A stretch of 42,476 nucleotides of DNA from Bacteroidota bacterium. Its GTDB lineage: Bacteria; Bacteroidota; Bacteroidia; Bacteroidales; FEN-979. Location: assembly GCA_016868575.1 (NCBI GenBank), contig VGGL01000013.1:1-42476 (forward strand), in the 5' to 3' direction. Below the pieces are notes generated by a model. That model searched no databases, was not told where the DNA came from, and worked only from the letters and a program-made list of their open reading frames with translations. The position numbers and the translations under genes are program-made. Below are positions 1 through 42,476 of this stretch, piece after piece. Every line of letters begins with the position of its first letter. Position 1 is the first letter of the stretch.

Positions 1-1002
1 GACCCGGATAATCCGGTTTGTGAAGGCGATACGGTAACATATACCGCCACAGCCATCAACGGCGGCACCAATCCAACCTATGCCTGGTATCTCAACGGCA
101 ATCCTGTAGGAACAAATAATCCTGTCTATTCCAATATCCCGGTGGATGGGGACCAGGTATACTGTGTGATCACTTCGGATATTACCTGTGCTACCAATAA
201 CCCGGCCACTTCCAACACCATCACAATCAGCACCACCCAACCTGTTCTGCCGACAGTGACGGTCACCAGTGACCACCCGGCGATTTGCAGCGGGGTAGAG
301 ATCACTTTCACAGCAATCCCGGCCAATGAAGGGTTAACCCCCATCTACGAATGGTTTGTCGATGGCGTGTCTGTTCAGCAGGGTACCAATCCGGTGTATG
401 TTTCTGATCTCCTTGAACCCAACCGGACCGTCACCTGTACACTCACCTCTTCGCTCTATTGCCTATCAGCCAACCCGGTTACTTCTCCACCTTATATTAT
501 CCAGTTAGCACCCGCTCCCGTAGTAAATCTATCGAATGACCCCTACCTATGCGCCGGTGTACCGGTTCAACTTGACGCAGGGCCATACTTTACATCTTAT
601 CTGTGGCAGGATGGCAGTACCGACCGGTACTTGACTGCCCGTGATGAAGGGGTTTACTGGGTTCAGGTTACCGATACCCTGGGCTGCGAGGGAAGTGACA
701 CGGTAGCCATGATCCCCTGCTCACTGCAGATCTTTATTCCCAATGCCTTTACCCCCAATGAGGACGGACTGAATGACGTGTTCAGAGCCGTCGGGGATTT
801 TGAAGATGTCACCCTCTTCTCCCTCACCATTTTTAACCGATGGGGAGAGATGGTCTTCAGTACCAACAGTTATGACCAGGGGTGGGATGGCAAATTCCAG
901 GGAAAGCCCTGCGATGCTGGTGTTTATGCCTGGGAACTGACCTATCGCCTCAACCTGGAAAAAGCAATCACTGAAAAAGGAATGGTGACTTTACTCCGGT
1001 AA
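1..1002 (+). CDS. C-terminal part of a large secreted Ig/PKD-like repeat protein with gliding-motility-associated (CHU_C / T9SS type B-like) C-terminal domain; 5' end outside window
   Basis: Frame open from base 1 in the same frame as ORF 142-1002; end reads IFIPNAFTPNEDGLNDVFRAVG...LTIFNRWGEMVFSTNSYDQGWDGKFQGKPCDAGVYAWELTYR, the typical CHU_C signature. Confidence 0.88.
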   Translation, partial: DPDNPVCEGDTVTYTATAINGGTNPTYAWYLNGNPVGTNNPVYSNIPVDGDQVYCVITSDITCATNNPATSNTITISTTQPVLPTVTVTSDHPAICSGVEITFTAIPANEGLTPIYEWFVDGVSVQQGTNPVYVSDLLEPNRTVTCTLTSSLYCLSANPVTSPPYIIQLAPAPVVNLSNDPYLCAGVPVQLDAGPYFTSYLWQDGSTDRYLTARDEGVYWVQVTDTLGCEGSDTVAMIPCSLQIFIPNAFTPNEDGLNDVFRAVGDFEDVTLFSLTIFNRWGEMVFSTNSYDQGWDGKFQGKPCDAGVYAWELTYRLNLEKAITEKGMVTLLR

Positions 1003-1013
1003 GTTCAGCATGA

Positions 1014-2174
1014 TCAGATGATGGGGTTCACATATTGGCTGATGTCTTGTTCGTCAATTTGGCGATCGCACAGGATGATCAGCCTTTCAACCACATTCCT
1101 GAGTTCGCGGATATTGCCCGTCCACTTGAATTGCTGCATTTCACGGAGGGCTTTGTCCGAGATCGCGGGAACAGGTTTTCCCTGCTCTTCTGCTATTTCT
1201 TTCAGGAAATGATGGACCAGTGCAGGGATGTCTTCAAGCCTTTCCCTCAGTGGAGGCACCTGAATGATGATCACACTCAGCCGGTGAAACAGGTCCTCAC
1301 GAAATGATTTCCGTTCAATTTCCAGTTTGAGATCCTTGTTGGTGGCTGCGATCACCCTGACATCCACCACAATATCCTTTTCGCCGCCCACCCGCATGAT
1401 CTTCTTCTCCTGTAAAGCTCTCAACACTTTGGCCTGCGCACTTAAACTCATATCTCCGATCTCATCCAGGAACAAGGTTCCGCCGCTGGCTATCTCAAAA
1501 TCCCCCCTATGCTGTTTGATCGCTGATGTAAAGCTCCCTTTCTCATGTCCGAAAAGATAACTTTCGATGAGTTCTGAAGGAATTGCTGCGCAGTTGACTT
1601 CAACGAAAGGACCCTTAGCCCTTGCGCTCCGGGCATGGATCTGCCGTGCCACCAGTTCCTTTCCGGTTCCGTTTTCTCCGGTGATCAAAATACGTGCATC
1701 CGATGCGGCCACCTTGTCGATGAGCTCCTTCACCTTTACGATGGCAGTCGAATTCCCGACGATTTCCCACCGTTTTTCGATCCGGTCCCGTAAGGTTTTG
1801 GTTTCAGCCAGGAGGTAATTCTTATCGAGTGCATTGCGCAATGTGACCAGCAACCGGTTCAGGTCGATCGGCTTGGCGATGTAATCAAAGGCACCCTGCT
1901 TGATGGCTTCAACGGCAGTATCAATGGTGCCGTGGCCGGATATCATCACCACCGGGGTATCGGTCATCCCCATGATCTTGTCCAGCACCTCCAGGCCATC
2001 CATTTTAGGCATTTTAATATCACAGAGAATGGCATCAAACTTGGCAGAAGTCAGCTTTTTCAGCGCCTCCACACCATCCTGGGCCTCGTCCACTTCATAT
2101 TTTTCGTATTCCAAAATCTCCCGGAGGGTAGCCCGGATACTTTTTTCATCGTCGATGACCAGGATTCGAGACAT
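1014..2174 (-). CDS. Sigma-54-dependent (NtrC-type) response regulator: receiver + AAA+ domain, no C-terminal HTH visible
   Basis: MSRILVIDDEKSIRATLREILEYEKYEVDEAQDG receiver; GENGTGKELVAR Walker A; GTLFLDEIGDM Walker B; protein ends at ...NIRELRNVVERLIILCDRQIDEQDISQYVNPII. Start moved to the internal Met (ORF starts at 2222) because a TACCTTTG -7-like box lies at 2194-2201. Confidence 0.9.
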   Translation of the reverse strand: MSRILVIDDEKSIRATLREILEYEKYEVDEAQDGVEALKKLTSAKFDAILCDIKMPKMDGLEVLDKIMGMTDTPVVMISGHGTIDTAVEAIKQGAFDYIAKPIDLNRLLVTLRNALDKNYLLAETKTLRDRIEKRWEIVGNSTAIVKVKELIDKVAASDARILITGENGTGKELVARQIHARSARAKGPFVEVNCAAIPSELIESYLFGHEKGSFTSAIKQHRGDFEIASGGTLFLDEIGDMSLSAQAKVLRALQEKKIMRVGGEKDIVVDVRVIAATNKDLKLEIERKSFREDLFHRLSVIIIQVPPLRERLEDIPALVHHFLKEIAEEQGKPVPAISDKALREMQQFKWTGNIRELRNVVERLIILCDRQIDEQDISQYVNPII

Positions 2175-2193
2175 GGCAATTAAATTTCTCATC

Positions 2194-2201
2194 CAAAGGT
2201 A
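2194..2201 (-). promoter_or_regulatory. Bacteroidetes-type -7 box TACCTTTG (TAnnTTTG) for the response regulator
   Basis: Plus strand reads caaaggta, 20 bp upstream of MSRILV start; no clear -33 TTTG at expected spacing. Confidence 0.4.
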
Positions 2202-2255
2202 TATAAAAGCCGTATATCTCATTGTCCGGTGTCAACCAAGACACTCCAGGATGTC

Positions 2256-2263
2256 TATCTTTG
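2256..2263 (+). promoter_or_regulatory. Bacteroidetes-type -7 box TATCTTTG for the FG-GAP protein
   Basis: TATCTTTG 17-26 bp upstream of ATGs at 2280/2289. Confidence 0.4.
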
Positions 2264-2279
2264 TATGGATATTCAACGA

Positions 2280-4535
2280 ATGGGCGTGATGAATTCGCAG
2301 TTTATCAGACAATCGATTTGGCATTTGCTGAACCTGATAGCAATCATTTTATCAGCAGGAATCCTGCATGGCCAAACCATTTCAACCGGTGATGATTACC
2401 TGAAATACCCCTGGGCCGGTGGGATGAATAGTTGTCAGTTTGCCATGATTGACATGGATCTTGACGGCAACAAAGACCCGCTCGTTTTCGACCGTCATGG
2501 AAACCGGCTTCTACCTTTTGTTTATCTTCCAGACCAGGGTGATTATCGCTTCCGGCCTGATCTTTTCAGGTATTTTCCGGAAATGCATGATTGGATGGTC
2601 TTAAAAGACTATAATTATGATGGAAGGGAAGATATTTTCACCTATGAGAATGGCGGGATCCGCGTGTTCAGGAATATTTCGGAAGAGCATCTCCGGTTCG
2701 AGCTTGTAACCAACCAGTTGCAGTCGTACTATTTTTCCGGATATGTCAATCTTTTTCTGACCTCTGTGGATTATCCGGCCATAGAAGATGTGGATTTAGA
2801 TGGCGATCTTGACATTTTAACCTTTTTTGGTCTGGGATCTTATGTGCAGTACCACAAGAATCTGTCGATGGAAAAGTATGGTCATGCCGACAGTCTGGAC
2901 TATCGGCTTGAAGAACAATGCTGGGGAGGGTTTAAGGAGAGCGAATCCTCGAATATCCTGGAGTTGAATGTCATCTGTCCGTACAAAGAACCGGCGCCTT
3001 TTGCGATGACACCGGGTGACCGGCATACCGGATCAACCCTGTTAATCACCCATTTGAACGGGGATCAGCTGCCGGATCTGATCCTGGGAGATGTGGGCTA
3101 TCCCGGACTGATTTCCCTGATCAATGGCGGAACATCGGATACGGCCAGGATGATCAGTCAGGATACCTTATTCCCCGGACTACCTGACCCGGTGCGGCTG
3201 TTTTCTTTCCCTGCAGCATTTCTCCAGGATGCCAACCATGACGGACAGGATGAGTTGATCATTTCCCCTTTTGATCCGCAACTGGCAGTAGCTGAAAACA
3301 CCCGGTCGGTATGGTTATATAATAATATAGGTACAAACGGTTCGCCTGTGTTTTCTCTCCAAACCAAATCCTTTTTACAGGAAGAAATGCTCGACTTTGG
3401 AAGTTCTTCACGGCCGGTTCTTGCTGACGTTGACGGGGATGGTTTATTGGATCTCCTCGTAGGCAATGAGGGATATTATGATTCCAGTTATTATGCCCTG
3501 GGATTGCTGCACACGGTGTATCACTCATCCATTGCCTATTATCGCAATACCGGAAGCGCAAACTCGCCGCTCTTTTCTTTTATTACCAATGACCTCGGGG
3601 ACCTGTCAAAATATGGGTTGAAAGGCCTTTCACCGACGCAAGCTGATCTGAATGGGGATGCTATCCCGGATCTTTTGCCGGGACAGGAAGATGGGTCGCT
3701 TATCTACCTGGAGCGGATCCCATCATCGGCACTACTCCCCGAATATCAGATTCCGGTATTTCAGTATCAGCAGATTGATGTCGGGCTGTCAAGCGCTCCC
3801 CAGCTTTTTGATCTTGACCGGGATGGGTTGAGCGATCTGGTCATTGGGGAACGAGGTGGCAACCTGAACTATTACAGGAATTCAGGTACTGCTGAAAACC
3901 CGGTTTTTACTTTTGTCACCGACAGCCTTGGCAAAGTCAATGTCACTGACTACTCCCTTTCCTGGGACGGATTCAGTGTTCCCTGCTTTTTCCGGTTGTT
4001 ATCCGGAGAGACCCGTCTGTTGGCAGGCTCCGAGCAAGGCAAGGTCTTTCATTTCAAGGATATTGACAGCCATCTGCAGGAAGCCTTTACGGAGGTCCAG
4101 GACTTGAAAGAACTTCTGGATACGACCCTTTATAAACCATTGACTGGATGGCGGAGCGCACCTGCCATCGCCAATCTGGATGCTGACTCAAAGATGGAAC
4201 TGATTGCCGGTAATTATTCGGGAGGGCTTTTCTTTTACTCAGCTTCTGCCTCGCCGCCCGTTTTACCTTATATTCATGAGATACCCAGTTCAACATTGAC
4301 GGTCAGCCTGTTTCCCAATCCTTGCCGGTCGGTATTTCAAATAACGTTTCCACAACTCCTTTCAGGCAGCATCAGGTGCTATTCTATTGCCGGGAACATG
4401 ATTTACAGCAAGGATTTCCGGGACTTACAGCACATAACCGTGTCAACTTCGGATTGGCCTTCCGGCCTTATCATTTGCCAGGTGATCATACCCGATAAAA
4501 TCATCCGGGTTGAAAAACTGATGCATCTCGAATAA
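2280..4535 (+). CDS. FG-GAP/VCBS-repeat secreted protein with signal peptide and T9SS type A-like C-terminal sorting domain
   Basis: Multiple DxDxDGxxD-like motifs (DMDLDGNKDPLVFDRHG, DVDGDGLLDLLVGN, DLDRDGLSDLVIGE); C-term VSLFPNPCRSVFQITF...; hydrophobic N-term; start could also be 2289. Confidence 0.8.
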   Translation: MGVMNSQFIRQSIWHLLNLIAIILSAGILHGQTISTGDDYLKYPWAGGMNSCQFAMIDMDLDGNKDPLVFDRHGNRLLPFVYLPDQGDYRFRPDLFRYFPEMHDWMVLKDYNYDGREDIFTYENGGIRVFRNISEEHLRFELVTNQLQSYYFSGYVNLFLTSVDYPAIEDVDLDGDLDILTFFGLGSYVQYHKNLSMEKYGHADSLDYRLEEQCWGGFKESESSNILELNVICPYKEPAPFAMTPGDRHTGSTLLITHLNGDQLPDLILGDVGYPGLISLINGGTSDTARMISQDTLFPGLPDPVRLFSFPAAFLQDANHDGQDELIISPFDPQLAVAENTRSVWLYNNIGTNGSPVFSLQTKSFLQEEMLDFGSSSRPVLADVDGDGLLDLLVGNEGYYDSSYYALGLLHTVYHSSIAYYRNTGSANSPLFSFITNDLGDLSKYGLKGLSPTQADLNGDAIPDLLPGQEDGSLIYLERIPSSALLPEYQIPVFQYQQIDVGLSSAPQLFDLDRDGLSDLVIGERGGNLNYYRNSGTAENPVFTFVTDSLGKVNVTDYSLSWDGFSVPCFFRLLSGETRLLAGSEQGKVFHFKDIDSHLQEAFTEVQDLKELLDTTLYKPLTGWRSAPAIANLDADSKMELIAGNYSGGLFFYSASASPPVLPYIHEIPSSTLTVSLFPNPCRSVFQITFPQLLSGSIRCYSIAGNMIYSKDFRDLQHITVSTSDWPSGLIICQVIIPDKIIRVEKLMHLE

Positions 4536-4563
4536 AAAATTCCCACTGCATCCCATTTTTTCT

Positions 4564-4571
4564 TATCTTTG
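4564..4571 (+). promoter_or_regulatory. Possible distal -7 box TATCTTTG upstream of mraZ
   Basis: Exact TAnnTTTG match in the 190-bp AT-rich intergenic region before mraZ. Confidence 0.35.
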
Positions 4572-4661
4572 TCATCTTATTGTTTTTCTGACTTTTATAT
4601 ATTTATGTATTCTACATATTAAGAAAATATCAAGAAAGTTATCAACAGTTTTTAAAAAAAG

Positions 4662-4686
4662 TGGTATCCGATGGAAAAAAATGGGA
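4662..4686 (+). promoter_or_regulatory. Putative MraZ operator: three TGGnn direct repeats with exact 10-bp period
   Basis: TGGTA-tccga-TGGAA-aaaaa-TGGGA at 4662, 4672, 4682; resembles the known TGGGN-N5-TGGGN-N5-TGGGN arrangement upstream of mraZ operons. Confidence 0.5.
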
Positions 4687-4729
4687 ATTTATATTTATCT
4701 TTACCGACAAATTTTAATAACCGTTCCGG

Positions 4730-5200
4730 ATGGCAAGTTTTACAGGTGAGTTTGAGGTGACCATGGATGAGAAGGGGCGTATCCAGTTGCCCGTTATGCT
4801 GCGGAAACAGATACCGGCTGATTCCCTGGACACTTTCATGATCAACATGGGTTTTGAGGGATGTCTGAATCTCTTCCCGTATTATGAGTGGAAAAAAGAG
4901 AAGGAGGTGTTGGATCAGAAGAGTCTTTATGATGATGAAGCCAGGGCATTTGCGCGGTTCTTCAATTTCCGGTCTGCGATCCTGAAGATGGATGGTCAAT
5001 ATCGGTTATTGCTGCCCAAGCCGCTGTTGGAGGAAGCCGGGATCAGGAAGGACATTGTGCTCTCCGCTTTCGGGAACAGGATAGAAGTATGGGCTGCTGA
5101 AAAGTACAGGGATGCAGCCGTGTTAACCAATGAACGGTATGCCGAACTCGCCAAAAAGGTGATGGTGAAGAATCAACCTGAGCAAGTAAAAGAAGATTGA
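4730..5200 (+). CDS. mraZ: Division/cell-wall cluster transcriptional repressor MraZ
   Basis: Two SpoVT/AbrB-like halves (FEVTMDEKGRIQLPVMLRKQI; AILKMDGQYRLLLPKPLLEEAGI); followed by rsmH. Confidence 0.95.
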   Translation: MASFTGEFEVTMDEKGRIQLPVMLRKQIPADSLDTFMINMGFEGCLNLFPYYEWKKEKEVLDQKSLYDDEARAFARFFNFRSAILKMDGQYRLLLPKPLLEEAGIRKDIVLSAFGNRIEVWAAEKYRDAAVLTNERYAELAKKVMVKNQPEQVKED

Positions 5201-6093
5201 TGTATCATATACCGGTCTTACTGGATGCCTGTCTGGAAGGATTAAACATCCGCCCCGACGGCATCTACGTAGACCTGACGATGGGTGGGGCGGGGCATTC
5301 AAAAGCAATTTTTTCAAAGCTTACAACGGGTAAGCTGGTGGCCTTTGATCAGGATCCGGATGCGGCCGTGAACAAGGTTGACAACGACCGGTTCATATTC
5401 ATCAATCAGAATTTCAGGTACCTGAAAAACTATCTTCTCCTATATAATCTGATGCCAGTTGATGGAATATTAGCGGACCTGGGTGTATCAAGCCACCAGA
5501 TTGACCGGTCGACACGGGGTTTTTCAACACGTTTTGACGGGGCGCTGGATATGCGCATGGATCAACGGATGAAGGTTTCGGCAGTCCAGATCGTCAACGA
5601 ATGGAGTGAAGAAGCACTGGCAAATATCATTCATGAATTTGGAGAACTCCCTCAGGCTCACCGGATCGCGCAGAGGATCTGTGAAGAAAGGAAGATCAAC
5701 CTGATCACTACAACCCATCAACTCAGGGAGACTGTTGCGCCGCTTTTCCCGCCCCATCAGTTAAACAAGCATCTGGCAAAGCTTTTCCAGGCGATCCGGA
5801 TCACGGTTAATGATGAATTGGAGACACTGAAAGAAATGCTGGTGCGGTCGACCGAGGCATTGAAGAATGGGGGCAGGCTGGTCGTGATCTCTTACAACTC
5901 ATTGGAAGACAGGCTTGTTAAGAATTTCTTCCGGGCCGGTAACATGGAAGGAATATTAGAGAAAGATTTTTTCGGGAACATCCATGCGCCTTTGCACCCG
6001 ATCACACGGAAACCATTGATGCCTGAAGCCGGCGAACTGGCTGAAAACCCGCGTGCAAAAAGCGCCAGATTACGAATTGCAGAAAAAAAATAA
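5197..6093 (+). CDS. rsmH: 16S rRNA (cytosine(1402)-N(4))-methyltransferase RsmH (MraW)
   Basis: YHIPVLLDACLEGLNIRPDGIYVDLTMGGAGHS...; ATGA overlap with mraZ. Confidence 0.96.
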   Translation: MMYHIPVLLDACLEGLNIRPDGIYVDLTMGGAGHSKAIFSKLTTGKLVAFDQDPDAAVNKVDNDRFIFINQNFRYLKNYLLLYNLMPVDGILADLGVSSHQIDRSTRGFSTRFDGALDMRMDQRMKVSAVQIVNEWSEEALANIIHEFGELPQAHRIAQRICEERKINLITTTHQLRETVAPLFPPHQLNKHLAKLFQAIRITVNDELETLKEMLVRSTEALKNGGRLVVISYNSLEDRLVKNFFRAGNMEGILEKDFFGNIHAPLHPITRKPLMPEAGELAENPRAKSARLRIAEKK

Positions 6094-6096
6094 CCT

Positions 6097-6513
6097 ATGA
6101 ACCAGATCAGGGAAAACACTGAACAGCCGCAAGTTAAGTCAAACCAGGAAGAGGCTTCGCAGGGATCGACCTTTGGTCGGCGCTTGGCACACTTTCTGGG
6201 AGGTGAGTACCTCAGCCGTGACAGGGTAAAACGGTTTTATCCCTTTCTAATCTACCTGGCCTTTCTTTGCATCCTTTACATTTCCAACACTTACTACGCA
6301 GAAAAGACGATCCGGAAGATCAGCCGGACCAAGTCGCAGATCGATGAACTGACCGTGGAGCGGATCGCTGTGATGCAGCAGCTTCAAACATTGCAAAGGG
6401 CCTCATACCTCGCTGAAAAACTGAAAAACAGCGGGATCAGGGAAGCCACCGTGCCACCTGAAAAGCTATTCTTCGATGAATCGGAAACAGGCTTGTCGGA
6501 ACAAGCGAAGTAA
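6097..6513 (+). CDS. ftsL: FtsL-like division protein
   Basis: Short protein with single TM and coiled coil, between rsmH and ftsI. Confidence 0.75.
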   Translation: MNQIRENTEQPQVKSNQEEASQGSTFGRRLAHFLGGEYLSRDRVKRFYPFLIYLAFLCILYISNTYYAEKTIRKISRTKSQIDELTVERIAVMQQLQTLQRASYLAEKLKNSGIREATVPPEKLFFDESETGLSEQAK

Positions 6514-6534
6514 CAATATTAATATAAGGTAATC

Positions 6535-6540
6535 GGAGGT
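6535..6540 (+). promoter_or_regulatory. Shine-Dalgarno sequence GGAGGT of ftsI
   Basis: GGAGG at 6535-6539, 5 nt before ATG 6545. Confidence 0.75.
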
Positions 6541-6544
6541 TGTC

Positions 6545-8659
6545 ATGAAATTTAAAGATCCAAAAAACGAGATGCGATCCCGCATTTATGTGCTCTATTT
6601 CCTAAGCCTGATCTTTGGGGTTATTGTACTGGTAAAAGCCTCCTACATACAACTCGTCCAAGGGGAAGAACTGAGGGAAAAAGCAGAAAAACAGGAGATG
6701 CGCTATTTCCAGGTGGAGGCGGTCAGGGGGACGATTTACAGCGCAGATGGAATCCCGCTGGCCACCTCTGTGCCCCTTTTTGACATCGCCATGGATGTCA
6801 GACACAAGGTCGTGCCGGACAGTATTTTTCTTTCGGGTGTTGATTCCCTGGCTTACTGCCTGGCCAATACCTTCCGGGATAAAACCAAACAGCAATACAA
6901 GCAGATCCTGTTAAAAGCCAGGGCTAAAGAACGAGGATACGTATTGCTCCAGAAAAATGTGAAATATGATGTCAAGCGGCAGGTTGAGCGCTTCCCCATC
7001 TTTCGTCTGGGAAAAAACCGCGGTGGTTTGATCGCCGATAAGAAGTACCGGCGGGAGTTGATTTATGGTGATCTGGGAAGGAGAACGATAGGATTTATTA
7101 TGGAGGATACAAAAGACAGTGTTGCCCTCGGAATAGAATCGGCATTTGATCAGGATTTGCGAGGCTCCAAGGGGTTGGTGCTGAAACGGAGGATTGCAGG
7201 CAGCGCCTGGCGGCCGGTCAAGAGCGATAATGAGATTGAGCCAAAGAATGGCTGCGATGTGATCACGACCATCGATTTCCGGATGCAGGATGTGGCGGAT
7301 AACGCGCTGCGGAAAGAATTGATCGCTGACAGCGCTGACTATGGATGTGTCATCCTGATGGAGGTGAGAACAGGCCATATCAAGGCTATTATTAACCTGG
7401 CCAAAAACAAACAGGGACAATATGTTGAAGGAGCAAACTATGCCATCAATGACCGGGCAGAACCTGGATCGACGTTTAAACTGGCTTCTTTTCTGATAGC
7501 ACTCGAATTTGGCGGGCTCTCCCTGCACGACAAATTCAATACTGGCAACGGAAAGAAGGTCTACTACAGAAAAACCGTTACAGATGCTCATGGAGGATAT
7601 GGTGTTATTACTGCCCAGCAGATCTTCGAGAAATCTTCCAATGTCGGCACCTCCGAAATCGTTCGCCATTGCTTCCTGAAAAATCCGGAAAAATTCACCA
7701 ATGGGCTGAGAAATCTCTTTGTTCATGACTACGAACTTCAGATCAAAGGAGAACAGAAACCCTTTATCAATAGTCCTAAAGAGAAGCGAACCTGGTCGGC
7801 AGAATCGCTGCACCAGATGGGGTACGGGTACGAAACCTTGCTTACACCCATGCATATGCTCATCTTATATAATGCCGTAGCCAACAACGGGAAGATGATG
7901 CGGCCTCTTCTGGTGAGCAAGATCAGAAGAGCCGGACAAACCATCAAAGTATTCGAGCCGGAGGTTATCAATCCCGCCATTTGCTCGATGTCAACGATTG
8001 ATTCAGCCCACAAGCTACTGGAAGGGGTGGTATCAAATGGAACTGCAAAGACATTATTCAACACGGTGTATCAGATTGCAGGAAAGACGGGTACAGCCAA
8101 GGTTGCTGATGCGGATAAAGGATATGATGTTCCCATCTACAAGGCTTCCTTTGTGGGGTATTTTCCAGCTGACAACCCGAAGTACAGCTGCATTGTGGTC
8201 GTTACCAATCCCACTAAGGGAAAATACTACGGAGGTGCGGTTTCTGCACCGGTATTTAAAGAAATTGCCGATAAGGTCTATGCAATGGACCTGGAGATCA
8301 ACAAACGGGCTGTTAAAGACAGCCTTCGTCCGGTGGTGCCTTTTGCACCGGCAGGTTACCAAAATGAACTGACCACAATCTATGAAACCCTGAATTTCAA
8401 AGTTTCCGACCGGTTCCCGGCCCCTTTGCTGGTGAGGTCGGAAAAGAAAGACCGGGTCGTGAGTTTTCAGCCTTTCCGGTTTTCAAATGGATACATGCCC
8501 GATCTGATCGGCCTGACGGCACGGGATGCGCTCTATTTGCTCGAAAAAATGGGATTGAAGGTCAGGCTTTCAGGCAAGGGAAATGTGATCAAACAATCGG
8601 TTCCTGCGGGAACAAAGATCAGTAAAGGGAATCTGGTTCAAATACAACTGCAAACCTAG
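6545..8659 (+). CDS. ftsI: Penicillin-binding protein FtsI/PBP3-type transpeptidase with C-terminal PASTA domain
   Basis: EPGSTFKLASF (SxxK), SSN, GKTGTAK motifs; C-term MPDLIGLTARDALYLLEKMGLKVRLSG...PAGTKISKGNLVQIQL PASTA. Confidence 0.94.
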   Translation: MKFKDPKNEMRSRIYVLYFLSLIFGVIVLVKASYIQLVQGEELREKAEKQEMRYFQVEAVRGTIYSADGIPLATSVPLFDIAMDVRHKVVPDSIFLSGVDSLAYCLANTFRDKTKQQYKQILLKARAKERGYVLLQKNVKYDVKRQVERFPIFRLGKNRGGLIADKKYRRELIYGDLGRRTIGFIMEDTKDSVALGIESAFDQDLRGSKGLVLKRRIAGSAWRPVKSDNEIEPKNGCDVITTIDFRMQDVADNALRKELIADSADYGCVILMEVRTGHIKAIINLAKNKQGQYVEGANYAINDRAEPGSTFKLASFLIALEFGGLSLHDKFNTGNGKKVYYRKTVTDAHGGYGVITAQQIFEKSSNVGTSEIVRHCFLKNPEKFTNGLRNLFVHDYELQIKGEQKPFINSPKEKRTWSAESLHQMGYGYETLLTPMHMLILYNAVANNGKMMRPLLVSKIRRAGQTIKVFEPEVINPAICSMSTIDSAHKLLEGVVSNGTAKTLFNTVYQIAGKTGTAKVADADKGYDVPIYKASFVGYFPADNPKYSCIVVVTNPTKGKYYGGAVSAPVFKEIADKVYAMDLEINKRAVKDSLRPVVPFAPAGYQNELTTIYETLNFKVSDRFPAPLLVRSEKKDRVVSFQPFRFSNGYMPDLIGLTARDALYLLEKMGLKVRLSGKGNVIKQSVPAGTKISKGNLVQIQLQT

Positions 8660-8665
8660 CAATCG

Positions 8666-10144
8666 ATGAATCCCGTGCAGAAACAATTGAAAGAAATCCT
8701 GGAATTGTCTTTGGTTCTTGAAATCAAAGGGAAACCCGACATAGTTATCAGCGAGATTACTGCTGACTCAAGGAAGGTTACCCCAGGCAGTCTTTTCATT
8801 GCAACACGGGGAACTCAGACGGATGGGCACAACTTCATCGAGCAGGCCATCACCCAAGGCGCTGTTGCCATCATCGCTGAAGTTTTACCATCCAACCTGA
8901 AGAAAGCCATCTGCTATGTACAGGTTGCTGATTCCACCCTTTTCCTCGGATATGTGGCTTGCCGGTTTTTCGACAATCCTTCTGCCAAACTGCGTTTGAC
9001 AGGCATTACTGGGACAAACGGAAAAACAACCACTGTTACATTGCTCTACCAGTTGTTCCGGAACCTGGGATATAGCTGTGGAATGATCAGCACGATCCGG
9101 AATGAAGTCAACGGAGAGATCCTTACTGCCACCCATACCACTCCGGATGCCATCAGCCTGAACCGGTTGCTGGCGATGATGGTGGAAAAAGGTTGCGACT
9201 ATTGTTTCATGGAAGTCAGTTCCCATGCGGTTGTTCAGCATCGTATCACCGGACTAACCTACGCTGCCGGCGTTTTCTCAAACATCACCCATGATCATCT
9301 CGATTATCACGGAACTTTCGCAGAATACCTGAAAGCTAAAAAAGGATTCTTCGATCAACTTCCGCAGACTGCCGTTGCCATCAGCAACAAGGATGACCGG
9401 AATGGCGAAGTGATGCTGCAAAACACCCGGGCTGCCAGGAAGTTTTACAGCCTGCAGTCGATGGCAGACTTCAATGGACGGATACTGGAAAACAGCCTGA
9501 ATGGCCTGCATATGAGTGTGGATGGTTTCGAGGTCTGGTTCCAGCTTATCGGAGAATTCAATGCCTACAATATCCTGGCGGCATACACCACCGCCATTTG
9601 TCTTGGGATGGAAAAGGTTGAGGTCCTTCAGGGATTAAGCAGATGTGAGCCGGTGGCAGGCCGTTTCAACCAGGTTCGGTCGGATCAAGACGTTACGGCT
9701 ATTGTTGATTATGCCCATACGCCTGATGCCATTGAGAATGTACTGGAGACGATCGTTTCCCTGAGAACGGCTGGAGTGCAGATCATCACGGTGGTGGGAG
9801 CCGGGGGGAACAGGGATCCCTTCAAGCGGCCGGTAATGGCCAGGACTGCCAGCCGGTTAAGCGACAGGGTGATCCTTACATCCGACAACCCGCGCGATGA
9901 AGATCCCGATCAGATCATCGAAGAGATGAAAAAAGGTATCGAATTCCCTGATCAGCTGAAAGTGATCACCATCACCAACCGGAAAGAGGCCATTAAAGCG
10001 GCCTGTGCATTTGCCAGGCCCGGCGACATCATTGCTATCCTTGGAAAGGGGCATGAGAACTACCAGGAGATTAAAGGGATCAGACATCATTTTGATGATC
10101 TGGAAATTGTTCGTGAGTTGTTATCCGTCACGCCAATAACATAA
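8666..10144 (+). CDS. murE: UDP-N-acetylmuramoyl-tripeptide synthetase (meso-DAP type)
   Basis: [22 protein letters not shown]-binding motif; [11 protein letters not shown] (DNPR motif of meso-DAP-adding enzymes). Confidence 0.96.
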
Positions 10145-10155
10145 AAGCAACGTCT

Positions 10156-11409
10156 ATGCTGTACCATCTCTTTACCTATCTCGATAAAGTGTTCGATGTG
10201 CCGGGCGCCGGGATGTTCCAGTACATCTCCTTCCGTGCTCTCGGGGCAGTGATCACCTCCCTCTTCATCTCCATGATCATTGGACACCGGTTGATCCGTC
10301 TGCTGAAAAGCAAACAGGTAGGAGAAGAGATTCGCGACCTGGGACTGGAAGGCCAGCAAGCCAAGAAAGGAACCCCAACGATGGGAGGCCTGATTATCCT
10401 GGCGGCTATTCTTATTCCAACGCTGCTTTTTGCCAAGCTCAATAATATCTATATCATCCTTATCCTGGTGTCGACTGTGTGGCTGGGATTGATCGGTTTT
10501 CTGGATGACTACATCAAAGTATTCAGGAAAAACAAGAAAGGGCTGGCCGGGAGGTTCAAAATCATCGGGCAGGTTGGATTGGGAATCATCGTCGGAACTA
10601 CCATGTTCTTCAGCGACGATATTGTGATCCGGCAACGAACATCATCTGCGGCAGTGGTTAGAACATCAGAGGTTTTCAACAACGAAGGAGCTCAACAAAA
10701 GTCGACCTTGTTCACACCCACTTCTTCCAAATCGACAAAAACAACGATACCCTTCTTTAAAAACAATGAATTCGATTACGCCATCCTGCTGAAATGGATG
10801 GGCAATGATTACGCAAAATTTGCATGGATCGTGTTCATCCCGATTGTGATCCTGATCATCATTGCCGTTTCCAACGGAGCCAACCTCACGGATGGGATTG
10901 ATGGCCTGGCGACAGGGGTATCCGCCATTATCGGTATCACGCTTGGCATCCTGGCTTATGTCTCCGGCAACATCGTCTTCGCCAGCTACCTGAACATCAT
11001 GTATATCCCTGATACCGGCGAGTTGGCCATTTATATCAGCGCTTTCGTCGGAGCCTGTATTGGGTTTCTCTGGTACAATGCTTACCCGGCACAGGTATTC
11101 ATGGGAGACACGGGCAGCCTGGCTCTTGGCGGCATCATTGCCGTGTTTGCCATCATGATCCGCAAGGAGTTCCTGATCCCCTTGCTCTGCGGCATTTTTC
11201 TCATTGAAAATCTGTCAGTGCTCTTACAGGTCAGCTACTTCAAATTCACCAGAAAAAGATTCGGCGAAGGACGGCGGATATTCAAGATGTCCCCGCTACA
11301 TCATCACTATCAGATACTGGGATATCATGAGTCCAAGATCGTTCTGCGATTTCTGATAGTCGGGATCATGCTGGCCATTATGACGATCATCACACTAAAA
11401 ATAAGATAA
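10156..11409 (+). CDS. mraY: Phospho-N-acetylmuramoyl-pentapeptide-transferase
   Basis: [57 protein letters not shown]. Confidence 0.97.
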
Positions 11410-11978
11410 TGAATCAGAATCCAAAACATATGACATTTGATTCGCTGGCTTTACAAGGCAAAACACGCATCCCCAGGTCACTGGCTGCTGTCATGGAAGA
11501 CAAGCTCACTGAACTCCGGAAAACCACCATCCGGGAGAGTTTCTCCAACATGCGGAATACACCGCACAGACTGGAATTTGTTGCAAATATTCACGGCATC
11601 GAATTCCTCAATGATTCACGTGCTTCCAGCCTGAATTCAACCTGGTTCGCCCTCGAAAGCATGAACAAGCCGTTGATCTGGATTGCAGGTGGAAGTGGAA
11701 ATAAAGAGGACTTTATCGGATTGGCGGAGTTGATTAAAAAGAAAGTGAAAGCCATTATTTGCATTGGGGATGACCGGAAGGAATTTTCAGATTTTCTTCG
11801 AAACATGGCCCGGAACGTATATGAAGCCGAAACCTTGCAAGAGGCTGTGGAAAGCGCCTACGACCTGGGCCAGAAAGGGGATGTTGTTTTGTTCTCTCCA
11901 GGTTGTCCAAGTTTTGATATGTTCAAGGATTTTGTTGAAAGGGGTGAAACATACCGGCGTATGGTTAAAAGCTTATAA
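11409..11978 (+). CDS. murD: Truncated MurD: C-terminal (ligand-binding) Mur-ligase domain only; N-terminal and central ATPase domains absent
   Basis: HRLEFVANIHGIEFLNDSRASSLNSTWFALES...WIAGGSGNKEDF...VLFSPGCPSFDMFKDFVERGETYRRMVKSL matches the MurD C-domain; only 189 aa; begins with 1-nt overlap on mraY stop. Confidence 0.85.
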   Translation: MNQNPKHMTFDSLALQGKTRIPRSLAAVMEDKLTELRKTTIRESFSNMRNTPHRLEFVANIHGIEFLNDSRASSLNSTWFALESMNKPLIWIAGGSGNKEDFIGLAELIKKKVKAIICIGDDRKEFSDFLRNMARNVYEAETLQEAVESAYDLGQKGDVVLFSPGCPSFDMFKDFVERGETYRRMVKSL

Positions 11979-12004
11979 TGAAATAAGGTTAAATATAAAC
12001 TTTC

Positions 12005-12010
12005 AGGAGG
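12005..12010 (+). promoter_or_regulatory. Shine-Dalgarno sequence AGGAGG of ftsW
   Basis: AGGAGG 7 nt before ATG 12018. Confidence 0.8.
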
Positions 12011-12017
12011 AATTGAC

Positions 12018-13211
12018 ATGCTGCGTTATATCAGGAATATCCAGGGTGATAAAGTGATCTGGGGTATCGTCATCATTTTATCGGTTTTGAGTCTGCTCAC
12101 TGTTTACAGCGCTACCGGGTCGCTGGCCTATGCCAAAAATGATGGCAATACAGAGTATTATCTCATCAAGCAACTGATTGTGGTTGTGGCGGGGTTGCTT
12201 TTCATGTATCTGATACACTTGGTCAAATACACCTGGTACAGCAAAGGCTACATCATTTTTGTAACCTTCCTTCTCAGCATTGGATTCCTTGCTGCCCTGA
12301 TTATCTATGGATTGACAATCAACAGTGCAGCAAGGTGGTTACCCATTCCCTTGACAGGGTTGACTTTTCAGCCGTCAGATTTGGCAAAACCGGCACTGGT
12401 GATGTTTTTAGCAAAACTGCTGGCAAACAACCAGGATAAGATCAAATCGTTGAAGATCTACCTTTTCATGCTGATCCCCATTATCCTGATCTGCCTCCTG
12501 ATATTTCCTTCCAACTTTTCTACTGCTGCTATTTTGTTTGTTTCCTGTCTGGTGCTTATCTGGATTGCCCGTGCCCGGATGGCACATATCGGGCTAACGA
12601 TTCTTGCCGGAGCTGCTTTCGGAGTGATCCTGTTCTTTCTGATCATGCATTACCCCAAGGCTATTCCCAGGGGTGAAACATGGAAGCACCGCATTGAAGT
12701 CTGGCTCGATGATTCGAAAGCTGATCCCGAAGCCGATTATCAGATCACCCAGGCAAAGATTGCAATCGCATCCGGCGGCTTCTTCGGTAAAACGCCGGGA
12801 AAAAGCACCCAACGGAATTTCCTGCCTCACCCCTATTCCGACTTCATCTTTGCTTTCATCATTGAAGAGTACGGGCTGGTTGGAGGCGGCTTTGTCACCC
12901 TGCTCTACCTTACCCTCTTCTTCCGGATTGTCAGAATCGCCAACCGATGCAAGGGTAATTTCGGATCTTTTCTATCCTTCGGTATCGGGTTTCTGATCGT
13001 CTTCCAGGCATTGATCAACATGGGTGTTGCTGTTGGACTGTTACCTGTGACCGGCCAGACGCTGCCATTGGTAAGCATGGGGGGGACTTCACTCTGGTTC
13101 ACGGCCATCTCTATCGGGATTATCCTTAGTGTAAGCAGGGGTCTTGAGATTGAAGCACAGGAAGAAAAAACCTCTTTCAAGATCTCCGATAATTTATATG
13201 CGACTGTTTAA
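12018..13211 (+). CDS. ftsW: SEDS peptidoglycan glycosyltransferase FtsW
   Basis: Polytopic; PSDLAKPALVMFLAKLL, HPYSDFIFAFIIEEYGLVGG, LPLVSMGGTSLW. Confidence 0.95.
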   Translation: MLRYIRNIQGDKVIWGIVIILSVLSLLTVYSATGSLAYAKNDGNTEYYLIKQLIVVVAGLLFMYLIHLVKYTWYSKGYIIFVTFLLSIGFLAALIIYGLTINSAARWLPIPLTGLTFQPSDLAKPALVMFLAKLLANNQDKIKSLKIYLFMLIPIILICLLIFPSNFSTAAILFVSCLVLIWIARARMAHIGLTILAGAAFGVILFFLIMHYPKAIPRGETWKHRIEVWLDDSKADPEADYQITQAKIAIASGGFFGKTPGKSTQRNFLPHPYSDFIFAFIIEEYGLVGGGFVTLLYLTLFFRIVRIANRCKGNFGSFLSFGIGFLIVFQALINMGVAVGLLPVTGQTLPLVSMGGTSLWFTAISIGIILSVSRGLEIEAQEEKTSFKISDNLYATV

Positions 13212-13229
13212 TCAACCTGAATTATCTGT

Positions 13230-14330
13230 ATGAAGGCAATCATCAGTGGAGGCGGCACCGGAGGTCATGTTTTTCCAGCCATTGCGATTGCCAACGCACT
13301 CCGGAAGAAGTATCCTGATGCGGCCATTCAGTTTATCGGGGCCACAGGCAAGATGGAAATGGAAAAAGTGCCGGCAGCCGGCTATCCTATCGAAGGGCTC
13401 TGGATCAGCGGTTTCCATCGAAGGATCACGGTGAAAAACCTGTTGTTCCCATTAAAGGTTTTCCTGAGCCTAAGGAAAGCTTCCAAAATCATCAAGACCT
13501 TTCAGCCCGATGTAGTGATCGGTTCAGGAGGATACGCCAGCGGGCCAACCCTCAGAATGGCTGCTAAATCGGGCATCCCAACTGTGATCCTGGAGCAAAA
13601 TTCCTATCCCGGAATGACCAATAAGCTGCTGGCTGATGCTGTCGACCGTATCTGTGTGGCTTATGAAGGGATGGAAGGCTATTTTCCGGCTGAAAAAATT
13701 GTGTTGACCGGTAATCCGATCCGGCAGGACATCACTGACCCAACCGATAAAAAATCCGAGGCGTATATATTTTTCGGTATCGACCCTTCGCTGAAAACAG
13801 TTCTTGTCATTGGCGGAAGCCTGGGAGCCCGTACCATTAACGAAAGCATTGCTTTTAACCTGAGCTTCTTCGGGGATAATAACATCCAGGTCATCTGGCA
13901 AACCGGAAAGATGTACCACCGGGAAGCCCGGGCCAGCGTTGCAGGAAAAAGCAAGGGCAACATCCGGATATTTGATTTCATACAGCGCATGGATCTGGCT
14001 TACGCCTGTGCAGATGTGATCATCTCCAGAGCTGGAGCCATCGCTATCTCCGAGCTTTGCATGGCTGGGAAACCGGCTATTCTTATCCCCTCCCCCAGTG
14101 TGGTCGCTGACCATCAAACAAAAAATGTGAAGGCCCTGGTAGAGCGAAATGCAGCGATTTATTTGAAAGATCATGAAGCCAGGGAAAGGATCAGCCAGGT
14201 CATCCAGGAACTCTTCCAAAACCCTGAACGGATGACCATGTTTGGCAACAACATCCGGGAAATGGCCAAACCTGATGCAGCCGACAGGATCGTTGAAGTG
14301 ATCGTCTCCCTGATTCAGCATAACCAGTGA
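13230..14330 (+). CDS. murG: UDP-N-acetylglucosamine--N-acetylmuramyl-(pentapeptide) pyrophosphoryl-undecaprenol GlcNAc transferase
   Basis: ISGGGTGGHVFPAIAIANAL, GSGGYASGPTLRMA, LEQNSYPGMTNK. Confidence 0.97.
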   Translation: MKAIISGGGTGGHVFPAIAIANALRKKYPDAAIQFIGATGKMEMEKVPAAGYPIEGLWISGFHRRITVKNLLFPLKVFLSLRKASKIIKTFQPDVVIGSGGYASGPTLRMAAKSGIPTVILEQNSYPGMTNKLLADAVDRICVAYEGMEGYFPAEKIVLTGNPIRQDITDPTDKKSEAYIFFGIDPSLKTVLVIGGSLGARTINESIAFNLSFFGDNNIQVIWQTGKMYHREARASVAGKSKGNIRIFDFIQRMDLAYACADVIISRAGAIAISELCMAGKPAILIPSPSVVADHQTKNVKALVERNAAIYLKDHEARERISQVIQELFQNPERMTMFGNNIREMAKPDAADRIVEVIVSLIQHNQ

Positions 14331-14336
14331 CCAGAG

Positions 14337-15728
14337 ATGTTTAAAACAACGCTCCATACAGTCTATTTTCTTGGTATCGGAGGCATCGGTATGAGCGCCC
14401 TGGCTCAGTATTTTTTAGCCCGGGGAATCAGGGTGTATGGCTATGACCTGACAGAGACAGAACTGACCCGATCGTTGATCAATCAAGGCTGTGATATCCA
14501 TTATCAGCCAGATATTTCGGCCATACCAGTGATTCCTGATCTGGTGATCTACACACCTGCCATACCCCAGGATCATCCGGAGTTGGTGTTCTTGCGTGAA
14601 CAACACGCCAATATCATGAAGCGATCGGAAGTCCTCGGAGAGATCACCCGTCCATATCAAACCATTGCCATTGCCGGGAGTCATGGAAAAACCACCGTGA
14701 CAACCCTCACGGCATTTTTATTTCGGGAAGCCGGAAGACACATGACTGCCTTCCTTGGCGGGATATCTAAAAATTATCAATCGAATCTGATCACCCATGA
14801 AGGGAAAGGGGCTCCCGTGATGATCGTGGAGGCGGATGAGTTTGATCGTTCGTTCCTCAAGCTGGAGCCTTATCTGGCTGTTGTCACATCGGCTGATGCA
14901 GATCATCTCGATATTTACGGGACAGCTGATGCGGTAAAAGAGACCTTTGGCGCATTTATCCGAAAGATCAAACCAGGCGGTCACCTGGTAATCAAAAAAA
15001 ACCTATGCATACCGGTTGATCCGGAACAACCTATCCATGTTTCAACCTATTCCCTCGAAAGCGAGGCTGACTATTATGCCAGAAACCTCCGGATCATCAA
15101 TGAAAAATATGTTTTTGACCTGGCCACGCCACACCGGATAATCCAGGATATTGACCTCGGATTACCTGGTTTATTTAATGTTGAAAATGCCGTTGCTGCC
15201 ATCGCCATTGCCCTGATCGCCGGTATAAGCATCAAACAAATTCGTCAGTCGCTCAAGACTTTTTCCGGCGTCAAAAGGAGATTTGACTATCATGTCCGCA
15301 ACCAGAAACACATCTACCTTGATGATTATGCCCATCATCCGGAAGAATTGAAAGCATGCATCCTGGCTGTAAAGGAATTGCATGGTGACCGGAAGATCAC
15401 CGGAATCTTCCAGCCTCACCTGTTCAGTCGTACCCGTGATCTGGCAGATGGATTTGTTCAAAGCCTGGAACTGCTGGACGATATCATCCTGCTTGATATA
15501 TATCCCGCCAGGGAATTGCCGATCGAGGGGATTACTTCGCAATGGCTGCTGAGCCAAATAAAGAAAGAAGAGAAGATATGTTGTTCGATGGAAAAGGTCA
15601 TGGATCTGATCAAAGTGAAGAATCCCGACTTGCTGCTGACATTGGGCGCCGGAGATATTGATCAACTCGTTGAGCCGATAACAAGGATGCTTAAAGGTGA
15701 CGATGATGAAATTAACAATGGCTGTTAG
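14337..15728 (+). CDS. murC: UDP-N-acetylmuramate--L-alanine ligase
   Basis: FLGIGGIGMSALAQYF, IAGSHGKTTVTTLTAF, DDYAHHPEELKA, FQPHLFSRT. Confidence 0.97.
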   Translation: MFKTTLHTVYFLGIGGIGMSALAQYFLARGIRVYGYDLTETELTRSLINQGCDIHYQPDISAIPVIPDLVIYTPAIPQDHPELVFLREQHANIMKRSEVLGEITRPYQTIAIAGSHGKTTVTTLTAFLFREAGRHMTAFLGGISKNYQSNLITHEGKGAPVMIVEADEFDRSFLKLEPYLAVVTSADADHLDIYGTADAVKETFGAFIRKIKPGGHLVIKKNLCIPVDPEQPIHVSTYSLESEADYYARNLRIINEKYVFDLATPHRIIQDIDLGLPGLFNVENAVAAIAIALIAGISIKQIRQSLKTFSGVKRRFDYHVRNQKHIYLDDYAHHPEELKACILAVKELHGDRKITGIFQPHLFSRTRDLADGFVQSLELLDDIILLDIYPARELPIEGITSQWLLSQIKKEEKICCSMEKVMDLIKVKNPDLLLTLGAGDIDQLVEPITRMLKGDDDEINNGC

Positions 15729-15760
15729 TAAAAACAAATGAATGCAGGGCCTGAAACCCG

Positions 15761-15768
15761 TAATTTTG
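15761..15768 (+). promoter_or_regulatory. Possible internal promoter -7 box TAATTTTG upstream of ftsQ
   Basis: TAATTTTG 16 bp upstream of ftsQ ATG in the 56-bp murC-ftsQ gap. Confidence 0.35.
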
Positions 15769-15784
15769 CAACACTTACAGAAAG

Positions 15785-16594
15785 ATGCTCAGAAAGATAT
15801 TGATCTTCATTGCCTGGATCCTGGCCGTTGGGCTGGTGGTGTTCATTACTGCTTTTGTGGCAGTTGAACATCATCAGAAGCTTTGCAGGGGCATGGAGAT
15901 TAAAATATTTTATACCGGTAGCCAGGTATTGCTGAAACAAGAGGATGTCTTCCGACTGCTTTTCAAAAATGGGAAAGGGCCGGAAGGAGTTCCGTTATAT
16001 AAGATCAACACTTCCACTCTTGAATCCAGGTTGAAGACTAATTATTATATCCTTCAGGCGGAAGTCTATCATACAACAGATGGGGTGGTCCATGTGGATA
16101 TAATCCAGCGGGATCCCATCGCACGTGTGATCAGTGAGGGGGGAAAAGACCGTTTGATGGACAAAGAGGGCATGATGATGCCCCTTGATGAGCGGTATCC
16201 TGTGAGGGTGCTTGTTGTAAACGGCTCCATCCCGGATTCAGTCATTGACAAGAAGGAACAAACGCACAAACCGTTTTCAACTTCTTTAATCTCATCTGAT
16301 TCAACTAAGAATGACCCGTTGAATATTAAGATCTTCCGGCTGGCTTCCTTCATTGAAGAAAGCGATTTCCTGAAAGCACAGATCAGTCAGATCTATGTTA
16401 CTCCATCTATGGAATTTGAGCTGATCCCGGTGGTTGGAAGGCATGTTGTTGTTTTCGGTGATACCACCCGGATGAGAGAGAAATTCGAGAAGTTGATCAT
16501 TTTCTATAAGAAAGGATTGGTTAAAGCCGGCTTCGATACATATAAAACCATCAACATCAAATACAAGGACCAGGTAATTTGTTCAAAACACTGA
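15785..16594 (+). CDS. ftsQ: Cell division protein FtsQ
   Basis: Single N-term TM then POTRA/FtsQ-like region; position between murC and ftsA. Confidence 0.88.
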   Translation: MLRKILIFIAWILAVGLVVFITAFVAVEHHQKLCRGMEIKIFYTGSQVLLKQEDVFRLLFKNGKGPEGVPLYKINTSTLESRLKTNYYILQAEVYHTTDGVVHVDIIQRDPIARVISEGGKDRLMDKEGMMMPLDERYPVRVLVVNGSIPDSVIDKKEQTHKPFSTSLISSDSTKNDPLNIKIFRLASFIEESDFLKAQISQIYVTPSMEFELIPVVGRHVVVFGDTTRMREKFEKLIIFYKKGLVKAGFDTYKTINIKYKDQVICSKH

Positions 16595-17928
16595 AACGTA
16601 TGGCATCTTCAGAAATCATTGTAGGACTTGATATTGGGACAACCAAAATTGCTGTCATTGTTGGCCGCAAAAACGAATATGACAAAGTGGAGATTCTTGG
16701 ACATGGCAAAACGCTTTCTCTGGGAGTACGGAGAGGGGTTGTCGCCAACATTGAAAACACCGTCCAATCGATCAAGGCAGCGGTAGAGGAAGCCTGCCTG
16801 AAATCGGGCGTTGACATTAAATATGTGAACGTAGGCATAGCCGGACAACACATGAAGAGTCTCCAGCACCGCGGAAGCATCATCCGGAAAAACATCGATA
16901 CCGAGATCAGCCAGGATGATATCGACAATCTTCACACGGGGATGTTCAATCTCAACATGAATCCGGGTGAAGAGATCATCGATGTGATCCCACAGGAGTA
17001 TATAGTAGATGGTGAATCAGGGATCAAGCAACCCATCGGCATGCTGGGGAATTCCCTGGAAGCGAACTTCCACATCATCATTGGCCAGACAGCCGCTGCA
17101 AAAAACATCTATAAATGTGTTAAAAAGGCCGGGCTTGAAGTCGTTGACCTGATCCTGGAACCGATGGCATCCGCCGATGCGGTGCTCAGTGAAGAGGAAA
17201 AAGAGGCCGGTGTGGTCATGGTGGATATTGGAGGAGGAACATCAGATGTAGCTATCTTCCAGGATGGCATCATCCGCCATACAGCCGTCATTCCACTGGG
17301 CGGGGACATTGTCACCGAGGATGTCCGGGAAGGGTGCTCCATCATTAAGAAACATGCGGAAGACCTTAAGATCAAATATGGCTCAGCCCTTGCCAGTGAG
17401 AACAAGGAGACGGAAATAGTGGCTATTCCAAGCTTACGCGGAAGGCCTCCCCGGGAGATATCCCTGAAAAACCTGGCCAGTATCATCCAGGCCCGGATGG
17501 AAGAGATCATCGAGCATATCTATTTTGAGATCCGGCATTCAGGATATGAGAAGAAACTGATCGGTGGGATCGTCCTTACCGGTGGTGGTTCTCAACTCAA
17601 ACACATCGCACAGCTTACCGAATATATGACCGGGATGGATACCCGCATCGGTTATCCCAATGAGCACCTCTCTCCGGATATCCCCAAAGAGATGGCAAGC
17701 CCGATGTATGCCACCGGTATCGGACTCGTGTTGATCGGCATGGCCCGCTATGAAAAAGATAAGGCACGTAATAAGCCGGTCGTGGAAGAAACTGCCCCAG
17801 CAGGCAAGGTGAAACCTCCCAAGCAGAAAAAAGAGAAAGAGAAAAAGCCGGATGACGACGCTTCAAGAAAGTTCACCGATGCTTTTATCGAGAAAATCAA
17901 GAACTGGTTTGAGTCAGAAGCGGAATGA
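16579..17928 (+). CDS. ftsA: Cell division protein FtsA (start may be Met at 16600)
   Basis: IIVGLDIGTTKIAVIVGRKNEYDKVEILG; VVMVDIGGGTSDVAIFQDG; charged linker then amphipathic tail FTDAFIEKIKNWFES. Confidence 0.95.
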   Translation: MFKTLKRMASSEIIVGLDIGTTKIAVIVGRKNEYDKVEILGHGKTLSLGVRRGVVANIENTVQSIKAAVEEACLKSGVDIKYVNVGIAGQHMKSLQHRGSIIRKNIDTEISQDDIDNLHTGMFNLNMNPGEEIIDVIPQEYIVDGESGIKQPIGMLGNSLEANFHIIIGQTAAAKNIYKCVKKAGLEVVDLILEPMASADAVLSEEEKEAGVVMVDIGGGTSDVAIFQDGIIRHTAVIPLGGDIVTEDVREGCSIIKKHAEDLKIKYGSALASENKETEIVAIPSLRGRPPREISLKNLASIIQARMEEIIEHIYFEIRHSGYEKKLIGGIVLTGGGSQLKHIAQLTEYMTGMDTRIGYPNEHLSPDIPKEMASPMYATGIGLVLIGMARYEKDKARNKPVVEETAPAGKVKPPKQKKEKEKKPDDDASRKFTDAFIEKIKNWFESEAE

Positions 17929-18022
17929 AGCATTAATTAACAGTTCCACGTTAGTAATTTTTTCAAGATCACTAAAAACGACCCTTTGTTCTTATATAAA
18001 TTAGTCGGGAAAAAAAACAACC

Positions 18023-19573
18023 ATGTTAAGATTCGATGACTCCGGCGAAACTCCTTCCATCATCAAGGTAATTGGTGTAGGAGGAGGAGGCAGCAACGCT
18101 GTCACCCACATGTTTAAAATGGGCATTCAGGGTGTTGAATTCCTCATCTGCAACACAGATGTACAGGCGATGAAACACAACCCAATCACCAACCACATCC
18201 AGTTAGGCGTAAATCTGACCGGTGGTCTGGGCGCTGGAGCCATTCCCAGCGTTGGCAAGAACGCTGCCATCGAAAGCATCGATGAGATACGCCGGTCCTT
18301 GCAAGGCAATACCCGGATGGTATTCATCACCGCCGGCATGGGAGGCGGAACAGGAACCGGCGCTGCACCGGTCATCGCCGCCGTAGCCAAAGAACTCGAC
18401 ATCCTTACCGTTGGCATCGTCACCTTACCCTTTTCTTTTGAAGGCCGTAAAAGGAGATGCTATGCGGAAGAAGGTATCAATGAACTGAAAAAACACGTAG
18501 ATGCCCTCATTGTCATCTGCAATGATAAGCTGCGGGAAGTATATGGAAACCTGAAACTTTCCGACGCCTTCAGCCGTGCCGATAATGTCCTTACCAATGC
18601 AGCCAAAGGAATCGCTGAGATCATTACTGTGGTAGGTCATATCAATGTTGACTTTGAGGATGTAAAAACAGTTATGAAAGATAGCGGAGTGGCCCTGATG
18701 GGTACCGGATCGGCAGAGGGAGAAGACCGGGCCTTGAGAGCCGTTGAAGAAGCCATCAACTCGCCCCTGTTGAATGACAGCGACATCGAAGGCGCTTCCA
18801 ATATCCTGCTGTATATCTCATCCGGTGAAGAAGAAATCTCAATGGATGAAGTCACCGAGATCACCGATTTTATCCAATTGAAAACCAAGAACACTGCAGA
18901 AGTGATCTGGGGAAGCGGTAGAGATGAAAGACTTGGCAACAGGATCAACATAACCCTTATTGCAACAGGCTTTGACAAAGAGCATCGCATCCATCATGCC
19001 GATCCTCCACAAAAGATCAAAGTCGGCACCCTCTACGAGGAAGCCCCGGAAAAGCAGCCTGAGGTGCAATCTGACATCCCTGCCCCCCAACAAGATGCAG
19101 TTAATGAGATCACCTTGATCCATCGACCCGCCGAGACAGCAGAACCACCCATAGCTCCGCCAGAAAAAGAATGGATGGAATATAAGCCTATTATGCCACA
19201 ACGGAAACCAGAGGTCAAGCCAGATCCGGTTGTGCAGGAACCAGACCCTGTAACCACCACTCCCCTTTATACTTCAGCGCCCCCGTCCAGAGAACCTTTG
19301 CAGCCGCGTATCATCGAACCCAATGATCTGGACCGCAGGACAAAAGAACGGGTAGATAGACTTCGCACCCTAAGCTTTGATTTGAAAAACCGGGCAAGGA
19401 TGAGCATTGATGAACTCGAAAGCATCCCTGCCTATAAAAGAAGAAATGTTGAATTTGCGGAAGTCCCGGCATCTGACATTCCCCTTGTTTCCAGGATGAC
19501 CCTGTCAAAGACGGAAGAAAATGGCGCCGAAATCCATACCGACAATTCTTTCCTTCATGACAATGTAGACTAA
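18023..19573 (+). CDS. ftsZ: Cell division protein FtsZ
   Basis: IKVIGVGGGGSNAVTHMF, FITAGMGGGTGTGAAPVIA; variable linker; IPAYKRRNV then terminal NSFLHDNVD. Confidence 0.98.
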   Translation: MLRFDDSGETPSIIKVIGVGGGGSNAVTHMFKMGIQGVEFLICNTDVQAMKHNPITNHIQLGVNLTGGLGAGAIPSVGKNAAIESIDEIRRSLQGNTRMVFITAGMGGGTGTGAAPVIAAVAKELDILTVGIVTLPFSFEGRKRRCYAEEGINELKKHVDALIVICNDKLREVYGNLKLSDAFSRADNVLTNAAKGIAEIITVVGHINVDFEDVKTVMKDSGVALMGTGSAEGEDRALRAVEEAINSPLLNDSDIEGASNILLYISSGEEEISMDEVTEITDFIQLKTKNTAEVIWGSGRDERLGNRINITLIATGFDKEHRIHHADPPQKIKVGTLYEEAPEKQPEVQSDIPAPQQDAVNEITLIHRPAETAEPPIAPPEKEWMEYKPIMPQRKPEVKPDPVVQEPDPVTTTPLYTSAPPSREPLQPRIIEPNDLDRRTKERVDRLRTLSFDLKNRARMSIDELESIPAYKRRNVEFAEVPASDIPLVSRMTLSKTEENGAEIHTDNSFLHDNVD

Positions 19574-19585
19574 CCTGAGATATTT

Positions 19586-20047
19586 ATGAACCTGGAAAAG
19601 ATGATCAGCGAAGACATGAAAGCAGCCATGCTGGCCAAAGATAATGCCAAACTGGAGGCTATCAGGGCAATCAAGGCAGCCCTTCTTATCGAAAAAACCG
19701 GTAAGGAAACGGCAAGAGGGGAACTGAGCGAGGAAGCCGGAATCAAGTTGTTACAGAAACTGGTCAAACAAAGAAAAGAAGCAGCCGAGATATATCTCTC
19801 CAACAACCGGAAAGACCTTGCAGATGTTGAACTATTCCAGGCCTCAGTTATCGAGAAGTACCTTCCGGCTCAAATGGGCGAAGAGGAACTGAGGAACTAT
19901 ATCCGGGATGTCATGGTTAAAGTTGGTGCTTCTTCGATCAAAGACATGGGAAAAGTGATGGGAATAGCCAGCAAAGAACTCGCCGGAAAAGCCGATAATA
20001 AGACCATCTCACTTTTCGTAAAGGAAATCCTGGAACGGAATCAATGA
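19586..20047 (+). CDS. GatB/YqeY domain-containing protein
   Basis: ISEDMKAAMLAKDNAKLEAIRAIKAALL...; typical position after ftsZ. Confidence 0.92.
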   Translation: MNLEKMISEDMKAAMLAKDNAKLEAIRAIKAALLIEKTGKETARGELSEEAGIKLLQKLVKQRKEAAEIYLSNNRKDLADVELFQASVIEKYLPAQMGEEELRNYIRDVMVKVGASSIKDMGKVMGIASKELAGKADNKTISLFVKEILERNQ

Positions 20048-20092
20048 GCAATGAGTAATGAGTAATGAGCATTATTTATTGCTCATTGCTGG
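20044..20092. repeat. 7-bp-phased heptamer array with hairpin potential, between and overlapping the ends of two convergent genes
   Basis: ATGAGCA ATGAGTA ATGAGTA ATGAGCA TTATTTA TTGCTCA TTGCTGG; inner inverted repeat AATGAGCA-8nt-TGCTCATT. Confidence 0.85.
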
Positions 20093-21299
20093 CGGAATTT
20101 CCAATTTTTCTTTCAAACCGGAAATTCTGAATCTTTATGTTTTCCTTATACCGGGCGAATTTCCAGGCAGCTTTCCACAGGAACTGGAACGGGCCAAATC
20201 TTTTCCGGAAGCTGTCGTATTTTTTCTCTCCCCGCAAAATCCTGATAAAAGCACGAAAATAACGTTCGTTAGTATCCATCAGGTTATGAAAATATCCCGG
20301 CATGGCGTTGAAAAAATGCATCAACGGATACACGGCCAGCAAATCCTGAAAGATTTCAAGATTAACCCGCTTTTCGTAATATTCAAGGGATTGTATCTCA
20401 CCTTTTAAGAGCTTGTCGATAGCCTCGGCAGCCATGGAGCCACTTGCAAGGGCATAATATATCCCCTCTCCGGTGAGAGGGTCGGATAACCCAGCCGCAT
20501 CTCCGGCCAAAGCCACCCGTTTGGTAACGATCTTTGAACCCCGTTGCCGGATAGGGATGGAATAGGCTTTATATGAAATCGTTCTCACCTCTTTAACAGG
20601 GAGGTAAATGATAAACCTGCGATAGTATTTTCTCAAATGCCTGGAAAGACGGTAGCTGGTTCCAACACCAATAGAGATATGATCACCCTTGGGAAACATC
20701 CAGGCATAGCCCACCGGCATGGTTCCCCAGTCCAGGTAGATGGTCCGGCCACTTTCTTCCAGGAATGATGGATCCACCTCCATCTCGCTTTCAATGGCAA
20801 CACAGTTCAATACGTTTTTCATCAGTCCCACAGAACTCGCGGTAATACCCATGGCTCCATCGGCGCCGATCATGTAATGACTTGTGAATGCTTTTGCAGC
20901 AGTTTTCACGATCACCTCATGCTCCTTTTCTTCAACCCCTTCGACTGCCTGTTCTTCCAGAAATTCTGCGCCGGCCTCCCGGGCTTTCCTGACCAGGAAA
21001 GCATCAAACTTATCTCTGCTCACGCAGAAGATGAAGGGTTCTTTTGACCGCTTTTTAAACTGATAATCAAGCTGATGGCTAAAAACAACGTTGTATATCT
21101 GTCTTTCAATGACTTCAGAAATATCAAAGGGGAGGAATTGCGCTACTTTATGGGTCAGGCCGCCTCCACAGACCTTGTATCTCGGGAATTTTTCCTTATC
21201 GATCAGCAGAACCTTGCGATTTTGTTTGGCCAGGCTATATGCTGCAAAGGATCCGGCTGGTCCTGCACCGGAGATGATCACATCGTAATCAACAGGCAT
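20076..21299 (-). CDS. Geranylgeranyl reductase family FAD-dependent oxidoreductase
   Basis: DVIISGAGPAGSFAAYSLAKQNRKVLLIDKEKFPRYKVCGGGL; GDAAGLSDPLTGEGIYYALASG. Confidence 0.88.
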   Translation of the reverse strand: MPVDYDVIISGAGPAGSFAAYSLAKQNRKVLLIDKEKFPRYKVCGGGLTHKVAQFLPFDISEVIERQIYNVVFSHQLDYQFKKRSKEPFIFCVSRDKFDAFLVRKAREAGAEFLEEQAVEGVEEKEHEVIVKTAAKAFTSHYMIGADGAMGITASSVGLMKNVLNCVAIESEMEVDPSFLEESGRTIYLDWGTMPVGYAWMFPKGDHISIGVGTSYRLSRHLRKYYRRFIIYLPVKEVRTISYKAYSIPIRQRGSKIVTKRVALAGDAAGLSDPLTGEGIYYALASGSMAAEAIDKLLKGEIQSLEYYEKRVNLEIFQDLLAVYPLMHFFNAMPGYFHNLMDTNERYFRAFIRILRGEKKYDSFRKRFGPFQFLWKAAWKFARYKENIKIQNFRFERKIGNSASNEQ

Positions 21300-21302
21300 G
21301 GG

Positions 21303-22307
21303 TTAAAGCAGTTTGAGTGTTTCGGCAAGTAGTTTCTCACGATTGATAGGCACCACGCCTACCTCCTCACATACGAGACCTCCGGCAAGATTTGAGATGG
21401 CGGCAATCTCAAATGGGGAACATTTGCTGGACAAGCATAATGCCGCGACGCTGATCACTGTATCCCCGGCACCTGAAACATCGGCAACCGTCCTGAGATG
21501 AGCCGGAATGATATGTGTTGAGCGGTCACCATCGGAAGCGCTGATGAAAATGCCCTTGTCTCCCATGGTGATCATGACCATGTCGATATGCTGTGTGTCC
21601 AGCAGTATCTGTGCAGCACGGATCAATTCTTCACGATTGCCTGCATCGACGTCCATTTTCAGTCCTTCCCGCAATTCCTTCAGGTTCGGTTTGAAAAGTT
21701 GAACACCCTGATATTCCCTGAAATTCTTTTTTTTGGGGTCAACGGCAACGGGAATGTTTTTCTCCCTGGCTTTGCGGATCACTGCATCAATGACCTGTTT
21801 GCTGAGGATACCTTTGTTGTAATCCTGGAAAATGATCGCATCGATGTTGGCATTATCCAGAAAATCAAAAACCTGAAGGAGAAAACGATGAGCGTCTTCT
21901 TCTTCGAGGTCGCGATCTATCTCTTCATCAACCCTGAGCAGGTGATGATTATTCCCAAAAATCCTGACTTTGGTTGTGGTGATCCTGTTTTTGCTGACGC
22001 AAATGCCATCAGTTCGCATTTTGCTGTCTATCAGCATCTCCACAAATGCATCCCCGTTCTCATCATCCCCGATCACAGAGCAAAGGATCGGTTCAGCCCC
22101 TATTTCCAGGAGATTCCTTGCAACATTAGCGGCTCCCCCCAACCTGTTTTCCTTCTTTGTGACGGTGACGATGGGAACAGGGGCTTCAGGGGAGATCCGT
22201 TCAACCCGCCCCCAGAAATAGGCATCCACCATCACATCGCCGATCACCATGATCCGTTGATCTCTGAAACGCTCAAAGAGCGCTGAATAATATGATTCCT
22301 TATACAT
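21303..22307 (-). CDS. PfkB-family sugar kinase, D-glycero-beta-D-manno-heptose-7-phosphate kinase-like (RfaE/HldE kinase domain only)
   Basis: RIMVIGDVMVDAYFWGRVERISPEAPVPIVTVTKKENRLGGAANVARNL; DVSGAGDTVISVAAL. Confidence 0.85.
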   Translation of the reverse strand: MYKESYYSALFERFRDQRIMVIGDVMVDAYFWGRVERISPEAPVPIVTVTKKENRLGGAANVARNLLEIGAEPILCSVIGDDENGDAFVEMLIDSKMRTDGICVSKNRITTTKVRIFGNNHHLLRVDEEIDRDLEEEDAHRFLLQVFDFLDNANIDAIIFQDYNKGILSKQVIDAVIRKAREKNIPVAVDPKKKNFREYQGVQLFKPNLKELREGLKMDVDAGNREELIRAAQILLDTQHIDMVMITMGDKGIFISASDGDRSTHIIPAHLRTVADVSGAGDTVISVAALCLSSKCSPFEIAAISNLAGGLVCEEVGVVPINREKLLAETLKLL

Positions 22308-22313
22308 GACGAC

Positions 22314-23036
22314 TTATTTTAACATAACGTCAGATGCTGCCACTATGTGTTGATTGATTTCATCCACGGCGACCTCGCCATCCATCAGCCGGATGATACG
22401 GTGGGCATGAAGCGCGATCTTCTCCTCGTGCGTAACAATGATCACTGTATTTCCGTCCCGGTGGATCTGCTCCAGCAAAGAGAGGATCTCCCGGGAAGTT
22501 TTCGAGTCAAGATTTCCGGTTGGCTCATCCGCCAGGATGATTGAGGGGTTGTTTACCAGTGCCCGGGCAATGGCTACTCTTTGACGCTGTCCGCCTGAAA
22601 GCTCGTTGGGTTTGTGGGTAACCCGATCACTCAGCTTCACTTCATCCAGCACCTTATTGGCACGTTCGATACGGATTTGCTTGTTCACGCCTGCATAAAT
22701 CAGCGGTAGAATAACATTTTCAAGCGCCGTGGAACGTGGCAGAAGGTTAAATGTCTGAAAAACAAACCCGATCTCCCGGTTCCGGATATCTGCCAGATCG
22801 TTGTCATCCAGCTTGGAAACATCCTGTCCATTGAGAAAGTAAGACCCACTCGTGGGGGTATCCAGGCAACCGAGAAGGTTCATCAGGGTTGATTTACCCG
22901 ATCCGGAGGGTCCCATGATCGCAACAAATTCATTCTTCAGGATCGTCAGGGAGATTCCACGTAAAGCCTGCACTACAACGCTGCCAACTTTGTAGTTTTT
23001 GACTATTTTGTCGAGCCGGATGATCTCTTTTTCCAT
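22314..23036 (-). CDS. ABC transporter ATP-binding protein (MacB/LolD type)
   Basis: [49 protein letters not shown]. Confidence 0.95.
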
Positions 23037-23055
23037 TTTCCGAATATTAGCAAGG

Positions 23056-23063
23056 CAAAAATA
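23056..23063 (-). promoter_or_regulatory. -7 box TATTTTTG for ABC ATPase-hldA-like-GGR operon
   Basis: Plus strand caaaaata 20 bp upstream of ATG 23036. Confidence 0.4.
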
Positions 23064-23088
23064 CCTTTTTTATTGACAAGGACTGCGT

Positions 23089-23121
23089 TTATTCGGTGAA
23101 TCATTCTATCTTCACGAATAA
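23089..23121 (-). terminator. Hairpin downstream of methyltransferase gene (terminator or mRNA-stabilising element)
   Basis: TTATTCGgTGAA - 10 nt - TTCACGAATAA, 11-bp arms with one bulge; no long T-tract. Confidence 0.45.
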
Positions 23122-23140
23122 GCCTCTATAACCAGGGCTG

Positions 23141-23917
23141 TCAGGCATACAACACAAAGTCCTGCCTGGCCATTCCCTTTCTGAAAATAACGATTCCAAA
23201 TCTGAACAAATCCAGGGAGAGGGTGATTTCGGGATCTTTCAATACCTCTTTCCAGGCTTTTTCCATCTCATGAGACCAGTGGACGTCATGCAACACAATG
23301 ACTCCTTGCTCAGATAAAAAAGGTCTGATCGTGCGGTAGTACCTGAGTGTCGGTTCATACTGATGATTTCCGTCAATGAATACCAGGCCGGGCCTGGCAA
23401 TCGAACCGATAACCTCATCGAGCCGGTCTTCAAACCTGCCTTCAACTGGTGAGATATGGCCAAATCCGGTATGCGCGAAATTCTTTTTTGCAACATCCAG
23501 GGTTTCCGGACAGCCTTCGATGGTGAATATCTGTGCATGGGGCAATGCATCGGCCAGGTACATCGAGGTAATCCCGAATGAAGTCCCCAGTTCCAGCACA
23601 ACATCAGGTTGGAGATAGCTGGCCAGCCGGTAAAGCAGTCGACATTGCCGGACCGGAAGCAAGGATCTCCGTGCTAATCTTCTGATCTCTCGTCGATCTA
23701 TCTTACCCTTCCCTTTCGCACCGTGATCGGTAAAAAAGATCGTGGTATCGTCATGAAGTAGTTTTTGCCGGATCGTTTCTGGTATTTCAGGATAATCATA
23801 ATAGCCGGACTGTCTTATGACCTGGCTACAAAAATCATATACAAATGGCGAATGTATATGCCATCTCGTCTTTGCATGAAATAAGAACTTTATCAGTGCC
23901 AGGATACGAAAGATCAT
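23141..23917 (-). CDS. Class I SAM-dependent O-methyltransferase-like protein (start at internal Met)
   Basis: DVVLELGTSFGITSMYLADALPHAQIFTIEGCPETLDVAKKNF; VFIDGNHQYEPTLRYY; MIFRILALIKF start overlaps upstream gene by ATGA. Confidence 0.82.
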   Translation of the reverse strand: MIFRILALIKFLFHAKTRWHIHSPFVYDFCSQVIRQSGYYDYPEIPETIRQKLLHDDTTIFFTDHGAKGKGKIDRREIRRLARRSLLPVRQCRLLYRLASYLQPDVVLELGTSFGITSMYLADALPHAQIFTIEGCPETLDVAKKNFAHTGFGHISPVEGRFEDRLDEVIGSIARPGLVFIDGNHQYEPTLRYYRTIRPFLSEQGVIVLHDVHWSHEMEKAWKEVLKDPEITLSLDLFRFGIVIFRKGMARQDFVLYA

Positions 23918-24909
23918 TTCCTTCCGATTAGTAACTGAATTTTCGATACCGTATCTGTTTGATGGATATTTCTGAAACCAGCGTATTTCATCCATTGCGT
24001 TAGCTCACCGGTTGTATAGGTGTCACCACGTTCGGTGCCAACGAGCATGTTGATGGCGAACATAGCGCCAACCACAGGTTCGGTGCGCGTGTTATCCATG
24101 ATATGGTCAAGAATGACCAGTTGCCCTCCGGGATTTAAGGCATCCATGGCTTTCCGTATCAGTTTGGCATTTTCTTCGGGCGAATTAATATGGATGATGG
24201 CCGACATGAGGATCAAATCATATTCTCCGCCAAAATCAGTTTCGAGATAATCTCCTTCCCTGGAGCTAACCCTGTCGGCCCCTTCAAACGCTCCGATATA
24301 CTCCCTGGTCAACGGGATGATCCGGGGAAGGTCCAAAACAACTGCATGCATGAAGGGATTTCTGCGGAGGAATTCAAAAGTGAACGCACCGGAACCCCCA
24401 CCAACATCCAGCATAAGCCTGACCTGCTTAAGATCAAGCACATCGGCTACTTCTTTCGCCTGTGGAACGCCCCTGTTGTGCATGGCTGCAATGAAATGAT
24501 TACTCCATGCCTGATCCCGCAAATTTAAAGGCACCCGTTCAGTAACAGACCTTCCGGCCCTGACTGCATCGGTGAGGGTTGACCATGTTTCCCATAAATT
24601 GGCCGTGTGGTATAACCCGCTCAGGAAGTTTGGAGCGCCTTTGACAAGGTGCCGCGCAGAAAAGACTGTATTGGCAAACATTCCATCCTCCTTTTTCAGC
24701 ATTCCCCCTGCTACCAGCGCATTCAGCAGACGATCTGTCGCCCGGGGATCTGCCTGAATCCTGACGGCAACATCAGCTGAGGTGAGGATATTATTTCCAA
24801 GAACAGTGAAGATATCAAGTTCAAATGCTGTAAGAATGATTCGGCTCAGCCTGAATGCATTGACCTTTTCATTGAATTCTTCAACGCGGCAAATCTCTTT
24901 TTGACCCAT
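23914..24909 (-). CDS. Acetylserotonin-O-methyltransferase-like (dimerisation + Methyltransf_2-type) methyltransferase
   Basis: LMLDVGGGSGAFTFEFLRRNPFMHAVVLDLPRIIPLTREYI; DLILMSAIIHINSPEENAKLIRKA; start adjusted to Met15 because of -7 box at 24932-24939. Confidence 0.82.
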   Translation of the reverse strand: MGQKEICRVEEFNEKVNAFRLSRIILTAFELDIFTVLGNNILTSADVAVRIQADPRATDRLLNALVAGGMLKKEDGMFANTVFSARHLVKGAPNFLSGLYHTANLWETWSTLTDAVRAGRSVTERVPLNLRDQAWSNHFIAAMHNRGVPQAKEVADVLDLKQVRLMLDVGGGSGAFTFEFLRRNPFMHAVVLDLPRIIPLTREYIGAFEGADRVSSREGDYLETDFGGEYDLILMSAIIHINSPEENAKLIRKAMDALNPGGQLVILDHIMDNTRTEPVVGAMFAINMLVGTERGDTYTTGELTQWMKYAGFRNIHQTDTVSKIQLLIGRK

Positions 24910-24931
24910 CTGCTCTCTGTAAAATGAGTGG

Positions 24932-24939
24932 CAAAGGTA
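24932..24939 (-). promoter_or_regulatory. -7 box TACCTTTG for methyltransferase pair
   Basis: Plus strand caaaggta 23 bp upstream of MGQKEI start. Confidence 0.4.
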
Positions 24940-25023
24940 GTATAACTGCAAATATTTTTTATTCCATCAGTCTGTTCAAGAGATATTGCATACCTTTATC
25001 AAAAGTTTAAAACAATCATCATT

Positions 25024-25908
25024 ATGGAACACACTGTTTATTATGTCATAGGAATTATCGTCGTGCTGATCCTGCTGGCAGGCATCAGGATTGTGAGACC
25101 CACTCACAGGGCGCTGATTGAGCGGCTCGGAAAATACAACCGGTTCGGCACTCCAGGCTTCAACTGGATCATTCCGATGATTGAGAAAATGTACAAAGTG
25201 AACATTACTGAAAAGATGATCAATGCCGACCCACAGGAGATCATCACCAATGATAACCTGAATGCACGCGTGGATGCGCAGGTCTATTTCAAGATCAAAG
25301 CTGATGAGGAAAGCGTTAAAAACTCGCAGTACAACGTCAATCGGATCGAGTACCAGATCGTCAACCTCGCCCGTACCACCTTGCGTAACATCATCGGAAC
25401 CCTCACCCTGAAATCGGCCAACAGCGAACGGGGAAGGATCAACAAAGAATTGCATGGTACGCTCCTCGAAGAAACGAAAAGTTGGGGCATTGAGATCGTG
25501 CGGACAGAATTGAAAGAAATTGATCCCCCGAAAGATGTTCAGGAAACAATGAACAAGATTGTTAAAGCTGAAAACGAAAAACTATCGGCTATTGACTTCG
25601 CAACAGCCATGGAAACCAAAGCCGACGGAGAGAAAAGGGCTGAGATCCGAAGGGCTGAAGGGATTAAACAGGCCGCTATTCTGAAAGCCGAAGGCGAAGC
25701 CCAGGCGATCATGCTTGTAAATGAAGCCGCTGAAAAATTCTTCATCGGAAATGCCCAGTTGCTTAGAAAGATCCAGGCGCTGGAGACGTCTCTCCGCGAC
25801 AATGCGAAAATAGTGGTGCCTGCAGGTACTGACCTCGTGAATGTACTTGGCGAAATGGCCGGCATTGTTCCCCTTCGGACACCGTCATCAAAAAAAGAAG
25901 TGGATTAA
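25024..25908 (+). CDS. SPFH/Band 7 domain protein (stomatin/QmcA-like)
   Basis: N-term TM then RIVRPTHRALIERLGKYNRFGTPGFNWIIPMIEKMYKVNITEKM; ...RAEGIKQAAILKAEGEAQA. Confidence 0.93.
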   Translation: MEHTVYYVIGIIVVLILLAGIRIVRPTHRALIERLGKYNRFGTPGFNWIIPMIEKMYKVNITEKMINADPQEIITNDNLNARVDAQVYFKIKADEESVKNSQYNVNRIEYQIVNLARTTLRNIIGTLTLKSANSERGRINKELHGTLLEETKSWGIEIVRTELKEIDPPKDVQETMNKIVKAENEKLSAIDFATAMETKADGEKRAEIRRAEGIKQAAILKAEGEAQAIMLVNEAAEKFFIGNAQLLRKIQALETSLRDNAKIVVPAGTDLVNVLGEMAGIVPLRTPSSKKEVD

Positions 25909-25910
25909 AA

Positions 25911-26696
25911 TCAGACCTGGTACTTGAACCATTCCCTGGCTTTCAGGATAATCCCAAGGAAAGTCAACAGGATCACTGCTATCAGAACCGAAAAAAGTAC
26001 TTGCGAAGGATCATCATGATCGGTGAACCGTTTCGCGAAAATGCCAATATACGTCCACAGGATCACCAGGTTGAAAGCAATATCTCTGCGGAAAATAAGC
26101 ATCAGCAGGCTGATCCCGTAAACAACCAGCAATATGGTGGAAACCCAAAAGAGTTCCGTCATGCCGAACCTGTCCCAGTTCATGGCTACAAGCAACGCCG
26201 TAACATTGGCAACCGTAGCTACCGAAATCCAACCCAGGTAAATACTGAACGGCAGATGTACCAGAAATTTTTCACGAAGTGAGCCGGTTCTAAAACCAAT
26301 GTTCAACCGTATGTAAATGACGATCAGGCTTGCCAACAACACCAACATGATGATAACTGAAAGCCACACCAGGCGGTAATGCCATGCGACAATCCAGGAT
26401 GCATTGGCCAGGCAGGTAATCGGAAAAAACCCGCCGATGCGCCATCCAAACCCTGAAATGATCCCTTGCTTTCTCCATCCTGCCCGGGAAAACTGAAAAA
26501 TAATAAAAACCGATAAAAGCAGGTAAATCAACCCCCAGATGGAAAATGTAAATCCTGCCGGAACGAACAGGTTGGAATACAAATCCGATATCTCTCCGGT
26601 AGTGTAACCGTTGATAGGCAAGGCGTTGTCCAGCAAATTGGCAGCGATCATTACCAGGAATCCCAACAGGTTCATAAACTTAAGCGTAGTCTTCAT
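25911..26696 (-). CDS. TspO/MBR-like (tryptophan-rich sensory protein-related) integral membrane protein
   Basis: Polytopic; FVPAGFTFSIWGLIYLL, LPFSIYLGWISVATVANVTALL; start moved downstream given -7 box at 26726-26733. Confidence 0.6.
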   Translation of the reverse strand: MKTTLKFMNLLGFLVMIAANLLDNALPINGYTTGEISDLYSNLFVPAGFTFSIWGLIYLLLSVFIIFQFSRAGWRKQGIISGFGWRIGGFFPITCLANASWIVAWHYRLVWLSVIIMLVLLASLIVIYIRLNIGFRTGSLREKFLVHLPFSIYLGWISVATVANVTALLVAMNWDRFGMTELFWVSTILLVVYGISLLMLIFRRDIAFNLVILWTYIGIFAKRFTDHDDPSQVLFSVLIAVILLTFLGIILKAREWFKYQV

Positions 26697-26725
26697 ATCC
26701 AGTTGCCCGGTCTGTTTTCTTTTCA

Positions 26726-26733
26726 CAAATATA
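26726..26733 (-). promoter_or_regulatory. -7 box TATATTTG for TspO-like gene
   Basis: Plus strand caaatata 30 bp upstream of MKTTLKF start. Confidence 0.4.
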
Positions 26734-26764
26734 CTATTTTAGCAGAGAAATACAATCAGCCTGC

Positions 26765-27580
26765 ATGAATACCGGTAAAATCCGTCTCGATATATTCCTC
26801 GTTGACAAGAACTTTTTTCCTTCCCGTGAAAAAGCACGGGATGCCATTGTTCGCGGAGCTGTCATTGTTGATAACCGGATCTGCTCCCGCCCTTCTTTCC
26901 AGGTCACCGGCGAGGAACAGATTGAGATCCTGTTGCACCTTTTGCCCCGCTATGTAAGCCGGGGGGGATTGAAGCTTGAAAAAGCGATCCGGGAATTCCA
27001 GATTGAACTACAAGGAATGACCATTCTCGATATCGGCGCATCCACAGGGGGATTTACCGACTGCTGTCTGCAACATGGCGCAGAACGGGTTTTTGCTGTC
27101 GATGTGGGGCATGATCAATTGGATCCATCACTGCGCAATAATCCCCGGGTAATAACAATCGAAGATACGGATATAAGGGAATTGAATATCTCCCAACTTC
27201 ATCATAATCATGTAGATATGATTGTTGGAGATGTGTCATTTATCTCACTGGGGTACATTTTTCCCCATTGCAATCAATTCCTCAGAAAGAATGGAAAGAT
27301 TGTATTCCTCATCAAGCCCCAGTTTGAGGCCGGGAGAAAGTGGATCGGAAAGAATGGCATTGTCCGCTCTCCTGTGGCGCATACCGAAGTCCTTGAAAAC
27401 ATGATCAAGTTCTCGGAACAACATGGGTTTCACCTGAACAAACTAACTTTTGCACCTGTTTTTTCAGCTGATAAGAACATCGAGTACCTGGGACTTTTCA
27501 GCTCAAGTTCGGAAAGAGACTTCGATATTCGGGAAAATGTACGAATGGCTTTCATGGCACAAAAAAGAAGGATGGGTTGA
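26765..27580 (+). CDS. tlyA: TlyA family rRNA (cytidine-2'-O)-methyltransferase
   Basis: RLDIFLVDKNFFPSREKARDAIVRGAVIVD S4 domain; YVSRGGLKLEKAIREF; ILDIGASTGGFTDCCLQHGA. Confidence 0.93.
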   Translation: MNTGKIRLDIFLVDKNFFPSREKARDAIVRGAVIVDNRICSRPSFQVTGEEQIEILLHLLPRYVSRGGLKLEKAIREFQIELQGMTILDIGASTGGFTDCCLQHGAERVFAVDVGHDQLDPSLRNNPRVITIEDTDIRELNISQLHHNHVDMIVGDVSFISLGYIFPHCNQFLRKNGKIVFLIKPQFEAGRKWIGKNGIVRSPVAHTEVLENMIKFSEQHGFHLNKLTFAPVFSADKNIEYLGLFSSSSERDFDIRENVRMAFMAQKRRMG

Positions 27581-27640
27581 AAGTTTCAACCTATTAATCC
27601 AAAATAATCCATTATTTTAGCCCTGTTAAAATCGCATTTC

Positions 27641-28807
27641 ATGATCAACTTTGAATTTTATAACCCCACCCGGATCATCTTCGGCAAAGATGCCATATTG
27701 AAACTTGGGAGAGAGTTGAGTCGTTACGGAAATAAAGTGCTCGTTATTACCGGAGGCGGTAGCGCCAAACGTTCCGGGTTGCTTGACCATGCCCTGCGCA
27801 TCCTGAAAGAGAACAACAAGCAGGTCTGGATCCTTGATGGGATTAAGCCCAACCCAAGATTAGATTCGGTGTATGAAGGGATCAAGATGTGCAAAACCCG
27901 GCAGGTTGAACTGATCCTGGCTATTGGCGGAGGCAGTGTGATCGATGCCGCCAAAGCCATTGCCGTGGGGGCAGCAACCCAGCACGACATCTGGGATTTT
28001 TACCTCCGGAAACTGAGTGTCACCAAAGCGCTCCCATTGGGTTGTATGCTAACCCTTGCGGCCACCGGCACGGAGATGAACGGCAATTCTGTGGTGACCA
28101 AATGGGAAACCCGAGAAAAAAACTTCATCTCCGGAAGCGCCCTCTTTCCGAAATTCTCCATCCTGGATCCAACTTATACCCTTACCGTTCCGAGAGATCA
28201 AACAGCCAATGGGTGCGTGGACATGATGGTGCATGTGTTTGAGCAATATTTCAGCCATACGACTGACACCCCGCTCCAGGACAGGCTGTGTGAAGGACTT
28301 ATGAAGACCATCATCGAAAACGCCTTGATCCTGGCAGCAGACCCTCAGGATTATACAGTACGTGCCAACATCCTCTGGTGTGGAACGATGGCATTGAATG
28401 AGCTGGTTGGGATGGGGAAGAAACAGGACTGGGCCACCCATATCATAGAACATGAACTGAGCGCTGAGTACGACATTGCACACGGCGCCGGACTGGCTAT
28501 TCTAAGCCCTAACTGGATGGCATACGTATATAAGGAAAACAAAGCGCTCTTCCGGCAATTCGCCGAACGGGTTTGGGATATCCAGGGTAACGGAAAATCA
28601 GAAGAGGAGATCATTCTGGAAGGGATCCGAAAGACAAGGGAGTTCTTCGTTTCCATAGGTGCCCCCGCAACCCTTGAAGATGCTGGAATTGATGAATCGA
28701 AGATCAGTCTCATGGCCGCACGGGCAGTCAGATTTGGACCTGTGGGGTCGATGAAAAAACTGGGAAAGGAAGATGTTGAGACAATATTAAGAAACGCGCT
28801 TGTGTAG
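27641..28807 (+). CDS. Iron-containing alcohol dehydrogenase (butanol dehydrogenase-like)
   Basis: NFEFYNPTRIIFGKDAI; LILAIGGGSVIDAAKAIAVG; AHGAGLAILSPNWM. Confidence 0.93.
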   Translation: MINFEFYNPTRIIFGKDAILKLGRELSRYGNKVLVITGGGSAKRSGLLDHALRILKENNKQVWILDGIKPNPRLDSVYEGIKMCKTRQVELILAIGGGSVIDAAKAIAVGAATQHDIWDFYLRKLSVTKALPLGCMLTLAATGTEMNGNSVVTKWETREKNFISGSALFPKFSILDPTYTLTVPRDQTANGCVDMMVHVFEQYFSHTTDTPLQDRLCEGLMKTIIENALILAADPQDYTVRANILWCGTMALNELVGMGKKQDWATHIIEHELSAEYDIAHGAGLAILSPNWMAYVYKENKALFRQFAERVWDIQGNGKSEEEIILEGIRKTREFFVSIGAPATLEDAGIDESKISLMAARAVRFGPVGSMKKLGKEDVETILRNALV

Positions 28808-28811
28808 TTTT

Positions 28812-29690
28812 ATGAAATTCAGAAGAACCTTTAGCAGTATCAACAAATATTTGTCATTCGTCAAGTTTGCCCACAGTATCTTCTCCATGCCCTTTGCCCT
28901 GTTCGGATATTTTCTTCCGGTCTTGAAGATGAACTATCCCTTCAGTTGGATCACCTTGCTGTTGGTCGTGTTATGTGTGGTGTTTGCCAGAAATGCAGCC
29001 ATGGGATTCAACCGGATCGTTGACCGAATGATTGACAAGAAAAATCCAAGAACAGAAAACAGGGAAATCCCTTCCGGTATCATCACTGCAAAAAATGCCT
29101 ATTTCTTTGTTGTTACCAATACCATGTTTTTCGTTATCGCGACCTTCTTCCTGAACAACTTGTGTTTTATGTTGTCTCCTATTGCTTTACTGGTCATCCT
29201 GGGCTACAGCTATACCAAACGTTTCACTTCCCTGTCGCACATTGTACTTGGACTTGCACTTGCACTTGCACCTATTGGCGCATTTCTGGCGGTGACAGGA
29301 ACATTTGATCTCTTGCCAATCCTGCTCTCCATCCTGGTCCTTTTCTGGGTTGCCGGGTTTGACATCATCTATTCGCTTCAGGATGAAGATTTTGATAAAA
29401 AAGAAAACCTGAAGTCACTGCCGGCATGGGTTGGAAAAAGCGCTTCGCTGCGGCTATCCGAATTGTTCCACCTGATCACCATGCTGATGGTTGTTGTTGT
29501 TGGCAGTTATGGAAGTTTCGGGTATTATTACTGGGTCGGTGCCGTGCTCTTCGGGGCATTACTGCTCTACCAACATCTCATCGTTAAACCCTACGATCTG
29601 AAACGGGTAAGTCTGGCGTTTTTCACACTTAATGGTATTGGAAGCCTGATCTTCGCCGTCTTCGTGATTTTGGATATGGTTTCCTTTTAA
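28812..29690 (+). CDS. UbiA-family polyprenyltransferase (UbiA/MqnP-like)
   Basis: NRIVDRMIDKKNPRTENREIPSG and DIIYSLQDEDFDKKENLKSLP motifs; polytopic; Met at 28812 preferred over ORF start 28800. Confidence 0.9.
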   Translation: MKFRRTFSSINKYLSFVKFAHSIFSMPFALFGYFLPVLKMNYPFSWITLLLVVLCVVFARNAAMGFNRIVDRMIDKKNPRTENREIPSGIITAKNAYFFVVTNTMFFVIATFFLNNLCFMLSPIALLVILGYSYTKRFTSLSHIVLGLALALAPIGAFLAVTGTFDLLPILLSILVLFWVAGFDIIYSLQDEDFDKKENLKSLPAWVGKSASLRLSELFHLITMLMVVVVGSYGSFGYYYWVGAVLFGALLLYQHLIVKPYDLKRVSLAFFTLNGIGSLIFAVFVILDMVSF

Positions 29691-29695
29691 CCAAG

Positions 29696-31234
29696 CTATT
29701 TTCCCCAGTTATCTCGATCAAGCGATCGGTAATTGATCGCCTCTGCCACATGTTCCGGCCGGATGGTGGCTGCCTGGTCCAGGTCGGCGATAGAACGGGA
29801 AACCTTGATGATCCGGTCGTAAGCCCTTGCCGATAAGCCCAGTTTCTCCATCGCATTTTTCAGCAAGGCATGGCAGGAATCATCCAACACACAAAACTTA
29901 CGAAGCATCTTTGGACTGATCTGCGCATTGCAGTGGATCCCGGGGGCACCTTCAAAGCGCTTCTCCTGGATTTTTCTGGCCGATATCACCCTCGACCGGA
30001 TGACCTCGCTCTTTTCCCGGGGCCGCTCATCATGGAGATCTCTGAACGGCACAGGGATCACCTCCACATGAATATCAATCCGGTCAAATAAAGGACCCGA
30101 TATCCTGTTGATATATTTTTGTACAATCCCCGCATTGCACTGACAATCAATCTGCGGATGATTGTAGAATCCGCAGGGACAGGGATTCATCGCTGCAACC
30201 ATCATGAAACTGGCCGGATAATCGACGGTAAACCTGGCCCGGCTGATGGTGACCACCCGATCCTCCAGTGGCTGTCGAAGCACTTCAAGCACCGTCCGCT
30301 TGAACTCCGGAAGCTCATCCAGGAATAAAACCCCATTGTGTGCCAGTGAGATTTCTCCCGGTTGGGGAATTCCACCACCTCCCACCAACGCAACATCACT
30401 GATGGTATGATGAGGTGACCGGAATGGCCGGACGGTGATCAATGAGGTGTTCCTTCCCATCTTCCCTGCAACCGAATGGATCTTGGTCGTTTCCAGGGCT
30501 TCAGGCAAATTCAGGGGTGGTAAGATCGTTGGCAAACGTTTGGCGAGCATCGTCTTGCCAGCCCCCGGAGGTCCGATCAGGATCACATTGTGCCCTCCGG
30601 AAGCAGCGATCTCCAGCGCCCGCTTGATGTTTTCCTGCCCCTTGACATCAGAAAAATCGTACTCGTAATTGTTCAGCCGGTTATAGAATTCCTTCTCGGG
30701 ATCAAGGATCACACGCTCTAATGTGGAAGTCTCATTGAAAAAATCGATCACCTCCCGGATATTTGTCACCCCATATACTTCCAGATTACCTGCAATGGCC
30801 GCTTCCCTGGCATTTACCCTCGGCAGGATCAGCCCTTTGAATTTCTTTGAAATGGCTTCAATGGCTACCGGCAAGGCCCCTTTTATGGGAAGAATTGTCC
30901 CATCCAGCGACAACTCTCCAATGATGATATAATCCCCAACCCGGTCAACCTTGATTTGTTCCGAGGCTGCCAAAATCCCCACGGCTATGGGCAGGTCAAA
31001 GCAGGATCCCTCCTTCCGCATATCCGCAGGTGCCATGTTGATCACAATTTTCTTCCCCGGGATCTTATGCCCGGCACACCGCAATGCCGATTCGATCCGT
31101 TGATGGCTCTCCTTCACAGCACTGTCAGGTAGCCCCACCATAAAAAATTGAATTCCAATGTCAATGTTCACCTCGATGGTGATCGTGATGGCATTGATCC
31201 CATAAATCGCACAACTAAAAGCCTTGATAAGCAT
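29696..31234 (-). CDS. YifB/ComM family Mg chelatase-like AAA ATPase
   Basis: IQFFMVGLPDSAVKESHQRIESAL; ILIGPPGAGKTMLAKRLPTILPPL; AAMNPCPCGFYNHP. Confidence 0.96.
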   Translation of the reverse strand: MLIKAFSCAIYGINAITITIEVNIDIGIQFFMVGLPDSAVKESHQRIESALRCAGHKIPGKKIVINMAPADMRKEGSCFDLPIAVGILAASEQIKVDRVGDYIIIGELSLDGTILPIKGALPVAIEAISKKFKGLILPRVNAREAAIAGNLEVYGVTNIREVIDFFNETSTLERVILDPEKEFYNRLNNYEYDFSDVKGQENIKRALEIAASGGHNVILIGPPGAGKTMLAKRLPTILPPLNLPEALETTKIHSVAGKMGRNTSLITVRPFRSPHHTISDVALVGGGGIPQPGEISLAHNGVLFLDELPEFKRTVLEVLRQPLEDRVVTISRARFTVDYPASFMMVAAMNPCPCGFYNHPQIDCQCNAGIVQKYINRISGPLFDRIDIHVEVIPVPFRDLHDERPREKSEVIRSRVISARKIQEKRFEGAPGIHCNAQISPKMLRKFCVLDDSCHALLKNAMEKLGLSARAYDRIIKVSRSIADLDQAATIRPEHVAEAINYRSLDRDNWGK

Positions 31235-31371
31235 ACTTCATTTTATGCTTAATCGGAAAAATGACAAAAGGTTAGTGGTTGTCTCTCCTTTTTTTTTTGA
31301 AATGAATAAAAAATGGAATGACGGATGTGTTTGAGACAGGTTTTTCAAACTAAAAACAGGGGTCTAACACT

Positions 31372-32364
31372 TCATGGTTTATATCCCGATCTGGTCAATA
31401 TTTCCTGAGAATTCTCCGGCATAATCAGGGATTGAAGGGCGGCATCCGTTTGGTTCATATAGCTCCGGATTATCTGCCAACCGATAAAAGCGCCGATGCG
31501 CCCGGGTGAATCTTTGCCAAAACCTGAAGTGAAGGGTGCATCCATCATGAATTCGGTAATCACCTCAGCATTGGTAGTGTAAAGCAACCGGTTGCCAACC
31601 AGCGCTGCCCAGACATCCTTTTCATGAGTCAATGCCCATTGGAATTTTTCCCTGGAATACCCAATGAGAAGATTCTCCTTCTCTTTTGCCGGGAACATGG
31701 CTTCCAGAAGGTACAACTTGCGCCCTTCAGTCAACATATAATCAAGCAGATTCATATTACCAGCCGGAGGCTGAACCTTGCTGCTGATGATCGCCCTCAA
31801 ACAGTCAGGGGCGATATTTTCCGGGATCATCCTGCTTCTCACAAACATCGGGATATTCAATGACTGATACCCGGGAAATTCTTCACCCAGATAATTGTCC
31901 AGTCCGATCAGTAACACTGAATCGGTATAAATCACCGGGTGCTGGTAATCACACCCGGAAATATAAGTATAGGGTTGAGGCAGCGAATACTCGGGAAAAT
32001 GATACGCAAAGTATTTAAAGGCTGTTGTCAGTTCCTGTTCGACAGGCTGTAGCTGCGGAAATTCCCGGTTAACCTCGTTGAAACAGGAGGCATTCAGCGG
32101 GTTAAGCAGGTATTCCCGGATGCGGATCAAATTCCGGGTATCATTGAGATCTCCTCCGAGAAAAAGGGGAAATGCCGGCTGAATACGAATGAGTTCCGTT
32201 TGCAATGAATCCAGGTTGATGGAAAAAAGTGCCTGGTCGTATCGGATGATCCTGACGGGTTGAATATTGACTTTTGAAATATCAACACTAAGCTTATTAT
32301 CCGATTGCCGGCAAGCCATCATGGTTATAATGAACAACAACAAAATGAAGCACTTCCGCATCAT
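31372..32364 (-). CDS. gldB: Gliding motility lipoprotein GldB-like
   Basis: LLLFIITMMAC lipobox; IIRYDQALFSINLDSLQTELIRIQPAFPLFLGG; FVRSRMIPENIAPDCLRAI; next to porT and nadE. Confidence 0.82.
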   Translation of the reverse strand: MMRKCFILLLFIITMMACRQSDNKLSVDISKVNIQPVRIIRYDQALFSINLDSLQTELIRIQPAFPLFLGGDLNDTRNLIRIREYLLNPLNASCFNEVNREFPQLQPVEQELTTAFKYFAYHFPEYSLPQPYTYISGCDYQHPVIYTDSVLLIGLDNYLGEEFPGYQSLNIPMFVRSRMIPENIAPDCLRAIISSKVQPPAGNMNLLDYMLTEGRKLYLLEAMFPAKEKENLLIGYSREKFQWALTHEKDVWAALVGNRLLYTTNAEVITEFMMDAPFTSGFGKDSPGRIGAFIGWQIIRSYMNQTDAALQSLIMPENSQEILTRSGYKP

Positions 32365-32474
32365 GACCAGGTATCATTTAAGGTTGGGTAAAAGTAGTGT
32401 TAATGTCCGATTTATTAACTCAGGACTGTAGATAAATATTTTCTCCGCCGTCCAAAACACCCTTCGTTTTATCG

Positions 32475-32482
32475 TATGTTTG
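32475..32482 (+). promoter_or_regulatory. -7 box TATGTTTG upstream of porT
   Basis: TATGTTTG 20 bp before ATG 32503. Confidence 0.45.
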
Positions 32483-32502
32483 CGGGAAGAACCTGATTCA
32501 TC

Positions 32503-33195
32503 ATGAAAAAAATCTGTATTGTCGCGTTATTTATCCTTTTTATTATCGCTCAGCCGGGCAAGGCCCAGTATAAACCATTTATCTTTGGAATCCGGGTATC
32601 TCCAAATCTTTCCTGGGTCATTCCCGATGCGAAATATTATGCCTACGAGGGCGTTAAGCCGGGGTTTTCTTTCGGTTTTATCAGTGATTTTGCCCTCGCC
32701 GACAACTATTTTATCTCTACCGGGTTCAGCTATTCCTACCTTTATGGCAAGATATCTTTCCCCTTTGAAGATACGATGGAAGAGGTGCTGGTCACCGGAA
32801 CGTGCCGGCGACAGATCAACTTCCGAAACCTGGAAGTCCCGTTGATGTTCAAGATGAAAACCAATGAATTCGGACAATTCAGATTCTTCGCGCAAATCGG
32901 ATTTGGAACCTCATTCAGGCTCAGCGCAAAAGCCAATGATGAGGTTACAACCGAAGACCAGGAAGTGTTCAAACAACGGGTAGACATCACCAGAGAAACA
33001 ACGCTGCTGAAGGAATCACTGCTGGTCGGTATCGGCGCAGAATATTATTTTGATGAATCAACCGCTCTTGTCGCCGGGATCAATTACTCCAACGGATTGA
33101 CCAATGTTCTGAAAGGCCGGAATAGCAAATACAATGAAGTCGAACAAAAAGGGGTTAATCACTACTTTGACCTCACGATAGGTGTTCTGTTTTAA
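32503..33195 (+). CDS. porT: PorT family outer-membrane beta-barrel protein (T9SS)
   Basis: Signal peptide; FIFGIRVSPNLSWVIPDAKYYAYEGVKPGFSFGFISDFALADNYFISTGFSYSYLYGKI; ends VNHYFDLTIGVLF. Confidence 0.82.
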   Translation: MKKICIVALFILFIIAQPGKAQYKPFIFGIRVSPNLSWVIPDAKYYAYEGVKPGFSFGFISDFALADNYFISTGFSYSYLYGKISFPFEDTMEEVLVTGTCRRQINFRNLEVPLMFKMKTNEFGQFRFFAQIGFGTSFRLSAKANDEVTTEDQEVFKQRVDITRETTLLKESLLVGIGAEYYFDESTALVAGINYSNGLTNVLKGRNSKYNEVEQKGVNHYFDLTIGVLF

Positions 33196-33204
33196 TCCAT
33201 CACC

Positions 33205-34845
33205 ATGCGTATCGCCATAGCCCAGAATAACTACCTTATTGGTGACTTTGAGCAAAACGTCAGCAAGATCAAAGCATCCATCAGGCAAGCCAAAGAGTCC
33301 AGAGCAGATCTTATCCTCTTTGCAGAGCTCGCTATTTGCGGGTATCCTTCCAGAGACTTTCTGGAATTCCGCGATTATGTTGAAAAGTGTCAACAGGCGC
33401 TAGAAGATATCGCCACGGAATGTATCGACATTGCAGCCATCATCGGAGCGCCATCTTTCAATCCCGATATCCGGGGAAAAAGTCTTTTCAATGCTGCTTT
33501 TTTCCTTTCCGACGGCCACATCACCTCGCGTCACCATAAAAGCCTGTTGCCCAATTATGATGTATTTGATGAATACCGCTATTTTGAGCCTAACCGTTCC
33601 TTCGAAACGGTAACCTTCCGCGGAAAAAGAATTGCCATCACCATCTGTGAAGATATCTGGAATATCGGTAATGATCTTTTATATGTGCTTAATCCGATGG
33701 ATGAACTCATGAAGCAGAATCCCGATGTGCTGGTAAACATAGCTGCTTCACCGTTTCACTATGACCAGGCCCGGTTACGCCGCCAGATCCTGGTCGAAAA
33801 CGCACGGAGATATCAAATCCCGGTGTTTTATGTAAACCAGGTTGGCGCCCATACCGAAATGATCTTTGATGGCGGCTCCATGATCATCAGCCCGGGTGGA
33901 GAAGTGTTTCATGAAATGGCCTATTTCAGAGAGGATTTCGACATCTCTGAACTGAACAATGTGATCCGGAGCCAGTCAGCAGCCATGCCTCAGAAACGGC
34001 ACGAAAAGATTGAGCTGATCCATGAAGCCCTTGTTCTTGGTATCCGCGATTATTTTCAGAAACTCCGTTTCAATAAGGCGATCCTGGGCTTGTCCGGGGG
34101 AATTGATTCAGCTTTGACACTTGTGCTTGCTGCCGAAGCCATCGGCCCGGAAAATGTTCTCTCCGTACTTATGCCATCGGAATTTTCTTCCCAGCACTCG
34201 GTGGAAGATAGCTTGTTATTGTTGAAGAATCTTGGCTCTCCGCACTACCAGATCGGCATCCAGGAAGCTTTCCGGGTTTTTAAACACACATTATCGCCCG
34301 TATTCCAGGAACTTCCGCCAGACATTACGGAAGAGAACATCCAGGCCCGTATCCGTGCAGTAATACTGATGGCTCTATCGAACAAATTCGGGCATATCCT
34401 CCTGAACACATCCAATAAAAGTGAAGCATCTGTTGGCTATGGGACGCTCTATGGTGATATGTGTGGCGGATTATCTGTGTTGGGAGATGTCTATAAAACA
34501 CAAGTCTATGAACTGTCCCGGCTCATCAATGCGGAAAAAGAGATTATTCCAAATAACATCCTGATAAAACCTCCTTCGGCGGAACTACGACCCAACCAGA
34601 AAGACAGCGATAGCCTGCCCGAATACAGCATCCTTGATCAAATCCTTTTCGAATATATCGAGCAACGCAGAGGTCCTAAAGACCTTATTGCGCTGGGATT
34701 TGAAGAAGAAATGGTTAAAAAGGTTCTGCGCCTGGTCAACATGAATGAATACAAGCGTTACCAAACCCCTCCCATCCTGCGGATTTCGCCGAAAGCGTTC
34801 GGCATGGGAAGGCGAATGCCCATTGTGGCCAGGTACCTCTCCTGA
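33205..34845 (+). CDS. nadE: Glutamine-dependent NAD(+) synthase
   Basis: N-term nitrilase domain (MRIAIAQNNYLIGDFEQNVSKI; LILFAELAICGYPSRDF); ILGLSGGIDSALTLVLAAEA. Confidence 0.96.
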   Translation: MRIAIAQNNYLIGDFEQNVSKIKASIRQAKESRADLILFAELAICGYPSRDFLEFRDYVEKCQQALEDIATECIDIAAIIGAPSFNPDIRGKSLFNAAFFLSDGHITSRHHKSLLPNYDVFDEYRYFEPNRSFETVTFRGKRIAITICEDIWNIGNDLLYVLNPMDELMKQNPDVLVNIAASPFHYDQARLRRQILVENARRYQIPVFYVNQVGAHTEMIFDGGSMIISPGGEVFHEMAYFREDFDISELNNVIRSQSAAMPQKRHEKIELIHEALVLGIRDYFQKLRFNKAILGLSGGIDSALTLVLAAEAIGPENVLSVLMPSEFSSQHSVEDSLLLLKNLGSPHYQIGIQEAFRVFKHTLSPVFQELPPDITEENIQARIRAVILMALSNKFGHILLNTSNKSEASVGYGTLYGDMCGGLSVLGDVYKTQVYELSRLINAEKEIIPNNILIKPPSAELRPNQKDSDSLPEYSILDQILFEYIEQRRGPKDLIALGFEEEMVKKVLRLVNMNEYKRYQTPPILRISPKAFGMGRRMPIVARYLS

Positions 34846-34850
34846 TCTGC

Positions 34851-35108
34851 CTAATAATCGATCCCTTCTGCCTGAACCGACCGGATCTCCGGAATGGCTT
34901 TCATCACCGAGGCTTCTATGCCGCCCTTCAAGGTCATCTTGCTGAACGGACAACTCCCGCAAGCCCCAACTAAGCGGACGCGGACATCATTGGTTTCGGT
35001 GAGTTCAAGGAATTCTACATCCCCCCCATCAGCCTGGAGGTAAGGACGTATCTGGTCAATGGCATTTTTGGCTTTTTCCTGAAGTTCGTGGTGCTTTTCA
35101 GAATTCAT
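34851..35108 (-). CDS. NifU C-terminal-domain Fe-S scaffold protein
   Basis: IRPYLQADGGDVEFLELTETNDVRVRLVGACGSCPFSKMTLKGGIE. Confidence 0.94.
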   Translation of the reverse strand: MNSEKHHELQEKAKNAIDQIRPYLQADGGDVEFLELTETNDVRVRLVGACGSCPFSKMTLKGGIEASVMKAIPEIRSVQAEGIDY

Positions 35109-35120
35109 GGTGGATTGGTG

Positions 35121-36200
35121 TTATGATTGTTGTGTAACGATGTTTTTTAAGGAAACTTGTTGGGCTAATTTTCCGGCAATATCCCGGAAGATTTTGGCAA
35201 CAGGTGAATCGACATCCAGCGCCACCGGTTTTCCGGCATCTCCTGAGCTTGTAATGCCCTGGCAAACAGGAATTTCACCAAGCAATGGAAGGTTCAGCTC
35301 TGCCGCAATCTTCTTCCCTCCTCCCTGGCCGAATAAATAGTATTTCTGCTCCGGAAGCTCGTCCGGTGTGAAATATGACATATTCTCCACCACCCCCAAC
35401 AAAGGTACTTTAACCCCATCCTGGCGGAATAAGGCGGCGGCCCGTCTGACATCAGCAATGGCCAGATGTTGCGGCGTTGTGACCAGTAGGGAACCGGTTA
35501 CCGGCATGCTCTGCGCCAGGGTGATCTGAATATCGCCGGTACCCGGAGGCATGTCAACCACCAGATAATCCAGTTCTTCCCATTCTGCATCGGAAAACAA
35601 CTGTTTGAGGGCGTTGGAGGCCATGGGACCGCGCCAGCCCAGCGCCTGTTCGCGGGTGACGAAGAAGCCCATCGACAAAAGTTTGATGCCATATTTTTCA
35701 ATCGGGAAGATGTGCGTCTTTTCGCCACTTTCTGTGACAACCGGTCGCCGGTCTTCCAGACCAAACAAGATCGGAATGGAAGGACCATAAATATCGGCAT
35801 CGATCAACCCAACACGGGCGCCGGTTTGTGAAAGGGCAATGGCGATGTTGGCCGCCACAGTTGACTTTCCCACGCCGCCTTTTCCTGAGATCACCGCAAT
35901 GATGTTCTTCACCCCCGAAAGGGTCTCCTCCATGGCCTTCCGGGCCGTAGTGACCGATGAAGTCACATCAACTTCCACCTCCACCTCTTTTCCAAGATGT
36001 TGATGGATGGCATCGATGCAATCCTGGCGGATCTTGTTCTTTAGCGGGCAGGCCGGCGTGGTTAGCACCAGGCTGAACCGCACCTTGTTGTCAGTTATTT
36101 TGATATCCTGGATCATGTTCAGGGACACCAGATCCTTTTTCAGATCCGGATCATCCACATGCGACAGGGCATGGATAACAGCGTCTTTGGTGATGCTCAT
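35121..36200 (-). CDS. Mrp/NBP35 family Fe-S carrier ATPase
   Basis: DUF59-like N-term; IIAVISGKGGVGKSTVAANIAIAL; LLVTTPQHLAIADVRRAAALF. Confidence 0.95.
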   Translation of the reverse strand: MSITKDAVIHALSHVDDPDLKKDLVSLNMIQDIKITDNKVRFSLVLTTPACPLKNKIRQDCIDAIHQHLGKEVEVEVDVTSSVTTARKAMEETLSGVKNIIAVISGKGGVGKSTVAANIAIALSQTGARVGLIDADIYGPSIPILFGLEDRRPVVTESGEKTHIFPIEKYGIKLLSMGFFVTREQALGWRGPMASNALKQLFSDAEWEELDYLVVDMPPGTGDIQITLAQSMPVTGSLLVTTPQHLAIADVRRAAALFRQDGVKVPLLGVVENMSYFTPDELPEQKYYLFGQGGGKKIAAELNLPLLGEIPVCQGITSSGDAGKPVALDVDSPVAKIFRDIAGKLAQQVSLKNIVTQQS

Positions 36201-36248
36201 GATTGGCTTTTTGATCAGAATAGCATGTTAAGAAAACAATAGCGACCA

Positions 36249-36256
36249 CAAAGGTA
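36249..36256 (-). promoter_or_regulatory. -7 box TACCTTTG for mrp-like gene
   Basis: Plus strand caaaggta upstream of ATG 36200. Confidence 0.35.
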
Positions 36257-36323
36257 GGAATAATTTCGAAATGATTAGAAATGATCTAAATAAGAGGGAT
36301 GGTTTGTTTCACGCAGAGATCGC

Positions 36324-36428
36324 CATGAATGAACACTTCCTTCTTGGTGTCCTTTGTGCAAGACTTTGTTCTCTGTGGTTAAATAGACCGCCTCATTAAC
36401 CACAAAGGCGAATAAGGACACACGAAGG
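36324..36428. repeat. Inverted pair of degenerate 'TTAACCACAnAG...CACnAAGG' word elements
   Basis: Minus-strand TTAACCACAGAGAACAAAGTCTTGCACAAAGGACACCAAGAAGG faces plus-strand TTAACCACAAAGGCGAATAAGGACACACGAAGG; perfect arms TGTGGTTAA (36374-36382)/TTAACCACA (36396-36404). Confidence 0.75.
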
Positions 36429-36430
36429 GA

Positions 36431-36563
36431 TCTACAACGTACAATTGTAAATGTACAATTGGATTGACAATGGACAATTTCCAATTTTATCGAGCAACGA
36501 ACAACGGGCAACGAACAACTGCTTGCTGATTGCTGATACCTGTTCACTGAGCAACCTTATCTG
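36431..36563. repeat. 19 consecutive degenerate heptamers in one 7-bp phase, ending at the stop codon of the C25 peptidase
   Basis: Minus: CAGATAA GGTTGCT CAGTGAA CAGGTAT CAGCAAT CAGCAAG CAGTTGT TCGTTGC CCGTTGT TCGTTGC TCGATAA AATTGGA AATTGTC CATTGTC AATCCAA TTGTACA TTTACAA TTGTACG TTGTAGA; exact 12-mer GCAACGAACAAC at 36494 and 36508. Confidence 0.85.
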
Positions 36564-39500
36564 CTGATGATCAGCTTCTTCACGTACGTCTGGCGGGTTG
36601 TTTTAACGACCAGGAAATAAATACCGTCGGGTTCGTTAGCAAGATCCAGCGAGATCGAGGTATTACCTGAAACAGCTATATCATGTTTGGATAACACCTC
36701 CTTGCCCAGGATGTTGGAAACCATTACCTGGGCCGGATCATCCCTCATGGAGAAAAGGGCCAGGTGGAAGATTCCGGAACCCGGGTTGGGGTACACGTCG
36801 CATTTTTCAGTTTCACTTAAATTTGGTACTCCGGTACAAGTCGTAAAGGTAATATTGATCGATCCAGTCGAAGTACAGCCACTAAGGGTCACTTCCACCG
36901 AAGGGGTTGTGGTTCCGTAGCCAACACCGGAAGAATCCACGACAATGGTCTGCGTGGTGGCGCCGGTGGACCAGAGATAGGTTGCTCCGGGATTTCCGGC
37001 ATCCAATGGGATCGATTCAAAATCGCAAAGGATTGTATCATTGCCCAGTGAAACAACCGGGAGCGGATTCACTGTCACATCCAATGGGTCGGAGAAAAGG
37101 CTTTCGTTGCAGTCATTCACCGACTTCACTGAAATGGCAGCATTTCCCGACCATGTAAGGCTCCAGTAAACCGTGGAAGTATTGCTGCTACCGGTAATGA
37201 TACCGGCGAAGGGGGGTTCGATCTGCCATAAATAGCTGGTAGCGTTGGGAACCGGATCGGTAGTATAATCAGAAGTTTGCACACCCTGACACAGAGCAGT
37301 CGGCCCGGTGGGTTGATTAGGAACAGCCGGGAAGGGTCTGAGATGGATGTTCAAATCGGGAGAAAATGATCCTGGACCGCAACCGTTCACCGCTTGTACC
37401 TTTAATGTGGCATATCCTGTCCATCCAGCGTTCCAGGTAATCGTGGCTGAAGTATCTGCAGCAACCATCACGCCAGCCGCGGGTGGGTCGAAGACCCAGT
37501 TATAGGAAGTGGCGTCCGGGATGGATGGAATTGTATACATGGTTGGACTGTTGTTCTCACAAAGTAAGGTATCACCTTCAGGTATACCTGGGGTAGCAGC
37601 AGGAGCTGTAACATGGATATATGATACTTTGGTAAGCGAATTCGTATAGATTGCGTTTGATACAGTCAGGGTTACGTTGTAATTACCGGTTGCCGGATAG
37701 ACGATGTTTTGAGGATTTTGAACGGTTGAGGAAGAAGGATTTCCGCCTGGAAATGACCAGGTCCATGATGTTGGGGTACCGCTTGAAAGATCGGTAAAAT
37801 TAACCCCCTGACCGATGCAGATATTCGTCATGTTGGCTGTAAAATCGGGAATCGGACCGCCGGGAGGAACAACCTGTACCAGTGCTGTATACCGGAAGTA
37901 GTTTTGTTTTGTTACCGTCACGCGCATAAATTGTCCTGTTGTCAGTGTTCCTGGGATGGTGATGGTCAAAGGAGCGCCGGTACCGGTTCCGGTGCCGAGA
38001 ATTTCGTCATTATAGGTAAGTGCAATCAGCGCACCCACATTTGCAGTGACCTGAAAGGAGGTTGAACCGGAAGGGATTGTTGAGTTATGAACAACCGTGA
38101 GGTTCTGTGGCACTTCGGAATAAACGGTCATGAAGGCATCGCCATGGTGATGGTACAGGTGATAGGTTACCTGTTTATTGCTGGTGTTGTAAGGCCAGTT
38201 GGATTGTTGAAGAAAATATTTTCCTGCAGCATTTCCGAAACAGGGCATCACTCCCCGGGAGGCCGGGGTTGTTCCATAACTGGGCATGAAGTTGGTCCAG
38301 AGGTTGTCCATCACTCCCCAGACATAAGTATCATTCACAAATGAATATGAAACTTCGGAGGCCGCAATCAGCCCCAAGGCGCCGGAATTATTGCCATTCT
38401 TTGTGTAACGGTGGAATTTCTCCGTGAAACATTCACTGCTGTTATTGTACTTTCCGGTAAGGCAGTTGATTGAAAAGATGAACGTAAGGTTTGTATTCGT
38501 GCAGCCGTCGATATTTGAATTTGAATAAGCCGGTTCACCCCATCCTGTGGTGCTTCCATGATCCCGGTGCATCAGTACGAAGGCACCGGAATTGATGGCG
38601 TTGTTGATCCCTGTAGCATTTCCTCCCGTCCAACAACAAGGCATCTCCTGAGGAGTAGCCGGGATATACCCCAAACCACTCGGCCCAAAGAAACTCAGTA
38701 TGGTGGATGTATTTGTAGCCGTTGACCAAGGTGCTGTGGATGGATTTCCGGAATAAACTTCATTGATCCTTGTCGGGTCTTTCCCCTGGACATATTTCCA
38801 GAATCCGCCAACCGTTTCCGAGCAAATCTGAAACCAGCGCTCTGTTTGCCAACCCAATGCGGTGATCGGGTGCTGGTAGAAATAAGAGGATGCTGGTGGT
38901 TGCCGTTCGTAGTTCAGGAATTTTGTGCACATCACCTGGAGTTGGGTGGCATTGTTTGCCGTGATCCTGGCCAGACATACATCCGGGAGATGGTCATTAT
39001 CCACATCTGCATAGATATTATCTGAAACGCAATAGCTGTTGTAGATTGGCGAAACGACGCTGTTTGCTGCATTGGTACCATAATCGCCAAGAAGCAATAC
39101 TGCTGCCGGCGGTGGCGTCCAGGTATTGTAGGCATTGTTGATGTAATTCTCAATGGCGGTTGTGGTATTTCCACCCACTTCTGTAAGTGTTTTTACAAAA
39201 GTGGATATCCCTTGTTGCTGGCGGAAACGACGGATGGAATCGGCCCATTGGGTAAAGGCGGCATCCGTCGGGGTGATAATCAGGTATTCACACCCTGGAA
39301 CATCGGTCGGCTCCTGGATTCTGGCATCATAATCAATGGAAGGAAGAGAAGAAAAATTTATCAACGCATCTGACATGATCGGATCCCACCAGCGACTACG
39401 TAGCCGGTCATCACCAAATCGATCACTCCCTCCTTCAAACCGGATATCCACATCAAGATCACGGAATATCCGGAGTTCCTTTGTAACCGGATTGTACTGA

Positions 39501-40033
39501 AATGGCGTTATCCCCAGAACAACAGTTTGCACACCCCGGATATTCTTGACTTCCGACAGAATGACCGGTTGTTCCGGATAAAAAGCATTCCGGTTATAGA
39601 TGGCTTCATTTTTATTGTATTCAAGCGGACCTGTATCAGTATCCAATGGGATACGGGGAGCTGGCGCGATATTGATCCCCTGGATGATTTCCACCCGTGT
39701 CATCTGAATATCCAAAATTGGCGTAGCCCCGTTCGGAATGGCAATAAAACGTGAATAGCCCGGAAGGTTCGGCGCTCCCTGTTCATTATACAGGAAGGCT
39801 CCATCCAGACCAATATTCTTCATTTGTTCCCCATTGATCAAGATGTCATCAATCCGGAATTGCCGGATTGAATAATTGATATCCACCCGATCGGCATTGC
39901 TCGTGGCAACCGAAAAACCCTGGCCATATAAGGCATCCGGGTATTCAACCTGCTGGGCAGGCAGGATCAATCCGATAAAAAGAAAACTCACCCCAAGGAT
40001 AAGTCCCCATACAAAGCGATAAGTGTTTTTCAT
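36557..40033 (-). CDS. Gingipain-like C25 cysteine peptidase with PKD/Ig-like modules and T9SS type A-like sorting domain
   Basis: EYLIITPTDAAFTQWADSIRRFRQQQGISTFVKTLTE; catalytic-like FVLMHRDHGSTTGW and FIFSINCLTGKY; PKD TWSFPGGNPSSSTVQNPQNIVYPATGNYNVTLTVSN; C-term CDVYPNPGSGIFHLAL...YVKKLIISR; start at MKNTYRF preferred. Confidence 0.9.
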   Translation of the reverse strand: MKNTYRFVWGLILGVSFLFIGLILPAQQVEYPDALYGQGFSVATSNADRVDINYSIRQFRIDDILINGEQMKNIGLDGAFLYNEQGAPNLPGYSRFIAIPNGATPILDIQMTRVEIIQGINIAPAPRIPLDTDTGPLEYNKNEAIYNRNAFYPEQPVILSEVKNIRGVQTVVLGITPFQYNPVTKELRIFRDLDVDIRFEGGSDRFGDDRLRSRWWDPIMSDALINFSSLPSIDYDARIQEPTDVPGCEYLIITPTDAAFTQWADSIRRFRQQQGISTFVKTLTEVGGNTTTAIENYINNAYNTWTPPPAAVLLLGDYGTNAANSVVSPIYNSYCVSDNIYADVDNDHLPDVCLARITANNATQLQVMCTKFLNYERQPPASSYFYQHPITALGWQTERWFQICSETVGGFWKYVQGKDPTRINEVYSGNPSTAPWSTATNTSTILSFFGPSGLGYIPATPQEMPCCWTGGNATGINNAINSGAFVLMHRDHGSTTGWGEPAYSNSNIDGCTNTNLTFIFSINCLTGKYNNSSECFTEKFHRYTKNGNNSGALGLIAASEVSYSFVNDTYVWGVMDNLWTNFMPSYGTTPASRGVMPCFGNAAGKYFLQQSNWPYNTSNKQVTYHLYHHHGDAFMTVYSEVPQNLTVVHNSTIPSGSTSFQVTANVGALIALTYNDEILGTGTGTGAPLTITIPGTLTTGQFMRVTVTKQNYFRYTALVQVVPPGGPIPDFTANMTNICIGQGVNFTDLSSGTPTSWTWSFPGGNPSSSTVQNPQNIVYPATGNYNVTLTVSNAIYTNSLTKVSYIHVTAPAATPGIPEGDTLLCENNSPTMYTIPSIPDATSYNWVFDPPAAGVMVAADTSATITWNAGWTGYATLKVQAVNGCGPGSFSPDLNIHLRPFPAVPNQPTGPTALCQGVQTSDYTTDPVPNATSYLWQIEPPFAGIITGSSNTSTVYWSLTWSGNAAISVKSVNDCNESLFSDPLDVTVNPLPVVSLGNDTILCDFESIPLDAGNPGATYLWSTGATTQTIVVDSSGVGYGTTTPSVEVTLSGCTSTGSINITFTTCTGVPNLSETEKCDVYPNPGSGIFHLALFSMRDDPAQVMVSNILGKEVLSKHDIAVSGNTSISLDLANEPDGIYFLVVKTTRQTYVKKLIISR

Positions 40034-40100
40034 ATGCTGGTATTGTATGATTTTCCAGCTACGAAGGTACAAAAAATCAAGACAATAAAGAACGATTGGA

Positions 40101-41666
40101 TCAATTTTCTTTTAACCCATCGCGGGTGACCAGAAATGTCTTTCCGGTATAGTCAAATGGAAAATCAATGATATCAAAATCCAGCAGGGGATCAAACTGA
40201 TCGTCGAAGTGAAGGTACTTTCCCGCTGGGACATGGAGGATCATCCTGACTCTTTCTCCGCGAAAAGGCACACCTTCCTCTAATGGAATACAGGGCGTAA
40301 TCACGATCAGGGAATCATTCTGATGGACAACGGTGGTAACAGCAGCTGCATTTTGCCGGGCAATTTCAACCGATTTTCCCCTGGCATAGGAGATGTTTGT
40401 GATTGTCATCGGGCCTTCGGGGATAGGTTTAATCCTCAAAACCGGCCTGATCAGGACTGGACCATCAGGCATAAACCTCACATAGTCAAAATCACCCGAT
40501 CCGCCTACATGAAATTTATGAGGATCATCCGAATACCAATCATCGAATTTCAGATAAATGGTATCCGAGGGGCAGGAATCAAGCGGTATTTCACTTTTTA
40601 TTGTTGCCGAATACTGGAAAGTGCGTACCGTTTTGAATGTCAGGAAAGCCACCATTACCAGGCTGATCAGCCAGATATTGAACATGACGATCGCTGCATA
40701 CCTGATAGGAGGGATTCGAAAGATCATGCGTATCCCGCTGTAAAAGAGAGACACCAGGGGTATTCCTAAAAACAGAAGCAACGCCAGTTGCATGAAACCA
40801 AACTCAAAATCACTACCAAAGAGGGAATCGAAAAGACTGGGGAAGAAGAGCATATTGATATCATCCTGCGGATGGATCCAACCTCCCCAGCCAAAGAGAA
40901 ATGAGATCACGGCAAAGAGCACCAACAAACCTGTTATGCATAACGCTACACCAAGGATGATCAGGATGACCCGGAAAGCAAACTTCACAATCTCCCCCAC
41001 CGCCTGAACCGTCTGATCCATCGCCGATCCCCTTGTTTCCTTTTGTCTGCGTATTGTTTCCCTGGCCTGGGAGCCCAGGTTGCTGAGCCGGTCACCGATC
41101 TCGCTGATCTCCTTGCGGAATGACTTTTCAATGTTTGAGATATTCACCCGCTGCCCTTTCATTTCAAGCTTTTCAGAGATGGTGCGAGCCTCCGGCACGA
41201 CGATCCAAAGGATCAGGTAGAGCAGGAATCCAAATCCAAAGAACATGCAGATGACGAATATCAACCGGATGATCACCGGATCGATCCCGAAGTAGGCTGC
41301 AATCCCACTCGCCACACCGCCCAGGATGCGCTCCTCCGGATCGCGGAAAAGCCGCTTGTTGCCGAACTTTGAACCGGTGCCTTCGAGCCCTTTGTCCTCA
41401 ACCCCCATGTCGGCAGGCTGACCCATGACCAGGATCACTTCTTTGACATCTTCGAATGTGATGATCGTCTTACTCTCGCTTAGCTTTTGCTGAAGCAGTT
41501 CGGAAACGCGGGTTTCAATGTCGGTATATATCTCTTCTCCACCTGGCTCTTTTCCAAAATGAAGTCTGATCTTTTCCAGATACGTATGAAGCAGATCATA
41601 TGCGTCCTCATCAATGGTAAATAGAATGCCCGTGAGGTTTACCGTGATTGTTTTTTTCAAGACCAT
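40101..41666 (-). CDS. PspC domain-containing membrane protein
   Basis: KRLFRDPEERILGGVASGIAAYFGIDPVIIRLIFVICMFFGFGFLLYLILWIVVPEA; further TM segments and C-term extracytoplasmic region. Confidence 0.9.
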   Translation of the reverse strand: MVLKKTITVNLTGILFTIDEDAYDLLHTYLEKIRLHFGKEPGGEEIYTDIETRVSELLQQKLSESKTIITFEDVKEVILVMGQPADMGVEDKGLEGTGSKFGNKRLFRDPEERILGGVASGIAAYFGIDPVIIRLIFVICMFFGFGFLLYLILWIVVPEARTISEKLEMKGQRVNISNIEKSFRKEISEIGDRLSNLGSQARETIRRQKETRGSAMDQTVQAVGEIVKFAFRVILIILGVALCITGLLVLFAVISFLFGWGGWIHPQDDINMLFFPSLFDSLFGSDFEFGFMQLALLLFLGIPLVSLFYSGIRMIFRIPPIRYAAIVMFNIWLISLVMVAFLTFKTVRTFQYSATIKSEIPLDSCPSDTIYLKFDDWYSDDPHKFHVGGSGDFDYVRFMPDGPVLIRPVLRIKPIPEGPMTITNISYARGKSVEIARQNAAAVTTVVHQNDSLIVITPCIPLEEGVPFRGERVRMILHVPAGKYLHFDDQFDPLLDFDIIDFPFDYTGKTFLVTRDGLKEN

Positions 41667-41678
41667 AATGGGTAATTT

Positions 41679-42014
41679 TTAAATTTCTGAATTACTGATG
41701 ATTTGATCAACCATCCTGACAAGCGCTTTCCAATCAGATTTATAGCCTGACAGGACAATTTTTCCCGATTCGGTGATCTGGTAATATTTTCTGGGTGGTC
41801 CCGAGCGGGATTCTTCCCACCGGTATGTTGTCAGGCCGTCGTTTTTCAGCCTGGTCAGGAGAGGATACAAGGTGCCTTCCACCACGATCAGCTCAGCCGA
41901 TTTGAGCAGGTCGATGATGTCGGATGCATACACATCCTTATCGGCAATGATCGAAAGAATGCACATCTCAAGCACACCCTTCCGCATTTGTACGATCTGA
42001 TTTTCTGTTTTCAT
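41679..42014 (-). CDS. PadR family transcriptional regulator
   Basis: MRKGVLEMCILSIIADKDVYASDIIDLLKSAELIVVEGTLYPLLTRLKNDGLTTYRWEESRSGPPRKYYQITESGK. Confidence 0.95.
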   Translation of the reverse strand: MKTENQIVQMRKGVLEMCILSIIADKDVYASDIIDLLKSAELIVVEGTLYPLLTRLKNDGLTTYRWEESRSGPPRKYYQITESGKIVLSGYKSDWKALVRMVDQIISNSEI

Positions 42015-42018
42015 GCTG

Positions 42019-42026
42019 CAAATATA
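42019..42026 (-). promoter_or_regulatory. -7 box TATATTTG of padR-pspC operon
   Basis: Plus strand caaatata 4 bp upstream of padR ATG; would imply leaderless mRNA or an internal start (MRKGVL). Confidence 0.45.
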
Positions 42027-42040
42027 ATATAAAAATATAA

Positions 42041-42059
42041 TACTATGTATAACATAGTA
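42041..42059. promoter_or_regulatory. Perfect palindrome TACTATGT-ATA-ACATAGTA, candidate PadR operator
   Basis: 8-bp perfect arms, 3-nt spacer, just upstream of the padR -7 box. Confidence 0.65.
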
Positions 42060-42098
42060 CTAAAAATTATCAACAATCTGATAAATTTTTCCGACATA

Positions 42099-42179
42099 TG
42101 CCACTAAGCCACTAAATCACAAAAGGTTACACAGATAAATCTTTTTGTGTCTTTTTTGTGTTTCTGCTCTTTCGTGGCA
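42099..42179. repeat. Second inverted 'TGCCACnAA...CACAAAA' word element
   Basis: TGCCACTAAGCCACTAAATCACAAAAGGTTACACAG ... TTTTGTGTCTTTTTTGTGTTTCTGCTCTTTCGTGGCA; exact tandem GCCACTAA x2 at 42100-42115. Confidence 0.75.
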
Positions 42180-42476
42180 AATTTTTATCTTGAGGGATCA
42201 CTATATTCTATTTTAAGGATGATTTTATGTTTGAATTGAATTTCAATTAGTTAGAAAATTTGAGATGTCATTTTGGCACCTTTATATGGGGAGGCTGAAA
42301 GCTACCCTCTTTTAGTCACAATTAAAATAATAGATTACCATTTATGTTCAACATAGATTTTCACGTCCTTATTAGCCGTATTTAAGCATTCTCCCTCTTT
42401 CCGGTAACTTTTCATATTAATTGATACTCAAATACATGTGTTATGCCCTTTTGGCACCGCTAATGACCATTGTGGC

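Follow-up and report, generated by a model that had tools for sequence, protein, structure and literature searches.

A stand-alone C-terminal domain of MurD at the murD position of the Bacteroidota dcw cluster and its repeated emergence in relatives with a predicted MurD2/MurL pair

The window, by which we mean the whole stretch of 42,476 nucleotides analysed here, is a contig of a 2.84-Mb draft genome of a Bacteroidota bacterium (224 contigs, 94% complete). It carries a dcw cluster composed of mraZ, mraW, an ftsL-like gene (FtsL_2 family), ftsI, murE, mraY, a short ORF that we term MurD-C, ftsW, murG, murC, ftsA and ftsZ. Both the FtsL_2 family and a C25 peptidase with a Por secretion tail, also encoded in the window, indicate Bacteroidota. 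The features at and around MurD-C are as follows:

8666..10144, + strand: murE (ORF and profile matches)
10156..11409, + strand: mraY, 417 aa, intact; its stop overlaps the MurD-C start
11409..11978, + strand: MurD-C, a stand-alone MurD C-terminal domain of 189 aa (profile matches, loci of relatives, structure model)
11430..11432, + strand: in-frame ATG within MurD-C, at the aligned position where most other short MurDs start and where full-length MurD has a conserved internal Met
11565..11900, + strand: Mur_ligase_C (PF02875) match, residues 53-164 of MurD-C (Pfam)
12018..13211, + strand: ftsW, 397 aa, intact (ORF and loci of relatives)
13230..14330, + strand: murG (sequence inspected by eye; identical position in all loci of the family)
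14337..15728, + strand: murC (ORF, profile match and loci of relatives)

The mraY stop codon (TAA, 11407-11409) overlaps the ATG of MurD-C, just as the original prediction described, and its further claim that only the last domain of MurD stands at the murD position also holds. Against the murD profile TIGR01087 the ORF scores 159.9 bits, below the cut-off of 211.95, and covers only profile positions 262-440 of 441, while Mur_ligase_C (E 4e-13) is its sole Pfam match. Neither an ATPase domain with a P-loop of the form GxxGK[ST]T nor an N-terminal UDP-binding domain is present in the ORF; at 189 aa, it is not the canonical three-domain MurD of about 450 aa. Since mraY and ftsW are intact on either side, the space between them cannot accommodate the missing part, in keeping with the earlier statement that no space remains upstream for an N-terminal portion. 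A profile search of the 94%-complete draft recovered no full MurD elsewhere in this genome. The motif changes listed earlier, such as NDSKATN to NDSRASS, are present in the ORF. For residue numbers we used an E. coli MurD sequence, with D182, K319 and K348 landing on the expected letters; published numbers are lower by one, which fits a count that omits the first Met. On this numbering the adenine contacts H267, N268 and N271 are absent or replaced in the window MurD-C, and K319, T321 and K348 are R, S and N, respectively. The ATG at 11409 has an A at -3 but that at 11430 does not, so either may be used in the window genome.

A short MurD match was found in about 39 of the 43 genomes of the window's family, and a short ORF lies between mraY and ftsW in all 20 family dcw loci inspected (in one of these, L063, mraY is split in the draft). 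We accordingly rejected an assembly artefact or deletion: inspecting the dcw loci of relatives, in line with a check that had been suggested, returned equally short ORFs at the equivalent place rather than full-length genes. A separate full-length MurD scores over the cut-off in 40 of the 43 genomes. The short MurD shares 40-43% identity with full-length MurDs at the dcw locus of two other Bacteroidota, compared to about 23-29% with the second, full-length MurD of its relatives; thus, the short form is the ancestral murD cut down and not a copy of the second MurD. In two of the loci (L056 and L068), the ORF immediately downstream of ftsW, at the place expected for murG, is 842-849 aa long and has MurC in its C-terminal half; it looks like a MurG-MurC fusion.

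The second MurD of the relatives directly follows a 459-aa gene matching the Xanthomonadales MurL (241 bits, E 1.7e-71). The MurL model was built for Xanthomonadales, with a cut-off of 700 bits, and the matches of the relatives fall below it. By this match MurL is present in 40 of the 43 family genomes, and MurI exceeds its cut-off in none of the 43. The Xanthomonas oryzae MurD2 takes L-Glu by means of E197 and R358, which correspond to D182 and K348 of E. coli MurD (PMC8788868). These two specificity positions are E and R in 16 of 16 second MurDs of the relatives, and D and K in 48 of 48 full dcw MurDs. Judging from these residues, the ligase step in the relatives has moved to a MurD2 beside MurL, with the activity predicted. 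We found no report of MurL in Bacteroidota in the open-access literature, and the two reviews consulted do not list the phylum for MurD2/MurL. In four genomes (G121:C12, G313:C16, G379:C11 and G148:C329), MurL and the second MurD match share a single open frame (885-949 aa) that, from its matches, looks like a MurL-MurD2 fusion protein.

The original prediction had placed catalysis elsewhere, by another full MurD or a MurD2/MurL-type route. This stands for the relatives; in the window's own draft neither was found. Profile searches of the drafts detected no MurL and no full MurD in the window genome or in G005 and G041. The DUF179 gene that neighbours the MurL locus is missing from the same three genomes, which suggests an assembly gap covering MurL/MurD2, and such a gap probably explains the absence from the window genome. 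Inspection of 60 of its contigs (611 kb) revealed no neighbour of the MurL locus, and the gap edges were not seen.

We then considered the whole order, in which MurL was found in 123 of 393 sampled genomes. First, among 73 MurL-bearing genomes, the dcw MurD is full in 40 and short in 29, is cut by contig ends in two and was not found in two, with the 29 short versions spanning 19 families besides that of the window. Second, among 74 genomes lacking MurL, one per family, 73 have a full dcw MurD. The exception, G057 (L180, G057:C4), is a 98%-complete genome of 10 contigs with a degenerate short dcw MurD, in which no MurL, MurI or full MurD scored over the cut-off. Third, in the 80 genomes searched for it, MurI exceeds the cut-off in 0 of 59 with MurL versus 19 of 21 without; likewise, it does so in none of the 30 tested genomes that have MurL and keep a full dcw MurD. 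The active-site residues of such full versions (L188-L215) are intact in the 28 aligned.

At least eight families contain both short and full dcw MurDs. On a tree of MraY and FtsW (85 rows), the short/full distribution needs 15 changes, 13 of them forced by supported branches, with a bootstrap range of 14-16. Unless the locus recombined internally, it is implausible that the missing two thirds were regained, so most of these changes are separate truncations. In relatives using the other enzyme pair, reduction of the dcw murD to its last domain has occurred a dozen times or more. MurL status is itself clustered on the tree and an independent-pairs test of MurL versus truncation had too few informative pairs; hence, the link between MurL and truncation rests on the counts and the biology.

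The truncations also share a boundary. Most short versions begin with a motif like M-T-L-E-x-L-A-x-Q-G, and a matching Met is found inside 44 of 48 full MurDs. We measured the excess of A at third codon positions over the seven codons after this Met, controlling for the amino acid and the codon usage of each gene. The internal-Met window ranked first of about 440 windows both in 28 genes from genomes with MurL (z 7.8) and in 20 near genes from genomes without it (z 7.1); with a window standard deviation of 1.7-2.0, the peak stands at roughly 4 standard deviations. It still ranks first with one gene per family, and the top window lies around the internal Met in 77-84% of family bootstrap draws. 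In the genes from genomes with MurL, the codons preceding the Met are also enriched. As a control, the strongest windows in MraY and FtsW fall at the first or last codons, the exception being two mid-gene FtsW windows below z 4; with its peaks at the gene's own start or that of the next gene, the measure behaves as a start detector.

Further, in genes from genomes with MurL the upstream A fraction is 0.49 at the internal Met, equal to that of true starts, versus 0.35 at other Mets. An A at -3 has a frequency of 0.69 there versus 0.37, a base that also depends on the preceding amino acid, and the RNA around the internal Met exceeds 83% of other positions in openness. Bacteroidetes initiate translation without Shine-Dalgarno sequences, with A at -3 and low structure as determinants (PMC6847099). 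Whether the full-length murD of these lineages contains an internal start, with the C-domain as a second product, is on this sequence evidence a roughly balanced call. The literature searched held no report of an internal translation start in murD. Both the recurrence of truncation and its boundary at a start-like internal Met are new beyond the original prediction.

The same boundary might arise more simply, if it marks the domain edge and a structurally conserved Met, murD having a single product and each truncation using the nearest in-frame ATG; MurD-C would still have a non-catalytic function. This is a serious possibility, though one that we doubt somewhat. The Met does sit in a conserved motif ahead of the last helices, and in 39 more distant genes from genomes lacking MurL it is present in 30 yet followed by only a weak excess of synonymous A (z 2.5), with an RNA openness of 0.58 and an upstream A fraction of 0.35, which limits the dual-product idea to the lineages with MurL and their nearer relatives. 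However, a structural Met does not predict the rank-1 synonymous A, the upstream A-richness or the RNA openness in the genes with MurL and the near genes without it, and comparable peaks in MraY and FtsW occur almost only at gene ends.

Turning to what is retained, the short versions are under purifying selection: their dN/dS is 0.06-0.16 in the eight closest pairs (deep pairs were saturated and left out), and that of MraY and FtsW in the same pairs is 0.02-0.21. The dN/dS check proposed for the domain-only ORF thus indicates that it is kept by selection. The short versions have lost several positions that are near-invariant in full MurD, among them the ATP or glutamate contacts H267, N268, N271, K319, T321 and K348. 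They retain H301, E304, N316-D317-S318, S410-P411, R425-G426 and the C-terminal Leu, together with a Trp where E. coli has E327. A first structure model (pLDDT 72) had MurD crystal structures as its best Foldseek matches, and a second, built with 70 sequences, has a compact domain after a long helix at a mean pLDDT of 85, so that the structure prediction called for earlier gave a confident MurD C-domain fold. According to model and alignment, the domain retains its predicted fold but has lost its ligand sites, and MurD-C, on its residues, cannot be a MurD ligase by itself. The suggestion that it senses D-Glu is not supported, and we rejected it, with the glutamate-contact positions K348, T321 and K319 among those lost. 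We consider that MurD-C is, with fair probability, a stand-alone non-catalytic MurD C-domain kept for a function apart from that of the ligase; the leftover domain probably has a second job.

We regard it as unlikely that MurD-C is instead a decaying remnant, in which the presence of MurD2/MurL made the dcw murD redundant and its last third is still eroding, open by chance or on account of its operon position or of translational coupling between mraY and ftsW. Relaxed catalytic residues, the strong divergence of some lineages (L175, L179 and L180) and the short gaps to both neighbours (medians of 22 and 10 nt) speak for decay; against it are the low dN/dS in close pairs, a length kept at 176-199 aa in all 50 short versions measured, structural positions near-invariant over many origins, and the loss of MurD-C in at most two of 73 genomes with MurL, both drafts. 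A split ligase, with N-terminal and ATPase domains encoded elsewhere and acting in trans with MurD-C, is highly improbable and was rejected: the C-domain fold is kept, but the draft genome contains no N-terminal MurD fragment, its Mur_ligase_M matches being other Mur-type ligases (MurE, MurC, MurF, an Mpl-like protein, FolC and cyanophycin synthetase were inspected) apart from an 847-aa ORF, K319, T321 and K348 are lost in many short versions, and the relatives own a complete MurD2.

Returning to a MurD-C with a function of its own, we propose the following course. In keeping with established biochemistry, MurD2 would add L-Glu and MurL would epimerise the product; with this pair doing the ligase step, the dcw MurD would no longer be needed as a ligase. 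In MurL/MurD2-like lineages without MurI, the dcw murD has often lost its N-terminal two thirds, at nearly one boundary. Full-length murD would already yield a separate C-domain protein by translation from the internal Met, and the boundary would be fixed because this start pre-exists. We suggest tentatively, and with slightly less than balanced confidence, that murD in this part of the Bacteroidota is a two-product gene, encoding the ligase and a C-domain protein of about 20 kDa with its own needed role, which has been stripped repeatedly to the inner gene. Release of the ligase by MurD2/MurL would thereby have brought to light a conserved factor of the cell wall or of division that had been hidden within murD. 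In other bacteria, MreB, MraY and MurG are binding partners of Mur ligases (PMC4929429). MurD-C might be a subunit that provides structure or docking for the wall-precursor proteins (MraY, MurG, MreB and FtsW), rather than an enzyme or a glutamate sensor, a suggestion that we make with less confidence.

MurD is the textbook case of a single-function enzyme and a drug target. MurD-C shares with it the dcw position and a homologous C-terminal domain and fold, but lacks the N-terminal and ATPase domains and, in the window copy, N268, N271, K319, T321 and K348. As with MurD2/MurL of X. oryzae (XOO_1320/XOO_1319; PMC8788868), the relatives have MurL beside an E/R-type MurD and no MurI, whereas a dcw MurD reduced to its C-domain is not described for that pathway; indeed, we found no report of a C-domain-only MurD in the open-access literature. 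Beyond the four classical ligations, MurT/GatD is a system in which a Mur ligase relative acts in lipid II amidation. MurT and MurD-C both represent a Mur ligase fold put to another purpose; however, MurT keeps its ATPase domain and is catalytic, unlike MurD-C, which has no GatD-like gene beside it. The predicted second product of murD resembles those of genes with internal in-frame starts (N-terminal proteoforms), with the difference that the short form of murD has turned into a separate gene time after time. Repeated loss of the catalytic part with one domain kept separates two functions that are inseparable where MurD is essential, and it suggests that a domain of a Mur ligase has a role other than catalysis. 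The predicted MurD2/MurL pathway is also extended to much of an order of Bacteroidota, in which genomes have either MurI or MurL, almost without exception.

The window genome has some further features of note. It encodes a stand-alone MurF in addition to the 847-aa Mur ligase ORF (G000:C43:9146-9697 and G000:C1:63682-64242), the latter being probably a MurF-Alr fusion. Its cyanophycin synthetase-like gene (L005, G000:C98) is followed by a cyanophycinase-like gene. Within the window itself, positions 36557-40072 on the minus strand encode a C25-type peptidase of 1171 aa with PKD domains and a Por secretion tail.
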